Shown: positions 1 to 64,000 of the stretch, piece after piece
How positions within the stretch are numbered: the first letter of the stretch is position 1
Layout of the letters: every line of letters begins with the position of its first letter
NCBI GenBank assembly: GCA_020348345.1
Contig: CP070748.1
Location: 1,037,851-1,101,850, forward strand
Length of the DNA stretch: 64,000 nt
Reading direction: 5' to 3'
From: Methanobacteriota archaeon
GTDB taxonomy: Archaea > Thermoplasmatota > Thermoplasmata > UBA10834
Translations under genes and position numbers: made by a program
The notes under the pieces: model-generated
What the model saw: the letters and a program-made list of their open reading frames with translations, nothing else
Told to the model about the DNA's origin: nothing
The model's database searches: none

Positions 1-41
1 GTCAGAGGCACCGTGAAGATCCTCTCAAGCTCCTCAACCAT
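1..41 (-). CDS. rpl31e: 50S ribosomal protein L31e, 5' end only
   Basis: Only the first 13 codons lie in the window; the gene runs off the left edge. The visible peptide begins MVEELERIFTVPL, which matches the usual beginning of archaeal L31e (acidic start followed by an R-I-y-T-[IV]-PL strand). The ATG at 41-39 is preceded by GGGATAGGA and lies 9 nt after the L39e stop, so it is the next cistron of the ribosomal operon. L39e followed by L31e is the standard archaeal order. Short but well supported by position and sequence. Confidence 0.8.
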   Translation of the reverse strand, partial: MVEELERIFTVPL

Positions 42-50
42 TCCTATCCC

Positions 51-206
51 TCACACCTTGAGCCTGTTCCGACGCCAGTGTCGCCTCTTAGGGTGACGCA
101 CGAATCTCCTGTCCGTTCTCATCATAACCCAAGCGGGAACACGTCTGTTGCTGTTGAGGGCTTTCATGAGCCTCATCTTGCGCGCATATGGTTTGTGCCT
201 GGACAA
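51..206 (-). CDS. rpl39e: 50S ribosomal protein L39e
   Basis: A 51-residue basic protein, the normal L39e length. It lines the polypeptide exit tunnel of the large subunit. The diagnostic central and C-terminal pattern is present: [14 protein letters not shown] followed by [19 protein letters not shown]. The start is TTG at 206-204, placed by the strong AAGGAG ribosome-binding site overlapping the end of the upstream PDCD5 gene. An ATG nearby is out of frame. The gene sits 4 nt downstream of PDCD5 in the S19e-PDCD5-L39e-L31e operon, the conserved archaeal arrangement. Confidence 0.93.
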
Positions 207-210
207 ACTA

Positions 211-543
211 TCATCTCCTTTCGATCTTGATCTCCCTCTTGGAGGGCATCACCTTTCGCAGTATCTGTCTGAGAGTGTAGTCGTCTATCTGCTGCGACAG
301 CCTCCCAGATTGGACAAGCATCAGTAGCTGGTTCTCGACCTGCTCCACGGCGTCCGGGCGCGTCATCCGCAGGTTCGCCAGCCTCTCCCTCGCTTCGGGC
401 GTGAGTATCTGTCTCATCACGAGCGCCCTCTGGGCCTCGACCTGCTTGGCCTGCTCCTGAGCTGCAACCTCCTGCTGCGCCTTGACCTGCAGTTCCTGCA
501 GCTTCTTTTGCCGGAGGGCGTCCAATTCATTGTTGTTCGTCAT
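211..543 (-). CDS. PDCD5-family DNA-binding protein
   Basis: About 110 residues, matching the archaeal PDCD5/TFAR19 family (COG2118). Visible traits: a charged Gln/Glu/Ala-rich N-terminal helix, then the conserved core [19 protein letters not shown] and [20 protein letters not shown], and a basic tail. Family members form a three-helix bundle and bind DNA in vitro; the cellular role in archaea is not settled. I choose the ATG at 543 ([10 protein letters not shown]) over an in-frame GTG at 555 that directly abuts the S19e stop, because family members begin close to this acidic helix. It is the second gene of the S19e operon. Confidence 0.9.
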
Positions 544-555
544 ACAGTGAACCAC

Positions 556-1011
556 TCAGAGATATTTCGTAAGCTCGGGATTCTTGGCTGCCATCTCCTT
601 GAGCAGCTCGGTCGACAGGCCATCCACAAGCTTTCGCCCCTTCCCCGAAATGATCCTGCCGCCATCCTTATCCCTCTGAACAAGCTGGCAGTTCTCCAGC
701 TGTTTCATCGCTGTTCTGGCAATCGCCCTCGAGCCGCGGACCGCCTTGTCCGGCTTCGAACCCCTGTCGGCCTTGCCGCCGAACGCAGCGGCAATCCTGG
801 TCGTCCCGATCGGACCGTCGATGTATATCTTTCGCAGTACGGCAGCGGACCTGATGAACCACCAGTCGTCTCGGACAGGGCTCTTCTCCCTGTGTCTGCC
901 AGTCTTAACGAACATCGCCCATGCGGGCGGCTTCAGCGTATCGATCTTCCTCAGCTCCTCAGCTAATCGTGGTACTAGCTTCTCGGCAGGCACGTCGTAA
1001 GCGGTCGCCAT
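556..1011 (-). CDS. rps19e: 30S ribosomal protein S19e
   Basis: A 151-residue protein of normal archaeal S19e length. Recognisable blocks are YDVPAEKLVPRLAEELR at the N-terminus, PPAWAMFVKTGRHREKSP, DDWWFIRSAAVLRKIY and a C-terminal winged-helix part ending in GRKLVDGLSTELLKE. S19e is a eukaryote/archaea-specific small-subunit protein. The ATG at 1011 follows TTGAGGTAG, a good ribosome-binding site. It is the first gene of the operon, with a TATA box about 90 nt upstream. Confidence 0.97.
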   Translation of the reverse strand: MATAYDVPAEKLVPRLAEELRKIDTLKPPAWAMFVKTGRHREKSPVRDDWWFIRSAAVLRKIYIDGPIGTTRIAAAFGGKADRGSKPDKAVRGSRAIARTAMKQLENCQLVQRDKDGGRIISGKGRKLVDGLSTELLKEMAAKNPELTKYL

Positions 1012-1092
1012 CGAACTACCTCAAGGGACATATGACACGTCGGCTATCCTGGCCTGTCGCCAAAACAGCGACAAAACGCGGATAAGCTGCTA

Positions 1093-1105
1093 CTTATATA
1101 TAAAT
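1093..1105 (-). promoter_or_regulatory. TATA box of the S19e-PDCD5-L39e-L31e operon
   Basis: On the minus strand the sequence reads ATTTATATATAAG, a near-ideal archaeal TATA element. Transcription would start about 26 nt further on (near 1073), leaving a leader of roughly 60 nt that carries the GAGGT ribosome-binding site of S19e. Confidence 0.75.
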
Positions 1106-1206
1106 GCGCCGCCAGCGGCTGAGGACCAGCCGACACCCCCCAGGGCCAAGCTGGAAGAGGGCAGTCGTGTCATACCCTTTTATCTGAGCGCGCACATTGA
1201 CCGCTC

Positions 1207-1770
1207 ATGCGAATCGTCGTCGGAATCTCCGGCGCCTCAGGAATCAGATATGGCGTTCGCCTGATTGAGTCCCTTTCATGCGAGAGCCTACTGATCATGT
1301 CATCCGAAGCTATGCGGATGTGCAAGGAAGAGACAGGCATGAGCGTGGATGAGGTGTTCTCCAAGGCGGAGAAGGGCTGGAGGAACGACGACCTCTTCTC
1401 GCCCCTTGCGTCCGGCTCGACGCGTTTCGATGCAATGGTGATATGCCCGTGCAGCACGTCGACGATGTCCAAGGTGGCTTGTGGGATCGCCGATAATCTG
1501 CTGACGAGAACAGCGGCGGTGGCGCTCAAGGAGCGAAGGCGGCTTGTCGTCGTCCTCAGGGAGACGCCGCTGTCCACCATCCATCTCCGAAACATGCTGA
1601 CTCTGTCGGAGGCAGGCGCGACCGTGATGCCAGCATGCCCAGCGTTCTATCCCAAGCCTGACACGGTCGACGACATGGTGGACTTCGTCGTCGGGAGAGT
1701 GCTGGACCAGCTGGACTTGGACCACGATCTGTACAGGAGATGGAGCGACTCGGACGGCGATTACAGATAG
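1207..1770 (+). CDS. ubiX: UbiX-family flavin prenyltransferase
   Basis: A 187-residue protein, the usual UbiX/Pad1 length. It joins a dimethylallyl group to FMN to make prenylated FMN, the cofactor of UbiD decarboxylases. The N-terminus VVGISGASGIRYGVRL is the flavodoxin-like FMN-binding loop; SSEAM follows the second strand; CPCSTSTMSKVACGIADNLLTRTA is the family's CPxS/T..S..A.G..DNL..R motif; LRETPLSTIHLRNM matches the conserved RExPl...hl.nm segment; MPACPAFYPKP is the C-terminal signature. No ubiD is visible here. A CTTTTAT element about 30 nt upstream suggests a short leader. Its 3' end overlaps the convergent neighbour by 10 bp. Confidence 0.95.
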   Translation: MRIVVGISGASGIRYGVRLIESLSCESLLIMSSEAMRMCKEETGMSVDEVFSKAEKGWRNDDLFSPLASGSTRFDAMVICPCSTSTMSKVACGIADNLLTRTAAVALKERRRLVVVLRETPLSTIHLRNMLTLSEAGATVMPACPAFYPKPDTVDDMVDFVVGRVLDQLDLDHDLYRRWSDSDGDYR

Positions 1771-3602
1771 TCGTGTATCTCGTCGAACTCGTCGCTCAGT
1801 CCTTTGAACTGCTCCTCCTCCATGCTGGACTTGTCCGCATGCATCAGAATAGTGGAGCCATGTATTGCTGCGAGATCGTTTATGCGGCGCACATAAGCGA
1901 GGACCTTGTCAAAGCCGCTCAGCTCTATGAGGGTCGCAAGGCCGTCGATCATCAGCCCCGCACGCTTCGTCGTCATGAGGAATGTGGATGCCGTCTCCAT
2001 CGCATCACCCTCGAGGTCGTGGGGATTAACGTTGTCGATGTCGGTGGTGGACTCTGAGAACCAACGTACATCGACCTCCTCGCCGAGATCGTAGGTCCCC
2101 CTCATCTTGCCTGGAAACTCCGCCGTTATGACCATCGCCGCCCTTCCAGAGATGCCCATGGCTCTGATCATGCGATACGCCATCGTCGGGTCGCTGTCGA
2201 CGATGAGGTAGTTCTTCCCAGCCTCGACCTCCTCCTGGAACGCTCCGCATCTTGTGCACTGGATCGAGTATGGGTCTTCCGGACCAGCGTGGAGGAAAGC
2301 CTCTCCGCAGCTCTTGCACTGTATGGAGCGCGTGTCCTGCGGATGCAGGATCGAGCCGCATGTGGGACATGACTGTGCCCTCTCGCTGCACTCGAAGTGC
2401 ATCTCAGCGCCGCAGTTCTCGCACAGATGCAACTCCTCCACGAGGTCGATCGTCTTGTCGCACACTGAGCAGAACCCAACCGCCTCGGGAGTCTCCGGCT
2501 CGATCAACGCCTGCTTCACCTCGATGATGGCATCCTCAGGTATGTCGAGGGCGGATCGCTCGTACACGACTCTCGATACGGAATACTGTGCCATAACGGC
2601 CAGCGGCGCAATAAGTATGAAGTAGATGGAGTACAGCAGGAATCCTTCCATCAGCGGCGACAGCAGAAACGGCAGGACATACAGCGTCCAGATGAACGCG
2701 ACCAATACGACGGCTGTTATCTTCACGGAGAGCTTGGGTTGCGCGTACTTCCTGTAGCGTTTGGGATGGAGTTTCTTGAACTTCTCGAAGCGGAGGCCGG
2801 GCATTCTGACTATGATCAGGGAGCATATCAGCAGAATTGCAAACGCCACTTGATGATTCTCGATGGGAGAAAATCCTTCGTACGATATGGACTCGTCCTC
2901 CAGGCTCGCGGAATCGACGATATCGAACTGGGATGAGTACCATAGTACAACGCCCGCAGGGGTGCGTATCTCCTGCAACGATCCGTTTGACATTTCGGGA
3001 ACAGTGAAGCTGCCGAATCCGAACAGCACGACTCTCTGCTCCATCCGCATTACGCCGTCGAACGAGTAGCCGGTGGAGGCTCTCACCGCGCCGCACACGG
3101 TGCCGGCTGCGGTCTTTGTAATGAATATGACCTTTGAGAAGCCCTCGCCATGGGCGTCGAAGTTCATCCTGAAGACGATGTCGTCATTCGAATCCAATGT
3201 TTGGGAGACAAGCCCCTCGGTCTCCTTTTCGACGTCCTCCGCGCTCAAGTTCGCGAAGTCAGTTGTGGGCGTAAGGGTTACGCCCCAGTAGGGCAGCCCG
3301 TTGAGTTCGCTTGCCAAAGACACGAGGAAGCCTCTGACCTCCACCGCTTCCATGATCTGATTTATGCTGCTGTCGAACTCAGAGAGGATATACTGTCTCA
3401 AGTCGCGTGCAGCGTCTCCCTTGAACGTCACTTTGATGCTGCCCGATCCATCGAGATCGGCGACGCTTGTGAGCTGCATCCTGGTCTCCACAAGCATATC
3501 GGGTTCCGCCTCATGGACGTCCTGTGATCTCGCATGTCCAGGAACCACCATCGCGAAGGCTGCGATCAGGATCAGAGCCACGACGGGCACCGACTTCCAC
3601 AT
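1761..3602 (-). CDS. Membrane protein with zinc-ribbon cluster and C-terminal DUF835 domain
   Basis: A 613-residue protein. Residues about 1-25 form a signal sequence or membrane anchor, followed by about 220 residues of probably extracellular beta-rich sequence, a membrane helix near 250-268, and a hydrophobic pair near 295-345. The cytoplasmic part has three to four CxxC knuckles between about 376 and 460 (CSVC, CENC, CPTC, CKSC, CTRC), including a RING-like spacing, and a C-terminal DUF835 domain (about 465-613, containing YLIVDSDP, LMTTKRAGLMIDGL and ILMHADKSSM). DUF835 is common in Thermoplasmata and Methanomassiliicoccales and is found with signalling domains; its activity is unknown. 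The layout suggests an envelope sensor, which is an inference. It is monocistronic by appearance. Confidence 0.75.
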   Translation of the reverse strand: MWKSVPVVALILIAAFAMVVPGHARSQDVHEAEPDMLVETRMQLTSVADLDGSGSIKVTFKGDAARDLRQYILSEFDSSINQIMEAVEVRGFLVSLASELNGLPYWGVTLTPTTDFANLSAEDVEKETEGLVSQTLDSNDDIVFRMNFDAHGEGFSKVIFITKTAAGTVCGAVRASTGYSFDGVMRMEQRVVLFGFGSFTVPEMSNGSLQEIRTPAGVVLWYSSQFDIVDSASLEDESISYEGFSPIENHQVAFAILLICSLIIVRMPGLRFEKFKKLHPKRYRKYAQPKLSVKITAVVLVAFIWTLYVLPFLLSPLMEGFLLYSIYFILIAPLAVMAQYSVSRVVYERSALDIPEDAIIEVKQALIEPETPEAVGFCSVCDKTIDLVEELHLCENCGAEMHFECSERAQSCPTCGSILHPQDTRSIQCKSCGEAFLHAGPEDPYSIQCTRCGAFQEEVEAGKNYLIVDSDPTMAYRMIRAMGISGRAAMVITAEFPGKMRGTYDLGEEVDVRWFSESTTDIDNVNPHDLEGDAMETASTFLMTTKRAGLMIDGLATLIELSGFDKVLAYVRRINDLAAIHGSTILMHADKSSMEEEQFKGLSDEFDEIHDYL

Positions 3603-3729
3603 AGCGCCAACCAGTGCGTCAGATATCTCACAGGCCTGGCTTAATTCTTTGCCTCCCCGTTATCAATTCCGAAACGGCTGTCGGAATCGATGCACACTGG
3701 CTGTCATTCCTAGGATGGCATGTGCGACC

Positions 3730-6609
3730 TCATTCTATGTAAACGGCCGGCCTTCCGGGTCTGGCCTGCTTTGCACGGCCCTTGGGGTCCGTCCTCTTAG
3801 GGTCGTCAGCGGAGAAGACCGTCACATCGCATCCGAACTGCTCCTTGAGAAAGCAAGCAGCGGCGCTCAGAACCTCTAGCTCATCGATTCGCGCCGATGC
3901 CCTGCGCCTCTCCTCATGAGACATCCTGTTGACATCGGACGCGACTGCCTTTGCGAACGCAGGCGCCTCCTTCCTTGCTTCAGGAGACAGGTTCGGCATC
4001 GCCTCTCTGATGAGCTTCCCCACGTCCGCTCCGCTCTCGCCTTCGCGCAGCGCGCTGCCCAGCATATCGGCCTTCCACTTGGGGGCGGTCATCAGGACCA
4101 TCCTCGACGGCTCGATGGAGGTGACTTTGAGTATCTCAGAGATGTCCGTCATCAGCGCAGCCAGAAGCCTCTCCTTGGCCTCCTCGAGCTCCGCATTGTC
4201 GGAGACCTCCGCCTTCGGCAGCTGCGAATCCGAGACGAACCTCGGCATTCCTAAAGCCTCCCATATCTCCTCGGCGAGGTGTGGGGTCACAGGAGCCATC
4301 AGCTGCGTCCAGACGCGCAGCGCATCTCGAACACATTCCTTCGATGCCCCGCCCCTTCTCAGATACCATCTGAAGTCGTGGGACATCTCGAAGTAAACGT
4401 CGTTTGCGTAGGATCTGACGTCGAACTGCTCCATGTGCTTGTGCGCCTGTGCAAGGCGGCTCTGCATGCGTGCCCTGAGCCAGGCGTCTATGTCAGCGGG
4501 TGGCCCATCGTCCATCTCCACTAGATCGTTGGCGAAGCTCCATATTCGCTCTATGCGATCTCTGTATGATTCGACCTTCTCGTCCTCCCACGCGACGTCT
4601 ACGTACAGCGATGCGATGTGAGCGTAGAAGAGCCTCATCGCATCGACCCCGAACCTCTCCGCGGCATCAGGTATCGGCTGCGCACCCCCCTTCGACTTGG
4701 ATATCTTGCCTCCCGTGGCGGTGATGTACCAGTTCACTATGATACCCCGGGGCCAGTGCTCCGGCCGCAGCAGTCCCACGTGATTCATCAGGAACACGGG
4801 GAAGTGAACGGTCATGTGTTCCTTGCCGCCGAGGTTGATATCGAGCGGGTACCAATACTCGAACTCCGCCCTCACTGCTTCAAGGGTGCCGACGTCGATG
4901 CCGGTCATTTCGGCAACGGAGTCGAAGTCCCCCTCACCGAGCAGGACGCAGTCGAAGAACTCCTCGGTCATCCCGTCCGCGCTCACCGACCCGTCGTTGA
5001 CGTACTTGGCCAGCACATAGTGGATAGGGTATAGCGTGCTGTCCGCTATCGCCTCCACGATCCACCGTCTGTCGAACGGAAAGCGTGTTCCCAGCCAGTT
5101 GCCCAACCTGACACACGCCCTCTCCCTGTACCACTCGAGCACGTTCTGTATGTTGTCGTGATACTCCCTGGGAAGTATCCTCATCGTACGAGCATGATCC
5201 TTGGATTGTTCTTTCAGTCTCGGATTCGCATAGTCAATGAACCATTGGTCGGGTATCTTCTTGACGAACACCTTGGACCCACATCGGCAGAGGACCTCCT
5301 CCGAGAGGTCGTAGAAGATGGCGGCCGCCCCGGCCTCGATCATCTGCTCCCTAACGGCGTCCTTTGCCTGCTCGACGGCCCAGCCTGCGAACTCCCCGCA
5401 GGAGCTATTCATGACCCCCTTGTGGAATCCGGTCTTATAGACTTCCTTAGTCGCCTCTTCAAGACGCGGGTCGTCCAGGGATTTGATCCCCATGCGTTCC
5501 GTCACTTCCACAGCGGGGAGCGGCCCGTATCCCGGCGTTTCTATGATCGGCACAGGCGAGGCTGCGTCAATCATCTCTTCGGTGATGCCGTACCTCTCCT
5601 TTGCACCTTCATCGACTCTCAGCTCAACGAGCCCGATCCAGTCGACAGGGGCGTCTGATGGGACGCTCATCACCAGGCCAGTACCCACCTCAGGGTCACA
5701 CAGAACCGACGGGAAGATGGTGATCATCTTGCCAGTGAAGGGCGCCCTGCATCTTCGGCCCATGAGAGCAGCGCCGTCGGCGGAGGAGACCACTTCCACA
5801 GCATCCATCTGAAGCGCCAGCTTCTCAGCAGCAGGCCTGGATACCACCCAGGTCTCATCGCCCACCTTCGCGTCCACGTACTCGACCTCGGGGTTCACCC
5901 AAAAGTTCGTCAGGCCGAATACGGTCTCTGGGCGCAGAGTTGCCGCGACGAGCTTCCTGCCGTCCTCGAGGTCGAACTTGAGCAGCGTGTATTCCAGCAC
6001 TTCTGCGCTGCCTCCCTTTAGGATATCGGTCTCCGAAGCGTCGATAGCAACGGGCCCATGCTCGACACACGCTGGGGCGAAGTAGGGCTTCTGAATCAGC
6101 AGATCCTGAGCCTTCAACTTAGTCATCTGCCATTCTATGAACCGGTTGTAATCGGGGTTGATGGTGCTCGTGAACCTCCGCCAGTCGGACATGAAGCCGA
6201 AACGCTTCCAGTAGTCGTTCAGATAGACGTCGTTGAAGAATCTGACCACCTCAACAGGGTCGGTCAGTCGGGAAAGCGTCTCCTCGGAGCATCCGTTCGA
6301 GGTCAGAAGATCGACGGTCGCCGGGTCGCGCCGTTCGACCCTGCGGGCGAAGCTGATGGCGCCGTTTCCGGTGGCGTGTGTGCCTACCGGAAACAGGACA
6401 TTGTGTCCGGTCATGAGCTTGTATCGAACGATGGCGTCCGAGACTGTATATCCCCGCATATGGCCCACATGCAGGTAGCCCGTCACACCCGGGTAGGCGA
6501 AGATCATGAAGAACTTGGCTCTGCCTGGCTCTGGGTCGGACTCGTTGATACGAGCTTCGTACCACGCGTCCTGCCACTTGGCTTCCATGCGCGCGAAATC
6601 AAGAGCCAT
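3730..6609 (-). CDS. leuS: Leucyl-tRNA synthetase
   Basis: A 959-residue class Ia synthetase, the normal archaeal/eukaryal-type LeuRS length. It charges tRNA-Leu. The HIGH motif appears as HVGH (residues 47-50), the CP1 editing domain lies in the middle (TLRPETVFGLTNFWVNPE is the threonine-rich editing region), and the KMSKS motif is KISKS near residue 636 (GGKISKSKGGA). The anticodon-binding helical domain and a C-terminal archaeal extension follow. The ATG at 6609 gives MALDFARMEAKWQ, the standard family start. The gene stands alone between the DUF835 protein and a small membrane protein. Confidence 0.98.
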   Translation of the reverse strand: MALDFARMEAKWQDAWYEARINESDPEPGRAKFFMIFAYPGVTGYLHVGHMRGYTVSDAIVRYKLMTGHNVLFPVGTHATGNGAISFARRVERRDPATVDLLTSNGCSEETLSRLTDPVEVVRFFNDVYLNDYWKRFGFMSDWRRFTSTINPDYNRFIEWQMTKLKAQDLLIQKPYFAPACVEHGPVAIDASETDILKGGSAEVLEYTLLKFDLEDGRKLVAATLRPETVFGLTNFWVNPEVEYVDAKVGDETWVVSRPAAEKLALQMDAVEVVSSADGAALMGRRCRAPFTGKMITIFPSVLCDPEVGTGLVMSVPSDAPVDWIGLVELRVDEGAKERYGITEEMIDAASPVPIIETPGYGPLPAVEVTERMGIKSLDDPRLEEATKEVYKTGFHKGVMNSSCGEFAGWAVEQAKDAVREQMIEAGAAAIFYDLSEEVLCRCGSKVFVKKIPDQWFIDYANPRLKEQSKDHARTMRILPREYHDNIQNVLEWYRERACVRLGNWLGTRFPFDRRWIVEAIADSTLYPIHYVLAKYVNDGSVSADGMTEEFFDCVLLGEGDFDSVAEMTGIDVGTLEAVRAEFEYWYPLDINLGGKEHMTVHFPVFLMNHVGLLRPEHWPRGIIVNWYITATGGKISKSKGGAQPIPDAAERFGVDAMRLFYAHIASLYVDVAWEDEKVESYRDRIERIWSFANDLVEMDDGPPADIDAWLRARMQSRLAQAHKHMEQFDVRSYANDVYFEMSHDFRWYLRRGGASKECVRDALRVWTQLMAPVTPHLAEEIWEALGMPRFVSDSQLPKAEVSDNAELEEAKERLLAALMTDISEILKVTSIEPSRMVLMTAPKWKADMLGSALREGESGADVGKLIREAMPNLSPEARKEAPAFAKAVASDVNRMSHEERRRASARIDELEVLSAAACFLKEQFGCDVTVFSADDPKRTDPKGRAKQARPGRPAVYIE

Positions 6610-6681
6610 TCAACTCAGCCAGCGTGACATCGGAATGTGCACTCCGCATAAATATGTTGAGGACGACCGCTCGACGGCAGG

Positions 6682-7122
6682 TCACGCCTCGCGCCTATTG
6701 TGTCGTATGAACGCCGCTGCGGGAACAACCGTCGCCACAGTGACTCCAACCATGCTGAGGAGAAGACCAATCACAAGAAGAGCTCCGTCGTCGGAACGGT
6801 CCGATGAACCGCCATCGTAGACATCAGCACTCCTTGACCCGTCGGCGCTGATTGCGACATCTTCGGGCAGCGAGGCGACAGTCATCGCGAAGCCCGCGAT
6901 GAACAGCAGTATGCCCGCGATTACCGCGGCGGCGATTGGGAGCTTCGAGCCCGTACATCGTTGTTCGTCGAATGAATCCGGATCCATGTTGGCATCAGCC
7001 GTGTCCTTGGGCGGACTTGGGTCCATATCTGGACCCTGGATATAACACTTCGCATCCGCCAATCTGATGGTGGCCAGCCGATGCCAGTATCCTGGAGCGA
7101 AGCTGCCTGACCGCTCTGCCAT
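6682..7122 (-). CDS. Small two-helix membrane protein, unknown function
   Basis: A 146-residue protein with no family I recognise. The N-terminal 55 residues are polar; membrane helices run about 62-83 (AAAVIAGILLFIAGFAMTV) and 114-137 (LLVIGLLLSMVGVTVATVV), joined by an Asp/Ser-rich loop. The ATG at 7122 fits the divergent TATA box near 7171 (predicted start near 7145). A later in-frame ATG at 7026 is possible. The start codon directly abuts a perfect palindrome (7123-7137) that could be an operator for the ribbon-helix-helix regulator transcribed divergently. Confidence 0.6.
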   Translation of the reverse strand: MAERSGSFAPGYWHRLATIRLADAKCYIQGPDMDPSPPKDTADANMDPDSFDEQRCTGSKLPIAAAVIAGILLFIAGFAMTVASLPEDVAISADGSRSADVYDGGSSDRSDDGALLVIGLLLSMVGVTVATVVPAAAFIRHNRREA

Positions 7123-7137
7123 GAGTCAATATGACTC
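7123..7137. promoter_or_regulatory. 15-bp palindrome, candidate operator
   Basis: The sequence GAGTCA-ATA-TGACTC is a perfect inverted repeat with 6-bp arms and a 3-bp centre. It lies between the TATA element and the start codon of the small membrane protein on the minus strand, and about 35 bp from the divergent promoter of a double ribbon-helix-helix protein. Size and symmetry suit an RHH dimer site; binding is inferred, not shown. Confidence 0.4.
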
Positions 7138-7167
7138 GTTAAGACAAAATGTGACATTCCGGATATC

Positions 7168-7175
7168 TATATATA
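7168..7175. promoter_or_regulatory. Symmetric TATA element, possible bidirectional promoter
   Basis: TATATATA sits between two divergent genes. Rightward, transcription would begin near 7198, which excludes the ATG at 7179 as the start of the ribbon-helix-helix gene and favours the ATG at 7230. Leftward, it would begin near 7145, just ahead of the palindrome and the start codon at 7122. Confidence 0.6.
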
Positions 7176-7229
7176 CAAATGTATGACATATCTTGGTCTC
7201 GCGTCGATAAGCCGGGATGGGATGCACAC

Positions 7230-7613
7230 ATGTCTGACCTCTTGGAGAACGAGCGAATCACGCTGCGACTCGACTCGGATATACTGAAGTTGATGGACGA
7301 GTTCGTCGCCAACAGCCGTGAGTTCTCCAACAGGTCTCAGCTTGCCCGCGCCGCCGTATCCGCGTATCTCGAAGCCAAGGTCGCGGGCACAGAGGAGGGA
7401 ACGCACAGAAGACCGAACGAGGTGATGGTGCTGCTGCCGCCGCTCGTTCTCGACACGGTCGATCATCTTGTGGACGAGGGGATCTACACCTCCGTCTCAG
7501 AGGCATTGGCGGACTGTGCAAGGCATCAGTTCCTCCACGAGGAGCACGTGGAGTCCGTGAAGAAGGATGCAGTCCAGCAGAGAAGCGCCATGAAGGTCGT
7601 TCCCAAGACATGA
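7230..7613 (+). CDS. Double ribbon-helix-helix transcription regulator (CdrS-like position)
   Basis: A 127-residue protein with two consecutive ribbon-helix-helix units: residues about 9-50 (ERITLRLDSDILKLMDEFV, then FSNRSQLARAAVSAYLE) and about 64-103 (EVMVLLPPLVLDTVDHLV, then YTSVSEALADCARHQF). A single chain could therefore make a complete DNA-binding unit. I choose the ATG at 7230 because the TATA box at 7168-7175 would start transcription downstream of the ATG at 7179. The gene lies 97 bp before the FtsZ-like gene on the same strand. In haloarchaea the RHH protein CdrS precedes ftsZ2 and controls division genes; this order resembles that, so a division-regulator role is a reasonable inference. 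Confidence 0.85.
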   Translation: MSDLLENERITLRLDSDILKLMDEFVANSREFSNRSQLARAAVSAYLEAKVAGTEEGTHRRPNEVMVLLPPLVLDTVDHLVDEGIYTSVSEALADCARHQFLHEEHVESVKKDAVQQRSAMKVVPKT

Positions 7614-7710
7614 CAAAGGCACCGCTATGAGGGCGCACCGTCCGATACGGAATCTCTCGCAAGGGGGATTCTCTCGCGCTCGGACAGTGAACAAACGGAG
7701 GCCAGATGAA

Positions 7711-8502
7711 ATGTCAGAGGAAGGGAGCAAGGTCGGAGATCTAATCAGCGTCTTGGGCGTCACTTTGGGAGAGCCAGCAATCGCAGTCGTCGGATGCGGC
7801 GGTGCGGGATCGAACGTCGTACACAGCATCTACTGGGGTTCGAACAGGATAGAGACGGTGGCAGTGAACACCGATGAGGAACACCTGCGCAAGGTCGATG
7901 CTCACAAGAGGATCCTAATCGGGAAGGACGTCACATTTGGGAGGGACGCCAGTGGATTCCCGGAGATAGGAGAGCACTGCGCGGAGAAGGCACGTCAGGT
8001 GCTCCGTGAGGCGCTGAGGAACTACGACATCATCTTCGTCGTCGCGGGCATGGGCGGCGGCACAGGCACGGGCGTGTCGCCAGTCGTTGCCGCAGTGGCA
8101 AAGGAGATGAACGCGCTCACATTCGCGCTCCCGATAATGCCTTTTGCCGTCGAGGGCGGCGAGAAGACTAGAATCGCGACGAGAGGCATCGACAAGCTCA
8201 GGAATGTCGCCGATTTCACAGTGGTGCTTGACAACAACAAGCTGGCATCGATGGAGGCTGCCAGGAGCCTCCCTATGTCCGAGGCGATGAAGATCATCGA
8301 GAGGAGCGTCATCAAGATCGTGCAGACCATCAGCAACGAGACCAGCTCCTATGTGAGCTCTCTGATGCACGATATATCGGGATACGCCGACGCCTTCGAA
8401 GAGCCTGTAGTCGTGCCCCCGAGCGAGCACACTGAGGAGAGGCTCATACACGCTGAGTTGATGCATGACCTGGGCGATTTCGGACCCCATATGTTCGGCT
8501 GA
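7711..8502 (+). CDS. FtsZ-like tubulin-superfamily GTPase lacking the C-terminal domain
   Basis: A 263-residue protein from the ATG at 7711 (GGAGG 12 nt upstream); an upstream in-frame start at 7627 adds an unlikely basic extension. The FtsZ nucleotide-binding fold is clear: AVVGCGGAGSN (26-35), VAVNTDEEHL (50-59), GMGGGTGTG tubulin signature (113-121), LPIMPFAVEGGEK (140-152) and VVLDNNKL (171-178). After the H7 region the chain ends within about 50 residues: the catalytic T7-loop pattern NxDxxD is absent, as is the roughly 110-residue C-terminal activation domain, leaving only an acidic tail. Normal FtsZ is 330-400 residues. It may bind GTP without polymerising in the normal way, or act with a full-length FtsZ elsewhere. 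No frameshifted remainder is visible downstream. Confidence 0.85.
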   Translation: MSEEGSKVGDLISVLGVTLGEPAIAVVGCGGAGSNVVHSIYWGSNRIETVAVNTDEEHLRKVDAHKRILIGKDVTFGRDASGFPEIGEHCAEKARQVLREALRNYDIIFVVAGMGGGTGTGVSPVVAAVAKEMNALTFALPIMPFAVEGGEKTRIATRGIDKLRNVADFTVVLDNNKLASMEAARSLPMSEAMKIIERSVIKIVQTISNETSSYVSSLMHDISGYADAFEEPVVVPPSEHTEERLIHAELMHDLGDFGPHMFG

Positions 8503-8644
8503 AGCGCGGATACTGCTTCTTGATTTCCAGGGCACTCTGGCCCCCTGCGAAATGGACGCAATGAAACTCTTCGAAACCAGTTAATCGTTTCTTCTCCAAC
8601 ATTGGTCGAGAGGTCGGCGTGCCGGCGCCAAGAATCGCGAATCG

Positions 8645-8650
8645 TTTTAT
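8645..8650 (+). promoter_or_regulatory. TATA element of the NAD kinase gene
   Basis: TTTTAT is centred 27 nt before the GTG at 8674. That spacing predicts transcription starting at or next to the start codon, that is, a leaderless mRNA, and decides the start of the downstream gene. Confidence 0.55.
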
Positions 8651-8673
8651 TGGGTCACGGCCTTGTCATATCT

Positions 8674-9780
8674 GTGACGATCGTCGTGGGCTTCCTGATA
8701 AACCCCATAGCAGGCATGGGTGGACGTGTCGCGCTGAAGGGCACTGATGGGGTTGAGACGCAGAAGAAGGCGAAGAGGCGAGGGGCGGTTCCAACAGCAG
8801 CCAAGAGAGCGGCTGTTGCAGTCCGTGCGCTCGCATCAAGAGGTCTGGATATGAAGCTCCTGACTTGTGCGGGCGCGATGGGAGGGGATGTATTGCAGCG
8901 GGAGGGGCTGAGATTCACGACTGTCCTTACGCCTCCCAAAGCCACGACGGCGCTCGACACCAAGATGGCGGTTACTGAATTCGTCAGCAGGGAAGCGGAC
9001 ATCATCTTGTTTTGCGGAGGCGATGGCACTGCCAGGGACATCGTCGAGGTAGCCGGCTTGCGCGTGCCCATCGTGGGGATTCCCGGAGGCGTGAAGATGC
9101 ATTCCTCGGTTTTCGCTCTCCGCGCTGAGGACGCCGCGGAGCTCATAGAATCATACGCAAGGTCCCGAAGGACGAGGGAGGGCGAGGTTCTCGATGTGGA
9201 CGAAGACGACTATCGCGCGGGGCGCGCGCGTCCGCGTATTTTCGCGCTTGCGCGCGTTCCAGACGATAGGGACCATCTCCAGGCGGCTAAATCGACCTAC
9301 AGTGAAGCGTCGGCCGAGGCGGAGGCAGAGGCTCTCGGAGCCTATGTGGCGAACGCGATGGAGCAACGCACCCTCTATCTCATCGGGCCAGGCAGCACAA
9401 CGGAGGCGATCGCGAAGGCCATGGGGCAGGATAAGACCGCTCTCGGCGTGGACGCCTACATCGATGGGAAGCTGGTCGGTCGCGACCTCACAGAGAGTGA
9501 CGCCCTTGCGCTGATGCAAAAGCACGACAGAAGGGGCATAATCGTGACGCCTATTGGGGCTCAGGGGTTCATATTCGGCAGGGGCAACCAACAGCTCTCG
9601 CCGCGGGTGATACGCGCGGTGGGAGCGGACGGCGTCATGATCATTGCGACACCCACGAAACTCCGAAACACCCCCGCCCTGCATGTCGATAGTGGCGACG
9701 ATGAGCTCGACACATTGCTCAGAAGACCGTTCAAGGTGGTGACGGGCGCCGGGAGAAGGAGACTCATGAAGGTCGTCTGA
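8674..9780 (+). CDS. ATP-NAD kinase family protein (COG3199)
   Basis: A 368-residue protein of the archaeal NAD/acetoin-catabolism kinase-like family. It is expected to phosphorylate NAD to NADP. Visible motifs: FLINPIAGMGGRVALKGTDG at the N-terminus, the kinase core LFCGGDGTARDIVE (GGDGT motif) and GIPGGVKMHSSVFA, then PGSTTEAIAKAMG and ITPIGAQGF-like residues (TPIGAQGFIFGRGNQQ) toward the C-terminus. All match COG3199. I use the GTG at 8674, giving MTIVVGFLINP, because the TATA box at 8645-8650 predicts a leaderless transcript there; the longer reading from 8602 adds a non-conserved stretch. It follows the FtsZ-like gene by 171 bp on its own promoter. Confidence 0.9.
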   Translation: MTIVVGFLINPIAGMGGRVALKGTDGVETQKKAKRRGAVPTAAKRAAVAVRALASRGLDMKLLTCAGAMGGDVLQREGLRFTTVLTPPKATTALDTKMAVTEFVSREADIILFCGGDGTARDIVEVAGLRVPIVGIPGGVKMHSSVFALRAEDAAELIESYARSRRTREGEVLDVDEDDYRAGRARPRIFALARVPDDRDHLQAAKSTYSEASAEAEAEALGAYVANAMEQRTLYLIGPGSTTEAIAKAMGQDKTALGVDAYIDGKLVGRDLTESDALALMQKHDRRGIIVTPIGAQGFIFGRGNQQLSPRVIRAVGADGVMIIATPTKLRNTPALHVDSGDDELDTLLRRPFKVVTGAGRRRLMKVV

Positions 9781-9788
9781 TGGCTGAG

Positions 9789-10697
9789 TTACTCATCGTC
9801 CTTTGAAGCCTTCTTGGCGACGCGAGCCTTCAGGGCGGCGTACCTCGCATCGACGTCTACCTGTATGTCTGCAACGTCCTCCTCGGAGAGATGGCGGAAC
9901 CTGCCCTGAAGCGACAAGTACTCGGAGACGGGCTTGCCCTTGCCCTCACGTGTTATCGTCAGCTCGCCATCATCGATCTCGTAGAGGGGAAACACCCTCG
10001 TGTCTACCGCGAGCTTGGCGACCTCGATCGTCTTCATCGGGTCCATGCGCCATCCAGGTGGACATGGGGAGAATGCGTGTATGAAGCTGAACCCTCTCAC
10101 GTCTCTTGCTTTCCGCATCTTCTTCACGAAATCCTCCGGATGCCCGACTGACACCGTGGCGGCATACGGTATTCCGTGCGCCTCCATGATGGCCATGATG
10201 TCCTTCTTCGGCTCCCTTTTGAACGCCCTGTCGCTGCCGACGGGAGTGGTGGTGGTCCACGCGCCCCACGGAGTCGAACCGCTACGCTGAATTCCCGTGT
10301 TCATGTACGCCTCGTTGTCGTACATCACGTAGATCGCGTCGGTACGCCTCTCCGCCGCTCCGGAAAGCGCCTGCAGGCCGATGTCAACGGTACCGCCGTC
10401 GCCAGCGAAGCCAACTACAGTTACATCCTCTTCCCCACGCATATCCAGCGCGGCTCTTATGCCTGAGATTGAAGCCCCGGTGGCCTCGAAGGCGCTGTAC
10501 ACCAGAGGCACCTTGAGACAATGGCTTGGCCAGTAGCCTGGCATGACAGCCCAGCAGCATGCAGGTATGGAGATTATCGTACGCTCTCCGAGGCCTTTGA
10601 GCATGTACCTCATAACCAGGTTAGCGCCACAGCCCGGGCATCCTGTGCTTCCAGGATGAGCGAACTCCTCCTCCGGTATCGTTGTCGGGGACGTCAC
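9789..10697 (-). CDS. porB: Pyruvate:ferredoxin oxidoreductase, beta subunit
   Basis: A 302-residue thiamine-diphosphate-binding subunit. It carries the cluster-ligating CPGCG near the N-terminus, a further CC (ACCWAV), and the ThDP/Mg motif GFAGDGGTVDIGLQALSGAAERR with YDNEAYMNTGIQRSGSTPWGAWTT, which is the PorB signature. A fourth conserved Cys occurs in the C-terminal part (FSPCPPGW). The start is GTG at 10697, overlapping the porA stop and preceded by AAGGAGG at correct spacing; the in-frame ATG at 10733 lies inside porA. Last gene of the gamma-delta-alpha-beta operon. The complex interconverts pyruvate and acetyl-CoA plus CO2 with ferredoxin. Confidence 0.97.
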   Translation of the reverse strand: MTSPTTIPEEEFAHPGSTGCPGCGANLVMRYMLKGLGERTIISIPACCWAVMPGYWPSHCLKVPLVYSAFEATGASISGIRAALDMRGEEDVTVVGFAGDGGTVDIGLQALSGAAERRTDAIYVMYDNEAYMNTGIQRSGSTPWGAWTTTTPVGSDRAFKREPKKDIMAIMEAHGIPYAATVSVGHPEDFVKKMRKARDVRGFSFIHAFSPCPPGWRMDPMKTIEVAKLAVDTRVFPLYEIDDGELTITREGKGKPVSEYLSLQGRFRHLSEEDVADIQVDVDARYAALKARVAKKASKDDE

Positions 10698-11881
10698 CGC
10701 CACCTCCTTCCCAAGCCTTCGACGTCGACCCATTCGGGTTCGGCGCTCTCGCCTCTGTCCGATGCCTCGATGATATCCATGAAAATATTCTCAATCACGC
10801 GCGGAGTTATGTCCCTGCCCCCGAGCCCCACGATGTAGTCCTTTACGACCGGCCTTTCTGCGAGAGGATAGAGAGAGCCACAGACCTCGGTGTAGAACGC
10901 TCCTGCAGCGCCAAATGTGTATGACCGATCCATGACTGCGATGCCACGGACCTTCTTCGCCAAGCTTCGGACTTCCTCTCGCGGGAAGGGACGGAACGCC
11001 CTCAGCCTCGCCATGCCTACAGGGAGGCCCTTCACCCTCAGGGAATCGACGACCTCTCTGACGGTGCCGGCCGCCGAGCCAGCGACGACCACCACCGTTT
11101 CCGCGTCCTCACATCTGTACTCGTCCAGGAGGCCACCATAGCTGCGGCCGAAAGCTCTCTCGAACTCCTGCTCGACTTCGAGTATGCGCTTCCGAGATGA
11201 TTCCATCGCCTGCATTGCCTTGTATCGAAACTCCATGTACTGGTCGGGCTTGACCAGTGAGCCAAAGCCCTTTGGGCTTCCGATCTCGAGCTTTGCTTCG
11301 GGGTCATACTTAGGAAGAAACGCGTCCACGAGGGGCTGCTCAGGCACGTCCACAGGCTCGGATGTGTGCGACAGAATGAAGGCGTCCTCTATTATCATTG
11401 AAGGAAGCATTATGTCCTTGCTTTCGCCCACCTTGTACGCCATTATTATCGTGTCGAGGACCTCCTGGTTGCTCTCGCAGAAGAACTGCATCCAGCCGGT
11501 GTCTCGCTGGGCGACGGAGTCCATGTGATCCGCCCAGACGCTCCACGGAGGCGCCATCGCCCTGCTCACGTTCGTGATCACTATCGGCAATCTGGCGGAC
11601 GAGGCCCACATGAGGACCTCGTGCATGAGGGTGAGGCCGTGCGAGCTTGTCGCCGTGTACGTCCTCGCACCTGCTATCGAAGCGGAGACGCATGCGGCCA
11701 TCGCGCTGTGCTCGCTCTCGACGGAGATGAACTTGGCGTTCATCTCGCCTGACGACACGAACTCCGCGAGCTTCTCCACGATCGAAGTCTGTGGCGTGAT
11801 AGGATATGCGGCGACCACTTCCGCCCGAGCCGCCTTCGCGCCATAGGCGGATGCGTAGTTGCCGGTCATCACCTTCCTCAT
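10694..11881 (-). CDS. porA: Pyruvate:ferredoxin oxidoreductase, alpha subunit
   Basis: A 395-residue alpha subunit. The N-terminal domain has MTGNYASAYGAKAARAEVVAAYPITPQTSIVE and SVESEHSAMAACVSASIAGARTYTATSSHGL, and the ThDP-proximal VMWASSARLPIVITNVSRA segment, all typical of PorA. The C-terminal domain (from about residue 250) is a transketolase-like domain with VVVAGSAAGTVREVVDSLR. The ATG at 11881 overlaps the porD stop by one base (TGATG), a translational-coupling arrangement, so an upstream ATG at 11911 inside porD is rejected. Confidence 0.97.
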   Translation of the reverse strand: MRKVMTGNYASAYGAKAARAEVVAAYPITPQTSIVEKLAEFVSSGEMNAKFISVESEHSAMAACVSASIAGARTYTATSSHGLTLMHEVLMWASSARLPIVITNVSRAMAPPWSVWADHMDSVAQRDTGWMQFFCESNQEVLDTIIMAYKVGESKDIMLPSMIIEDAFILSHTSEPVDVPEQPLVDAFLPKYDPEAKLEIGSPKGFGSLVKPDQYMEFRYKAMQAMESSRKRILEVEQEFERAFGRSYGGLLDEYRCEDAETVVVVAGSAAGTVREVVDSLRVKGLPVGMARLRAFRPFPREEVRSLAKKVRGIAVMDRSYTFGAAGAFYTEVCGSLYPLAERPVVKDYIVGLGGRDITPRVIENIFMDIIEASDRGESAEPEWVDVEGLGRRWR

Positions 11882-12150
11882 CACTCGCCCTCCTTGACCA
11901 TCTCTATGCACTTAGCAGGGCACTCATTGGCGCAGATGCCACAACCCTTGCAGTAATCAAGATCGATGACTGGTATGCCATCCACCAGCTCGATGACGGC
12001 ATCAGGACAGAACTTCCAGCAGAGGGTGCATTTCCTGCACTTCTCAGGGTCGACCTTCGGGTACATCACCCTCCACAGGCCCGTCTTGTTGATGGTGCTC
12101 GGCGTGTTGGATATCGGAGTCAGGGGTATGTCGGTGTATGATCTGCTCAG
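11881..12150 (-). CDS. porD: Pyruvate:ferredoxin oxidoreductase, delta (ferredoxin) subunit; probable CTG start
   Basis: An 89-residue subunit with two [4Fe-4S] motifs, CRKCTLCWKFCPD and CKGCGICANECPA. It passes electrons from PorA/B to ferredoxin. The conserved PorD N-terminus (SYTDIPLTPISNTPS, then NKTGLWRVMYPKVDPEKC) is encoded in frame upstream of the first ATG (12069), so the ATG start would cut 27 conserved residues. No ATG, GTG or TTG precedes this block in frame. A CTG at 12150-12148 lies 7 nt after GGAGG and overlaps the porG stop, so it is the best start candidate. Second gene of the operon. Confidence 0.9.
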   Translation of the reverse strand: MSRSYTDIPLTPISNTPSTINKTGLWRVMYPKVDPEKCRKCTLCWKFCPDAVIELVDGIPVIDLDYCKGCGICANECPAKCIEMVKEGE

Positions 12151-12704
12151 GAAGTCACCTCCTTGGTGCGGTCATACGCCTCCATGGCCGCGGCCATGTT
12201 CTCTTCCTTCTTGACGGGGGCTTTGTCGCGGATGCTCTCCAACATCGATTCAAGGGAGACTTCATCGCACACGCGGGCGAACCCGCCCATTATAGCGGTG
12301 TTCACGATTGGCGCCACCTTCGACCCTATCCTATGCTCCGCCGCGATGGAGGTCGCATCCAGCGTGAAGTATCTGTATTCAGGCATCAACGAAGGAAAGG
12401 CTCGTCCGTCGGGGTAATTGAACAACACCGTTCCACCCTTCTTCAGGCCGTCAACGAGGTCAACACCCTTCATCAACGAGCTGTCCAACACCACAACGTA
12501 GTCGGGTTCATAGATGCTCGATCGCAGTCTTATGGGCTTCCTGTCAAACCTCGCATACGCGGTGACCGGCGCGCCCCTGCGCTCGACACCGAAGTAGGGG
12601 AACGACGCCACCTCGAAGCCCTCCCTGAAGGCTGCATTCGCCAGGACCTCTGAGGCGATGACGACGCCCTGGCCACCCCTCCCGTGGAACCTGACCTCAA
12701 TCAT
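12147..12704 (-). CDS. porG: Pyruvate:ferredoxin oxidoreductase, gamma subunit
   Basis: A 185-residue gamma subunit. MIEVRFHGRGGQGVVIASEVLANAA is the canonical start of the POR/KOR gamma family, and FPYFGVERRGAPVTAYARFD and LDSSLMKGVDLVDGLK are further family blocks. I use the ATG at 12704; a GTG three codons upstream (12713) is the alternative. A TATA-like element (GCTTAATATG, 12739-12748) gives a very short leader. First gene of the operon porG-porD-porA-porB, with overlaps between every pair. Confidence 0.96.
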   Translation of the reverse strand: MIEVRFHGRGGQGVVIASEVLANAAFREGFEVASFPYFGVERRGAPVTAYARFDRKPIRLRSSIYEPDYVVVLDSSLMKGVDLVDGLKKGGTVLFNYPDGRAFPSLMPEYRYFTLDATSIAAEHRIGSKVAPIVNTAIMGGFARVCDEVSLESMLESIRDKAPVKKEENMAAAMEAYDRTKEVTS

Positions 12705-12860
12705 TGAATGCACCCGCTTGACATGTTAGCGCCTTTGACATATTAAGCATTCACCGAACTACCCTTGCAACCGCACCCTGGGCCCGGTTGCCGGCGTCGT
12801 TCTCCCGCAGCCGCGGAGATTACATACCCGTTATGCGTTCGTGAGTGCGTGAGGGAAGCT

Positions 12861-13292
12861 ATGAAGGCGCCGTTCACGTCATTGCACGCGCGCGCGTATT
12901 GCCATGCTACGGAAGTGCGGGAACGGGTGGAGCAAGCGGTGGCGAATGCGATGGGAGAGGTCGAGCTGGTGACATCGCAAACGCAGGGACATCACGGAAA
13001 CGAAATCCTCGTGATCGAGACGCACGCCAAAGGGGGCCAACAGGCCGAACTACTCCTCGGCAAGCTATCACCATCCGATTTGAAAGAGTTGATTGACACC
13101 ATTGACAATCGCATCGATGAGTCCTGCAATCTGTTCATGCGCATAGACAAACAGAAGGCCTTCGACGGCGAGATTGCGCTCACGCGCGGCGGCGATGCTA
13201 TCGCTGTAAGGATCAAGGTTGCGGCTTACCCGGCGAAGAAAGAGGCGGCTGCCGCGAGGGCAAAGGACTTCCTTCTTGCCAGGACGCATTGA
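12861..13292 (+). CDS. COG1325 family RNA-binding protein (archaeal exosome-associated type)
   Basis: A 143-residue protein. The pattern FTSLHARAYCHATE, then QTQGHHGNEILVIETHAKGG, RIDESCNLFMRIDKQKAFDGEIALTRGGDAIAVRIKVAAYPAKKE matches the COG1325 family of small archaeal proteins annotated as predicted exosome subunits or L5-like RNA-binding proteins. Biochemical function is not established. I start at the ATG at 12861 because the family begins just ahead of the aromatic beta strand; the longer reading from 12765 adds a low-complexity Pro/Arg stretch. Divergent from the por operon and directly upstream of tRNA-Leu. Confidence 0.82.
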   Translation: MKAPFTSLHARAYCHATEVRERVEQAVANAMGEVELVTSQTQGHHGNEILVIETHAKGGQQAELLLGKLSPSDLKELIDTIDNRIDESCNLFMRIDKQKAFDGEIALTRGGDAIAVRIKVAAYPAKKEAAAARAKDFLLARTH

Positions 13293-13381
13293 GATTTGCG
13301 CTCTGTTTCAGGAACGGCAGACGTTCGATTCATTCATATATCGATGCACTCATCATACAGAGCCCTGCGACAGCACCGTGT

Positions 13382-13469
13382 GCAGGGGTAGCCAAGCCCG
13401 GTCAACGGCGCAAGGCTTAGGACCTTGTCCAGAAGTGGTTCCGCGGTTCGAATCCGCGCCCCTGCACCA
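13382..13469 (+). tRNA. tRNA-Leu(UAG)
   Basis: Class II tRNA with a full cloverleaf: acceptor GCAGGGG pairs with CCCCTGC, D arm GCC/GGC, anticodon stem CAAGG/CCTTG around the loop CTTAGGA (anticodon TAG, reads CUA/CUG), long variable arm with stem CCA/TGG, T arm CGCGG-TTCGAAT-CCGCG. Discriminator A at 13466 and CCA encoded at 13467-13469. No intron. A TATA element (CATATATC, 13335-13342) predicts transcription from about 13366. The 3' half is duplicated at 13910-13951. Confidence 0.97.
13423..13464 (+). repeat. 42-bp direct repeat, copy 1 (inside tRNA-Leu), attB-like
   Basis: This segment covers the 3' anticodon stem, variable arm, T arm and most of the 3' acceptor strand of tRNA-Leu. It is identical over 42 bp to 13910-13951. 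A tRNA 3'-half direct repeat is the standard footprint of tRNA-targeting integrases. Confidence 0.85.
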
Positions 13470-13510
13470 CTGGCTCACAGAGAATAGCAGAGTTAGAACT
13501 CCTGACGGCC

Positions 13511-13768
13511 CTATCTGCTCACCTTGATTCCCCAGACGACGAGCAGAGCGCATACAACGACTGTCACTCCGATGACCGCTATTCCCAGCATCTCCTGATC
13601 GTCGTAGGTCAGCATGTATCCGGAAAGGATCCCGATAAACGCCGCAGTGAAGACGAGCGCGCCTATGACAGGAGGAGGAGACCTCCTCCACCACCTCACG
13701 CTCGCGCTATGTTGCTCGGACACATGCACAGTCCTGCGTGAAGAAGGCCCGAAAGTGGTACCGGTCAT
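13511..13768 (-). CDS. Small membrane protein carried between the tRNA-Leu repeats
   Basis: An 85-residue protein with no family I recognise. The first 30 residues are polar with Arg/Trp/Pro (VRWWRRSPPPV), followed by two membrane helices (about 33-50 and 60-80). The gene looks genuine: a TATA element (CCTATATGCC on the minus strand, 13801-13810) predicts a start near 13780, and GGAGATTG directly precedes the tandem ATGs at 13771 and 13768. It is the only gene inside the 487-bp interval between the two repeat copies, so it may be cargo or relic of an integrated element. Confidence 0.6.
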   Translation of the reverse strand: MTGTTFGPSSRRTVHVSEQHSASVRWWRRSPPPVIGALVFTAAFIGILSGYMLTYDDQEMLGIAVIGVTVVVCALLVVWGIKVSR

Positions 13769-13909
13769 CATCAATCTCCAATTCTCAACCAACACCACTT
13801 GGCATATAGGTATCGCGGGAAGTCCTAGCAGACGGCGAGATGTTGACGCTCCTCTTCCTCTAGCCCCGTATGGATTTGGTGGGTCCCCGGTGTTTCGTGA
13901 TAGGTGGGG

Positions 13910-13951
13910 CCTTGTCCAGAAGTGGTTCCGCGGTTCGAATCCGCGCCCCTG
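13910..13951 (+). repeat. 42-bp direct repeat, copy 2 (tRNA-Leu 3' fragment)
   Basis: A perfect 42-bp copy of the tRNA-Leu 3' half without the 5' acceptor strand, D arm or anticodon loop, so it cannot be a working tRNA. Sequence identity ends one base before the acceptor stem does. It marks the distal border of a 487-bp interval and looks like an attachment-site remnant. Confidence 0.85.
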
Positions 13952-14046
13952 AACCTCCTGAGATGGTAGATGGACCGCGAGGTGGTAAGAGGCCTAATGC
14001 AATGAGCTAAATCTCGATAATCGCATAACCGCCACGGGCTGGTCCG

Positions 14047-14451
14047 ATGATAGGCAATCTGTCAGGCGATGTACTCGAGGCTATGATGGAGACACTTCCC
14101 GTGGAATTCTCAGTCGTGGACGAGAATGATAACGTCCTGGCGTGGAACAAGCACGACACGAGAATCTTCAAGCGGCCGGAGGTGGTCGTCGGCAGGAACG
14201 TCAGAGACTGTCATCCGCAGAAGTCAGTCGACAATGTTCTGACGATCCTGACGGAGATGAAGGAGGGAAAGAGGGAGAAAGCTAGGTTCTGGATCGACCT
14301 GGGTGAGGGGGATGCCGGACGCAAAGTCATGATAGAATACTATGCCTTGAGGTCACCTGCGGGAAAGTATCTAGGATGTCTCGAAGCGTCGCAGGACATC
14401 ACAGACATCAGGAAGATCGAAGGACAGAAGAGGATTCTTGAACAGGAGTGA
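14047..14451 (+). CDS. Stand-alone PAS-domain protein (DUF438-type PAS)
   Basis: A 134-residue single PAS domain. The sequence METLPVEFSVVDENDNVLAWN, then RPEVVVGRNVRDCHPQKSVDNVLTILTEMKEGKREKARFWID, IEYYALRSPAGKYLGCLEASQDITDIRKIEG matches the C-terminal PAS domain that follows DUF438/hemerythrin-like modules in anaerobes. In that family the domain binds small ligands or haem; here it stands alone with no output domain, so it may sense for a partner. The conserved CHPxKSV motif is present. Located just after the tRNA-Leu repeat; no clear operon partner. Confidence 0.82.
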   Translation: MIGNLSGDVLEAMMETLPVEFSVVDENDNVLAWNKHDTRIFKRPEVVVGRNVRDCHPQKSVDNVLTILTEMKEGKREKARFWIDLGEGDAGRKVMIEYYALRSPAGKYLGCLEASQDITDIRKIEGQKRILEQE

Positions 14452-14517
14452 TGACGGCACGCCGACGCAGCAGCATAGGCGTATCACCTCCGATATCAAG
14501 GAAGCTATTCGTCACAT

Positions 14518-14730
14518 TCAGCTCTCCGCTTTAAAAAGGTCGCATCCAGCCTCGAACTCTGAAGCCGAGAGGAACTTGCGATATCTGCCCTCTGGAAAGC
14601 ATCCGCGATGGTTTCCTCTTTGGCTGAACCAAGCGCAGTGCCCACATGTGCGTCCAGAAGACCTCCTGAGTTTCGCCAGCACTTTCCGCTCCTCAGGTGT
14701 GTATTCGTTGTTCGAATCCGGTCTCTTCAC
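14518..14730 (-). CDS. Small four-cysteine protein, possible metal-binding
   Basis: The core (about 70 residues) has CGHCAWF, then GCFPEGRYRKFLSASEFEAGCDLF: four Cys with spacing CxxC-x11-C-x19-C and many conserved-looking aromatic and charged positions, suggesting a small zinc or Fe-S fold. I do not recognise a named family. The start is uncertain: GTG at 14730 is used here, while GTG at 14769 or ATG at 14787 are alternatives. A TATA element shared with the divergent gene (14786-14793) supports transcription. It is antisense to no convincing gene. Confidence 0.5.
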   Translation of the reverse strand: MKRPDSNNEYTPEERKVLAKLRRSSGRTCGHCAWFSQRGNHRGCFPEGRYRKFLSASEFEAGCDLFKAES

Positions 14731-14785
14731 GCGTGCTGGATGGGCGAAGGGGAATACAACTGTTGGCACGATCGAGCCGCCGCTC

Positions 14786-14793
14786 ATAAATAT
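14786..14793. promoter_or_regulatory. Shared divergent TATA element
   Basis: ATAAATAT lies between two divergent small genes. Its centre is 27 nt before the GTG at 14817 on the plus strand, predicting a leaderless mRNA there, and the same element read on the minus strand would start transcription near 14763. Confidence 0.5.
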
Positions 14794-14816
14794 CACAAGA
14801 GCCAATGACGGCTTCA

Positions 14817-15158
14817 GTGAAATTCGTCTACTGTCACAAGTGCAAGGAGCTGCGCGTGAAACCATGGTACAGCATGCGCGCCCGCTGCGCGCGCTGTAGG
14901 GCCGACGCCAGAGAGATAAGTGTGCCGCGCACCACGCTCTCGTTCGTCACCTACGGGCTCATTGCGGAGGTCTTGGGAACGGTGTTCATTTACACGCGCA
15001 CTGACGAGAGCATCTTTCTCTATGCGGGAATAGCCGGCCTCGTGGCGACTTTCGTTGTGCAAGCCATCGAGATCTCAAGGGGGGAACGGGTCGCGCGTTC
15101 GCGCATCAGGGCGACGAAGTCAGATGCTGTGGCCTTCAGGAAGAGGGGCTGGCTCTAG
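14817..15158 (+). CDS. Zinc-ribbon plus two-helix membrane protein, unknown function
   Basis: A 113-residue protein. The N-terminus has CHKCKEL and CARCRAD, a CxxC pair of a rubredoxin-like zinc ribbon, followed by two membrane helices (about 46-64, 71-90) and a basic C-terminus. I choose the GTG at 14817 because the TATA element is 27 nt upstream; the ATG at 14805 would lie before the predicted transcript start. Its 3' end overlaps the convergent pilin-like gene by 39 bp. No family recognised. Confidence 0.6.
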   Translation: MKFVYCHKCKELRVKPWYSMRARCARCRADAREISVPRTTLSFVTYGLIAEVLGTVFIYTRTDESIFLYAGIAGLVATFVVQAIEISRGERVARSRIRATKSDAVAFRKRGWL

Positions 15159-15686
15159 CAAGAGGGAGACGGTCGCCGCATCATGCCCGCAATCGGGAAG
15201 TTTGCAGGTCGACGCAACCAGATCGCTACGCCCCGGCGGGCTCTGCTCGATCCTGAGCAGGACGATCGGTCCATCGTCGAGATGGCGGCTGATGATCAGA
15301 TGCGGCGTCATCAATGGATGTGAAAGGTTATTGAGGAGGCCGAGCAGGACCATGTTGAGCGCGTCGAACGATTCCGAGTCGACTCCGTTCCCGATGGCCG
15401 TCACTTCCACCGCTATACACTCAGACACGACGGTTCTGGCGGGCACGTAGAGGTCGTAGCCAGCCCAGAGGCTCGCCTCGACCCCTATCGATGACCTTAG
15501 GAAGGCGGTGAGAATGTCATCCGGATCGCATCTGCCGCAGAACTGGCTCGTGTCTTCATCTGCCATCAGACCTCGGGCAAAGGCGCCTAGTTGGATCGAG
15601 CAGATCAGCATGGCAATGGCGAAGAAGATCAGAGCATCCATAAGAGCTATCTGTGCTCGCGCGTCAGACTGTTCAAGCAGAGACAA
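15120..15686 (-). CDS. Pilin-like secreted/membrane protein of the pilus locus
   Basis: A 188-residue protein with an N-terminal hydrophobic helix preceded by a short polar segment (RAQIALMDALIFFAIAMLICSIQLGA), the layout of archaeal pilus- or secretion-locus pseudopilins that begin near a DALIFF-type motif. The rest is soluble, with two Cys (CGRC) and a His-rich part. Start: TTG at 15686, 7 nt after GGAGGTG and overlapping the upstream gene by 14 bp, so the two are translationally linked. Divergent from the ATPase/membrane protein genes of the same locus. Assignment to the pilus system rests on layout and context. Confidence 0.6.
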   Translation of the reverse strand: MSLLEQSDARAQIALMDALIFFAIAMLICSIQLGAFARGLMADEDTSQFCGRCDPDDILTAFLRSSIGVEASLWAGYDLYVPARTVVSECIAVEVTAIGNGVDSESFDALNMVLLGLLNNLSHPLMTPHLIISRHLDDGPIVLLRIEQSPPGRSDLVASTCKLPDCGHDAATVSLLLEPAPLPEGHSI

Positions 15687-16119
15687 CTGCCACCACCTCC
15701 GCGACTCCGATAGAGGAGACACCGTGAAGGATGTTAAACAGACGACTGTGCCACCCAGCGACTGATGTCTGTCCTCCATCTTCGCCGTGCATGACCGTGA
15801 TCACCTCGCGCCAGGGATGGATCATCGCAATGGACACGGTCCACGCCAATGAACCGTCGTCTGGAATTATCGATGACGGCTGCAGCGCCGCTATCGAATC
15901 GAGCGTAATCCTGGTCAATCCCCCCTCAGAAAGCCTTGAAAGCACGACATCAGTCATCTCCTCCGCGGCCTTGTCCAGGCGATATGCTCTGTCCAAGGAT
16001 TCAGTCTGCTCGGAGATCCAGATGCTAGTCCCCATGACGGACACCGTGCCCATAAGCACTATCATAAGAACGGGCAGATCTTCGAAGAAGCCTCCGATAC
16101 CCCTATCGTCGGTGTTCAT
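15673..16119 (-). CDS. Pilin-like protein of the pilus locus
   Basis: A 148-residue protein whose N-terminus has a charged leader (MNTDDRGIGGFFEDLP) followed at once by a membrane helix (VLMIVLMGTVSVMGTSIWI) and a soluble domain. This is the layout of archaeal type IV pilin-like proteins, but the cleavage motif is not a textbook class III signal, so processing is uncertain. It is the first gene of a two-gene minus-strand unit facing away from the Cys-rich protein, ATPase and TadC-like genes, separated by only about 70 bp. Confidence 0.6.
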   Translation of the reverse strand: MNTDDRGIGGFFEDLPVLMIVLMGTVSVMGTSIWISEQTESLDRAYRLDKAAEEMTDVVLSRLSEGGLTRITLDSIAALQPSSIIPDDGSLAWTVSIAMIHPWREVITVMHGEDGGQTSVAGWHSRLFNILHGVSSIGVAEVVAVVSA

Positions 16120-16190
16120 AGAACTAGTACCATGTCAGTATGAAGAATTCGAGGAGCGCTACACGCAGCCTACACAGACCGAATGCCTAG

Positions 16191-16757
16191 ATGTCCTTGC
16201 TTTCGAATCGAGATGCAGAGATGATGAAGAGCGAGGCGAGGGCTGTGGGCAGAAAAACTCTCGTACCGGCGCTCAGCCGAGAGATGAAGTGCCCCCATTC
16301 GTACAACGACGACGAAGAACTCAGCCTGGACGTAGAGTGCGAAGGCTGTCCGGGTTCCCAGGATCTATCGAACGATCGTTGCCTCACTGGAATCCTGCAG
16401 ATACTGGCCTCAGAGGCCGAGCCGGAGGTTTTGATGCTCAAGCGTTACATCCACCGGAGATACAGAGAATCGAGACTCGCACCTGTTTTGGCAGCTGCCT
16501 CTGAATTGGCCGCCCTCAATCGCGCGCTTTCCACACGACCTGAACCGTCAGACGGTAGGTGTCTGACATGCCCCGCCAGTATGCACAGGCTGGCGGACGG
16601 GCTGCGCAACGAGCTCCTCGAGCGGCCAGTGGAGTTCATGAATGACCGATCTAGAGCGATCGACAACATCAAGAAAGGTTTGGGGGGCGTCAAATGCGCC
16701 CGAGCACGCGCGTGCGTAGCAGCGGTTTTGGAGGACGGCTTTGTGGGAGGCGTCTGA
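16191..16757 (+). CDS. Cys-rich protein preceding the secretion ATPase
   Basis: A 188-residue soluble protein ending one base before the ATPase start codon, so the two are certainly co-translated. It has about eight Cys arranged as CPHS, CEGCPG, RCLTG, RCLTCPAS and KCARARAC, suggesting a zinc or Fe-S site, and a helical middle. Comparable Cys-rich segments occur at the N-terminus of some archaeal pilus ATPases, so this may be that domain split into its own gene; that is an inference. No named family recognised. An in-frame ATG at 16221 is an alternative start. Confidence 0.65.
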   Translation: MSLLSNRDAEMMKSEARAVGRKTLVPALSREMKCPHSYNDDEELSLDVECEGCPGSQDLSNDRCLTGILQILASEAEPEVLMLKRYIHRRYRESRLAPVLAAASELAALNRALSTRPEPSDGRCLTCPASMHRLADGLRNELLERPVEFMNDRSRAIDNIKKGLGGVKCARARACVAAVLEDGFVGGV

Positions 16758-18536
16758 ATGTCGAGGATTCACCAACCACGGATAGTGTGCGAGCTCACAT
16801 CGAATCCTGAGGGGGAACCATCGGGACACAGGCAGGAAGTCGGTTGCTTGCCACCTTTTGCCGTCCAGTCGTGCGAGTCGAGGCCATGCTTCGCCTCCTC
16901 GTGGTTGGTGTCTGAGCGCTACGACGAGGCCGACGTCGTAGAACGATACTCCATCGACGGCGTTGACGTGACGATTCTCTCACCCCCGAGAAGCAGCTGC
17001 GGAGCATATCTCGTTCATCCCCCCGAGTATCGAATGAACCCTCGCCAGCTGCTCGTGCTCGCAGAGGCGATGGAGGAGATCTGCAAGGCCAGGCCCTCTG
17101 GGTTGCGGGTTGAATCGATCGGGATCATTCGAGCGCACATGAGAGCGATGGCAAAGGATGTCGTGCACTCTGTCCTCGCTAGACGCGGGGACCATGTCGA
17201 GGGCGAAAACCTGGAAAGGCAGGCGGACGCGTTGGCGACGATCGTATGCAGATACACGGCGGGCTACGGCGTGCTCGAGACAATGCTCAAGGACGCGCGC
17301 GTGCAGGACGTGTACGTTGACGCTCCCTCCAACCGCACGCCCGTCCATGTCGTCCTGAGATCGGATTCCTCAAGAGCTGTCAGACAGAAGTGTCGGACGA
17401 ACCTATTTGTCGGCAGACGCGACCTCCAGGCGTTCGTGTCCAGAGTGAAGTTCGAGACCGGTTCGCCCTTCTCCGAGGCTGTGCCAGTTCTCGAGGCGGA
17501 CATGAAGGACCTGCGTTCCAGGGTGACTCTCGTCTCGCCCCCTCTGAGCGACAGAGGGATTTCCCTTGCTGTGAGGAGACATTCGGACAGAGCCTGGTCG
17601 ATGCCCCTCCTCATCGCGAATGGCTCGCTCTCGCCTCTTCTAGCCGCGTTTCTGTGGGCGTGCGCAATCGGCAGGAGGGCGGTGCTGATTGCCGGAAGCC
17701 GAGGAGCAGGCAAAACGACACTACTCTCAGCAATGATGCTTGAGTTTCCACGATCACAGAGGATACTGCTGATCGAAGACACTCCAGAGATACCGGTGCT
17801 CAGGATGCAGGACCTCGGCTACGACATGCAGACGCTCAGATTCTCCCATGGAGGGTCTGCCGGACGAGCTCTCGATGCGAGGGACGCGCTGCGAGTAAGC
17901 CTTCGGATGGGGGAGAGCGCAATCGTGATAGGCGAGGTGAGAAGCAACGAAGCGAGAGTGCTCTACGAGAGCATGCGCGCGGGAAGTGCCGGCTCCTCAG
18001 TGCTGGGGACCATACACGCCAACTCAGCGAAAGGCGTCCTCGACAGGGCCGTCGAGGACCTCGGGATCTCGGAGAGGGCGTTCTCTTCGACCGACATAGT
18101 AGTGGTGATAGGTCTTACGCGGTCGCCCGACGGCACTAGGTTCAGCAGGGAGGTGGTGGAGGTCGCTGAGGTGGTCGAAGCGGGATCCTCCGTTCGTCTC
18201 ATCACCCTGTTCAAGAAGGACGGCCAATGCTTCTGCGCAAAGCCGACAAATGGGTTCGCAGAAGAGAGCGCTACGGTCTCAGGGATTGCCTCTGCCCTGG
18301 GAAGAACGCCGAACGAGTTGATGGAGATCATCAAGGCAAAGGCCCACGCCGACCAGATGCTCGCAGACGGTAGCTTCGATGGCTGCGCTGAAGGCCGCCA
18401 GTGCAGCGATGACATGAGAGTCAGGTCGAATGAAGCCCTTACGAAGGAGCTCTTCAACTCCTCGACGCCAGAGGTGGGTCTCAGACGATGGATGGCATCC
18501 CATGAGTCGTGGTACGGAGACGCGTGTAGGCAATGA
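16758..18536 (+). CDS. Type II/IV secretion system ATPase (TadA/CpaF/VirB11-type)
   Basis: A 592-residue secretion/pilus ATPase. An N-terminal region with the conserved (A)GYGVLE segment before the core and YVDAPSNRTPVHVV is followed by the Walker A AGSRGAGKTTLL (about 312-322), Asp box LLIEDTPEIP, and Walker B region AIVIGEVRSNEARVLYESMRAG with the His-box GTIHANS. These are the GspE/VirB11 superfamily motifs. It would drive assembly of a pilus or pseudopilus at the cytoplasmic membrane together with the TadC-like protein downstream. The start codon directly follows the Cys-rich gene's stop. N-terminal 90 residues are divergent with extra Cys. Confidence 0.93.
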   Translation: MSRIHQPRIVCELTSNPEGEPSGHRQEVGCLPPFAVQSCESRPCFASSWLVSERYDEADVVERYSIDGVDVTILSPPRSSCGAYLVHPPEYRMNPRQLLVLAEAMEEICKARPSGLRVESIGIIRAHMRAMAKDVVHSVLARRGDHVEGENLERQADALATIVCRYTAGYGVLETMLKDARVQDVYVDAPSNRTPVHVVLRSDSSRAVRQKCRTNLFVGRRDLQAFVSRVKFETGSPFSEAVPVLEADMKDLRSRVTLVSPPLSDRGISLAVRRHSDRAWSMPLLIANGSLSPLLAAFLWACAIGRRAVLIAGSRGAGKTTLLSAMMLEFPRSQRILLIEDTPEIPVLRMQDLGYDMQTLRFSHGGSAGRALDARDALRVSLRMGESAIVIGEVRSNEARVLYESMRAGSAGSSVLGTIHANSAKGVLDRAVEDLGISERAFSSTDIVVVIGLTRSPDGTRFSREVVEVAEVVEAGSSVRLITLFKKDGQCFCAKPTNGFAEESATVSGIASALGRTPNELMEIIKAKAHADQMLADGSFDGCAEGRQCSDDMRVRSNEALTKELFNSSTPEVGLRRWMASHESWYGDACRQ

Positions 18537-20334
18537 GAACCGTTTCGTCACAATGTGCAGGGCGCTTGCATCATTTGATGCCATTCTGCCGAGATCAGCG
18601 CGATCGGCCGCGCACAGGGAGCTGTTGAGGACAAGAACCCGAGGTCGAAACGCACACGCCGGAATGATAGCCAGGTGTTCAAGACGGAGGTCCATAGCAG
18701 ACGACCTGGAACGATCCGCGATCCCTCTTGACGCGGATTCACTCCTTGCCGCCGCGAGGGGGTTGGCGGCGGCTACAATGGCGGTTCTCGCGACGTTTCT
18801 CGCTCTAGCTCTTATCTTGGGATGGCCGGACCTTGCCGCATTGTCGGCGTTCCTCCTGGTGGCCGTCCCTATCCTATCCAGGGAGACGGTGCTATCATAT
18901 CCCAAGGCCGTCGCCTCCAAGAGGGCGCTGCTGATCGCGAGGAGCTCGACGGACGACGTGAGCCTGATGGTGATGAACCTCAGGCACGAGCCTTCTCTGC
19001 CAAAGGCTATGGCGACAGCTGCAAAACGTGGCTCTGAGTTCGGAAGCGAGCTCAGGGAATGCGTTTGGCGAGTGATAACTGGCGTGCACTCCACCTTCGA
19101 GGATTCGCTGGGCCAACTGGCCGTCAGATGGCAAGACCACTGTGCTGAGCTGAAGCCGGCTATCAGAGCGCTCATCACTGCCTCGTGCGAAGGCACCGAG
19201 GCCGGCAGAAGAAGGGCCCTCGACAGAGCGAACGAGGCACTCGTAGCTGGAGCCAAGAGGCGCATAGAGGAGTTCACGTTGGCACTGTCCGTCCCGAGCA
19301 TGATACTCTTCGGGATAGGCATCCTGTTGCCTCTGATAATGGGCGCTTTTCTCCCGATGCTGTCTTGGGATATGTTCGCGGATGACGATGGCATCAGCAC
19401 GGGCGGAACAGGCACGAAGGGAATGATTGTCCCGACAATCATACTCATGAATCTTGTCTTTCCGACAATCGCCCTGCTTGTGGCGCTGGACGCCATATCG
19501 AAGCATCCGATGGCGAGCCAGTGCACCCGAGATCGAGGAGAGACTCGGCCTGTTGGATCAAGGATCGGGATACTCGTGGCGATCACATCGTCGACCCTGG
19601 GAGTGACGGCGGCGATTGTTTTCCTTGATGGTAAGGCCGAGTACGTCCTGGGCTTTCTGGCCGCATCGATACCTGTGGGGGCATTGCTGATCATCCATGG
19701 CTCCGGCGCTGCGGTTTCGGACGACCGCGGGCGCCGTGAGCAGCTCGAGGACCTCCTATTCAATGCCGGCGCGAGAATGGTGGACGGAGAGAACCTCGAG
19801 GCCGCTATGCAGGCTGCGAGCGCAGATATCAAGGCGGAGAGCCTCCCTGACGCCATGCGCTGGGATGGCGCAGGCGAGTCTCGACGGCCTGGAAACGAGC
19901 TCAACGAGGAGAGCGCATTGGCGGTTGTCGTCGCCGCTGCGGACAAGGACGAGACGCAGGCTGGCATCCTTGCGATGGACCTGGCTGGATACGCGAGGGA
20001 CATCGCCGAACTCGAGGCGGTGCTCAGACGCCGCCTCAAACCCACGCTCTCTATGATGAGAATGACGACACACGCTCTTGCGCCCGTCATGCTCGGCGTC
20101 ACGCACGCCATATACATGTCGCTGGCGTCGATAGAAGGCGGCGCTGGCGGCCTGTCCCCGGGGACGCTGTTCGTCGTGCTCGCGGCGTTCCTCGTTGAGA
20201 TCAATGCCATTGTCGCCTACTTCGCCTGGGGCGTCGGCGACCGTCAGCGTTCAAGCTCACTCGCATACTCTGTTGGCACCTGCATCGTTACCGCCGTGCT
20301 TGTGATGTCGGCGGTCGTGATGGTGGCCACATAG
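18502..20334 (+). CDS. TadC/FlaJ-like pilus assembly membrane protein
   Basis: About 610 residues with two T2SSF-like repeats: membrane helices near 80-120, 240-260 and 290-310 in the first half, and 335-375 plus 500-600 in the second half. Each half has a soluble helical segment (for example LRHEPSLPKAMATAAKRG and the EDLLFNAGARMVDGENLEAAMQAA region) typical of GspF/TadC platform proteins. It overlaps the ATPase gene by 35 bp if it starts at 18502; ATG at 18553 is the alternative and avoids the overlap. It would be the inner-membrane platform that the ATPase acts on. No prepilin peptidase is visible in the window. Confidence 0.85.
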   Translation: MSRGTETRVGNENRFVTMCRALASFDAILPRSARSAAHRELLRTRTRGRNAHAGMIARCSRRRSIADDLERSAIPLDADSLLAAARGLAAATMAVLATFLALALILGWPDLAALSAFLLVAVPILSRETVLSYPKAVASKRALLIARSSTDDVSLMVMNLRHEPSLPKAMATAAKRGSEFGSELRECVWRVITGVHSTFEDSLGQLAVRWQDHCAELKPAIRALITASCEGTEAGRRRALDRANEALVAGAKRRIEEFTLALSVPSMILFGIGILLPLIMGAFLPMLSWDMFADDDGISTGGTGTKGMIVPTIILMNLVFPTIALLVALDAISKHPMASQCTRDRGETRPVGSRIGILVAITSSTLGVTAAIVFLDGKAEYVLGFLAASIPVGALLIIHGSGAAVSDDRGRREQLEDLLFNAGARMVDGENLEAAMQAASADIKAESLPDAMRWDGAGESRRPGNELNEESALAVVVAAADKDETQAGILAMDLAGYARDIAELEAVLRRRLKPTLSMMRMTTHALAPVMLGVTHAIYMSLASIEGGAGGLSPGTLFVVLAAFLVEINAIVAYFAWGVGDRQRSSSLAYSVGTCIVTAVLVMSAVVMVAT

Positions 20335-20339
20335 CGCGT

Positions 20340-20888
20340 CTATCCCAGGCGCTCCATGTTTCTCATCAGAAGGGCCAGCTCCTTCTGATCGAACGCTCGC
20401 GGGTCAACAGGAAGTACCATCCTACAGCCGCTCTGTGTGATGTGGTCGTTCACCTGGTCGACCATCCGAAGAACCTTGTTGAAATCGTTGTTCGACACGA
20501 GGTATTCGATGCCGTCCAACAGTATGATGCCGTCGCTGGTGTCGCCTGCGAACTTGATCAACATGTGCGACAAGATGCCCAGGTTCGTGGGCGATATCAC
20601 CTTGTCGCCCGTGCGCGTAGCGAGCCAGTACACGGGCGTGTCCTCGAGGCCGTATTTCTCCCTGACGAGGTCGGGGTGCTGCCGTGTGACGGCAAATCCT
20701 GCGGTCTTCCCCTTCCCGCCGGCCGGGGCTGTTGATACAAGGTTCACGAACGCGTCGAAGCTCATGTGCGGAGGCGACTCCTGCACGACGTACGACCTGC
20801 CGGGCTTGAGGTCATACTTCCTCGATATCGACAGCCTCACCGCCTTCTGGCTGGGCTTGGCCTTGCTCTTCCTGGAGAACAGCCCCAT
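20340..20888 (-). CDS. DUF835 domain protein paired with a CheY-like regulator
   Basis: A 182-residue soluble protein: a basic, Lys-rich N-terminus (about 1-25), then a DUF835 domain (about 27-178) with LKPGRSYVVQE, FAVTRQHPDLVREKYG, ILLDGIEYLVSNNDFNKVLRMVDQVNDHI and MVLPVDPRAF. The latter pattern is the DUF835 core. Its start codon lies immediately after the response-regulator stop codon. DUF835 is of unknown activity; here, coupled to a receiver domain, it may act as an output or partner of phospho-signalling, which is an inference. Converges on the TadC-like gene with a 5-bp gap. Confidence 0.85.
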   Translation of the reverse strand: MGLFSRKSKAKPSQKAVRLSISRKYDLKPGRSYVVQESPPHMSFDAFVNLVSTAPAGGKGKTAGFAVTRQHPDLVREKYGLEDTPVYWLATRTGDKVISPTNLGILSHMLIKFAGDTSDGIILLDGIEYLVSNNDFNKVLRMVDQVNDHITQSGCRMVLPVDPRAFDQKELALLMRNMERLG

Positions 20889-21248
20889 CTAATCACTCCA
20901 CATCGTCAGGACCGAGTTGAGAGCGATCTCGTTCGTCGGTTTGAGCAGGAAATCCTTCGCCCCTGCCTCGAGGCTCTGCTGTATCATGCGCTTGTTGATG
21001 ATGGAGCTCATCGCGATGACGACAGCGGTAGGATCGATTGACAGCAATTCCTTCGTCAGGTCGACCCCGGATCTGTCGGGCAGAACCATATCCACGAATG
21101 TGAACCTCGGCCTCGCCTTCTTGAATACCTCAACGGCTTCCTTGAAATCGCCGGCCTCTGAAACGTCGTGGAATCCCGCTCTGACAAGGAGCTCGATCAG
21201 GACCGTCCTGAACGCCTCGGAGTCATCCACGACAAGCACCTTCACCAA
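20889..21248 (-). CDS. CheY-like response regulator (receiver domain only)
   Basis: A 119-residue single receiver domain. The acidic pocket (VVDDSEAF, residues 8-9), the phosphoacceptor Asp in TFVDMVLPDRSG (about residue 53), the Ser/Thr switch (IAMSS) and the conserved Lys (FLLKPT) are all present, so it should be phosphorylatable. Start TTG at 21248 or GTG at 21245; GGAGATGAT lies just upstream. No output domain and no histidine kinase nearby. First gene of a two-gene unit with the DUF835 protein, next to the pilus locus, so a link to surface structures or motility is possible. Confidence 0.93.
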   Translation of the reverse strand: MVKVLVVDDSEAFRTVLIELLVRAGFHDVSEAGDFKEAVEVFKKARPRFTFVDMVLPDRSGVDLTKELLSIDPTAVVIAMSSIINKRMIQQSLEAGAKDFLLKPTNEIALNSVLTMWSD

Positions 21249-21509
21249 ATCATCTCCAGCAGAGAACGGTTAATGCCCACCGCATAGATGATACTTGCCG
21301 TCGAAGGATAGAAGTGAGATGGGCAGGCAATGAAATTCCTGTCGCCAGGCCTCTCCTGCTTATTGATTTTGGAGCACGGTGGCCGAAAACCGGCTTGCGT
21401 GCTTGCTTGGAGAGGACTTACAGGCTACCCATCTCGTCAGTTCAATTGGGAGGCATCGACCATAAAGATTGCGATGTCCTGGCGTTCACGAATGTAAATA
21501 GACAAAGAG
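21249..21509. other. Intergenic region before psmB with a stem-loop
   Basis: No convincing gene in this stretch. It holds the promoter side of the CheY gene and, at 21373-21403, a nested stem: AGCACG pairs with CGTGCT, and inside it GCCG-AAAAC-CGGC. Nothing else stands out; an in-frame extension of the proteasome reading frame through this region is rejected because it lies upstream of the psmB TATA box. Confidence 0.4.
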
Positions 21510-21516
21510 TTATATA
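21510..21516 (+). promoter_or_regulatory. TATA box of psmB
   Basis: TTATATA, with purine-rich GACAAAGAG before it as a BRE-like element. Predicted transcription start near 21540, giving a leader of about 40 nt to the ATG at 21581. Confidence 0.65.
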
Positions 21517-21580
21517 CCGGCATGGGCATACTTCAGAACCGCCTTTTAGCTGGATAGGTTTTCGCCGATGGTGTCATTTC

Positions 21581-22222
21581 ATGACAACGAATGAGGAGAT
21601 AAAGAAGGGCACAACCACGATAGGAATCGTGTGCAAGGACGGAGTCGTCATGGCCACAGAGATGAGGGCTACGATGGGCACGTTGATCGCACACAAGACA
21701 ACGCAAAAGCTATTCAAGATAGACGACAACCTGGGACTCGCGGTCGCGGGGGTCGTTGGTGACGCGCAATCCTTGGCGAGATACATAACTGCCGAGGTGG
21801 AGCTCTATAAGCTGAAGCGCGGACAGCCGATGACCGTTAAATCCGCGGCGACTCTCACTTCCAACATTCTCGCTGGCAGCAGATTCTACCCGTACTGGGT
21901 CGGACTTATTCTGGGAGGCGTGGACAAGAACTCGGGCCACGTCTATGCTCTGGACATGGTCGGAGGAGCCATTCCGGACGAGTACGTCACCACGGGTTCG
22001 GGCTCGCCGTACGTGTACGGTGTGCTTGAGGACCACTACCAGAAGGGGCTGCCGGTAAGCGAGGGCATAGACCTGGCAGCCAGGTCGTTGCACGCTGCTA
22101 TGAAGCGCGATTCAGCATCCGGAGACGGCATGTCCGTAGCGACCATAACCAGCGACGGATTCTCCTTCGTGGACGAGAAGGAGCTCCACAAGAGGCTGAC
22201 GAAGATGAAGCTCTCGTCCTGA
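21581..22222 (+). CDS. psmB: 20S proteasome beta subunit
   Basis: A 213-residue beta subunit. The ten-residue propeptide MTTNEEIKKG precedes the catalytic Thr11 (TTTIGI), which autocatalytic cleavage would expose. Conserved beta-subunit residues follow: DGVVMATEMRATMG, K in HKTTQKLFKI (catalytic Lys), AGVVGDAQ, ALDMVGGAIPDEYVTTGSGSPYVYGVLE and RDSASGDGMSV. The ATG at 21581 is set by the propeptide and the TATA box at 21510-21516. The alpha subunit is not in the window. Next on the strand is fttA. Confidence 0.97.
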   Translation: MTTNEEIKKGTTTIGIVCKDGVVMATEMRATMGTLIAHKTTQKLFKIDDNLGLAVAGVVGDAQSLARYITAEVELYKLKRGQPMTVKSAATLTSNILAGSRFYPYWVGLILGGVDKNSGHVYALDMVGGAIPDEYVTTGSGSPYVYGVLEDHYQKGLPVSEGIDLAARSLHAAMKRDSASGDGMSVATITSDGFSFVDEKELHKRLTKMKLSS

Positions 22223-22291
22223 GATCTTCTACGTCAGCGGGGCAGAGTGGACGTAATCATCGAAACCATACTAGCCTTTGGGTCGAGTTGA

Positions 22292-24214
22292 GTGAAGCCA
22301 ATGGGCGTAGAGAAGGTTCTAGAAGACGCAAGAGATGCGGTCAAGAAGACAATACCGTCCCACATCGAAGTGACGGAGATAGATTTCGAGGGCCCAGTCA
22401 TCGTGATCTACACGAAGAACCTCGATGAGTTCGCCAAGAACAATGATCTCGTGCGACAGCTTGCGCAGTCTCTTCGGAGAAGGGTGGCCATCAGGCCGGA
22501 CCCTGACCTGCTGGCCGATTCTTCCAGCGCCGAGGAGCGCATAAAGGAGATCATCCCTGAAGAGGCGAAGATCACCAATATCTACTTCGAGGACGACACA
22601 GGGGAGGTCACGATCGAGGCCATATCTCCCGGACTCGTCATCGGCAAGCACGGCGCAGTGCTGAACGAGATCAAGAAGGAGATCGGATGGGCACCGAAGG
22701 TGGTCAGAGCGCCACCGATCCCGTCCAAGACCGTCAGTGAGATAAGGAACTATCTCAGGAAGGTCCAGGAAGAGAGGAAGGAGTTTCTGAGACGTGTGGG
22801 GCGCAGACTGATGCGCCAGCGTCTTAACGACGAGACCTACCTTCGCGTGACTGCTCTGGGGGGCTACAGGGAGGTAGGCCGAAGCGCGACCCTGCTGTCC
22901 ACCAGGGAGAGCAAGATACTGATCGATTGTGGCGTAGCCGTATCTGCCGACGACAACGGCTCCACGCCGTACCTGAGCGCTCCTGAACTGTTCCCGCTTG
23001 ACACACTCGACGCGGTTGTGGTCACGCACGCGCATCTGGACCATTCCGGCCTGGTGCCCGTGTTGTACAAATACGAGTACGAAGGCCCGATCTACTGCAC
23101 TCCGCCAACAAGAGACCTGATGTCGCTCCTACAGCTGGACTACATCAAGGTGGCGGTGGGTGAGGGCAAGAAGGCGCCCTATGAATCGTCACACATACGC
23201 GATGCGGTGGTCCACTGCATTCCGCTCAAGTACGGCGAGACCACGGACATCTCTCCTGATGTGAGGCTCACCCTGCAGAATGCGGGCCATATCCTAGGCT
23301 CTTCCATAGCCCATTTCCATGTTGGGGATGGACTGTACAACATAGCGTTCTCCGGCGACATCAAGTTCGAAAAGTCATGGCTATTCAACGCATCGGTCAA
23401 CAAGTTCCCTCGCCTCGAGACGCTCGTGATCGAATCGACCTATGGCGGCTACCACGACATGCAGCCAAGCCGGCAGGATGCCGCAAACCAGATCCGCGAG
23501 GTGGTGAGAACGACGCTGGGACGGAAGGGCAAGGTCCTGATACCTGTCTTCGCTGTCGGAAGGTCTCAGGAGGTCATGCTCGTTCTCGAGGAGCTGATGA
23601 GGAATCATCACATCCACACCGTCCCGATCTATCTCGACGGAATGATATGGGAAGCCACCGCCATACATACCGCATACCCCGAGTATCTCAACAGCCAGTT
23701 GAGGACGCAGATATTCCAGATGGGGGAGAATCCGTTCCTGTCGCCGATATTCAAGAGGGTTGACAGCCCGGAAATGCGAGAGCGGATCTGCCACGACCCA
23801 GAACCCTGCATCGTATTGGCCACTAGCGGTATGATGAACGGCGGGCCGGTTATGGAGTACTTCAAAGCCTGGTGCGACGATCAGACCAGTACAATCGTGT
23901 TCGTCGGCTTCCAGGCAGACGGCACAATGGGCAGGAAGATACAGAAGGGTTGGAGCGACATCTCACTTAACGAAAAGGGGAAGCAGATCTCATTGAAGAT
24001 GAAGATGGACACCGAGACAGCTGATGGCTTCTCAGGACACTCCGATCGGAGGCAACTGGTCAACTATGTCAGCACTCTGGAGCCGAGGCCTGAAAGGATT
24101 ATAATCGGACACGGCGAGGACCATAAATGCTCTGATCTGGCGAGCACGCTGTACAAGAAATTCGGGATCGAGACCCGGGCACCCCTGAACCTCGAGACGA
24201 TTCGGCTCAAATGA
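22292..24214 (+). CDS. fttA: Transcription termination ribonuclease FttA (aCPSF1)
   Basis: A 640-residue KH-KH-MBL-beta-CASP protein. N-terminal KH domains cover about 1-145 (SPGLVIGKHGAVLNEI is the KH GxxG-type loop), followed by the metallo-beta-lactamase fold with THAHLDHSG (about 244-252), GHILGSS and SGDIK, and the beta-CASP domain with IESTYGG, PVFAVGRSQE, ATSGMMNGGP and the C-terminal FSGHSDRRQL and IIGHGE metal ligands. In archaea this enzyme cleaves nascent RNA and terminates RNA polymerase transcription. Start GTG 22292 or ATG 22301. Nearly universal in archaea. Confidence 0.98.
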   Translation: MKPMGVEKVLEDARDAVKKTIPSHIEVTEIDFEGPVIVIYTKNLDEFAKNNDLVRQLAQSLRRRVAIRPDPDLLADSSSAEERIKEIIPEEAKITNIYFEDDTGEVTIEAISPGLVIGKHGAVLNEIKKEIGWAPKVVRAPPIPSKTVSEIRNYLRKVQEERKEFLRRVGRRLMRQRLNDETYLRVTALGGYREVGRSATLLSTRESKILIDCGVAVSADDNGSTPYLSAPELFPLDTLDAVVVTHAHLDHSGLVPVLYKYEYEGPIYCTPPTRDLMSLLQLDYIKVAVGEGKKAPYESSHIRDAVVHCIPLKYGETTDISPDVRLTLQNAGHILGSSIAHFHVGDGLYNIAFSGDIKFEKSWLFNASVNKFPRLETLVIESTYGGYHDMQPSRQDAANQIREVVRTTLGRKGKVLIPVFAVGRSQEVMLVLEELMRNHHIHTVPIYLDGMIWEATAIHTAYPEYLNSQLRTQIFQMGENPFLSPIFKRVDSPEMRERICHDPEPCIVLATSGMMNGGPVMEYFKAWCDDQTSTIVFVGFQADGTMGRKIQKGWSDISLNEKGKQISLKMKMDTETADGFSGHSDRRQLVNYVSTLEPRPERIIIGHGEDHKCSDLASTLYKKFGIETRAPLNLETIRLK

Positions 24215-24217
24215 CGC

Positions 24218-25144
24218 TCACACGATCCTCAATCGCGAGCTCTTCTCCCCGAGAAGGACGACGCGGCTGTCCTTCCTCTCCGCAAGGACTTCGATCGATA
24301 GCCTCGCGGCGATCTTCTCCGAGAATTCCCTCACCTTCGAATGAGATGGCATATTGTCCATCGTCATCCTGGACCTTGAGTCGCCGACGAACACGTATCC
24401 TTTGGGTTCGATGAACGTGGGGCCTGCGATCTCATCGAGCCTGGCGTAGGCGTCCTCCCAGCCCAGATTCCAACCGTCCACGAGCGTATGACGTATGACG
24501 GTGCGCGTATCGAGGGAGGGCATCAGCTCCAGGGTGGCCATGAGGGCGTCCCAGGCTCCTGCGGAGCGAGGCACGCACAGCCTATCGAAGAGTTCGCGAT
24601 TGGGCGCAGCAACGGTGACATAGAGCTGGCTGGGAAGTGTGCTTAGGTTTTCAATCGCCTTTGGCACGGAACCGTTTGTGACAAGGAACGTTGTCATACC
24701 TTTCCGCTCGCACAGCCCGATGAACTCTCCCAGATACGGATAGAGCGCCGGCTCGCCGGAGAGAGATATCGCCACCTGGTTTGGACGCCGTGCCTCCTCC
24801 CACATGGCTGGATCGCATCTATCGTCGCCCTTGAATCCCGACACCAGCCGGCCCTGCTCTCTTATGCACCCTTCCAAGAGCTCCTCTGGCTCGGGGCATC
24901 GGGCGCCTTCGAAGCCCGACATTCCGTGAAATCGCCAGCAGAAGAGGCATCTGAAATTGCAGATGTTCACAGAAGGCGTCATCTGAAGGCACCGATGGGA
25001 TTCGACGCCGTAGAACTCCTCCTTGTAACAAGGTCTACCGTGGATGAGTTTCTGCCTCATCCAGTGGCAGAGCTTGACTGCGCCCGTGCCCCCGACAATC
25101 CGATACTGCTGCTTTTGCAGCTGATCAACGGCGCCAGTGCACAT
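24218..25144 (-). CDS. taw1: tRNA 4-demethylwyosine synthase (TYW1/Taw1), radical SAM
   Basis: A 308-residue radical SAM enzyme that makes the tricyclic 4-demethylwyosine on G37 of tRNA-Phe. The radical SAM motif CNFRCLFC (CxxxCxxC) is followed by WRFHG; other family signs are HRCLQMTPSV ahead of the cluster, ISLSGEPALYPYLGE, FLVTNGSVP and FIEPKGYVFVGDSR. Extra N-terminal Cys residues (CYKEEF, CHW) fit the auxiliary cluster of archaeal Taw1. I start at ATG 25144, preceded by GGAGATGAT; an in-frame TTG at 25174 would overlap rfcL. Downstream of rfcL, probably co-transcribed. Confidence 0.95.
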   Translation of the reverse strand: MCTGAVDQLQKQQYRIVGGTGAVKLCHWMRQKLIHGRPCYKEEFYGVESHRCLQMTPSVNICNFRCLFCWRFHGMSGFEGARCPEPEELLEGCIREQGRLVSGFKGDDRCDPAMWEEARRPNQVAISLSGEPALYPYLGEFIGLCERKGMTTFLVTNGSVPKAIENLSTLPSQLYVTVAAPNRELFDRLCVPRSAGAWDALMATLELMPSLDTRTVIRHTLVDGWNLGWEDAYARLDEIAGPTFIEPKGYVFVGDSRSRMTMDNMPSHSKVREFSEKIAARLSIEVLAERKDSRVVLLGEKSSRLRIV

Positions 25145-25160
25145 CGCCTGATCATCTCCG

Positions 25161-26549
25161 CTAGAAATCCGCAAGGCTCCTGGATAGGTCGGCTCGATCC
25201 TTGGCGGGCCTATCTCCGTCGGGCATTATGTCACCGGATTTGATCTTCTTCATCAGGGCCATCACATTGGTTACTTCTTCCGAACCGGGATCTGTTCCAA
25301 GCAGGAACGCGATGTCGCCCTCATCGAAGTCCGCCTCAGCTCCCATCCTGGCAAGCAGCTGCGGATCGTTCCTTGCAAGTGTTGACAGGAATGGGAGCAC
25401 CGAGCTTCCGATTCGTTTGGCTGAGGAATGCAGCAGCGGGGAGAGCTTTGAACTCAATGCCGCTCTCGACCCACGGATGGACCTCGATCTCGACATCATT
25501 ATCAGATAACTCGGGAACCCGTAGCGCGAGGGAGGATGGCGGCGAGGGCTCGTTCTAGCCAGTGACACCCCGGATGTCATGAGCTCCTTGGCATATGACC
25601 AGAGACCGTAATGCTGCAGCATCCTTGTCCTTCTGAGATATATGTCTGAGCGCGACAGAGCGTCGAAAGCGGCTGCCATCTCCTCTGGTGACTTGAACTC
25701 TCTCGGGATGTTCTCCTCGACCCAAAGGATCAACTCTTCAGGCGTTCTGTCGATGTCAAGCGTAGCGTTCCTGGCATCCTTCACGGTCTCGGCCGCAAAC
25801 ATCATGTCGAGAGCAGCCTCCAGCTCCGTCTCCTGATTGCGCTTGCCCAGGGCGGCAGTGTCCACTTCCGCAAGGCTTGTCCGTCCTTCCACCAGCATCT
25901 GCAGGTCGTTTATGGCGCCTCTCAGATCTCCAGCCGCATTTCTCGCAATCAGACGCAGAACATGCTCATCAACTTCCATATCCTCCCTGGCGCAGATCTC
26001 AGCCAGAACGGATATGACCGTCTTGTCGCCGAGCTTATGGAAGTCCGCCTTGTCAGCCAACGTCTTGACCGCTGATGCCTTCCTGGTCAGAGCGTAGTAA
26101 TCGTTTACTATGAGTATGATCGGTTGATTCGATTGCCTTATAGTCTCCGCTATGGCCTTAGCTCCACCATAATCCTCCCTTCCGAATAGGTTGTCCGCCT
26201 CATCTATCACGATCAGCTTCCGCCTGCCCTCGGCAGTTGTGAGGAATTCGCCATCATCGGTGAAGGTCTGGCCAAGCGATCCGGCGCCAGCAACGCGCCT
26301 GATAGAAGCCGCGTTCCTATGGTCGGACGCGTTCATCTCCACGACATCCCAGCCATAATCGTTCGCGAGCGCGAGTGCGGAGCTCGTCTTGCCCGAGCCT
26401 GGCACTCCTCTCAGCGTGATGGCTTTCTTCTTCGGCTTCCCCTTGCTCCACAGGTCGGCCCAGCGCTTCATTGCTCTGATTGCACCTTCATTTCCAACAA
26501 CCTGGGATAGAGATTTCGGACGGTACTTCTCTGTCCACTCCTTCATCAT
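25161..26549 (-). CDS. rfcL: Replication factor C large subunit
   Basis: A 462-residue clamp-loader large subunit. It has the RFC-box WTEKYRPKSLSQVVGN, Walker A GVPGSGKTS (about 48-56), Walker B VIDEADNL, and sensor regions, with a C-terminal collar domain. It loads PCNA with RFC-S. The ATG at 26549 is chosen because a TATA-like TTTAAAC is centred 28 nt upstream, predicting a leaderless transcript; the ATG at 26564 would lie before the transcript start. The C-terminus is short and lacks a clear PIP box. Its stop is 16 nt before the taw1 start. Confidence 0.96.
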   Translation of the reverse strand: MMKEWTEKYRPKSLSQVVGNEGAIRAMKRWADLWSKGKPKKKAITLRGVPGSGKTSSALALANDYGWDVVEMNASDHRNAASIRRVAGAGSLGQTFTDDGEFLTTAEGRRKLIVIDEADNLFGREDYGGAKAIAETIRQSNQPIILIVNDYYALTRKASAVKTLADKADFHKLGDKTVISVLAEICAREDMEVDEHVLRLIARNAAGDLRGAINDLQMLVEGRTSLAEVDTAALGKRNQETELEAALDMMFAAETVKDARNATLDIDRTPEELILWVEENIPREFKSPEEMAAAFDALSRSDIYLRRTRMLQHYGLWSYAKELMTSGVSLARTSPRRHPPSRYGFPSYLIMMSRSRSIRGSRAALSSKLSPLLHSSAKRIGSSVLPFLSTLARNDPQLLARMGAEADFDEGDIAFLLGTDPGSEEVTNVMALMKKIKSGDIMPDGDRPAKDRADLSRSLADF

Positions 26550-26693
26550 CTTCGCAACAAGCATCGAAGAGCCGTTTAAAGATTATCACTGCACGACTGA
26601 AGCTCGCTTATTCGTCCCGAGATGAGGCTGAAAAGCTCTGTCGTCTAATTGTAATGCTGTGAAAGTATATATGTATAGGATTATAGTTATGAC

Positions 26694-27344
26694 CTATACA
26701 TCACCCGATAGCACATAGTAGCTTGTGTGACTCGATGCCATCTGCTCAGACGAGGTCCTCGTGTCATTCTCAGAATCCTCATCGTTGGTCACCTCCATTC
26801 CAGGGAGGCGATGCTTGGAGTACTCCTCCTTACGGTCGTCGATGTCCATGGTTAGGTATATTGCGGTGACCTCGATGCTTGAATGGCCCAGGTTCTGCTG
26901 AAGTGTCCTCAGATCGATGCCAGATTTTAGTGCGTGAACTGCGTGTGTGTGCCTCAGTACATGCGGGTGTCTCTTGTCTCTATCCAGTCCCACTTCGGAA
27001 CCGTAGTTATGGACGAGTCTTTCAATCTGGCGTCTCGATAGCGCACCGCGTTTGTTCGACATGAAGAGCGGGTCCTTCCTGTTCTTGCGTGTGCCGATGT
27101 AATCCCGCAGCATGGTCTTCGTCCATGAGTTAACTATAGGCACCTTGCGCCCTTCGCGGTGTCTCTTTGCCTGTTGAATCGTGATTTCGCCCGATTCGAG
27201 ATCCACGTCACCAATTGTCAAGGCCGCTAGCTCTCCGACCCGCATCCCCGTCTCATACATGAGCTTGATGATGAGGCGGTCTCGCATTCGTTTCGGCGCC
27301 TCGAGCAGATTCTTTAGTTCGCTCTCCTTGAGATACTTTCGCAT
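26694..27344 (-). CDS. Tyrosine recombinase/integrase, catalytic domain only
   Basis: A 216-residue protein with the whole tyrosine-recombinase active site: R35 (TGMRVGEL), K60 (QQAKRH), H128 and R131 (HVLRH), H154 (LGHSS) and the nucleophile Y163 (IYLTM). The N-terminal core-binding domain of Xer/integrase proteins (about 80-100 residues) is missing, and 50 residues of acidic, Ser/Thr-rich tail follow the Tyr. It resembles archaeal XerA-type or transposon-borne recombinases. A TATA box and a palindrome lie upstream. Starts the AT-richer accessory region; could be functional for short sites or a relic. Confidence 0.9.
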   Translation of the reverse strand: MRKYLKESELKNLLEAPKRMRDRLIIKLMYETGMRVGELAALTIGDVDLESGEITIQQAKRHREGRKVPIVNSWTKTMLRDYIGTRKNRKDPLFMSNKRGALSRRQIERLVHNYGSEVGLDRDKRHPHVLRHTHAVHALKSGIDLRTLQQNLGHSSIEVTAIYLTMDIDDRKEEYSKHRLPGMEVTNDEDSENDTRTSSEQMASSHTSYYVLSGDV

Positions 27345-27380
27345 GGGTGTCCCATCCCTTGGTTCGCGGACGAATGTCCG

Positions 27381-27412
27381 ACAATCAATCGGATTGTGCC
27401 TATTTAAAAATG
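27381..27412 (-). promoter_or_regulatory. Recombinase promoter with palindrome at the transcript start
   Basis: On the minus strand TTTAAATA (27409-27402) is a TATA element. ACAATC-AATCG-GATTGT at 27381-27397 is a perfect 6-bp inverted repeat lying between the TATA box and the predicted start near 27379. A protein bound there would block initiation, so it is a candidate operator. Confidence 0.45.
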
Positions 27413-28327
27413 TCGCATTTTCGGTGGATTGCGCCCTGCGACGATGTAGGTGTTCTCGAACCCCTTGGAAATGGTCAACAAATGCCCGATTTGTCGCCGT
27501 TTTCCCTCTCAGTGCGCAAGATCTACCCTTCTACATGCCTATCTGGCAATACGAGGCGTGCTACTTTGTATCACGGTTTCCAGAAAATCATCAAATCGTG
27601 TAGCCTTGTGGGCATAAATCACTCGATTCAAAGCGTGATCGCACTATTTGCCCCTGTAAGGGGCAATCGAAGAGGTGAAATTCAGCTAATGCGTTGATTA
27701 GTCTATAGTGTATATCTGCTAGCAAATATTAGTTACGCTTCACCTATAATTGCGTCCGACATCGGCAGACAGCCTGTCTTGCCATAGCATGGCAATGATT
27801 TCGATGCGGTTCTTCCCATGAGTCGGGACAGCAAACCATCGCAAGAGATCGTCTTATTCGGCCTGTGTACGTTGATTGACCAGACGCATTTGACCCCGCA
27901 AGGCTCTATAGCCAGACGGGTGAAAACAGAATGATTTCTTCGTGAATATATAGATGCACTTATAAAACTACAAGCACAGGAGAGGCGCTGCAAGCCCGCG
28001 AAAAACGCTATACTATAGAGCGATTATATTAGTGTCGATACCGCTAAAAGCACTAATAAAATATGTAACAACTATAACATGATGAGTTTCTTTGGCTAAA
28101 AGATACAAGGATAGCACTACAGAAAACAGCATCAATAGGTGGTTTCTCGCCATGCAACAGGGGATCTGGCGTAGGCAACAAGGCCTCAAACCAGTTGCCA
28201 TTTGAGCGCGACTTCTTGGCGCGTGACACCGCGTCAGTATGTGCAGGGCGACAAGAACTGAGAAAGATGCAATCCCGACAAAGGAGATTGTGCTAGCCAG
28301 CATATGAATATAGACTCGACAAAGGCG
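27413..28327. other. AT-richer gene-poor stretch
   Basis: About 0.9 kb with no convincing gene; base composition is visibly richer in A/T than the flanks. It holds a perfect 8-bp stem with a 3-nt loop (TTGCCCCT-GTA-AGGGGCAA, 27648-27666), the repeat CTAAT/ATTAG near 27688, and ATTAGTG/CACTAAT arms at 28028-28057. Two short minus-strand frames (27733-27993 and 28013-28303) lack family likeness and are probably not genes. The stretch looks like decayed mobile DNA. Confidence 0.5.
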
Positions 28328-29071
28328 TTAGCCCACCAGTAGATGCACCACTCTTCCGAAGAGAAAGCCGAGTCCACAAGATATGCCACCGATGGCGAGT
28401 GTTTCAAGACCACTGATTAGCTTTGGCAGTTTTGTCAATCTTGTCTTCCAGACTCCTAGTGCGAAAAGGAATGTCATGATTGTCGCAGCGCTCACCAGCA
28501 ATGCGCTTTCAGGTGAAGAGAAGACAAAGAATGGAAAAATGGCTGGAAAGGCTCCGATTAGAAACGACAGTGAAGCTGTGGCGCCAATCATCAGAGGATC
28601 GTCGATCTGTGCAGGGGATATGCCAATCTCCTCCTGAATCATGAATTTCAGCCACATCTTCTTATCGCGCGTGATCTTCTGTACCGCTAGTTCCTGCTCC
28701 TCGGGCGAGAAGCCGTACTCATTGAAGATGTCGCGGATTTCCTGTGTCTCCTTCTCAGGCATCTCTTCGATTTCCTGAGTCTCCCGTCTTACCTGGCTCT
28801 CAAAGAAGTCCTTCTGTGCCTTGGTGGATATGTACGCGCCGAAGAAGATCGCTATTGCACCCGCTGAAATCTGCGCCAGACCAGCCATCACTATTGCGTC
28901 ATTGGCATCAACAAGTGCGGAGACGCCCGCGAGAAACGCGACCGTCGTTATCAGGCCGGTGTCGATTGCGTACACGATGTCTCGTATCAATCGCCCTCTT
29001 GGCGTGTGCCAGTCCTCCCCATGCCAAGCCATCAGCCTGTCTTGCTTGCTAACCACCGGTACCAATTCCAT
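28328..29071 (-). CDS. VIT1/CCC1-family metal transporter
   Basis: A 247-residue membrane protein with the VIT1/CCC1 (DUF125) layout: IRDIVYAIDTGLITTVAFLAGVSA is the family's first helix with the conserved D-G, GLAQISAGAIAIFFGAYISTKAQKDF the second helix with the ISxG and YxSxK residues, then a long cytoplasmic helical hairpin (about 90-165) with Glu-rich metal-binding sequence, and three further helices. Eukaryotic and plant members export Fe2+ or Mn2+; transport direction here is toward outside or storage by inference. Sits alone in the accessory region; base composition is more AT-rich than the core genes. Confidence 0.85.
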   Translation of the reverse strand: MELVPVVSKQDRLMAWHGEDWHTPRGRLIRDIVYAIDTGLITTVAFLAGVSALVDANDAIVMAGLAQISAGAIAIFFGAYISTKAQKDFFESQVRRETQEIEEMPEKETQEIRDIFNEYGFSPEEQELAVQKITRDKKMWLKFMIQEEIGISPAQIDDPLMIGATASLSFLIGAFPAIFPFFVFSSPESALLVSAATIMTFLFALGVWKTRLTKLPKLISGLETLAIGGISCGLGFLFGRVVHLLVG

Positions 29072-29178
29072 GCCAGCAAAGGAGCAGGAGCAGAAATCCC
29101 TTTCGACGTAAATCGGTTCTCGAGTGATGAATGGGAAGGTTAAGATTGGCAGAATAGTCTAGAAAGCATTCTGATAGA

Positions 29179-29204
29179 CATTAAGAGTGGGCATTAAGAG
29201 TGGG
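29179..29204 (+). repeat. 13-bp tandem duplication
   Basis: CATTAAGAGTGGG occurs twice in direct tandem, 90 bp upstream of the surface peptidase-like gene. No function evident. Confidence 0.7.
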
Positions 29205-29293
29205 AGAGGGAAACCATTTTACTGCTATCAAGCATTGTACGACGTGTTGAGGGTGGAAACACGCGAAGGGGAGAAGCGCTTTACGGGCCAGTA

Positions 29294-30352
29294 GTGGAAC
29301 ATCGGCAGGAGATTAGAGAGGCTTCCGCTCGCAATCGACGAAAGAGGCGGAACGCGCTGATTGCCATCACCCTCTCACTGAGCATCGTCATGACGATGTT
29401 CGCTGTGGTGTTCACCGTCGACACGCCGAAAGAGGTGCACGCTCTGGGCGTAGTTACGACCTCAATCACTCTGGTTTACCAGCACTACGACACCACGATG
29501 CATTGTAATCCTTGTGGCGGTTCTGGAACTCTGGGCCCGCACCCATGGAACCATGCGAGAGGGACGGACGGAATCTACGGGAACTTGGACGATTGTCCTC
29601 ACTGTTCTTGCTATTGTGCGCCAGCCAGCATATCCATGATTGCTCTTTACAGAGGACTGACACCTCCCGTAACATACCAGGACGACATCTACGATTCCGG
29701 CGAATTGGAGCTTGGCATGGGAGAGGCTACCGGTGACAAGATAATCGATAGGCACGGTGTGGGAATGTGCGATGGAACTGGCCTCCCTTTTCTTGAAGTG
29801 CAGATTGCATTTGCGGCCGCCTTGGGGGGATTTGTGCAACACGACCACGGTGGATTGAATTCAGTCCTAACGCAAGCCCAGCTGCGGCAGTACATCGTCA
29901 CTCAACATCCCGTACTGTGGCTGGATCACAACGGCTGGCCCGCCAATATGTCCACGGCATTCCCGACGGGCGACTACAGATCGGACCAGGGCCATGCGAA
30001 GGTTATTGCTGGCTACGATGACAACGCTACCGCCGATTTCATTGATGATCTATGTCTCATCTACGATCCGTGGCCCGAATACAATGACCTTGGCGTGACG
30101 CCCGTCAACGCAACGAAAGGTCCTGGAGGAACTTATGATCCTTACTGGCTCCCGTTGAACGATGTGAATCTCTCGGATACATCAGACATCTACCTCGTGG
30201 ACACCTATCCAGACATACCCGAGTTCGGCACAGTTCTAGTTCCTGTCCTGGGCTTGGTTCTGATCGCGGTGGTGCTTTCCTGGAAGCGGAGAAAGGGAGA
30301 TGGGAAGAGATCCGAAATGGGACCCTGCTCGGATCCAGAATCGCGAATCTGA
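29294..30352 (+). CDS. Secreted papain-like/C39-like protein with PEF-CTERM-type anchor
   Basis: A 352-residue exported protein. Residues about 15-50 are a basic plus hydrophobic signal sequence. A possible papain-fold triad is C108 (CYCAPASISM), H234 (GHAKVIAGYDD) and D258 (YDPW), which matches C39-like peptidase spacing. Two CxxC pairs (CNPC, CPHC) precede the nucleophile and may form disulfides or bind metal. The C-terminus has IPEFGTVLVPV at 308-318, a membrane helix to 330, and a basic tail KRRKGDGKR: the tripartite PEF-CTERM sorting signal read by archaeosortase. GTG start. Substrate unknown. A 13-bp tandem repeat lies upstream. Confidence 0.72.
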   Translation: MEHRQEIREASARNRRKRRNALIAITLSLSIVMTMFAVVFTVDTPKEVHALGVVTTSITLVYQHYDTTMHCNPCGGSGTLGPHPWNHARGTDGIYGNLDDCPHCSCYCAPASISMIALYRGLTPPVTYQDDIYDSGELELGMGEATGDKIIDRHGVGMCDGTGLPFLEVQIAFAAALGGFVQHDHGGLNSVLTQAQLRQYIVTQHPVLWLDHNGWPANMSTAFPTGDYRSDQGHAKVIAGYDDNATADFIDDLCLIYDPWPEYNDLGVTPVNATKGPGGTYDPYWLPLNDVNLSDTSDIYLVDTYPDIPEFGTVLVPVLGLVLIAVVLSWKRRKGDGKRSEMGPCSDPESRI

Positions 30353-30507
30353 ATCTTGGCGAGCAATACCGGTTCACAGCGCGTCACCTGTGAATCGGCT
30401 CAGGTTTGCCAAGCCGTAGCGTCGAAGCCCACGCTCTTGACTTCGTGATCGGGCCAGCTCAAGCTGCTCTTGGCGGGCCGGCTCCAAGTATCACGAGAAC
30501 GGCTTCG

Positions 30508-31719
30508 TCAGATCAGATCGGCGCCCAAGTAGGCTTCAAGGAACTGCAGCCAACCATTGTCAGGGAAATCGAAAGTCTTGTACTTCTCAAACATGCCGGC
30601 GCAGGCTACCGTCAGGAAGCTTGCGGACTGGGGAAACAGTATGCCCATTCCCAGGTAATTGAAGTTCGAACTCTTCATCGTCAGTCCCATCTCGGGCACG
30701 GTCTTCGAATAAGCCTCCATGAACTCGAGCGCCTCCGATCTCACATCCGATCCGGTGGAAGCCGTGTCGGCTATCGCCTGCACCAAAGACGGCAGGTCGA
30801 TTCTGCCAGCGCTTTCCGAACCCCACGGTATGATCGCGTTCGCCCTAGCGGATCTTACTATCTCGCTGTACGTGCCAAGGTCGGCTTCGAGCGCTTCAAG
30901 TAGGTCTCCGAACTCGGAAGCCAACGCCTCAACCTCACCGAGATCGATCACCGACTGCGTCGTGAGGATTTCCACCTGATACGGCGCCTGCATGAACAGT
31001 TCCTGGAACTCCTGGACGCAGACGATCGACAAGTCCAGAGGAGTCATGTCGCTGTCTTCCATGAGCCTCTCAAGGATCTGGTCGTAGGGGAATCCCCTGT
31101 AGCCGATGTAGCTCTCGCTAGCGACGAGGTACTGAGTGTCGAGGTTCTTGGCGTATTCGTATGCCACTTCTATCTGGCCTATCGAACACTCGTCCATCGC
31201 GAGAACGTCAACCGTGTGGTCCTTCAGTGCTTCTATCAGCTCATGATGGGTAAGCCAATCGCTGCCTCCTTCGGGAGTGGTGTCGTCCACTCCTACACCA
31301 GATGTCGGGCTGCCGTGATCCCAGAAGAATATTAGGGTGTGGTCCGCAGGATAATTGTCCTCCGCATATTCCACGAAATCTTCAAACACGCGAGGATCGC
31401 CAGTGTTGACCTCTTGGCCGTTGTGTTCGTAAGGCAGGAGAGTCATGCTCCCTTGCTCAATGTAGTAGAGATAGGCGACATCGTCGAGCTTGTCCATGAA
31501 TACAATGACATTCACCTTGTCGCTGGAGCCAACCTTCATGAGCTCGCCAAGGTCCTCCGGTGTGAGCTCGTTGAGGTTGTTGTCGGCCTGCAAATAGACA
31601 AGGATGTTCCAGTAGTCGTTTTCCTGATCCGTCTCGGCCAAAGTCACCTGTCCGAAGGCGGACAGCGCGAACGCCAATGCCATAATCGCACACAATGGTC
31701 TCTTCCTTCTTGCAGTCAA
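30508..31719 (-). CDS. Clostripain-family (C11) cysteine peptidase, secreted
   Basis: A 403-residue protein. A signal peptide (about 1-28, RRKRPLCAIMALAFALSAFG) is followed by the C11 fold: WNILVYLQADNNLN, the catalytic His135 in FFWDHGSP and Cys178 in AMDECSIGQIEVAYE, then YLVASESYIGYRGFPYD, all diagnostic of clostripain peptidases, which cleave after Arg or Lys and are often calcium-dependent. Start TTG 31719 follows GGGGGAC. A TATA-like CCTTATTTA at 31748-31757 with a palindrome beside it gives a very short leader. Probably exported for protein degradation. Confidence 0.9.
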   Translation of the reverse strand: MTARRKRPLCAIMALAFALSAFGQVTLAETDQENDYWNILVYLQADNNLNELTPEDLGELMKVGSSDKVNVIVFMDKLDDVAYLYYIEQGSMTLLPYEHNGQEVNTGDPRVFEDFVEYAEDNYPADHTLIFFWDHGSPTSGVGVDDTTPEGGSDWLTHHELIEALKDHTVDVLAMDECSIGQIEVAYEYAKNLDTQYLVASESYIGYRGFPYDQILERLMEDSDMTPLDLSIVCVQEFQELFMQAPYQVEILTTQSVIDLGEVEALASEFGDLLEALEADLGTYSEIVRSARANAIIPWGSESAGRIDLPSLVQAIADTASTGSDVRSEALEFMEAYSKTVPEMGLTMKSSNFNYLGMGILFPQSASFLTVACAGMFEKYKTFDFPDNGWLQFLEAYLGADLI

Positions 31720-32028
31720 TACAGTCCCCCCGAATGCAAAACGCTGAGGGTAAATAAGGGCTCAGCCCTATAGAGTTTGCCTATACTGACCTATGCGTCA
31801 AGTACGATTCTCGGTCGCACGCTCGCATTTGACTGTATCGGTGTTATTGCATCAGCAGAAGGAGCCACAGTACGCTCCACTTCGGCCTGTCGATTTGAGA
31901 TGACAAGTCCGTCGCGTATCGACGCGAAGTACAACGGTTTTGAATCTTGTCGAGCTTTGGCAAGAATCGACGGTCATCGAAGCGTAATCCGGTTATCAAG
32001 CGAGCTGATCAAGAGAAAAGAGGATTGC
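31720..32028. other. Intergenic region with candidate operator
   Basis: No gene seen. It includes the C11 peptidase promoter; the palindrome AGGGCT-C-AGCCCT at 31757-31769 overlaps or abuts its TATA element and could be an operator. A second palindrome TCGCGT-ATCG-ACGCGA lies near 31914-31929. The remainder shows no recognisable feature. Confidence 0.4.
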
Positions 32029-32048
32029 GAGGGCTCGAAGAAGCCCTC
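32029..32048 (-). terminator. Stem-loop after the thermosome gene
   Basis: A perfect 7-bp stem (GAGGGCT/AGCCCTC) with a 6-nt loop, 15 nt past the stop codon; on the minus strand it is followed within 10-20 nt by a T-rich tract. It probably marks the transcript 3' end; archaeal termination normally depends mostly on T-tracts and FttA. Confidence 0.45.
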
Positions 32049-32062
32049 TTTTAGGCAGTACC

Positions 32063-33727
32063 TTACATCATGCCCGGGGGCATTCCGCCCATTCCACCCA
32101 TGCCGCCCATGCCTCCTCCAGGAGGTCCTTGCGGCATGTCGGACGGGCTCATCTTCTTGGACGCGATCACATCATCGATCCTCAGCACCATTGACGCGAC
32201 CTCGGTCGCGGATTCGATTGCCTGCCTCTTCACTCTGAGGGGCTCGATCACTTTCGCCTTCAACATGTCCGATACGCGGTTCGCCATGACGTCGACCCCG
32301 AACACCTTTCCAGTCTTCTTGGTGTGGGAGTTCTTCAGCTCTATAAGCACGTTTATCGCGTCCATGCCGGCGTTCTCGGCAAGGGTCCACGGGATGATCT
32401 CCAGCGCCTCAGCGAACGCCTCGATCGCCAGCTGTTCCCTGCCGCCAACGCTCTGCCCGTAGTCGCGCAGCCTGAGCGAAAGCTCGATCTCCGATGCGCC
32501 ACCACCTGCTACGGCAACGCCATCCTCGATCGATACCGAAACGACTTTGAGCGCGTCGTGAAGTGCACGCTCAGCCTCGTCGACGACGTGTTCAGTCCCG
32601 CCCCGGACGAGCACCGATACGGCCTTCGGGTTCCTGCATCCGGTGACGAAGGTCATGTCGGAATCGCCGATCTTGACCTCCTCCACCTGCGACGCCTTCC
32701 CCAGCTCTGACGCCGATAGATCGTCGAGGTTCGTTACCACCTTGCCGCCTGTCGCCTTGGCCAGCTTCTCCATATCGGATCTCTTCACGCGTCTCACAGC
32801 GTAGAGCCCTTCTTTGGCCATGTAATGCTGGGCGAGGTCGTCGATGCCCTTCTCGCACATGACGACGTTCGCGCCTGACTTCTTGATCTTGTCGACCATC
32901 CCCTTCAGAGTGCTCTCCTCCTCGTCGAGGAACTTCTGCATCTGCATCGGGTCCCTGATCTGAATCTTCGCCTCGACCTCGGTCTTCTTGATCTCGAGGG
33001 CGGAATCCACCAGCGCGATCTTGGCGTTCTTCATCGCCTTGGGCATCCTGGGGTGAACTCGTTCCTTGTCCAGGACGATTCCCTTTATGAGCTCGGTATC
33101 GGCGACTGAGCCACCATGCTTCTTCTCAACCTGGATGTTGTCTATGTCGGCCTTGTACTTCCCGCCATCTTCCTCGGCTATCGATGAAACGGCGTCGACT
33201 GCGAGCGATGCGAGAACGTCCTTCTCGTTGCCGACACTCTTGCCTGTCATGGCTGTCGTTGCGACGAGCTTCAATGTCTTCTTGTCGGTGGGGGATACCT
33301 TCATCCCCATCCCCTTGAGTACTTTGACAGACTCCTGTGCAGCGAGCTTGAAGCCGTTTGCGATGACCGTTGGATGAACGTTCTGCTCGATGAGAGCCTC
33401 GGACTTCTTCAGAAGCTCGCCAGCAATCACGACCGCAGAGGTCGTCCCGTCGCCGCATTCGTTGTCCTGCGTCTTCGATATCTCGACGATCATCTTCGCA
33501 GCGGGATGCTCGATGTCGAGCTCCTTGAGTATCGTCGCGCCGTCATTCGTCATAACAATGTCGCCCATGCTATCCACGAGCATCTTGTCCATGCCCTTCG
33601 GACCGAGCGTGCTCCTTACCGCATCGGCAACGGCCTTGGCCGCCATTATGTTGTTCGAGTGGGCTGTGCGGCCTCTGGTCGTCTCCGTGCCTTCCTTCAA
33701 TATGATCACAGGTTGGTTTCCCAACAT
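32063..33727 (-). CDS. thsA: Thermosome subunit (group II chaperonin)
   Basis: A 554-residue chaperonin. The start [18 protein letters not shown]-binding [16 protein letters not shown] and [18 protein letters not shown], the catalytic [14 protein letters not shown], and [17 protein letters not shown] plus the C-terminal Gly/Met-rich tail ([14 protein letters not shown]) are all present. It folds proteins as a two-ring complex. Strong TATA box and GGAGG upstream fit high expression. Other subunits are not in the window, and the gene letter is nominal. Confidence 0.97.
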
Positions 33728-33765
33728 CTAATTCTGCCTCCGATTCGTCGAGTATGATAGAGCTT

Positions 33766-33776
33766 CTATATAAAAT
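33766..33776 (-). promoter_or_regulatory. TATA box of the thermosome gene
   Basis: Minus strand TTATTTTATATAG contains TTTATATA. Predicted start near 33744, and the GGAGG ribosome-binding site follows at 33737-33741, 10 nt before the ATG. Confidence 0.7.
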
Positions 33777-33825
33777 AAGCGCATGAGAGGCGCGGCTCCC
33801 CCGCAGTGGCACGCATCATCTGGCT

Positions 33826-34626
33826 CTAGAACGCATCAACAAGATCGATGCCCTTGGACTTGCACAGCCCTGCCAGCTCGGCACGGATGCGCGACGCCGC
33901 ATTCGCGCCCTTCCTCCATTCGCCGCTCATAGACGCGCCTTCGAGTGCGGCGCCGAGCCGTGAAGAGGCAATGGGCTTGACGTTCCACCTGTCCCATATG
34001 ATCCTCTCGACATGAGCGTCTGCTGCAAGTTCGGCCAATGTCCTCAACTGGGAAGAGGAATCCGACAGCCCCGGAATGATCGGAGCGGCCATAAGATAAA
34101 CCTCTACCCCTGCATCGGCCAGCGCTGAGAGCGCTTCGAACCTCGCTTTCGGCGGGGGGGCTCCCGGCTCGATTATCGATGCAATGTGATCGTCCGCGCA
34201 GCCAACGCTCACGCCCACCTCGACCGAATCCCAGCTGCGCAGCACGTCGACGTCCCTCAGCACGAGATCGGATTTCGTGAGCACGCTTGCCTCAGCATCG
34301 AACCGCTTCAGCATCGAGAGGCAGCCTCTCGTCAGCTGATGTTCGGCCTCCAGAGGCTGGTACGGATCGGTGACGGTTCCCACTCCGTAGACTCCCTTCA
34401 GGCCTCTTTCGAGCTCCTTCCGGAGCCTGGGAACGATATTGACCTTAACCTCCACCACCGACCCCCACGGACGACCAGTCTCGAATCTGGTGACATCCTG
34501 AGCATAGCAGTAAGCGCATGAGTGGCCACAGCCCCGATACGGATTGACAGCCATGTCCAGACCGGGCAATCTGGAGGCGGATGCTGCGCTCCTGCATTTG
34601 ATCAGTCTAACGTCCAGGACAGTCAC
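33826..34626 (-). CDS. Radical SAM protein, SplB-like (COG1533)
   Basis: A 266-residue radical SAM enzyme. AVNPYRGCGHSCAYCYAQDV carries the CxxxCxxC motif and the COG1533 signature; TVTDPYQPLEAEHQLTRGCL, VLTKSDLVLRDVDVL and APIIPGLSD further support that family, which includes spore photoproduct lyase. The substrate of the archaeal members is unknown; DNA or RNA repair is a common guess. The GTG at 34626 overlaps the nreA stop and fits the family's length; the ATG at 34806 would add 60 residues that sit inside nreA. Cotranscribed with the DNA repair gene nreA. Confidence 0.88.
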   Translation of the reverse strand: MTVLDVRLIKCRSAASASRLPGLDMAVNPYRGCGHSCAYCYAQDVTRFETGRPWGSVVEVKVNIVPRLRKELERGLKGVYGVGTVTDPYQPLEAEHQLTRGCLSMLKRFDAEASVLTKSDLVLRDVDVLRSWDSVEVGVSVGCADDHIASIIEPGAPPPKARFEALSALADAGVEVYLMAAPIIPGLSDSSSQLRTLAELAADAHVERIIWDRWNVKPIASSRLGAALEGASMSGEWRKGANAASRIRAELAGLCKSKGIDLVDAF

Positions 34627-35936
34627 CTCCTGAAGTCCTCGATTCGCCGTTGATACAGGGCATCCTTCAGGACCGCGCTGCTCCTGATCCATCTTGACAT
34701 CGGAATATCCATCATTCCTGACACGTGAGTCAAAGCAGCTCTGAGTGTCGGATACCTGTGAGGGGGGTTGGACAAGGCTTTCCTCACATTCTCCCTCACA
34801 TTCCACACACCGACCGGAAGGATGTATCCAGGATGGGCCTCTCTCATTATGCAGACGCCCGCCTGTCTCCTTTCACGGGTCAGAAGCTCGTTCACTGCCA
34901 ATCTGGCAGCATAGTAACATCCGCCAATGCTGGCATATGTCCTTCGCCCCTCGAAGAATTCGTGGTCGGACATGATTGCGATGCGATCATTGTGTGGATT
35001 CCAGACAGTGTTCGGATACCACGCCTCGATAAGCTCGTACTTCCAGGAGCTGGGAATCATAATGACAGCCCAGCGATTGTCCAGGCTCTGTGTCTCGTAC
35101 ACTCTGAACTCGTTGATGAATGGAAACGTCTTGGTGCTTTCCAGCATGTGCAGGCCGAGTTGACTGTCCACCGCAGTGATGCTCCATCTTGTGGGGACGA
35201 ACCGGCGGCGTTTCTCCAACCCGAAGGCTCCCACGCTGAACGCCTTCTGTATCTGTGAAACCAAGGATCCGCTTCGATAGAGTGAAACGACCGCATCCTT
35301 TGCGAGCAAGTCGGTGTCGAAGAACGCCTTCTCCAAGCGTCTGTCGAACCGGCAGTTTGCCACCTCAAATCGTTCCAGTGGCGCAGAGGGGCCAAACGGC
35401 TGAACATCATCGTCGACCGTCAGTCGACCCACGGGCTTTCTTCTGAACTCGGCTTCGACCTGTGGGGGTTGCTGTGCCAACGCCAGATCACGTGTTCTGC
35501 TCACCAGCTTTTCAGTGTTGGCCACATCTCCGACATCTACCCAGTGCATCCCCCTTACAAGGTTGGACCTGAAACCGATGATTTCGTCGATGGATAAGCC
35601 GACCCATCTCTCAGGGGTATCCATTAGGGAGGTATCGCCGTCGATGGGAGGTATCATCGGGCCAACGGCAACCTTCGGGTAGCCCATTCTACCGACAAAC
35701 ACGCTGGGAGGGGAGTTTCCAATGAGTTCTGTGCGGTCGATCCGCTCCTTTGCTCCGAGGGATGAGAAGTACCTGGCCAGCACGCTGCAACGGCTCTTGC
35801 CGCACAACATCTTCGAACCCTTGCAGTAGACGCACCTGGAGGATTTTGTCCTTACATCGCTGCTGGAGAGAACCTCCTCGAACATCGCTGGGTTGTCAGG
35901 CATGACTGCTGACCGGGCAAAGGCTGATAGATCCAT
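34623..35936 (-). CDS. nreA: NreA family DNA repair protein
   Basis: A 437-residue protein matching COG1602. It has an N-terminal zinc motif CVYCKGSKMLCGKSRC, followed by SPPSVFVGRMGYPKVAVGPM, MHWVDV, and PLERFEVANCRFDRRLEKAFFDTDL, typical of NreA; RYPTLRAALTHVSGMMDIPMSRW is near the C-terminus. The C-terminus has QRRIEDFR, a partial PCNA-interaction (PIP) motif. Haloarchaeal NreA acts in DNA damage tolerance and binds PCNA. The ATG at 35936 is preferred since a TTAATAA element lies 29 nt upstream, although TTG at 35948 extends it by four residues. Confidence 0.92.
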   Translation of the reverse strand: MDLSAFARSAVMPDNPAMFEEVLSSSDVRTKSSRCVYCKGSKMLCGKSRCSVLARYFSSLGAKERIDRTELIGNSPPSVFVGRMGYPKVAVGPMIPPIDGDTSLMDTPERWVGLSIDEIIGFRSNLVRGMHWVDVGDVANTEKLVSRTRDLALAQQPPQVEAEFRRKPVGRLTVDDDVQPFGPSAPLERFEVANCRFDRRLEKAFFDTDLLAKDAVVSLYRSGSLVSQIQKAFSVGAFGLEKRRRFVPTRWSITAVDSQLGLHMLESTKTFPFINEFRVYETQSLDNRWAVIMIPSSWKYELIEAWYPNTVWNPHNDRIAIMSDHEFFEGRRTYASIGGCYYAARLAVNELLTRERRQAGVCIMREAHPGYILPVGVWNVRENVRKALSNPPHRYPTLRAALTHVSGMMDIPMSRWIRSSAVLKDALYQRRIEDFRR

Positions 35937-36092
35937 CCCGTTCGACAATCGCCTTAGATGTTATTAAGGGGCTAGCAGGGTGGCCGAAAATGCATCGAAT
36001 CTCATTATCCAAACGTTAAGCTTGATATATCCCGTATACGTTTCATCCAAAGGGAACTCAGGGCCCATTGTCCTGGAGGGGCATCGACAAGA

Positions 36093-36734
36093 ATGATGGA
36101 AGCGGTGGTCTCGCTAAGGGAGCCCGAGAACTGGATCAGCGATGTCTCTGCAAGATACTCTGCAGACATCAGAGTCATAGACAGAATGCCGTATGCCGAG
36201 GAAGGTGTGAAGGATCTGGTCGAGATCTCCGCCCCTTCGGACGTCATGGAGGATGTGTTGAATGCAATCAGGAAGAATCCCCTCGTTGCGCGAGTAGACA
36301 CCACCGTGACGGAGAAAGGCAAGGTGATCAGTGCCGTAACGACGGCGAGATGCCAGATATGCAGGATCCTCACGGATGCAGATGTTTTTCTCATATCTGC
36401 ACAATCCAGGGCTGATGGGAAAGTGGAGTGGACTCTGATACTCAGCGACAAGCATGTGCTGAAGGAGATCTTCGATCATCTCAAGACGAAAGAAGTGGAA
36501 GCAGAGCTGGTGAAGCTCACGAAGATCGACGACAAGGAGTCGCTCACAGAGAGGCAGGACAAGATAACGCAGGTGGCCTTCGAGAGAGGTTACTTCGACT
36601 ATCCGAAGCGCATAAGCCTCAGAGATTTGGCGCGCATGTTCGACGTTTCGCCTTCCACACTGTCCGAAATCCTTCGAAAGGGTCAGAGGAAGATCGTGCT
36701 CGACTACTTCAAGAAGCAGCGGCGCAACATCTGA
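36093..36734 (+). CDS. HTH-10 (Bat-like) transcription regulator
   Basis: A 213-residue regulator. A mostly beta N-terminal part (about 1-150) resembles the ligand-sensing region of archaeal Bat-type proteins, with a single CQIC motif at about 89-92. The C-terminal HTH_10 has the pattern LTERQDKITQVAFERGYFDYPKRISLRDLARMFDVSPSTLSEILRKGQRKIV. Family members control bacteriorhodopsin, energy or redox genes in haloarchaea, so the ligand and targets here are open. TATA-like GATATATC at 36016-36027. Tandem ATGs at 36093 and 36096. Confidence 0.92.
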   Translation: MMEAVVSLREPENWISDVSARYSADIRVIDRMPYAEEGVKDLVEISAPSDVMEDVLNAIRKNPLVARVDTTVTEKGKVISAVTTARCQICRILTDADVFLISAQSRADGKVEWTLILSDKHVLKEIFDHLKTKEVEAELVKLTKIDDKESLTERQDKITQVAFERGYFDYPKRISLRDLARMFDVSPSTLSEILRKGQRKIVLDYFKKQRRNI

Positions 36735-36821
36735 ACTCTCAACCCGAACCACAAAGACGACAGATTAAACTATCATCGAGTACGTAGATTACTGCTGCAA
36801 GGGAAGCCAAGAACAGAAGGG

Positions 36822-37112
36822 GTGCAAAACTTGCCTAGTGAGGACCAGATAATCAGCGTGTTGAAGGAGATCATCGACCCACACACGAACATGAGCATCT
36901 ACGAGATGGGGCTGATCTCAGACCTGAATGTCGCGAACGGCAGCGTCAGCCTCACGTTCCGACCGACCTCGCCGTTCTGCCCGCTCGGCATCCATCTCGC
37001 CCTGAACATAAAGCGGAGAATAGCCGAGATGGATGGTGTGGAGAAAGCGGTCATCACCGTTGTCGGTCACACGCAGGAAGACGCGATCAACGAAGAGCTT
37101 TCGGCTTCGTGA
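36822..37112 (+). CDS. DUF59/MIP18 family Fe-S assembly protein
   Basis: A 96-residue DUF59 protein (SufT/PaaD-like). LKEIIDPHTNMSIYEMGLISDL is the family signature, followed by VSLTFRPTSPFCPLGIHLALNIKRRI with the conserved Cys in the P-F-CP motif, and a C-terminal VVGHTQ. Members help mature or deliver Fe-S clusters. GTG 36822 or TTG 36831 may be the start; AAGGGGTG lies directly upstream of the latter. Convergent with apgM. Confidence 0.9.
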   Translation: MQNLPSEDQIISVLKEIIDPHTNMSIYEMGLISDLNVANGSVSLTFRPTSPFCPLGIHLALNIKRRIAEMDGVEKAVITVVGHTQEDAINEELSAS

Positions 37113-37118
37113 TTCTGC

Positions 37119-38345
37119 TCACGCGCCGAACTTGGAGGACCTGTTAGCCGTTCCGAGCATTATCGGTAAAAGGTCGACCCCTCTGATCCTTCCAAGGGCG
37201 CCAGATGCCGCAGATATCTCGTCGTGCTCGCGAACGGAGTCGACCCTGGAATCAGCGCCTGAGACGCTGACCGGCACGGGATCGGCGCTGTGGTCTCTTA
37301 TGCTTACGGGCGTTGAGTGGTCCGCCGTCAGCGCTACCACCACCTCCTCGTGCAGGTCCTTGAGCAAGCTCCCAAGCATCATGTCAATGTTCTCGATCAC
37401 CTGCACCTTCAACCTGAAATCACCGTCATGGCCGGCTATATCTGGAGCTTTGATATTCACGAAGACGAGGTCGTGCTCTTCGAGCGCATCGACCGCGGCT
37501 CTTGCCTTTGCCAGATAGTCCGTGTCCAGCCCCCCGGTGGCGCCGTCTACATCGACGACATTCATCCCCACCAACCGGCAGATGCCCTTCACCATGGTCA
37601 CACCGGCTATCCCGGCGCATCTGAGCTTGAACCTGCTGGCAATTGAATCGATGGGAGCTGGACTCCCTGCACCCCTCGGGAGCACTATGTTGGCGGGAGC
37701 GAGGCCGTTCTTTTCACGATCCATGTTGATCTTGTGCTTCGATAGTATCTCGTATGAGCGGGCGACGAACTCATTCAGCAGGTTTGCCGTCTTATCAGCA
37801 TTCGGAGCAAGCGCTCTTGAGCGTAGGAGTTCTCCTTCGGAATGCGGGTCGACATCTGAGACGCGGTGATCCAAGCCGTCCCCGCGGAGCACGAGGACAG
37901 CCCTGTGCTCCGAACCCTCCTTGAATATGACCTCAACGTCCTCGAGCTTCATCCCGGAGAGAGCCTCGGCGAGTTCTGCAGCGCCTGAGCGAATCCTACC
38001 TGCCCTCCTATCGCGAATGTGCACGCCATCGTCGCTGGTGGCGAAATTGCATCTGAACGCGACGTCGCCTTCATGCAGGTCGATGCCGGCGCCCACGGCT
38101 TCGATCGGGCCTCTCCCCGTGTAAACCTGATAAGGATCGTAGCCGAAGAGCGCGAGGTGAGCAGTGTCGCTGCCGGGAACAACTCCTGGAGCAATGACGT
38201 CCATGGTCCCCGAGACGCCATTCCTGGCTATGGCGTCCATCGCTGGCTTCCTGGCGACCTGGAGTGGCGTCCTCCCGTCGAACTCCTTAACCGGCCTGTC
38301 GGAAGCGCCGTCGCATACGACCATCAGCATCTTCTTGTGTTTCAT
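37119..38345 (-). CDS. apgM: 2,3-bisphosphoglycerate-independent phosphoglycerate mutase, archaeal type
   Basis: A 408-residue member of the archaeal aPGAM family (alkaline-phosphatase superfamily). MLMVVCDGASDRPVKEFDGRTPLQVARKP starts it, the metal- and phosphate-binding Ser lies in GVVPGSDTAHLALFGYDP, and metal ligands occur in IKAPDIAGHDGDF and TADHSTPVSIRDHSADPV. It interconverts 3- and 2-phosphoglycerate in glycolysis and gluconeogenesis. Divergent from no promoter partner; convergent with the DUF59 gene. Confidence 0.96.
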   Translation of the reverse strand: MKHKKMLMVVCDGASDRPVKEFDGRTPLQVARKPAMDAIARNGVSGTMDVIAPGVVPGSDTAHLALFGYDPYQVYTGRGPIEAVGAGIDLHEGDVAFRCNFATSDDGVHIRDRRAGRIRSGAAELAEALSGMKLEDVEVIFKEGSEHRAVLVLRGDGLDHRVSDVDPHSEGELLRSRALAPNADKTANLLNEFVARSYEILSKHKINMDREKNGLAPANIVLPRGAGSPAPIDSIASRFKLRCAGIAGVTMVKGICRLVGMNVVDVDGATGGLDTDYLAKARAAVDALEEHDLVFVNIKAPDIAGHDGDFRLKVQVIENIDMMLGSLLKDLHEEVVVALTADHSTPVSIRDHSADPVPVSVSGADSRVDSVREHDEISAASGALGRIRGVDLLPIMLGTANRSSKFGA

Positions 38346-38379
38346 GAATGAGGCGAGATGGGAGCGCGCGTAATTAACC

Positions 38380-39540
38380 CTACCCTTCGCCCGGCTCGCT
38401 CCTTGAGAGCAATGCGAGCGACAGAGCCAGAAGCCCGATGCAGGCGCATAAAATCATCAGTTGATCGAACCCTGTCGCGAGGTATATCGGCGTGAACACG
38501 ATGGGAGATATAGCATAGCCGAGGAACCTGGAGCTGTTGAACACCGAGGAGGATGTGTTCTTCAACGATTGAGGCACCGCGACGACCATCGTCAGGAGAG
38601 ATGCCCAGATGAACGCGCCGCCAGCGCCGGTTACAAGGAGGAGGGCCACGAATTGTAGATACTCCTCCGCGAACGACAAGGCGAACGCGCCGGTGGCGCT
38701 GACCATGAAACCCACGGTAACGCAGCATATCGCGCCCCTCCGATCCACCAGGCCACCGGCCAAGGGCGCTACAAATATGCCTACGAGGGCGGAAACGGAA
38801 AGGGCAATGCCAACCTCCTCTGGGTCGAGATCCAACGGCCCCGTATCCATGTAATCCGCCACGAACGAAATCACACCGGCGAACGCCATGAACGCCAGGA
38901 ATCCCGAGGCGGACAGGCGCCTCACCCGACGGTGTCTGAGCCCGCCCGCGATATCCGAGAACACGGTGGACAATGAGAGCCTTCCGACGCCTCGCTTCTC
39001 GCCTCGGAACAGAACCCACACCAATGCGATCATGAGCAGGCTCAGGGCGGTCACCGTCAAGAAAGACAGCCTCCAGTTGACATCTGCGAAGGCACCGCCC
39101 AGGAGAGGGCCTGCAGAGACCCCGGCAGTCGTCGAGCTGCCGAAATACCCCATGACCTGCCCCTGCCTGTTCGGGCCTGCGATGTCCGAGAGCATCGCGA
39201 CCAGGACCGGGTTCACAAAGGCGTAGCCCAGACCCTGGACGACTCGAGCACCGATGAAGAATGCCAGCGAATCGGACATTGCCGCCAGCGCCGAACCTGC
39301 GGCGTACACCGAGAGTCCAAACAAGACAGTCGAACGCCGGTCGTAGGCGTTGGACATCGGGCCGGATACGAGCTGCATGAAGGCGAACGGGAACATGAAA
39401 GCGGGGATTGAGAGCAGGATATCCGTCGATTCCACATCCCACTCTGAGCCCAGCGTGCCCAGCAGTGCGAGTACCATGTTGCCAGCGAGCGGGCCCGTAA
39501 AGCCCGCGATGTAGACAACGACCTCCTTATAACTGCCCAA
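38380..39540 (-). CDS. MFS-family transporter
   Basis: A 386-residue protein with twelve predicted helices. The first loop has SGPMSNAYDRRSTVLFG, the MFS motif A (G-x-x-x-D-R-x-G-R-R-like), and AGGLVDRRGAICC is its second copy. SFLTVTALSLLMIALVWVLF and the ALLLVTGAGGAFIWASLL helices fit the drug:H+ antiporter-like branch. Substrate unknown. The start is probably TTG 39540; a later ATG at 39477 would remove half the first helix. Lies 41 nt after tRNA-Ser on the same strand, so they may share a transcript. Confidence 0.88.
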   Translation of the reverse strand: MGSYKEVVVYIAGFTGPLAGNMVLALLGTLGSEWDVESTDILLSIPAFMFPFAFMQLVSGPMSNAYDRRSTVLFGLSVYAAGSALAAMSDSLAFFIGARVVQGLGYAFVNPVLVAMLSDIAGPNRQGQVMGYFGSSTTAGVSAGPLLGGAFADVNWRLSFLTVTALSLLMIALVWVLFRGEKRGVGRLSLSTVFSDIAGGLRHRRVRRLSASGFLAFMAFAGVISFVADYMDTGPLDLDPEEVGIALSVSALVGIFVAPLAGGLVDRRGAICCVTVGFMVSATGAFALSFAEEYLQFVALLLVTGAGGAFIWASLLTMVVAVPQSLKNTSSSVFNSSRFLGYAISPIVFTPIYLATGFDQLMILCACIGLLALSLALLSRSEPGEG

Positions 39541-39581
39541 GCATCACCCGCCCCTCGTTGCGCACGACATGTTCGCTGCGA

Positions 39582-39671
39582 TGGCGCCGAGGGGGAGATT
39601 CGAACTCCCGTGGTGACAAGCACCAGTAGCTCTCGAGGCTACCGCCTTAAACCGGGCTTAGCTACCTCGGC
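39582..39671 (-). tRNA. tRNA-Ser(CGA)
   Basis: Class II tRNA on the minus strand: acceptor GCCGAGG/CCTCGGC, D arm, anticodon stem GTAGC/GCTAC around CTCGAGA (anticodon CGA, reads UCG), variable arm with GGTG/CACC, T arm GGGAG-TTCGAAT-CTCCC, discriminator G at 39585, and encoded CCA at 39584-39582. No intron. Confidence 0.97.
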
Positions 39672-39705
39672 ATCCATGGACGACGCCCTTGCATCATCGG
39701 TCAAG

Positions 39706-39712
39706 TATTTAT
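39706..39712. promoter_or_regulatory. TATA element shared by tRNA-Ser and a ThiS-like gene
   Basis: TATTTAT (ATAAATA on the other strand) lies 35 nt before the tRNA-Ser 5' end on the minus strand, predicting a start about 10 nt before it. On the plus strand transcription would start near 39736, ahead of the ThiS-like gene at 39820. Confidence 0.5.
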
Positions 39713-39819
39713 GTCGTTTTCAAGCCGGGACAACTACTTCACACGATTTGAAGGATTGTGGCATTTCACATTCGACAGAAAGGCGTTTGAACTTGAGACG
39801 CGTTCGACCCAGCGGTCAA

Positions 39820-40029
39820 ATGCTGGTGACGGTCCACCTGCTTCCAATCAGAAGAGAAACCAAAGCATTAGAGCTGAGGGACGCCGCGACAGTGGAAGAA
39901 CTGATCAGAACGCTCGGACTGCTCCCCGATGGCTGGATCGCAGTGAGCGATGGCGAGCCTGTGCCCATTGATCACGTCCTCAGTGACGGCGATGTGGTCA
40001 AGCTCGTGTCCGTCGTGTCAGGGGGGTAG
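39820..40029 (+). CDS. ThiS/MoaD-like ubiquitin-fold protein (SAMP-like)
   Basis: A 69-residue beta-grasp protein ending in the diagnostic GG (VVSGG). The core ELRDAATVEELIRTLGLLPDGWIAVSDGEPVPIDHVLSDGDVVKLVSVVSGG is the ThiS/MoaD/SAMP pattern. Such proteins carry sulfur as a thiocarboxylate or are conjugated to other proteins by an E1-like enzyme. No E1 or sulfurtransferase neighbour is present here, so the partner is unknown. ATG 39820 is the only start that lies after the TATA box with the right length. The upstream reading frame is not coding. Confidence 0.85.
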   Translation: MLVTVHLLPIRRETKALELRDAATVEELIRTLGLLPDGWIAVSDGEPVPIDHVLSDGDVVKLVSVVSGG

Positions 40030-40308
40030 CCGACGACACACTGGCGGTCCCGGAATCATTATTATTAGGCAGATGCAAAACTATTTATCAGAGGGCGTAT
40101 TAGTACTACCCGAAGAACGGCGCATTAGCCTCACATTGCCGAAATCACGATCAATGTCATTGGCTGGTTCCGAGTAGCTGGCAAAGGCCGCTTCCGGACC
40201 ACGGGACGTTTGTCAAACCCAATTTCGCAATTCGAGCTGACACGAGTCAGCCCGAGCTGATAAGCAGCAGGGCAAGTGGAAGCAGTTCTTCGCTGAAGAG
40301 GCGAAAAG
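40030..40308 (+). other. Long leader or ncRNA-like stretch before dnaG
   Basis: About 280 bp without a gene. TATTTAT at 40082-40088 would start RNA near 40112, leaving an unusually long leader (about 200 nt) before dnaG. A hairpin GCTGAC-ACGA-GTCAGC lies at 40236-40251, and TTCGC-TGAAGAG-GCGAA covers the sequence just before the start codon. No match to RNase P, SRP or box C/D or H/ACA RNAs could be recognised by eye. It may be a structured leader or a separate small RNA. Confidence 0.4.
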
Positions 40309-41577
40309 ATGGATATAGATCCAAGCACAACGAAGTATCTCATTCAGGCGAAACTATCGACTGATGGGATAGTAGAGAAGCCCGACATCGTCGGGGCGAT
40401 CTTCGGTCAGACTGAGGGGCTCCTCGGTGAGGAGTTGGACCTTAGAGACCTTCAGAAGAGCGGAAGGATAGGCAGAATAGAGGTGGAGGTTTCCTCCAAC
40501 AAGGGCAAGTCCGAGGGCACGATATACGTCCCCTCAAGCCTTGACCAGGTGGAGACGGCCATACTCGCATCGTCACTGGAGACTATCGACAGAGTCGGAC
40601 CATGCAAAGCGAAGATATCAATCGAGAAGGTGGAAGATGTCAGGATTGCCAAGCGGAATAAGATCGTCGAGAGGGCGAAGCAGCTCCTCATGGAGCTGAT
40701 GAAGACCTCAAAGACCAGCGGTGGAGACCTAACGGACTCCGTCCGCCAGACATTCCAGATGGAAGAGGTCGTCCATTATGGACGGGAGCGCCTTCCGGCC
40801 GGACCGAACATCGAGGATTCGGACGCGATCATCGTGGTGGAGGGGCGCTCCGACGTGCTGAACCTTCTCAAGTACGGCATAAAGAACGCCATAGCCGTCG
40901 AGGGCACGAATATCCCAAAGACGATAGTGGACCTCGCGAAGGAGAAGGTCGTCACCGCTTTCGTGGACGGCGACAGGGGAGGAGAGCTGATCGTCAGGGA
41001 GCTCATGCAGGTGGCGGAGGTCGACTTCGTCGCGAAGGCGCCTGCGAGCCAAGAGGTCGAGGAGCTTACCCAGAAGCAGATGGTCAAATGCCTCAGGAAC
41101 AAGATCCCGGCAGATCAGTTCGCAGAAATGTTCAATCTCACACCTGGAAACTACCGCAATGGTGACAAAAAGGACAAACCTCACGGCTTCCGCGGAGAGC
41201 GGGGCAGGCGCGATGACGACCGCGGCAGGAAACGCGATGTCAAGGCCAGGGGAGGAGACCGTGACACGGGCAGGAGACTCTCGCCCGAGCAGTCGCGACT
41301 CAGGGACATCCTTGGGGAGCTGAACACGACCTCAATGGCAACGCTCCTGGACGGCGGGGGCAAGTCCGTCAAGGAGGTTCACGTGGCGAAGCTTGCTGAG
41401 ACCCTGAAGGAAGAGACGCAGCCTGTGAAGGCAGTCGTTCTGGATGGCATCATCACGCAGAGAGTTCTCGACTTAGCTGTCGAAAAGGATATCACCACGG
41501 TAGTAGGTGTCAAGGTAGGCAATGTTGCCAAGCTTCCGACCAGCGTTACAGTGCTGACGAAGGAAGACCTAGCCTGA
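40309..41577 (+). CDS. dnaG: DNA primase DnaG, archaeal TOPRIM type
   Basis: A 422-residue archaeal DnaG. A conserved N-terminal domain (PSTTKYLIQAKLSTDGIVEKPDIVGAIFGQTEGLL) precedes the TOPRIM fold IIVVEGRSDVLNLLKYGI (about 174-191, with catalytic Glu) and FVDGDRGGEL. A charged Arg/Asp-rich linker (about 285-325) and a small C-terminal domain follow. In archaea it forms part of the exosome as well as having primase activity in some species. Preceded by a long leader (see above) and followed 14 nt later by the Lon-like ATPase. Confidence 0.97.
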   Translation: MDIDPSTTKYLIQAKLSTDGIVEKPDIVGAIFGQTEGLLGEELDLRDLQKSGRIGRIEVEVSSNKGKSEGTIYVPSSLDQVETAILASSLETIDRVGPCKAKISIEKVEDVRIAKRNKIVERAKQLLMELMKTSKTSGGDLTDSVRQTFQMEEVVHYGRERLPAGPNIEDSDAIIVVEGRSDVLNLLKYGIKNAIAVEGTNIPKTIVDLAKEKVVTAFVDGDRGGELIVRELMQVAEVDFVAKAPASQEVEELTQKQMVKCLRNKIPADQFAEMFNLTPGNYRNGDKKDKPHGFRGERGRRDDDRGRKRDVKARGGDRDTGRRLSPEQSRLRDILGELNTTSMATLLDGGGKSVKEVHVAKLAETLKEETQPVKAVVLDGIITQRVLDLAVEKDITTVVGVKVGNVAKLPTSVTVLTKEDLA

Positions 41578-41590
41578 ACCGTGGACCGCC

Positions 41591-43117
41591 ATGAAGGAAG
41601 AGAATACCGAACCGACATCGATGGTGCTGGAATCGATGGAGACCACAGAGGACATCAGGATATCCTCTGACCCTCTCGAACGGGTTGTCGGGCAGGACGA
41701 AGCAGTGAGGCTCGCCAGGATAGCCGCGAGCCAGAGGAGGCACTTCCTGCTTGTGGGCCCGCCTGGCACCGGCAAGTCTATGATCGCGCAAGCGCTGGCG
41801 CTCCACCTCAGTCGTCCCGATGAGGAGATCAGGGTCGTCCACAATCCGGAGAACCCTGAGAGACCGATGGTGGAGGTCAAGAAGAGCGACGATGTCGAGA
41901 AGGAGGAGAAGTCGAAAGGATTCGCAGAGGGGGAGTTCATCGACCCTAAGGAGGCGCCTGTCAACGTGGCTGAGCGGCTCGGATATCGCTGCGCGAACTG
42001 CGGCTCTTACTCTTCACCGAGGGAGACTTTCTGTTCGAAGTGCTCCCACTCGAAGGCCTCATATTCCAAACCGACTGGCAACAATCCCTTCGGCGACCTC
42101 ATCGGTGGGCTGGTCGAAGTCACGATGGGCGGCATGGCTGGCAGGGACAGAGTGACGACCACCAGGAAGCGCTTCGGCAAGGAGGAAGTGGTCGTCTTCG
42201 AAAGGGCTGGCGAGATGATCAAGGTGTTGGACCAGCAGGCGCTGGAGAATCGAAGAGACCTTGAGAAGCTCAGTCCGAGGAAGGTGATCGTGCCCATCGA
42301 CCGTAATCCCTTCATTCTGGCGACGGGAGCCAGCGAGACGGAATTGCTGGGAGATGTAAGGCACGACCCCTATGGCGGACACCCTCAGCTGGGGACGCAG
42401 CCCTACGACAGGGTGGTCGCGGGAGCGATACACAGCGCTCATCAAGGAGTGCTCTTCGTCGACGAGCTTCCCCATCTAGGCCATCTTCAGAGATACATAC
42501 TCACAGGAATGCAGGAGAAGCGCTTTCCGATCACTGGGCGCAACCCTCAGAGCGCGGGGGCTAGCGTGCGCGTGGAGAACGTACCTTGCGACTTCATTTT
42601 CGTGGGCGCGTGCAACATCCAGGATCTTCAGCACATCCTTTCCCCGCTTCGCTCGAGAATCAACGGCGGCGGCTATGAGGTGCTCGTGGAGACGACGATG
42701 CCGGACACCGACGAGAACCGCGCCAAGGTGGCCCAGTTCGTGGCCCAGGAGATCGCCATGGACGGCAAGATACCACACGCCACCAGAGAGGCGGTCCGGA
42801 TGGTAATAGAGGAGGGGCGGAAGCGCGCTAAAACTACTGATAATTGTGATAAATCGCTGACTCTGAGGCTCAGGGAGCTTGGAGGCCTCATCCGAGCTGC
42901 GGGAGACATAGCCATCTGCGAAGAGGCGAAGTACATCGAGGGAAAGCATATCAAGGATGCCCTCAGGCGTGCGCGCCCGGTGGAGGAGCAGATAAGAGAG
43001 AGGTACGGCAGCTACATGGGCGGCGTATCGAAAGACATGACGACCTCCGAAAAGGAGAGCTCGCCCTATCATTACTGGAACGTCCATGTTCACGACGATA
43101 AGACGGGCTACAGATGA
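41591..43117 (+). CDS. LonB-type AAA+ ATPase with inserted zinc ribbon and no protease domain
   Basis: A 508-residue AAA+ protein. Its ATPase follows the archaeal LonB plan: ERVVGQDEAVRLARIAASQRRHFLLVGPPGTGKS (Walker A 56-63), a NPENPERP segment, Walker B GVLFVDELPHLG (about 286), and RSRINGGGYEVLVETTMPDTDENR followed by helices. A zinc ribbon (C134, C137, C148, C151) interrupts the domain where LonB has membrane segments, and the sequence ends after the ATPase: the Ser-Lys protease domain is absent. The convergent gene begins directly after. Probable role: remodelling of proteins or nucleic-acid complexes. It is 14 nt after dnaG, so co-expressed. Confidence 0.85.
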   Translation: MKEENTEPTSMVLESMETTEDIRISSDPLERVVGQDEAVRLARIAASQRRHFLLVGPPGTGKSMIAQALALHLSRPDEEIRVVHNPENPERPMVEVKKSDDVEKEEKSKGFAEGEFIDPKEAPVNVAERLGYRCANCGSYSSPRETFCSKCSHSKASYSKPTGNNPFGDLIGGLVEVTMGGMAGRDRVTTTRKRFGKEEVVVFERAGEMIKVLDQQALENRRDLEKLSPRKVIVPIDRNPFILATGASETELLGDVRHDPYGGHPQLGTQPYDRVVAGAIHSAHQGVLFVDELPHLGHLQRYILTGMQEKRFPITGRNPQSAGASVRVENVPCDFIFVGACNIQDLQHILSPLRSRINGGGYEVLVETTMPDTDENRAKVAQFVAQEIAMDGKIPHATREAVRMVIEEGRKRAKTTDNCDKSLTLRLRELGGLIRAAGDIAICEEAKYIEGKHIKDALRRARPVEEQIRERYGSYMGGVSKDMTTSEKESSPYHYWNVHVHDDKTGYR

Positions 43118-43126
43118 CGCGGGCGC

Positions 43127-43570
43127 CTAGTTATCGATGATCTTCGTCATCACGTATGCTCCCTCGCCGTTGACGTAGAAGTTCTCTATCTCGCCCGTCA
43201 CGGCAAAGCCCTGTCTCTCATAGAACGACATCGCGGTTTTATTGCTCTTCCGCACCTCGAGCTTGATGGTGTGGATGTCGTTTGCGATGCATTTGGCGTG
43301 GAGCGCCTTCATCAACATCGTCCCAAGCGATCTTCCCCTGTGTTCGCGAAGCACCGCGAGCATGAGGATGCGGGCCACCTGTTTCTCCGATTCGACAGCG
43401 GCAACAAACGCTACGATCCTTCCATCCTCCTCGAGTACCATGAAGCCATCCTCCCAGATATTGTGCAGCGTGAGATAGAGAGACGGGGGGTAGGTCTCGC
43501 CCAGCGAGGACTTGACGATGTCCATCACCGCACGGATATCAGAGGGTGAGAATCGGCGGATAACCATCAT
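43127..43570 (-). CDS. GNAT-family N-acetyltransferase (RimI-like)
   Basis: A 147-residue acetyltransferase. ADIMDIVKSSLGETYP-like residues, VAFVAAVESEKQVARILMLAVLREHRGRSLGTMLM (motif A acetyl-CoA loop R-G-x-x-G) and the IKLEVRKSNKTAMSFYERQGFAVTGEIENFYVNGEGAYVM pattern match the RimI/NAT type that acetylates protein N-termini. TTTAAT 28 nt before the tandem ATGs at 43570 and 43567 predicts a leaderless transcript. Its 3' end meets the Lon-like gene. Confidence 0.9.
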   Translation of the reverse strand: MMVIRRFSPSDIRAVMDIVKSSLGETYPPSLYLTLHNIWEDGFMVLEEDGRIVAFVAAVESEKQVARILMLAVLREHRGRSLGTMLMKALHAKCIANDIHTIKLEVRKSNKTAMSFYERQGFAVTGEIENFYVNGEGAYVMTKIIDN

Positions 43571-43609
43571 CCGGACGAAATCGTGGGGAGGGTCATTAAA
43601 CTTACGAGT

Positions 43610-45757
43610 TCAGCGGCGGTTCCCAGGATGCATACGGAGCCTGCGGTACGTCAAGTAGCAAACAGCTATCGTCATCGGTGGCAGGGCGAGACCGACGAGA
43701 GGGTGTGGCGACGGCCCCTGCAAGGCTGACGCAGGCGTCGCAATCACTCGAACCACGATTACGGCGGCCGCCATGTTCCCCCAGGCATCGATTACAGTGA
43801 GCTCTATCTCGACCACTCCAGGAACCACTGCCAGGAACGACAGCTCATCCGCTCTCGCATCAATCGTTCCGTCGCAGCCCACGTCCCAGAGGCCCTCTAC
43901 GATATGCCTGTCATCGCTGAAGCACTCCAAGGACAGACGAACCCACTCGCCGCTGGCCACGGAGATGTCCACCGGTGCTTCCAAAGTCGGCGCGGAGGTA
44001 TCGGGGTTCCAGTCCAACTCGAAAGCGCGCGCGAAGTACTCTGCGGCCTCAGCAGACCGGATGGCCAGGGCGAACTCACGATTCTTTGCAAGCGACGAGA
44101 AGACCCAGTTGTTGCTCGATACGACGCACACGAGCCCATCGAGCAACAGCCCTTTGTTATGCATCACCGATATCGGAGACCGCTCGTTCATCATCCTGTA
44201 GGCGCCATCCAGCCGCTCGACGGACGTCACGGCCCCCAGAGAGCTCACCACCTCGCCATTTCCCTCGATGTTAAACCAGGAGGAGTCGAGCAGCATCCTA
44301 CATGAGGCACCCATGCGCAGCCTGTCGAGCAGGTGTTGGAGCATAGGATTCAGGGAAGTGCTTGAGCGGTCTGGGACGTCCCAGTGCAGATCTACCTGAA
44401 ACTGTTGAATCTGAATATCAAAGGCTTCATCGATCAACCCGCACAGGAAGGGAGACATCAAGGAGCAGTCTGGGGATACGAACAGCGTCGCGTCCGCTGA
44501 GAAGTTCGATGTCAGCGGCGTCAGCATGCCCTTGATGGACGTGGCATCCGATTCGATGGGTGCGAGCGAGTCCTTCGCGAACCGCTCGTCAGCGAGCCAG
44601 TCAAAGACGTCAGAGCGATCTCGTCTTGAATCATCATCGAAGATGGCAGCGGCACACAGTGCGAGTTCAGGGCATTTCACCGCGGCGCCCCACCCTCGGT
44701 TCCCGAACACTTCGTTCCGTGGCAGCCCGTCAGAGACGAAGTTCTCGGAGAGGACTATCAGTGTCTCGTCATCGATCACCATGTATTTCGAGTGGAGGGC
44801 GGAGAAGTGCTTCACCGCGCCCTCTCGAAGATCCCCTTTTATGAGTATCACTTCGACTCCCTGCGTCGCCATCACGGACAACCCTGCCATCTGATCGGAT
44901 GACATCCCACCTACAGGGCTGCTGTCAACCAACACACGTACCTTGACTGCGCGATTGCGAGCATCCATCAGCGCGTTCAATATCGCAGGCGAGTCCAGCT
45001 CGTACGCACAGAGCCTGATCGATTCCTCTGCAGCTGTGATCTGATCGAGAACTGCGCGGAGAGAGCAGTCAGGGCTGACGAACGCAATCATGCAGCCGGG
45101 ATCGATACGGCAGGTCATAGGTCGGTGTTCGGAATACCCGTACTTGAACTCACGGAAATGAAGCCAATCGCAGGCCGAATCGGTATCCTCCGAGCCAGCT
45201 ATTCGGCGAAGTACCTCACCCCTTCTGGGATGTGGAAGTGCGAAGCCGGCCCAGTTCTCATAGTCCGGGACAGCGTCTCCATAGACCACGTAATCGACCT
45301 CGACTCCGCAGGGATCCACGAGCGCGATTGAGTCGCCTTCGTCTGCTAGCCTGAAGGATCCAAGAACCTCGGCTTGCTCGCACGGGCACAAGCCGTCCAC
45401 TGAATAATCCGGAAGACGCCCGAACGCGGAGAAGAAGGAAGACGAGTTGAAGGAGACGGAGGCAGTGCCTCCCCCTTGAAGCGGCGGGCTGTCGCCGAAC
45501 ATGATCGCTCCTTCCCCATCGGTTATGGACCAACCCTGAAGATCGAGCTCGCAGCTGCCGCTGTTGCTGATGACGACATACTCGTCGTCCGCAACTCCTG
45601 CGGCATAGAACTCCACGATCAATAGCGGGGGTGAGACGTCGTCGTTGGACGGCGCAACATCGGAGGAGCTTGCCGAGGAGGCAAGAGCCGTCAAGGACAC
45701 GATGCTAGCAGTCATTAAACGAATCAGGGTCCGGGAGTGAGCGGACGTCTTGGACAT
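43610..45757 (-). CDS. Surface phospholipase D-like protein with lamin-tail domain
   Basis: A 715-residue exported protein. A signal sequence (about 8-30, LIRLMTASIVSLTALASSAS) precedes a lamin-tail domain (about 45-190; ISNSGSCELDLQGWSITDGEGAI) and two phospholipase D HKD motifs: HSKYMVIDD with SENF (about 322-336) and HNKGLLLD with SSNNW (about 532-548). An Ig-like or PKD-like segment and a C-terminal membrane anchor (HPLVGLALPPMTIAVCYLT) follow. PLD-fold enzymes cut phosphodiesters in lipids or nucleic acids; extracellular DNA or lipid degradation is plausible. The start at 45757 is chosen since upstream codons overlap tpiA. Confidence 0.85.
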   Translation of the reverse strand: MSKTSAHSRTLIRLMTASIVSLTALASSASSSDVAPSNDDVSPPLLIVEFYAAGVADDEYVVISNSGSCELDLQGWSITDGEGAIMFGDSPPLQGGGTASVSFNSSSFFSAFGRLPDYSVDGLCPCEQAEVLGSFRLADEGDSIALVDPCGVEVDYVVYGDAVPDYENWAGFALPHPRRGEVLRRIAGSEDTDSACDWLHFREFKYGYSEHRPMTCRIDPGCMIAFVSPDCSLRAVLDQITAAEESIRLCAYELDSPAILNALMDARNRAVKVRVLVDSSPVGGMSSDQMAGLSVMATQGVEVILIKGDLREGAVKHFSALHSKYMVIDDETLIVLSENFVSDGLPRNEVFGNRGWGAAVKCPELALCAAAIFDDDSRRDRSDVFDWLADERFAKDSLAPIESDATSIKGMLTPLTSNFSADATLFVSPDCSLMSPFLCGLIDEAFDIQIQQFQVDLHWDVPDRSSTSLNPMLQHLLDRLRMGASCRMLLDSSWFNIEGNGEVVSSLGAVTSVERLDGAYRMMNERSPISVMHNKGLLLDGLVCVVSSNNWVFSSLAKNREFALAIRSAEAAEYFARAFELDWNPDTSAPTLEAPVDISVASGEWVRLSLECFSDDRHIVEGLWDVGCDGTIDARADELSFLAVVPGVVEIELTVIDAWGNMAAAVIVVRVIATPASALQGPSPHPLVGLALPPMTIAVCYLTYRRLRMHPGNRR

Positions 45758-45815
45758 TTCGATGGCAGAAGCGATCGAAGAGGCGAAAGGGCGGGCGGCT
45801 ACATGCAGCTTCCAT

Positions 45816-46499
45816 TCACTCGTTGAAGCCCGATGCAAGGTCGAGGAGAGCCTTCCTTGGGTCGCCCGCCTTGACAACGCCGCTAGCGAGCAAGACCCCG
45901 TCTGTTCCGAGCTCCGAAGCCTTTGCCACGTCGACTCCGTTCTTCACTCCAGCTCCGCAAAGAACGCCTACGCCAGGGCTGACGCCCCGTGCTGCGTCGA
46001 CGGAATCCCTAACTATAGCAGGGTTCGCGGTTGTGACGGACACGTCTCCACCTATGAGCTCAGGGGGCTCTATCGCCACGAAATCGGGCTCGAGCGCAGC
46101 GCATGCCCTCGTAACAGCAATGTCGTTTGTGCAGACTATCGTCGCCAATCCGGCCTTCCTGCAATCGACCACGAGACTGGCTATATCCGCAATCCGCATT
46201 CTCCTCTCCGAATGATTCAGCAACGTGCCGGCGCCGCCGCACGCCGACACGACACCGAGAGGAACATGTCCAGTGGTGCTTCCTTGCTGAACGGCATCAA
46301 TGTGCTGGGACAGGACGGGGATGTCAACAGATTGCACCACAACGGCGAGATCAGTCATCGGCGGTGCGACTGCGATGGATACGCCCGTTTCGTTCGAAAC
46401 GGATTCGCACACCTTCGCGAGAGCGACGGCCCTCGCTCCGCTCACCTCAGGATATGTCTTGAGGTTGACTGCTATCAAAGGCTTCTTCAGCGCTGTCAA
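45816..46499 (-). CDS. tpiA: Triosephosphate isomerase, archaeal type
   Basis: A 227-residue compact archaeal TIM. NLKTY (Asn and Lys of the active site), HIDAVQQGSTTGHVPLG, TLLNHSERRM (catalytic His) and AIEPPELIG (catalytic Glu) are all present, then GAGVKNGVDVAKASELGTDGVLLASGVVK. It interconverts dihydroxyacetone phosphate and glyceraldehyde 3-phosphate. TTG 46499 follows GAGGTCG and lies 12 nt after the FBP aldolase/phosphatase stop, so both are one operon. Confidence 0.97.
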   Translation of the reverse strand: MTALKKPLIAVNLKTYPEVSGARAVALAKVCESVSNETGVSIAVAPPMTDLAVVVQSVDIPVLSQHIDAVQQGSTTGHVPLGVVSACGGAGTLLNHSERRMRIADIASLVVDCRKAGLATIVCTNDIAVTRACAALEPDFVAIEPPELIGGDVSVTTANPAIVRDSVDAARGVSPGVGVLCGAGVKNGVDVAKASELGTDGVLLASGVVKAGDPRKALLDLASGFNE

Positions 46500-46510
46500 T
46501 TACATCGACC

Positions 46511-47647
46511 TCAGTCCAGCTCACTCATCCTGGGTTCAAGCTTCTTCAGTATCTCCGGTCTTGTCGTGTATTCGAGGTCGTCGGGGGACACTATGCCCGG
46601 CATGAACGGCCCGTGTCCACGCATGTAGATGGATATCTCCATTGCCTTGTCTCTCACATGGTTCCACTCTGACCCGGAGAAATAATCCACCGGCTTGTGA
46701 ACGCCCGGGTCGCCACCAGGATTTTCCAGGCCCTGTATCCTGCCATTGCTGATCTGGATTCCGAGGGCGCAGACTCGCGGGGGGCCGTCATGATAGGATG
46801 GGTCCGATTCGTCCACGCCGCACGGGTACCACGCCCCGTAGTGCGAGCCGCGCATCCATCCCGCTACGAGTTGAGGGAAAGCAAACGGTTGGAGCACCTC
46901 ACCGACCGCCGGCAAGCCCGATTGGCATCTGACAAGCATGACGGGGTCGTCCTTGCCTACATATTTGCCCGCCAGCATGTTGAGCTTCTCGGTCGACACC
47001 ACCGCTCCTACTCCTATGTCCCTGTGAATAACCCTCTTGACGGCGAACCGAGTGGTGTCGCCTATGAGCGCCAGGATGTCGTACATCTCCGCCGGGGAGC
47101 TCATGACAACCTTCTTGTGATCCACGACGTCAACGACCTCGATGTCGTATCCCTTGTGCGCCCGTGGATCGATGACGAGGCCCGTGGTGGTGAATGGATC
47201 CATGAATATCTTCGCGATCGGTAGCGAGTACGCTGAAGGCCCGCATTTGTCCGCCATGAGCACCAACATCGGCTCGGTCGGGCGCTCCTCGAACTCCATC
47301 TCCGCAGCACCGGGGCCCTGGCCCCTCACGTTGCCGGAGAAGGCGTCCGTCAAGAGGTCCTGGCCTGCGGCGTAGAGCTTCATCTTCTTCGCTTCGGAGG
47401 CTGCCGTCATGAAGGCGTTCCAAGCCAGCTCGTGCACATCCTTGTGGTTCTCGCCGTTTCTGTGCGTCATCAGCAGCTCCATGTCGTCTCCGCATCGGGT
47501 GACATAGTAATCCACCAGCAGACCGTCCGCGACGCCCTTCGCAAGAGCGCTCTCCGCGGCCTCCATCATCCTGGGATGTGGTTTGGAATGGCCAGCCACT
47601 GACCCCACGTCCGCCTTTATCAGAGAGACCGTTACCATCTCCGACAT
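46511..47647 (-). CDS. fbp: Fructose-1,6-bisphosphate aldolase/phosphatase, archaeal bifunctional
   Basis: A 378-residue archaeal bifunctional enzyme. MVTVSLIKADVGSVAGHSKPHP, VTRCGDDMELLMTHRNGENHKDVHELAWNAF, ADKCGPSAYSLPIAKIFMDPFTTTGLVIDP, RGSHYGAWYPC and GHGPFMPGIVSP are family-wide blocks with the Mg ligands Asp/His. It condenses triose phosphates and dephosphorylates the product, committing to gluconeogenesis. ATG 47647 follows GGAGAAGGAT and lies about 33 nt after the transcript start predicted from the TATA element at 47702-47712; the ATG at 47698 is next to that TATA and is rejected. Operon with tpiA. Confidence 0.97.
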   Translation of the reverse strand: MSEMVTVSLIKADVGSVAGHSKPHPRMMEAAESALAKGVADGLLVDYYVTRCGDDMELLMTHRNGENHKDVHELAWNAFMTAASEAKKMKLYAAGQDLLTDAFSGNVRGQGPGAAEMEFEERPTEPMLVLMADKCGPSAYSLPIAKIFMDPFTTTGLVIDPRAHKGYDIEVVDVVDHKKVVMSSPAEMYDILALIGDTTRFAVKRVIHRDIGVGAVVSTEKLNMLAGKYVGKDDPVMLVRCQSGLPAVGEVLQPFAFPQLVAGWMRGSHYGAWYPCGVDESDPSYHDGPPRVCALGIQISNGRIQGLENPGGDPGVHKPVDYFSGSEWNHVRDKAMEISIYMRGHGPFMPGIVSPDDLEYTTRPEILKKLEPRMSELD

Positions 47648-47838
47648 ATCCTTCTCCCTCCAACCCTTCAGAGTTGCAGTTTGGCGAATGCGGGGCATCG
47701 GATATATATTAACCGCTCACTCGATGTTCAGCTTCTGACGCACAATTTGGCCGACGCGACCAAGCCCGATAGGGTGCCGGCGCAAACGGAAAGGCTTATG
47801 CAAGGAGATGTCGCTTTTCGAACGAAGTGTGACGGGCC

Positions 47839-49245
47839 ATGGGGATCGTCGATGAGCTGAGGCCGGTATTCTCTCCGAAGTCAATCGCAGTCATCGGGGC
47901 GTCAAGGAGCCCTATGAAACTTGGATTCGAAGTACTGCAGAACATCCTTGTGAACGGCTACAAAGGGAGGGTTTATCCGATCAACCCTGAGGCGCCAGAG
48001 ATACTGGGCGTCAGGGCGCTTCCGAGCGTGCTCGCAGTAGAGGACGAGATCGACCTCGCCATCATCGTGGTCCCTGCAGAGTTCGTTCCCAAGGTGATGA
48101 CGGAATGCGCCAAGAAGAAGGTCAAAGGCGCGATAATAATCTCGTCGGGATTCGGCGAGGTGGGCGAGCGCGGCCGGCAGCTTGAGGCGAAGGTTCTCGA
48201 CATCGCAAGGAAAGGCGGCATGAGGATCATCGGACCCAACACGCTCGGATACAAGGACGCGATAGACAACCTGGACGCGGCATTCGTCTTTGGGATGCCT
48301 AAGCCAGGTGAGGTCGCCCTTGTGAGCCAGAGTGGCGCTTTGTGCGTGGGCATGATATACTACGCGAACGGGGAACACATCGGTCTATCGAGGGTGATTT
48401 CCGTCGGCAACAAGGCCGATGTGGACGATGCGGATCTGATAGACTATCTCGATCGTGACGATGCCACCAAAGTCATAGCGATGTATATCGAAGGGATCAA
48501 GGATGGGAAGAAGTTCCTCGACTCGGCGAGAAGGTGTCGAAAGCCGATAGTGGCCATCAAGGCAGGGCGCACGCCGGCCGGATCGGCCGCCGCATCGACG
48601 CACACCGGCTCCCTCAGCGGCTCCGACGTCGTCTATGACTCGGCGTTCAAACAGGTGCACATTCAGAGGGCGTACGACGTGGGGGAGCTTTTCGACTTCG
48701 CGCGAGCGCTTGCATACCAGCCCTGCGCTCCAGGCAACAGAGTCGGCATCATCTCCAACGGAGGCGGGGCGGGCATAATGACCGCAGATTGGTGCGAATC
48801 CATCGGGCTGAAGATACCGGATCTGGCCAAGAAGACCAGGGATGCCCTCGGACCACACCTGCCGGCGATAACGACCGCGAGAAACCCTCTCGATGTCACG
48901 GGCGATGCGAGGTTCCACCGCTACCACGTCACAGGCAGCGTGATGCTTTCAGATCCCAACATAGACGCGCTGATAATGATCTGCGTCCACGCCGGCATCG
49001 CGCGGCCGAGGGAGTACGTGGGAGCCGTCATCAAGCTGGTTGAGGAGAACAGGCATCTCCGGAAGCCCATAGTGGCCTGCTGGGTCGGCGGGCCAGAGGT
49101 GGACGAGGTCGTTCAGGAACTGAGGGTGAAGAACATACCGGTCTATCCTTCCGCCATGAGGGCTGCGAGAGCCGTCAAGTCACTCTATGAGGAGGGCAAA
49201 CGGCTCGAAGCCATGGGACGCGGGAGGCGCTGCAAGCCCGACTGA
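47839..49245 (+). CDS. acdA: Acyl-CoA synthetase (ADP-forming), alpha subunit
   Basis: A 468-residue alpha subunit. A CoA-binding Rossmann domain (FSPKSIAVIGASRSPMKLGFEVLQNI and YPINPEAPEI), SSGFGEVGERGR, IGPNTLGY, VSQSGALCVGMI and the phosphohistidine region (AAASTHTGSLSGSD; active His near 255) are typical of the ADP-forming enzyme. It makes acid plus ATP from acyl-CoA with the beta subunit, which lies 8 kb away at 57179. The long N-terminus and C-terminal part resemble the second family domain. Confidence 0.95.
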   Translation: MGIVDELRPVFSPKSIAVIGASRSPMKLGFEVLQNILVNGYKGRVYPINPEAPEILGVRALPSVLAVEDEIDLAIIVVPAEFVPKVMTECAKKKVKGAIIISSGFGEVGERGRQLEAKVLDIARKGGMRIIGPNTLGYKDAIDNLDAAFVFGMPKPGEVALVSQSGALCVGMIYYANGEHIGLSRVISVGNKADVDDADLIDYLDRDDATKVIAMYIEGIKDGKKFLDSARRCRKPIVAIKAGRTPAGSAAASTHTGSLSGSDVVYDSAFKQVHIQRAYDVGELFDFARALAYQPCAPGNRVGIISNGGGAGIMTADWCESIGLKIPDLAKKTRDALGPHLPAITTARNPLDVTGDARFHRYHVTGSVMLSDPNIDALIMICVHAGIARPREYVGAVIKLVEENRHLRKPIVACWVGGPEVDEVVQELRVKNIPVYPSAMRAARAVKSLYEEGKRLEAMGRGRRCKPD

Positions 49246-49334
49246 CGATTCCCTTCGAAGGCATCGTCGATACCGCCGTGCCTGCAAAAGTGTAAATATC
49301 CACGACTAGGTTACGCGACAAAGGTGAGGCTACC

Positions 49335-50663
49335 TTGCCCTCGTGGCAGCACGTGACATATTCTGACCAGATAACATCTGAGTCTGCTGGAAACCCCGTG
49401 ACGGTAGGAGGATGGGTGCAGGATATCCGCAACCTCGGAGGCATTGCCTTCATCCAGCTGAGAGATCGCGGAGGGGTTGTGCAGATAACCGTCCTGAAGA
49501 AGAGTGATCCAGCCCTGTTCAAGGAGATGACCTCGCTGACGAGAGAATCGGTCCTTACGGTCAAAGGAACGGTCAAGGAGAGCAAGGAGGCCAAAGGAGG
49601 TTACGAGGTTCTGCCTGAGGAGTTCGAGGTCCTGAACGCCGCCGAGAGTCCTCTCCCGTTGGGCGTCGTGGACAAGGTTGGAGCCGACCTCGATACCCGG
49701 CTGAACAACCGGTTCATGGATCTCAGGAAGGAGGAGGTCCGCGCCATATTCCGCGTGAGGGCTGCGACGCTGGATGGCATAAGGCGCTACCTGTCCGGCG
49801 AGGGATTCGTGGAGGTGACCACCCCCAAGATCGTCGCGGCGGGCGCCGAGGGAGGGGCGACTCTGTTCCCCATCAAGTACTTCGACAAGAACGCATACCT
49901 GGCTCAGAGTCCGCAACTGTACAAGCAGAATCTCATGGCCTCGGGCTTGGACCGCATCTTCGAGATAGCGCCGGCCTACAGAGCAGAGGCGTCCGATACG
50001 GTGAGGCACATAGCTGAGTTCACCTCGCTCGACGTGGAGCTGGCATTCATCGAGTCGTCCGAGGATGTGATGGCGGTCGCCGAAGGAATCGTCGACAGCA
50101 GCCTCAGGCACGTCACGACCGCTGCCAGAAGCGAGCTGGAACTTCTGGGAGTCGAAATCGAAGCTCAAAAGCCGCCGTACCCACGAGTGACCTACAAAGA
50201 GGCGATTGACCTGCTCAAGTCGGACGGGATGGAAATCGACCACGGCGACGACCTGGGCACCGAGGGCGAGAAGCTCCTCGGAGATATCATGCTCGACAAG
50301 CACAGCGCGGAGCTGTACTTCATCACGCAGTTTCCGACTTCGCTGAAGAGGGGGACGTTCTACGCCATGCGCGACGACGACGACCCGGACGTCACCGGGT
50401 ACTTCGATCTCGATTATAGGGGACAGGAGATCGTATCGGGCGGGCAGAGAGAGCACAGATACGAGGTGCTGACGGAGCAGATGAGGGAGAACGGCATGGA
50501 CCTCGGCTCCTTCGAATTCTACCTGAAGGCGTTCAGGTATGGCATGCCCCCTCACGGCGGCTTCGGTTTCGGCGTGGAAAGGTACGTCCAGAAGATGCTC
50601 AACCTGCCCAATATACGGGAGGCGGTTCTGTACCCGAGAGACAGAGTGAGGTTGATCCCCTGA
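49335..50663 (+). CDS. aspS: Aspartyl-tRNA synthetase, archaeal type
   Basis: A 442-residue class II synthetase. An N-terminal OB-fold anticodon domain (VTVGGWVQDIRNLGGIAFIQLRDRGG) precedes the catalytic core: motif 1 FVEVTTPKIVAAGAEGGATLFPIKYF, motif 2 IFEIAPAYRAEASDTVRHIAEF, motif 3 GGFGFGVERYV. Length fits the archaeal AspRS, whose members often also charge tRNA-Asn; the discrimination status cannot be told here. TTG start follows AGGTGAGG; TATA TAAATATC at 49293-49300. Confidence 0.97.
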   Translation: MPSWQHVTYSDQITSESAGNPVTVGGWVQDIRNLGGIAFIQLRDRGGVVQITVLKKSDPALFKEMTSLTRESVLTVKGTVKESKEAKGGYEVLPEEFEVLNAAESPLPLGVVDKVGADLDTRLNNRFMDLRKEEVRAIFRVRAATLDGIRRYLSGEGFVEVTTPKIVAAGAEGGATLFPIKYFDKNAYLAQSPQLYKQNLMASGLDRIFEIAPAYRAEASDTVRHIAEFTSLDVELAFIESSEDVMAVAEGIVDSSLRHVTTAARSELELLGVEIEAQKPPYPRVTYKEAIDLLKSDGMEIDHGDDLGTEGEKLLGDIMLDKHSAELYFITQFPTSLKRGTFYAMRDDDDPDVTGYFDLDYRGQEIVSGGQREHRYEVLTEQMRENGMDLGSFEFYLKAFRYGMPPHGGFGFGVERYVQKMLNLPNIREAVLYPRDRVRLIP

Positions 50664-50680
50664 GCGCCCGATCCAAGAGG

Positions 50681-51181
50681 ATGCTGCTTGAGCTTCCAAC
50701 GGCAGACGAGATCGACGATCTTGCTGCAAGGACTCCGAATCTGACGGTTAGGAGATACGAGTACGATTTGGTCGATCGGAAGATGGACCTTGACTACACT
50801 CCGTGCAAGGGAGAGGCCGTGGTTGTTGCTGTGAAAGACGGTGGAGTGCTTCTCATGAAGACGAAGGGGACATCTCTATGGACCCTTCCGTGCGATAGAA
50901 TAGGCATGCACGAAACGCCAGAGGCTGCCGCGGCACGCGTCGCCAAGGAACGATGCGGCCTCGCGGTCAGGGACGTGGAACTCAAGGCGTTCTACGATGT
51001 GACCAGACACTACCAGAACGTCTCCGTCAAGCGGTTGTTCATCGTCTACAGCTGCAGGGCAGAAGGCGACCCGGACGTTTCAGCGGCTGGAACGGACGTG
51101 GAATGCTCGATTCATTTCGGAGACTTGGACAAGCTCGCATTGGAGGAGATGGACGCTCAGGCACTTGCTGACAGCCTGTAG
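50681..51181 (+). CDS. Nudix-fold protein with degenerate Nudix box
   Basis: A 166-residue protein with the Nudix domain from about 45 (AVVVAVKDGGVLLMKT). The Nudix box reads GMHETPEAAAARVAKERCGL (residues about 75-94): canonical G-x5-E is kept but RExxEExG is RVAKERCG, so two of the three catalytic Glu are missing. That suggests a non-hydrolysing binding role. A C-terminal 40-residue acidic tail follows. Lies 17 nt after aspS; likely cotranscribed. Confidence 0.75.
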   Translation: MLLELPTADEIDDLAARTPNLTVRRYEYDLVDRKMDLDYTPCKGEAVVVAVKDGGVLLMKTKGTSLWTLPCDRIGMHETPEAAAARVAKERCGLAVRDVELKAFYDVTRHYQNVSVKRLFIVYSCRAEGDPDVSAAGTDVECSIHFGDLDKLALEEMDAQALADSL

Positions 51182-51229
51182 CAACAGATTAATGCCAGCA
51201 ACACAATACCAGAGATCCAAGGCGATGGG

Positions 51230-51745
51230 ATGGGCAAGGTTTTTGAGCGCGAGCTCAAGGGCATTCTGACCGCGAACGAAGAGGTTCTCTCCAGAGTGAC
51301 GAAGACCTGCGATGCCGTTGAGAGAGAGGGCTATCGGAGGATAGAGGAGAAGCCTTTCATGGTCGTGAGGGGAGCAGGTTCGCTCGGTGTGGACCTGGTT
51401 GCCATCAGGGAGGGCCTCTCGCTGCCCATCGAGGTCAAGAGTTCCACCAGCGTGGTCCTCAGATTCAGCAGGAGCGAGAAGCTCGCGATACAGGCGCAGG
51501 AGATGGTCGAGGATTGCAGGCGGGTCGGCCTGATGCCAGTGTACGCTTTCAGACACAAGGGACAGCGAGGCGATGCATGGAGAATATTCACGATCGACAT
51601 GGGCCCCGTGAACGGAAGGCTGCGCTTCCTATACGAAAGGATACCGAAGATCGAGTGCTCGAAGGGCGGAAACCTCATTATGCGATGGAAGGACGGCATG
51701 CCACTCAACAGGTTCATCGACTACATCGTCTCGATCCAATCGTGA
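51230..51745 (+). CDS. Hjc-type Holliday junction resolvase-like nuclease
   Basis: A 171-residue protein. GKVFERELKGIL, then PFMVVRGAGSLGVDLVAIREGLSLPIEVKSS matches the Hjc/restriction-nuclease core (E-x..-GSG...D-l-v-A...-p-i-E-v-K). The catalytic pattern Glu ... Asp ... Glu-x-Lys is kept: E6, D at VDLV, EVK. It is longer than canonical Hjc (about 125-135 residues), with a C-terminal extension. A role in recombination repair is a good guess; specificity for four-way junctions is inferred. Confidence 0.82.
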   Translation: MGKVFERELKGILTANEEVLSRVTKTCDAVEREGYRRIEEKPFMVVRGAGSLGVDLVAIREGLSLPIEVKSSTSVVLRFSRSEKLAIQAQEMVEDCRRVGLMPVYAFRHKGQRGDAWRIFTIDMGPVNGRLRFLYERIPKIECSKGGNLIMRWKDGMPLNRFIDYIVSIQS

Positions 51746-51849
51746 TTCGGTCCGGAGAGAAGGGGGGTTCGATGCCCTGCAATCGGCCCGAAGGATTGAG
51801 GCGCGGATTTCTTATGCAGGCAATCCTTTCTCTCCCTGAGGGAATAATC

Positions 51850-52389
51850 TTGAGCAAGACGGAGGAAGACCTCAAGGCGGCTCTTGCGGGTGAGGCGCAG
51901 GCGAGGGCGAAGTATGTGAAGTGGGCCGGAGCGGCCAAGAAGGAGGGCCATCAGGCCATCGCGAAAATCTTCGAGGAGACGGCGGAGAACGAATACGAGC
52001 ACGCTGCGATGATAATGAAACTGCTGGATATAGCCGGAACCACCGAGGAGAATCTCAAGAGCGCATTCGAAGGCGAGACCTACGAATGGACCGAGATGTA
52101 TCCGAACTTCGCAAAGGACGCGAAGGAGGAAGGCAACGAGGCAGCGTTGGAGTACTTCGAGCATGTGATCGTGAGCGAGAAACACCATGCCAAGAGGTAC
52201 AAGCTCCTTCTCGACAGGCTGAAAGACGGCACCCTTTACAGATCGGACAAGGAGGAGGTGTGGTTCTGCACCAACTGCGGATACCTGCACAAGGGGAAGG
52301 AAGCCCCTGAAGAGTGCCCCAACTGCAAGCACGCGAAGGGATACTTCAAGAGATCCTGCGAGCTGGATTACGGCAGCGTTGAGGTCTAG
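51850..52389 (+). CDS. rbr: Rubrerythrin
   Basis: A 179-residue protein with a diiron four-helix bundle: ExxxRxKY (GEAQARAKY), ETAENEYEHA, GETYEWTEMYPNFAKDAKEEG and EHVIVSEKHHAKRY supply Glu and His ligands. A C-terminal rubredoxin domain has CTNCGYLHKG and CPNC. It reduces hydrogen peroxide using rubredoxin electrons. TTG start at 51850 follows GAGGGAATAATC; the ATG at 51814 adds twelve unlikely residues. Confidence 0.95.
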   Translation: MSKTEEDLKAALAGEAQARAKYVKWAGAAKKEGHQAIAKIFEETAENEYEHAAMIMKLLDIAGTTEENLKSAFEGETYEWTEMYPNFAKDAKEEGNEAALEYFEHVIVSEKHHAKRYKLLLDRLKDGTLYRSDKEEVWFCTNCGYLHKGKEAPEECPNCKHAKGYFKRSCELDYGSVEV

Positions 52390-52545
52390 GCAATTGCGGC
52401 TCTGTGCGGCGCGGGGCGTCCCGCGCACGATGTGCTCCGCGCCGTCAAACTGTTCGTGGACGACTGCATGGCCACGGCGAACGCGAGATTTGACGGCGAT
52501 TCAGCACTCATAGGGCTCATCACAGGGCTTGACGCCCTCAGCTGA
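52390..52545 (+). CDS. Possible small reading frame or gene remnant after rubrerythrin
   Basis: In the same frame as rubrerythrin, 52 codons run open from its TAG to a TGA. From GTG 52432 it would encode 37 residues (VLRAVKLFVDDCMATANARF, then more). It looks protein-like (amphipathic helices, acidic), but has no ribosome-binding site and no clear family. It may be a remnant C-terminus or a short peptide, or simply a chance open stretch. Confidence 0.2.
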   Translation, partial: AIAALCGAGRPAHDVLRAVKLFVDDCMATANARFDGDSALIGLITGLDALS

Positions 52546-52624
52546 CCCTCTTGTCATCACAGCAAGTCCCATTGCGGTTCTGGTATATTGGGATTCGGCA
52601 CATCAGCGAGGACTATGAAACCGG

Positions 52625-52631
52625 TTATATA
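52625..52631 (+). promoter_or_regulatory. TATA box of the LysE-family gene
   Basis: TTATATA, centred 28 nt before the GTG at 52656, so the transcript is probably leaderless. Confidence 0.55.
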
Positions 52632-52655
52632 CTTGGTTCGGCGTGATAAGCCTCC

Positions 52656-53291
52656 GTGGACGTCATAACTGACAACATCTGGGTCTTCTTCGGCTTCGCC
52701 ATCCTGATATCATTTTCCGGAGTGATGACTCCGGGGCCTGTATTCGCCGCTACCGTTGCCAAGGGATATGAGGACGAGAAGGCAGGCATCAAGATAGCCC
52801 TGGGGCATGGACTTGTGGAGTTTCCGCTGATGGCGGTTATAATACTCAGCCTGGGATTTGTCTTCACGAACGATCTCGTCATGACGGGGATAGGGCTGGT
52901 CGGTGGCGTGCTGCTGGTGTTCCTGGGAACTTCCATGATACGATCCAGGAAGATGGAGCTCACCCAGAGCGCGCAGATGTTCCCGTACAAACCCATTGCC
53001 GCAGGCGCGATAACGACTTCAGCAAACCCCTACTTCTTCCTATGGTGGGCGACGGTGGGCGCGGTGCTGATCGCGACAGCGCAGGAATTCGGCGTAGTGA
53101 TCGTCGTGATCTTCGCGGTCGTTCACTGGAGCTGCGACCTTGCGTGGTACGCGTTCACCGCCTTCGCAGTGTTCAGAACCAAGCACCTGTGGACGCCGCT
53201 CGTGCACGAAGCAGTGTTCGGCGTGTGCGGAGTCCTCATGGTCGCCTTCGGAGTGTATTTCATACTCGGGCCTGCAAGCGAACTGCTGTAG
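52656..53291 (+). CDS. LysE/RhtB-family exporter
   Basis: A 211-residue protein with six helices. SFSGVMTPGPVFAATVAKGYEDEKAGIKIALGHGLVEFPLM is the LysE/RhtB N-terminal signature, followed by FLGTSMIRSRK, NPYFFLWWATVGA and a final helix. Members export amino acids or related compounds; the substrate is unknown. GTG start with TATA 28 nt upstream. It may be alone in its transcript, followed by the convergent nadA. Confidence 0.9.
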   Translation: MDVITDNIWVFFGFAILISFSGVMTPGPVFAATVAKGYEDEKAGIKIALGHGLVEFPLMAVIILSLGFVFTNDLVMTGIGLVGGVLLVFLGTSMIRSRKMELTQSAQMFPYKPIAAGAITTSANPYFFLWWATVGAVLIATAQEFGVVIVVIFAVVHWSCDLAWYAFTAFAVFRTKHLWTPLVHEAVFGVCGVLMVAFGVYFILGPASELL

Positions 53292-53307
53292 GCTCGGACC
53301 TGCAATC

Positions 53308-54219
53308 TCAGTCCTGCCTGCCCGCTTCAATCATGCGCTCCAGCGGAATACGCGCTTTTGCAATGAGCTCCGCCGAGAGTTCGACACGGTGCTGCGTCCT
53401 CAGCAAAGAGTCACGAACGTCCTCAAGCGAGATCTCACGCATGTTCGGACATGTGGCCGCGTCGACACCATAGAACTCCTTTCCAGGCGCTTCCTTCCTG
53501 AGACGGTGTATCATGTTCGTCTCAGTCCCTATAATGAACTCGCTCTTCGGGGATGACACCGTATGCCGTATGATCCCCTCCGTGGAGTACGCGAAATCCG
53601 CGAAGTCGATGACGTCTGGGGTGCATTCAGGATGAACGAGGACTTCCGCATCAGGATGCTTCTTCTTGAGTTCTCTGAGATCCTCCACCTTGATGTTGAC
53701 GTGTGTCGGGCAGTAGCCCGGCCACAGAATAATCTCCTTGTCCTTCACATACCTCATGACGTAAAGGCCTAGGTTCGTGTCAGGGACGAAGATGACCTTG
53801 TCCTCGGACAGGGACTGAACGACCCTGACGGCGTTCGCGGACGTGCAGCAGATGTCGCTCTCCGCCTTGACCATGGCGCTGGTGTTGACATACGAGACCA
53901 CGGGCACGCCGGGATTCTTCGCCTTAAGCGTCCTGAGGGGCTCCGCATCCGCCATGGCAGCCATCGGGCAGATGGACTTCAGATTAGGCAGCAGAACCGT
54001 CCTGCCAGGATTGAGGATCTTGGCAGATTCTGCCATGAAATCAACGCCACAGAACACGATGGTCTCGGCCTCCACCTTCGTTGCCTGCACCGATAGGCCG
54101 TAGGAATCGCCGAGGATGTCCGATATCTCCTGGACCTCCTTGCGCTGGTAATTATGGCCCAGTATGACCGCGTTTTTCTCATCCTTCAGCCGCAGGATCC
54201 CGTCCTGGATTGCGTTCAT
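53308..54219 (-). CDS. nadA: Quinolinate synthase
   Basis: A 303-residue NadA. It makes quinolinate from iminoaspartate and DHAP for NAD biosynthesis, using a [4Fe-4S] cluster. The ligands C84 (ICPMAAM), C170 (GYCPTH) and C257 (ATCPNM) are present, plus HNYQRKEVQEISDILGDS, CGVDFMAESAKILNPG, PGKEFYG and EVLVHPECTPDV. ATG 54219 follows CGGAGACG; a TATA box GTATTAATA lies at about 54253-54261. No nadB or nadC is seen nearby. Confidence 0.97.
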   Translation of the reverse strand: MNAIQDGILRLKDEKNAVILGHNYQRKEVQEISDILGDSYGLSVQATKVEAETIVFCGVDFMAESAKILNPGRTVLLPNLKSICPMAAMADAEPLRTLKAKNPGVPVVSYVNTSAMVKAESDICCTSANAVRVVQSLSEDKVIFVPDTNLGLYVMRYVKDKEIILWPGYCPTHVNIKVEDLRELKKKHPDAEVLVHPECTPDVIDFADFAYSTEGIIRHTVSSPKSEFIIGTETNMIHRLRKEAPGKEFYGVDAATCPNMREISLEDVRDSLLRTQHRVELSAELIAKARIPLERMIEAGRQD

Positions 54220-54388
54220 CGTCTCCGATTCCAGCTTATCCGAACATTCCTATTAATACTTCGCTCCGTTGCTGAACGCTGTGCTGTGCCACATAGGGGG
54301 ATTGGATGGGGTTCTCAGCGCTTCACCAATGCGATTTACATTGAATAGATTCAAATATGAACCACTTGATTGAACGGGAAGAATACGA

Positions 54389-54637
54389 ATGAAACCCGAG
54401 ATAGGCCTCGCCTACTGCAAAGGCTGCAATATATGCATCTACATGTGCCCCAAGAAGTGTTATTCGAAGGGGGCGGACATCTCGGAGCGAGGCTACTTCG
54501 CGGCGGTCGTATCCGATCCTGAGAACTGCTTCAACCATGACCGTTCAGACAAGCTCATCTGTGAGCTGTGCATCCTCAGCTGCCCTGACCAGGCCATCTC
54601 CTGGGTGCCCGAATCGAAGGGGGGAGACGAGGGATGA
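54389..54637 (+). CDS. korD: 2-oxoacid:ferredoxin oxidoreductase, delta (ferredoxin) subunit
   Basis: An 82-residue ferredoxin subunit with two [4Fe-4S] motifs, CKGCNICIYMCPKKC and CELCILSCPD. It is the electron-carrying subunit of the KOR-type complex. First gene of the operon delta-alpha-beta-gamma, overlapping the alpha start (ATGA). A TATA-like CAAATATG lies near 54351, giving a leader of about 12 nt. Confidence 0.92.
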   Translation: MKPEIGLAYCKGCNICIYMCPKKCYSKGADISERGYFAAVVSDPENCFNHDRSDKLICELCILSCPDQAISWVPESKGGDEG

Positions 54638-55761
54638 ACATCAAGCCTGGCGAATACTTCCTCCAGGGTAACGAGGCGTGCATGGAAGCGGCCGTTCTGG
54701 CGGGGGCTAAGTTCTTCGCGGGCTATCCGATCACTCCCTCGACCGAGATCGCTGAAGGGCTCGCGCGCATGCTGCCCGAATCGGGAGGCGAGTTCCTCCA
54801 GATGGAGGACGAGATAGCCTGCATATCTGCCATTATCGGCGCTTCGTGGGGAGGGTCCAAGGCCTTGACCGCGACCTCAGGCCCGGGATTCTCGCTCATG
54901 CAGGAGGCGATAGGCTACGCCGCGATGACGGAAACGCCCATCGTCGTCGTGAATGTGATGAGGGGAGGGCCGTCAACGGGCCAGCCCACGAGAGCTTCGC
55001 AGGGTGATATCCTCGCAACGAAATACGGTTCCCACGGCGACTACCAGGTCATCGCTTTTGCTCCTGCGAGCGTCCAGGAGATGTTCGACCTGACGGTGAA
55101 GGCGTTCAACTACGCCGAGAAGTATCGCGTACCTACGTTCATTCTATCAGACGCCGAGATAGGGCATATGCGGGGACTCCTGACGGTCCCGAAGGAGATC
55201 AAGATCGTGAACCGGAAGGAGAAGGGTGTGCGTCGCTCGGACGAGGCATACGACGTCCCGGACGACCTCGTGCCGCCGTTCCCGACCTTCGGCAAGGGGC
55301 ACAAGGCTACGATAACGGGGATAACTCATTTCAAGTCGAAGATAGAACCCGAAGACCCGAAGATACACCAGCAGCTTGTGAGGCGTCTGAACAGCAAGAT
55401 CACGAACAACCGGAGGGACATAAACAAGTGGGAGGTCATCGAGCCGGATTCGAAGACGATGATCGTCTCCTACGGTTCAGCGTCGTTTGGCGCCCGTGAG
55501 GTGGCAGCCAAGGACGACAGGGTGGGGCTGCTGCGGCTCAAGAGCATATGGCCCCTCCCGGTGGAGCCCATCCACGAGGTGGCCTCCAAATGCGAGCAGC
55601 TGCTGGTCTGCGAGATGAACCTCGGGCAGCTGTTCTGGGAGATAAAGCGGGTGGCGCTTGAGGCTGGATGCAAGCGGGTGGAGCTGCTGTCGAAGATCGG
55701 TGGTGACCCGCCGACGCCCGGCGAGGTTCGGCACAAGCTGAGAGAGATGGGGGCGATATGA
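54634..55761 (+). CDS. korA: 2-oxoacid:ferredoxin oxidoreductase, alpha subunit
   Basis: A 375-residue alpha subunit. LQGNEACMEAAVLAGAKFFAGYPITPSTEIAEGLAR, then MEDEIACISAIIGASWGGSKALTATSGPGFSLMQEAIGYAAMTETPIVVVNVMRGGPSTGQPTRASQGD is the KorA signature (2-oxoglutarate or related), distinct from the PorA at 10694. Transketolase-like C-terminal half. Overlaps korD (ATGA) and korB. Confidence 0.95.
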   Translation: MNIKPGEYFLQGNEACMEAAVLAGAKFFAGYPITPSTEIAEGLARMLPESGGEFLQMEDEIACISAIIGASWGGSKALTATSGPGFSLMQEAIGYAAMTETPIVVVNVMRGGPSTGQPTRASQGDILATKYGSHGDYQVIAFAPASVQEMFDLTVKAFNYAEKYRVPTFILSDAEIGHMRGLLTVPKEIKIVNRKEKGVRRSDEAYDVPDDLVPPFPTFGKGHKATITGITHFKSKIEPEDPKIHQQLVRRLNSKITNNRRDINKWEVIEPDSKTMIVSYGSASFGAREVAAKDDRVGLLRLKSIWPLPVEPIHEVASKCEQLLVCEMNLGQLFWEIKRVALEAGCKRVELLSKIGGDPPTPGEVRHKLREMGAI

Positions 55762-56579
55762 TGGACATCTTCGAGTTCTACAGGAAGGACGAGTGGCCCC
55801 ACGTGTTCTGTCCAGGCTGTGGCAACGGCACCGTCATGAACTGCTTCTTCAGAGCGTTCAACAAGGTGGGATGGAAGCTCGACAACACCGTGTTCGTCAG
55901 CGGCATCGGGTGCTCGTCGCGAATACCGCTCTACATCAACTCGGACGCGATTCACACGACGCACGGAAGGGCGATTGCCTTCGCGACCGGGCTGAAGCTC
56001 TCGAGACCTGAGTTGGATGTGGTCGTATTCACCGGCGACGGCGACCTCGGCGCAATCGGTGGCAACCACTTCATAAACGGCTGTCGCAGGAACGTGGACC
56101 TGGATGTTGTCTGCATAAACAACAACATCTATGGCATGACGGGAGGGCAGGCATCCATCACAACCCCTCACGACTACATGTCGACGACGACCCCGCTGGG
56201 CAACAAGGAGTACCCATTCGACCTGGCCGAGATTGCGGTGGCTGCGGGCGCGAACTACGTGGCAAGATGGACCACCAAGCACGTGCATGAGCTGACGAAA
56301 TCGATGGCTACGTCGCTCACGAAGAAGGGTTTCAATTTCATAGAGGTGGTGGCGCAGTGTCCTACCAACTTCGGCAGGAGGAACAAGATGGCGGAACCAT
56401 CGTCGCTTCTAGAATGGTTCAAGGAAAGCTCTGTCCGCCGCGACAAGGCGCGGGCGGCCGCCATAGACCACGTCGACCTCAACTTGGCAGGACAGATCAC
56501 GATTGGCGAGTTCGTGAGCAGGGACCGAGCGTGCTATCATGAGCGCAAAGGGGGATCGGCACATGGAAACGGGCATTAG
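55758..56579 (+). CDS. korB: 2-oxoacid:ferredoxin oxidoreductase, beta subunit
   Basis: A 273-residue ThDP-binding subunit. CPGCGNGTVMNCFFRAF, GIGCSSRIPLYINSD, HTTHGRAIAFATGLKLSRPELDVVVFTGDGDLGAIGGNHFINGCRRNVDLDVVCINNNIYGMTGGQ match KorB of the 2-oxoglutarate type, as does the pattern CPTNFGRRNKM. Start overlaps the korA stop (ATGATGG). The substrate cannot be fixed from sequence alone. Confidence 0.95.
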   Translation: MMDIFEFYRKDEWPHVFCPGCGNGTVMNCFFRAFNKVGWKLDNTVFVSGIGCSSRIPLYINSDAIHTTHGRAIAFATGLKLSRPELDVVVFTGDGDLGAIGGNHFINGCRRNVDLDVVCINNNIYGMTGGQASITTPHDYMSTTTPLGNKEYPFDLAEIAVAAGANYVARWTTKHVHELTKSMATSLTKKGFNFIEVVAQCPTNFGRRNKMAEPSSLLEWFKESSVRRDKARAAAIDHVDLNLAGQITIGEFVSRDRACYHERKGGSAHGNGH

Positions 56580-57141
56580 GTTCACCGGATTCGGAGGACA
56601 GGGTGTAATACTCATGGGCATAGTCCTTGCGCGCGCGGCAGCGCTGCACGACCAGCCTGCAGGCGTTGACGGAAAGGTCAAGCGCAAGAGCGCGATCCAG
56701 ACTCAGTCGTATGGACCATCCGCAAGGGGTGGACACTCGAAGTGCGACGTGAAGATATCCACGGAGGATATGCATTATCCGTTCGTGGAGATACCGGACT
56801 ACCTTGTGATAATGTCGCGACAGGCTTACACCAAGTACATACACGACGTAAAGCCGGACACGAAGATCGTCCTTGACCCCGACCTCGTCCACGACGCGCC
56901 TGAAGGCCATGTGTATCGCATAAGGGCAACCAGGGGCGCGGAGGAGCTTGGCACGAGGGTGGTGGCGAACGTGATCATGCTCGGGGCGATGAGGGAGATA
57001 TCGAACATCGTGAGCTATGAAGCACTGGAGAAGGCTATGCTGGAGATCGTCCCCGACGCGACGTTCGACCTGAACAAGAAGGCGCTCAACATAGGCAGCA
57101 AGCTCGGCAAGGAAGCGATACACGGAAAGGGCAAGGATTAA
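56563..57141 (+). CDS. korC: 2-oxoacid:ferredoxin oxidoreductase, gamma subunit
   Basis: A 192-residue gamma subunit: IRFTGFGGQGVILMGIVLARAAALHD is the family's first motif, then QTQSYGPSARGGHSKCDVKISTEDMHYPFVEIPDYLVIMSRQAY. ATG 56563 is selected by family start and by AGGGGGATC upstream; ATG 56539 would extend it into korB. Last gene of the operon, followed 37 nt later by the acyl-CoA synthetase beta subunit. Confidence 0.95.
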   Translation: METGIRFTGFGGQGVILMGIVLARAAALHDQPAGVDGKVKRKSAIQTQSYGPSARGGHSKCDVKISTEDMHYPFVEIPDYLVIMSRQAYTKYIHDVKPDTKIVLDPDLVHDAPEGHVYRIRATRGAEELGTRVVANVIMLGAMREISNIVSYEALEKAMLEIVPDATFDLNKKALNIGSKLGKEAIHGKGKD

Positions 57142-57178
57142 GGCGGCTAACGCCGATTGCAAGCGATGAGGGAGCGCA

Positions 57179-57829
57179 GTGATTGTGGAGTCCGTCCTCA
57201 AGGAAGGCCGCAAAGCGCTTGCGGAGAACGAGGTGAAGATGCTTCTCCGCGAATCCGGCATACCCACAACGGACTTTCAGGTCGTGGACGACTACGATGA
57301 GGTGGACCTCAGGAAGCTGAAGTTCCCGGTTGTAATCAAGGTGTGTTCTCCTGAGATACTGCACAAGACGGACGTTGGGGGCGTGGTGCTCGATATCCAG
57401 AAGGATGCGTTCGAGCTTGAGTTCACAGAGATGAGGAAGAGGTTTCCCAAGGAACCTATCCTTGTGGAATCTATGCAGGACAGGAGAGTGGAGGTCATCA
57501 TAGGACTGATCAATGACCCGACCTTCGGACTGACGATCATGTTCGGCCTCGGAGGCATCTACACCGAAGTCTACAAGGATGTAACATTCAGGGTCGTGCC
57601 CATCAAGAAGCAGGACGCCGAGGACATGCTCAGCGAGATTCGAGCTGCTCCCATTCTCGAAGGGTTCCGCAAGATCAAGGTCGACAGGGATGCGCTTCTC
57701 AAGCTTCTGATGAAAGTCTCCGCCCTCGGCGAGAAGTACATGGACAGGCTCGACCAGATGGACCTCAACCCCGTGTTCGTTAAGGAGAAGGGAGTGGTCG
57801 TGGTCGACGCGAAGATGCTGCTCAGATGA
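57179..57829 (+). CDS. acdB: Acyl-CoA synthetase (ADP-forming), beta subunit
   Basis: A 216-residue ATP-grasp subunit: SGIPTTDFQVVDDYDEVDLRKLKFPVVIKVCSPEILHKTDVGGVVLDIQ (the ATP-binding Lys), EPILVESMQDRRVEVIIGLINDPTFGLTIMFGLGGIYTEVYKDVTFRVVPI, and LDQMDLNPVFV. GTG 57179 follows GAGGGAGC. Directly downstream of the KOR operon, which supplies acyl-CoA, although its alpha subunit is at 47839. Confidence 0.95.
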   Translation: MIVESVLKEGRKALAENEVKMLLRESGIPTTDFQVVDDYDEVDLRKLKFPVVIKVCSPEILHKTDVGGVVLDIQKDAFELEFTEMRKRFPKEPILVESMQDRRVEVIIGLINDPTFGLTIMFGLGGIYTEVYKDVTFRVVPIKKQDAEDMLSEIRAAPILEGFRKIKVDRDALLKLLMKVSALGEKYMDRLDQMDLNPVFVKEKGVVVVDAKMLLR

Positions 57830-57990
57830 ACCATATCTGGATTGAGCTCGGAACGTCGAAGAAGCATATGGCATCGCACCAGCAACTCCGCCAGTGGTGA
57901 GCCAACCAACCATTAAATAGAGCGATTCCACGTACCGCCACCGCGGCAGTCCCGGCTGGGATGTTCGGCTGCCCGTCAGGAGTTTGGTGC

Positions 57991-58377
57991 ATGAGTGATT
58001 CGCGTGAGAATACCGCCGACAGCTACTTCAAGTGCAGCGATTCGGAGCGCGCAGCTTTCGAGGCGGGCATCAAGATGGGCACCATATACCATCAGTTCGT
58101 TGGCGTGCCAGTGAGCGCAGACAGCGTCGAAACGCTCGAAGAGGCCATCGAGGAGGGATGCCGAGTGCAGCCCTTCGTCGAGAGCGTCAAGGTGAGAATC
58201 GACAGGTCCAGGCTGAAAGAGAAGAGGGGGGAATTCGACTACGTATCGCTTGTCGGCGACATGCTGGACGTTGAGCTGACGGTATGCTATGGGACCAGCA
58301 GGGTGAAGGCCAGAATGCAGAGGATAGAGGAGATGAATTACCCCCTGATGTTCATAGAGAGCATCGAGAGGGCGTGA
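57991..58377 (+). CDS. mptD: Archaeal dihydroneopterin aldolase (MptD family)
   Basis: A 128-residue protein of COG2098. AFEAGIKMGTIYHQFVGVPVSADSVETLEEAIEEG and QPFVESVKVRIDR match the archaeal aldolase that converts dihydroneopterin to 6-hydroxymethyl-dihydropterin in methanopterin or folate biosynthesis. ATG 57991 follows AGGAG at 8 nt; the ATG at 57961 adds ten non-conserved residues. TATA ATTAAATA near 57912. Confidence 0.88.
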   Translation: MSDSRENTADSYFKCSDSERAAFEAGIKMGTIYHQFVGVPVSADSVETLEEAIEEGCRVQPFVESVKVRIDRSRLKEKRGEFDYVSLVGDMLDVELTVCYGTSRVKARMQRIEEMNYPLMFIESIERA

Positions 58378-58441
58378 TAGCCGTTCCAGAGGACTCTAAG
58401 AACGGGCTCGAGTCGTCGAGATGAAACATTTATGACACGCA

Positions 58442-58450
58442 TTATATATT
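58442..58450 (+). promoter_or_regulatory. TATA box of the THEP1-trm1 unit
   Basis: TTATATATT, predicted transcript start near 58472, followed by AAGGAGGTGAG just before the tandem ATGs at 58494 and 58497. Confidence 0.65.
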
Positions 58451-58493
58451 TGAACCGGCATACGACGGCCAGCGCTCCCACCAAGGAGGTGAG

Positions 58494-59042
58494 ATGATGG
58501 CGAGAGGGATAAAGATAGGGATAACAGGACTGCCCGGAGCAGGCAAGACCCAGGCCCTCGTGAAAGTCATCGAGATGCTGGAGGAGGAGGGACTCGTTGT
58601 GGGCGGTATGATAACCGAGCCCATAATCGAGAACGGCAAGAGGGCAGGCTTCTATGTCATGGACTGGCGAACGAAGAAGAAGGCGGTCTTCGCGCATGTA
58701 GACACTGAATCGAAATTCTATGTCGGCAAGTATGGGGTGAACCTTGAGTCGCTCGATACCGTCGGCGTTGAGGCGCTGGTCGATGCGAGCGCCAACGCCG
58801 ACGTGATCGTGATCGACGAAGTCGGGAAGATGGAGGTGGAGTCGAGCAGGTTCGTGAACGCGGTGAAGGCCGCCATGGAAGCGAGCAAGCCGATGATACT
58901 AACGTTGCACAAGAAGTCCAGGAACCCTCTCCTGCAGGACATCAGAAGGAGGGACGACGTGAGGATTCTGGAGGTTACGCCGATCAACAGAAACCTCCTA
59001 CCCTACAAGATCATGAAGCTGATGAAGGGCGAATACCTGTGA
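58494..59042 (+). CDS. THEP1-type nucleoside-triphosphatase
   Basis: A 182-residue P-loop NTPase: KIGITGLPGAGKTQALVKVIEML (Walker A GLPGAGKT) and VIVIDEVGKMEVESSRFVNAV (Walker B with the THEP1 EVGKME signature), AGFYVMDWRTKKK. COG1618 enzymes hydrolyse NTPs; biological role unclear. Strong AAGGAGGTGAG ribosome-binding site. Its stop overlaps the trm1 start. Confidence 0.95.
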   Translation: MMARGIKIGITGLPGAGKTQALVKVIEMLEEEGLVVGGMITEPIIENGKRAGFYVMDWRTKKKAVFAHVDTESKFYVGKYGVNLESLDTVGVEALVDASANADVIVIDEVGKMEVESSRFVNAVKAAMEASKPMILTLHKKSRNPLLQDIRRRDDVRILEVTPINRNLLPYKIMKLMKGEYL

Positions 59043-60163
59043 GGAGCACGCAGCTCGTAACCGTCCGGGAGGGGGCCACCGATCTTCTGGTGCCCGCCGG
59101 TTTCTGCAAGAAGGGACCGGGAAAGTCGACCGAGGCCGTGTTCTACAACAAGCAGATGGAATTCAGCAGGGACGTATCGATCCTCCTGGGTCGCGCTCTG
59201 TTTGAGCCTGCGTGGAGGATATTGGATGGCCTCGCAGCGAGCGGAGCGAGAGGACTCAGGATGGCCAATGAATGCGATTCCAGCAGTCAATTCCACCTGA
59301 ACGATCGGAACTCTTATGCGAGCGAACTGATCCGTCAGAACGCCCGGTTGAACGGAATCAACGACGTCACCGTTCATTGCAGAGACCTAAGGGGACTTCT
59401 TGCAGAGGAGAGCTTTGACTACATAGACATCGATCCCTTCGGCACCCCGGTCGGGTTCATCGATGCGGCGGTCCAGGCGTGCCACGACGGAGGCGTTCTC
59501 GCAGTAACCGCAACGGACACCGCGCCGCTCTCAGGCACATATCCGAAGACCTCTTCACGCAGGTATGGCGCCGTCTCGGTCAAATCGCCGTTCGCCCACG
59601 AGACAGGGCTGCGCATACTCCTGGGCCACATAGTCCGAGAGGCCGCAAAGCACGACAGGGGATGCGAGCCGATACTGAGCTTCCATGCAGATCATTACTT
59701 CCGGTGTCATCTCAGAATACTCAAAGGCGCAGGAAAGGCTGACAGGGCTCTGAAGAGCCTCGGCTTCGCATTCTACGATGAGAAAACGCTAGCGCGAGGA
59801 GCGGTCTCCGAAAGACAGGATGGATCGAATGCGCGATACGCTGGCCCGCTCTGGACGGGCGAACTGCACTCTCCAGGACTCCTAGACTCGATCTCAGTGC
59901 ATGACGCCCTCGGGACTCGCAAGCGATGCATGAAGGCGATTGATCTCTGGCGCGGCGAGGCTGGAGCGCCTCCTCTCTACTACCGCGTCGACGAGCTTTC
60001 GAAGCGCACTAGGAGACAGCCTCCAAGGATGACACACCTCGTCGAGCAGCTCCGTTCGCATGGAGCGCAAGCCGTTTCCACCCACTTCGATCCCAAGGGA
60101 TTCAAGACGGACATGCCCGTGGGGGAGCTGCTGCAGCTGTTCGAGGATATTGCTGATCGTTGA
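59039..60163 (+). CDS. trm1: tRNA (guanine(26)-N2)-dimethyltransferase
   Basis: A 374-residue Trm1. It methylates G26 in tRNAs. EGATDLLVPAGFCKKGPGKSTEAVFYNKQMEFSRDVS is the N-terminal signature, then LDGLAASGARGLRMANE (SAM-binding), YIDIDPFGTPVGFIDAAV (catalytic D-P-F-G), TATDTAPLSGTYPKTSSRRYGA and ILSFHADHYFRCHL. The GTG start overlaps the THEP1 stop (GTGA). Complete and of normal length. Confidence 0.97.
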   Translation: MRSTQLVTVREGATDLLVPAGFCKKGPGKSTEAVFYNKQMEFSRDVSILLGRALFEPAWRILDGLAASGARGLRMANECDSSSQFHLNDRNSYASELIRQNARLNGINDVTVHCRDLRGLLAEESFDYIDIDPFGTPVGFIDAAVQACHDGGVLAVTATDTAPLSGTYPKTSSRRYGAVSVKSPFAHETGLRILLGHIVREAAKHDRGCEPILSFHADHYFRCHLRILKGAGKADRALKSLGFAFYDEKTLARGAVSERQDGSNARYAGPLWTGELHSPGLLDSISVHDALGTRKRCMKAIDLWRGEAGAPPLYYRVDELSKRTRRQPPRMTHLVEQLRSHGAQAVSTHFDPKGFKTDMPVGELLQLFEDIADR

Positions 60164-60223
60164 ACGAAACACATCGGCCCTGAGAAGTTTTAATAGCGTA
60201 CCTGGCAATGACGAGCTGGAAAC

Positions 60224-61528
60224 ATGCCAACAATCGCGGTTATAGGCTCGCAGTGGGGCGATGAGGGGAAGGGCAAGATCGTTGACTTCCTCGCAGAAGA
60301 GGCCCAGGTTGTCGTGAGGTTCCAGGGAGGCAACAATGCCGGTCACAGCGTCAAGGTGGGAGAGGAGCTGTACAAGCTGCATCATCTCCCGTCTGGCATT
60401 CTCAGACCTGGTAGGCTCGCAGTAATTGGCAACGGCGTCGTTATCGACCCGGGCGTGTTGCTCGGCGAGATCGATGATCTCAAGCGCAGAGGGAAGTCCG
60501 TAAGGAATCTGAAGATAAGCGATCGAGCGCACGCGATCATGCCATATCACAAGCTGTTGGACGGAGCTGAAGAGCGGCTGCGCAAGAGCGGTAAAGTGGG
60601 CACGACGGGCAGAGGGATAGGCCCTGCGTATTCTGACAAGGTGGGCCGGCTGGGCATCCGCATGGGAGAGCTGGTCGACGAAGATGTCCTGCGGGAGAGG
60701 CTTGAGTTCGTCATACCGCTGAAGAATAAAGTGCTCCGCGCATTGGGCAGCGAGACCGTGGTTGACGAAAAAACGGCGACAATGGAACTGGTGGATTATG
60801 GCCGCCGTTTGAAGCCGTTCGTCACCGACACGGTTTCGATACTGCACAAAGCGATAGACGAGAAGAAGAGAATCCTGTTCGAGGGAGCCCAGGGGACGAT
60901 GCTCGACATCGATCACGGCACGTACCCGTTCGTAACCTCCTCGACGACGGTCAGCGGCAACGTGGCCTCGGGCTCCGGAATATCGCCGAACGCCTTGAAC
61001 GAAATCTTCGGAGTTACGAAGGCGTACACCACACGCGTGGGCGCAGGACCCTTCCCGACCGAACTTCACGGAGAGCTTCACGAGCGCATAGCGGAAAAGG
61101 GTGGAGAGTTCGGGACGACAACGGGTCGGAGCCGACGCTGCGGATGGCTTGACCTCGTTGTGCTGCGGTATGCCCAGGCCCTGAACGGCTTCACCGGGCT
61201 CGCACTGACGAAGATAGACGTTCTTGGTGGTCTGGACGAGGTGAAGGTCTGCACTCATTACAAACTCGACGGGAGGAAGAGCACACGAATCCCATCCGAT
61301 CTGCGGTCGCTTGAGAGGTGTGAGCCCGTCTACAGATGTTTCGACGGATGGGAGGAGCTCCAGCGGTCTGAACTGAAGGCCATCATCAAAGGTGGATTCT
61401 CTCAACTGCCGAAGAGCCTCAGGGACTTCGTTCTGTTCGTGGAGAAGGAATCGGGCGTTCGCATCGCCCTTATCGGCCTGGGCATGCGCAGGAACGAGCT
61501 GCTCGACCTCAGAAGAAAGAGGCGGTGA
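60224..61528 (+). CDS. purA: Adenylosuccinate synthetase
   Basis: A 434-residue PurA: IGSQWGDEGKGKIVDF with catalytic D13, NNAGHSVKV with catalytic H41, GTTGRGIGPAYSDKVGR, LFEGAQGTMLDIDHGTYPFVTSSTT, GVTKAYTTRVGAGPFPTE and TTGRSRRCGWLDLV. It converts IMP plus aspartate to adenylosuccinate with GTP. Longer than some archaeal forms, with all conserved parts. TTTTAATA element near 60188 gives a short leader. Confidence 0.98.
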   Translation: MPTIAVIGSQWGDEGKGKIVDFLAEEAQVVVRFQGGNNAGHSVKVGEELYKLHHLPSGILRPGRLAVIGNGVVIDPGVLLGEIDDLKRRGKSVRNLKISDRAHAIMPYHKLLDGAEERLRKSGKVGTTGRGIGPAYSDKVGRLGIRMGELVDEDVLRERLEFVIPLKNKVLRALGSETVVDEKTATMELVDYGRRLKPFVTDTVSILHKAIDEKKRILFEGAQGTMLDIDHGTYPFVTSSTTVSGNVASGSGISPNALNEIFGVTKAYTTRVGAGPFPTELHGELHERIAEKGGEFGTTTGRSRRCGWLDLVVLRYAQALNGFTGLALTKIDVLGGLDEVKVCTHYKLDGRKSTRIPSDLRSLERCEPVYRCFDGWEELQRSELKAIIKGGFSQLPKSLRDFVLFVEKESGVRIALIGLGMRRNELLDLRRKRR

Positions 61529-61616
61529 CCAGGGCAAATGCCCTGGTCAACGAGAGCGGACGCGACTCCTGGACGTCCATCATAATTAAATAAGGCCCGA
61601 ATCATCCTGCCAACAG

Positions 61617-63953
61617 ATGCGCCGGCTTATCATCTGCGAGAAGAGCCATGCCGCGCGAAGGATTGCATTGATCCTATCAGATGGTTCGTACAAGAGACGT
61701 TCTATCGCGGGCACGCCAGTGATGGACTTCAACAGGAATTCCGACTCCTATACGATCCTGGGACTTCGAGGCCATGTTATCGAACTCGACTACCCCAAGG
61801 AGTACAACGATTGGGAGGGAACTCCACCCAAGAAGCTCGTCTCCATCGAGCCCGTGAAATCTGTCAACCCTTCCGCGACGAAGATCATGAGAGCCCTGCG
61901 TGAAGCCGCCTCCAAATCGGATGAGATAATCATCGCGACTGATTACGACAGGGAGGGAGAACTGATAGGTGTCGAGGCCATAGAGCACCTCGAGACAGAC
62001 GTCCCTCTCAGAAGGGCCAGGTTCAGCGCTCTGACCAAGGCGGAGATCGAGCAGGCGTTCTCGAACCTAGCGGATGTGGATCTCAGGCTTGCGACCGCGG
62101 CGGAAACGAGACAGTACATCGACCTCGCATGGGGCGCTTCATTGACGCGGTTCATGTCCTTGGCTTCTGGACAGAGAGGCAGCGATTTCCTCTCTGTCGG
62201 TCGAGTGCAGACGCCGACTTTGGCGCTTGTAGTCGCACGCGAAAGGGCGATCGCGGAGTTCACGCCGACGCCATATTGGCTTGTGACGGCGGATCTGAGG
62301 AAGGATTCCGTCTCATTCTCTGCATCGCATGCGCACGGACGGTTCGAGGCGAGAGAAGAGGCGCATGCCGCGGCGGTGAAGGCCAGACGCCAGAAGAAGG
62401 CGAATGTGAAGGATGTGGAGGAGAAGGACGCGCAGGAGTATCCTCCACCGCCCTTCAGCACGACCATCTTCCTCGCCGAAGTGACGAAGAGAGGGCTTTC
62501 AGCGGCAACCGCCATGAAGGTCGCCGAGGATCTGTATACCGATGGCTACATCTCGTATCCGAGGACCGACAACACGGTCTATCCAATGTCGCTCTCCCTT
62601 AGGAACATACTCGAGAAGCTCAGGAAGTCGGACTTCGCGAAGGAAGCCGAAGAGGTTCTTTCCCAGGAGAAGATCAGACCGTCCAGGGGGAGGACCAGCA
62701 CGACCGACCATCCGCCCATCCACCCTGTGGAAGGCGCCACCAAGAGCGAGCTCAAAGGCGCGCGATGGACCGTCTACGAGCTGATTGCAAGAAGATTCCT
62801 GGCGACTCTGGCACCCGTCTGCGAAGTCAGGCGTACGAAGATGGCTCTCGACATCGGCGACGAGCCGTTTGAGGCCGAAGGATACAAGATAGTCTCTCCA
62901 GGCTGGAGGAAATACTACCCCTACTACAGAGTCAACGAGACCATTCTCCCTGTGTCATCGGTGGGGGATTCGGCCGAAGCGCTCAAGATACAGTCGGCTG
63001 AGAAGAAGACGAAACCTCCAGCCAGATATTCTCAGGGAACTCTCATACAGGAGATGGAGAAACACGGGCTCGGCACGAAGAGCACACGCCATGAGGCTTT
63101 ACAGAAGCTGATTGACCGCAGGTTCCTAAAGGGACAGAGGATCGAGCCGACCGAGAGCGGAGTGGCCATGGTTTCTGCTTTGGAGAATCACGCAAGGCTT
63201 CACGATGAATACAAGATCACAGACGCCAAGATGACGGCACATCTCGAGATGGAAATGGATTTGATCGCAAGGGGGGAGCGAGAGCAGCCCGACGTGCTTG
63301 AGGAGAGCCAGGCAATGCTAGAGGACATCATAGATGTCCTGGAACGAAACAGGAAGGAGATCGGTGACGACATACGCAAGGCTCTGAGAAAGCAGCGATC
63401 CCTTGGCAAGTGCCCGAAGTGCGACACGGGCGAGCTCGTCGAAATAAGGACGAAGGGAGGTGATTCATTCGCGGGATGCTCCTCGTACCCAGAATGCAGG
63501 AACACCTATCCTCTCCCGCGTGGTTTGCTCGTGTTGCCTGGGGACGCCACCTGCGAGGTGTGTTCGGCCCCCAAGATCAAGACCGTGGCGAAGGGGCAAT
63601 CACCCGTTGTGTTGTGTATAGATCCCAAATGCTCCGACGCCAAGAAGCAGAGGTACATCGGGAAATGCCCGGAATGCGGAGGGGACATCACCACCATCCA
63701 ATCGAAGAAGGGTAAGCGATTTGCGGGCTGCACCAACTACCCAGACTGCAAGAAGATATTTCCCCTTCCGCAGAGGGGGAAGATCGTGCCCACTGACGAG
63801 ATATGCGACGAATGCAAGGCCCCGATCATCAAGGTCTGGCAGCAGAAGAACAGAGCGCCATGGGTTCTCTGCATCAACATGGACTGTCCCAAAAAGGAGA
63901 AGAAGGGTGGGAAGACCAAGGGAGACGCTGAGGGGAAGCGCAAGAGCGAGTGA
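61617..63953 (+). CDS. topA: DNA topoisomerase I (type IA) with C-terminal zinc ribbons
   Basis: A 778-residue type IA topoisomerase. A TOPRIM domain (RRLIICEKSHAARRIALIL; ATDYDREGELIG) precedes the active-site YISYPRTDNTVYP (catalytic Tyr about 314). SVGRVQTPTLALVV and GTKSTRHEALQKLIDRRF are family blocks. From about 597 on there are four zinc-ribbon motifs (CPKC...C, CEVC...C, CPEC...C, CDEC...C) and a Lys-rich tail. It relaxes negative supercoils. No reverse-gyrase helicase domain is fused. TATA AATTAAATA near 61584. The window ends just after. Confidence 0.97.
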   Translation: MRRLIICEKSHAARRIALILSDGSYKRRSIAGTPVMDFNRNSDSYTILGLRGHVIELDYPKEYNDWEGTPPKKLVSIEPVKSVNPSATKIMRALREAASKSDEIIIATDYDREGELIGVEAIEHLETDVPLRRARFSALTKAEIEQAFSNLADVDLRLATAAETRQYIDLAWGASLTRFMSLASGQRGSDFLSVGRVQTPTLALVVARERAIAEFTPTPYWLVTADLRKDSVSFSASHAHGRFEAREEAHAAAVKARRQKKANVKDVEEKDAQEYPPPPFSTTIFLAEVTKRGLSAATAMKVAEDLYTDGYISYPRTDNTVYPMSLSLRNILEKLRKSDFAKEAEEVLSQEKIRPSRGRTSTTDHPPIHPVEGATKSELKGARWTVYELIARRFLATLAPVCEVRRTKMALDIGDEPFEAEGYKIVSPGWRKYYPYYRVNETILPVSSVGDSAEALKIQSAEKKTKPPARYSQGTLIQEMEKHGLGTKSTRHEALQKLIDRRFLKGQRIEPTESGVAMVSALENHARLHDEYKITDAKMTAHLEMEMDLIARGEREQPDVLEESQAMLEDIIDVLERNRKEIGDDIRKALRKQRSLGKCPKCDTGELVEIRTKGGDSFAGCSSYPECRNTYPLPRGLLVLPGDATCEVCSAPKIKTVAKGQSPVVLCIDPKCSDAKKQRYIGKCPECGGDITTIQSKKGKRFAGCTNYPDCKKIFPLPQRGKIVPTDEICDECKAPIIKVWQQKNRAPWVLCINMDCPKKEKKGGKTKGDAEGKRKSE

Positions 63954-64000
63954 TTGCGCTCGACCGATTTCCCGTCTGATTCACCCAGCTCAGTCCACTG

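Follow-up and report, generated by a model that had tools for sequence, protein, structure and literature searches.

Proteins of the FtsZ and tubulin families are defined by polymerisation. The locus described here lies in a window of 64,000 nucleotides (the whole stretch of DNA analysed) and raises the question of what such a protein may do when its polymerising half is missing. The original prediction described a 263-residue protein that keeps the GMGGGTGTG nucleotide-binding core of FtsZ, lacks the T7-loop motif NxDxxD and the C-terminal domain, and follows a two-unit ribbon-helix-helix (RHH) gene in the order of cdrS-ftsZ2. It suggested a filament capper, an inhibitor or a nucleotide sensor acting on full-length FtsZ. 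We refer to the protein as half-FtsZ. The two genes had been placed correctly and are listed with the other features of the locus in Table 1.

The domain analysis bore out this description. Half-FtsZ matched the Pfam Tubulin domain (PF00091) at 6.7e-38, with no further domain above cut-off, and covered only positions 18-204 of the 353 in the ftsZ model TIGR00065, scoring 192 bits against a cut-off of 295. FtsZ_C (PF12327) gave six matches in the source genome and none at the half-FtsZ locus. NxDxxD was absent from the window protein and from every other half-FtsZ checked; every intact FtsZ1 and FtsZ2 of the relatives carries it. Lacking catalytic aspartates of its own, half-FtsZ would need a partner for GTP turnover. 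Loops T1, T4, T5 and T6 are intact. T3 is altered in the half-FtsZs of family f1 (TFGRDA for TRGLGA), so that the nucleotide-binding, or top, face is not fully FtsZ-like.

An AlphaFold2 model (m006e85937389; mean pLDDT 69.6, ten sequences used) predicted a normal FtsZ GTPase core and a helix H7 that runs straight through residue 228 before a disordered tail. The predicted helix spans the position of the T7 loop in FtsZ, its last part at low confidence. Solved FtsZ structures of M. jannaschii and S. aureus were the top Foldseek matches of the model.

Table 1. Features of the half-FtsZ locus, in window positions.
Feature	Positions	Strand	Basis
leuS, divergent neighbour; positional marker, outside the module	3730..6609	-	adjacency in nine families
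Putative promoter-operator	7130..7189	+	block conservation in family f1, TGACA/TGTCA excess; RHH binding inferred
Two-domain RHH (CdrS-like) regulator, 127 aa	7230..7613 (ATG 7230)	+	RHH_1 and RHH_8 above Pfam cut-off
Half-FtsZ, 263 aa: FtsZ GTPase domain, H7 and tail, no T7 motif, no FtsZ_C	7711..8502 (ATG 7711)	+	PF00091, Foldseek, tree
T4 nucleotide-binding loop GMGGGTGTG, residues 113-121	8047..8073	+	sequence reading; conserved in A1 and A2
H7, predicted single straight helix, 40 residues (189-228)	8275..8394	+	AlphaFold2
Disordered C-terminal tail, motif IHAEL (8446-8460), end FGPHMFG	8395..8499	+	pLDDT <50; motif statistics
ATP-NAD kinase-like gene, diverged, downstream of the module	8602..9780	+	NAD_kinase 1.6e-18

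As had been proposed, the protein naturally consists of a GTPase domain and a tail. Half-FtsZ is encoded at full length in 7/7 genomes of the same genus and was found in nearly all genomes of the same family. These orthologues have 258-264 residues and a common C-terminal end of the FGPxMFG type, with one exception (G014), in which the frame changes near the tail. None of these close relatives was found to carry a complete FtsZ, with T7 and C-terminal domain, at the locus.

When 400 genomes from the class Thermoplasmata were searched with a profile and the loci inspected, half-FtsZs of about 240-285 aa were recovered in 14 families (f1, f2, f6, f8, f12, f15, f16, f20, f22, f23, f29, f30, f32 and f33); family f18 adds a strongly diverged, degenerate branch. 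Several families showed no half-FtsZ in this search, and such absence calls depend on profile thresholds and on incomplete genomes (the source genome is itself 86.8% complete). One 3.2-Mb genome (G034) holds two copies (L057 and L064), both paired with an RHH gene of their own. A search of 293 genomes of the phylum turned up no half-FtsZ among the top hits from other classes. Three short frames in those classes were rejected as candidates: they carry T7 and are short owing to a contig end or a later break. Searches for viral carriers returned three weak matches at 25-32% identity.

In a tree of 65 GTPase domains, 39 half-FtsZs fell on one side of a branch with bootstrap/SH-aLRT support of 100/99, or 97/93 with the columns beyond the T6 loop left out. 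The clade adjoins FtsZ2 and lies far from FtsZ1; a topology with a single FtsZ2 clade excluding half-FtsZ was not rejected (p-AU 0.42). Values of dN/dS of about 0.05-0.2 indicate purifying selection. The module adjoins divergent leuS in nine families (f1, f2, f6, f15, f20, f23, f29, f30 and f32), and the ATP-NAD kinase-like gene is a neighbour in f1, f2, f20, f29, f33 and one f6 locus. On the simplest reading of these sequences, half-FtsZ would descend from FtsZ2, its T7 motif and C-terminal domain having been lost once, before the families of the class split; the operon would have arisen once from an ftsZ2-like operon and then passed down vertically, with losses.

In 78/78 half-FtsZ loci with enough upstream sequence (59 in the 14 families and 19/19 in f18; two further loci are cut by contig ends), the gene immediately before half-FtsZ, on the same strand, encodes a two-domain RHH protein. 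In the window protein both predicted units passed the Pfam cut-offs, RHH_1 at residues 26-65 and RHH_8 at residues 82-140 of a longer reading of the ORF. The NCBIfam CdrS model (NF058555) matched in two stretches with an E value of 2.8e-8, at 33.6 bits below its cut-off of 100. No solved structure was similar in sequence, and an AlphaFold model of low confidence (59.6) gave helices compatible with two RHH units, although this is no proof of them. In f12 and f22, a further RHH gene precedes the module's own (L055:7383-7853, L111, L115). In these archaea a CdrS-like gene with two RHH domains is also found upstream of full-length FtsZ2, and the half-FtsZ operon thus looks like a duplicate of the cdrS-ftsZ2 operon, a locus described previously (PMC7439475).

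The promoter region points to what the RHH protein may bind. In the window, TATGACT (7130-7136), GAC (7143-7145) and GTGACATT (7151-7158) follow one another at 10-bp steps, then a TATA box (7168-7175) and GTATGACAT (7181-7189), so that TGACA repeats flank the TATA box. Across ten genomes of family f1 the same block is highly conserved, with TATGAC, GAC and TGTGACATT at 10-bp steps, the TATA box and GTATGACAT. The 34 upstream regions compared, from 14 families, contain 75 copies of TGACA or TGTCA, against 14 +- 3.6 in dinucleotide shuffles (maximum 25 in 500 shuffles), with favoured spacings of 10, 20 and 32. Allowing up to three mismatches, the full operator occurred once in the source genome, at the half-FtsZ operon, although weak single sites may exist elsewhere. 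Its tandem form, TATGACA-N3-TATGACA with at most one mismatch, occurred at 14 sites in 12 Methanomassiliicoccales genomes; eight of these, including all three exact ones, lie at the half-FtsZ operon promoter, and the other six do not exceed the seven found with a reversed control pattern. A full operator found once in the source genome and a tandem form clustered at this promoter in related genomes suggest dedicated autoregulation. The RHH protein is likely to be a dedicated autorepressor that binds the TGACA repeats around its own TATA box and would hold the amount of half-FtsZ within tight bounds. Just before the RHH start, at 7215-7229, lies a G-rich GGGATGGGATG stretch that recurs in relatives. 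It translates as KPGWDAH, similar stretches precede several other genes, and it may be a ribosome-binding signal.

The tail of half-FtsZ had been singled out as acidic. The tail itself stands, as the last ~35 residues were predicted to be disordered (pLDDT <50), but what the tails share most widely is the motif IHA[DE]L and not the acidic end. This motif occurs in 6/14 families, whereas shuffled tails gave a mean of 0.17 and a maximum of 2 in 2000 shuffles, a statistic that is indicative since the pattern was picked after viewing the tails. It was found in 0/39 full-length FtsZ; the f6 proteins tested lack it, and the f18 alignment showed no instance of it. As far as the compared sequences go, the motif is specific to the half form, whose tails are otherwise lineage-specific. 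The C-terminal GID-type motif by which FtsZ2 binds SepF (PMC8178401) was present in none of the half-FtsZ tails.

The objection that half-FtsZ might not co-occur with a full-length FtsZ fails for the source genome, which has six full-length FtsZ genes and SepF beside it. The six genes, in a genome of 1.7 Mb, include two FtsZ1 genes in tandem and one divergent pair (G000:C1:377981, 384858, 386100, 721413, 722618 and 328561; L002-L006, L048-L050).

Two other lineages, f6 and f18, which we infer to be Methanomethylophilaceae and Thermoplasmatales, present a different picture. McrA is present in f6, f20, f29, f30 and f32, which we take to be Methanomassiliicoccales. FtsZ_C was not found in 15/16 f6 genomes and was sub-threshold in the remaining one; it was present in every other family sampled, except for one f18 genome without any FtsZ. 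Many f6 genomes have a second tubulin, a degenerate FtsZ2 that lacks the T7 motif and mostly has an RHH gene upstream; this CdrS-like gene usually overlaps it (L120, L122, L123, L125, L126, L128, L129, L132). In five genomes of the f6 genera g9 and g69 (G024, G203, G318, G167 and G291), half-FtsZ was the only FtsZ-type gene detected, even with a degenerate-FtsZ2 profile, and the four of them searched for SepF gave no match. A fragment of the degenerate FtsZ2 in a g9 relative (G387) indicates a recent or partial loss. The g9 and g69 half-FtsZs keep GGGTGTG, with dN/dS of 0.14-0.20.

In f18, full-length FtsZ is kept and half-FtsZ (about 255-295 aa) has an SGFGGxFxQ-like sequence in place of GGGTGTG. 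The f18 proteins match the half-FtsZ profile (7e-12) better than FtsZ2 (2.7e-8), and all f18 FtsZs placed in the tree are of the FtsZ1 type. Half-FtsZ was found in 0/8 f18 genomes without FtsZ and in 19/23 of the others, but these genomes are related and the pattern reflects few events. An additional match in f18 genome G189 was discarded, being a full-length FtsZ. As half-FtsZ is under purifying selection both in f6, without a normal FtsZ, and in f18, without the GTP motif, capping of FtsZ is not the whole story. Genera g9 and g69 and family f18 speak against capping, inhibiting or sensing for full-length FtsZ as a universal role.

The FtsZ GTPase site is formed by the top face of one subunit and the T7 loop of the next, and monomers have been proposed to add via the GTP-bound top face (PMC8936486). 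With a top face only, half-FtsZ could end a filament but not extend one, and would be unable to build a normal FtsZ filament. Its GTP-loaded face would dock where an FtsZ2 (or FtsZ1) subunit or filament end exposes its T7 face; the docked protein would terminate the filament and so cap, block or retime the ring, while the disordered tail may offer a short motif to another partner. In the FtsZ2-less f18, the GTP face would have decayed, leaving a function linked to the tail or the RHH protein. We counted in favour of docking the FtsZ2-adjacent clade, leuS synteny, the intact T1, T4, T5 and T6 without T7, the six FtsZ genes with SepF, the f18 co-occurrence, the operator and dN/dS, as well as the FtsZ1 type of all f18 FtsZs placed in the tree, in the lineage where the GTP motif is lost, a link seen in one lineage and few genomes. 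This is our leading mechanism for FtsZ-bearing species such as the source organism: it is quite possible, short of probable, that half-FtsZ caps, blocks or retimes FtsZ there. In the five g9 and g69 genomes, where no other tubulin-family gene was found, a capper would be without a target, and docking on FtsZ by itself explains neither f6 nor f18.

The constancy of the gene pair would fit another role, in which half-FtsZ serves as a sensor or co-factor of the RHH protein, altering its DNA binding according to GTP or another state, and FtsZ is not the target. The pair is kept in all 78 loci, including lineages in which no other FtsZ gene was found and those with a GTP-dead half-FtsZ. However, cdrS and ftsZ2 likewise stay together, and no binding of FtsZ2 to CdrS is known. 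Moreover, the only strong operator found is that of the operon itself, and a loop that only senses would lack an output, unless through weaker or single sites, which are possible. We regard this role as rather unlikely.

Half-FtsZ might instead be a stand-alone GTP switch with a target of its own (membrane, S-layer or nucleoid), the RHH gene only setting the dose. The finding of no other FtsZ-type gene in g9 and g69, where its GTP motif is intact, fits such a switch, as do the lineage-specific tails with their shared short motif. The missing catalytic aspartates, which leave turnover dependent on a partner, and the loss of the GTP motif in f18 count against it, and we consider it unlikely.

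A toxin-antitoxin-like pair, with half-FtsZ as a dominant-negative blocker of division, would account for a small RHH gene placed first, an effector second and an operator at the promoter, and neighbours of ftsZ2 were earlier called parD (PMC8178401). The module does not show the mobile, patchy, multi-copy distribution of type II toxin-antitoxin pairs. It is vertically inherited, nearly always single-copy and fixed at the leuS locus over nine families, and half-FtsZ is kept where no FtsZ target was found. PADLOC gave no match, and on that result a defence system was also rejected. We judge a toxin-antitoxin pair very improbable. Finally, a decaying pseudogene, a frameshift or an assembly error has practically no standing: short length speaks for it and nothing further, while the common C-terminal end in genus and family rules out the latter two, and the 14 families in one clade, the f18 branch and the low dN/dS count against decay.

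Archaeal FtsZ2 with CdrS is the closest known system, in gene order, upstream RHH gene, nearest branch of the GTPase-domain tree and nucleotide loops. Half-FtsZ differs in lacking the T7 motif, the C-terminal domain and a GID-type tail, in forming a separate clade, and in having its own locus by leuS and its own putative operator. In haloarchaea, CdrS has 61 aa and 18 binding sites (PMC8406309), whereas the RHH protein of the module has two RHH units and one strong candidate site. The FtsZ of Nitrosopumilus maritimus likewise lacks the conserved T7 loop, has an altered GTP-binding motif and was reported not to polymerise (PMC3684127), but it is thaumarchaeal, and that report describes neither a GTPase-domain-only form nor a pairing with an RHH gene. 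FtsZl1 (Tubulin_2) proteins share the FtsZ GTPase fold but differ in the C-terminal part (PMC2875224); half-FtsZ has an ordinary FtsZ GTPase domain and matched the Tubulin_2 model weakly, under cut-off. Inhibitors of the MciZ, SulA and MinC type resemble half-FtsZ in the proposed action on the FtsZ subunit interface, but are proteins or peptides unrelated to FtsZ, whereas half-FtsZ is its paralogue. We found no earlier description of half-FtsZ with an RHH gene in Thermoplasmata in the openly accessible literature.

Half-FtsZ probably has a function that does not depend on a filament. Tentatively, it may represent a branch of the tubulin superfamily that is deeply conserved and never polymerises, a dose-controlled regulator with its own RHH autorepressor that has outlived the FtsZ ring in some methanogens and become a pseudo-GTPase in f18. 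Half-FtsZs should not be counted as FtsZ in surveys of the division machinery. They provide a new handle on division control in these archaea, including the McrA-positive f6, which seems to lack ordinary FtsZ. A class-wide FtsZ paralogue without the polymerising half, with its nucleotide-binding half retained under selection and with a private regulator, allows filament-free action of a tubulin-family GTPase to be tested.
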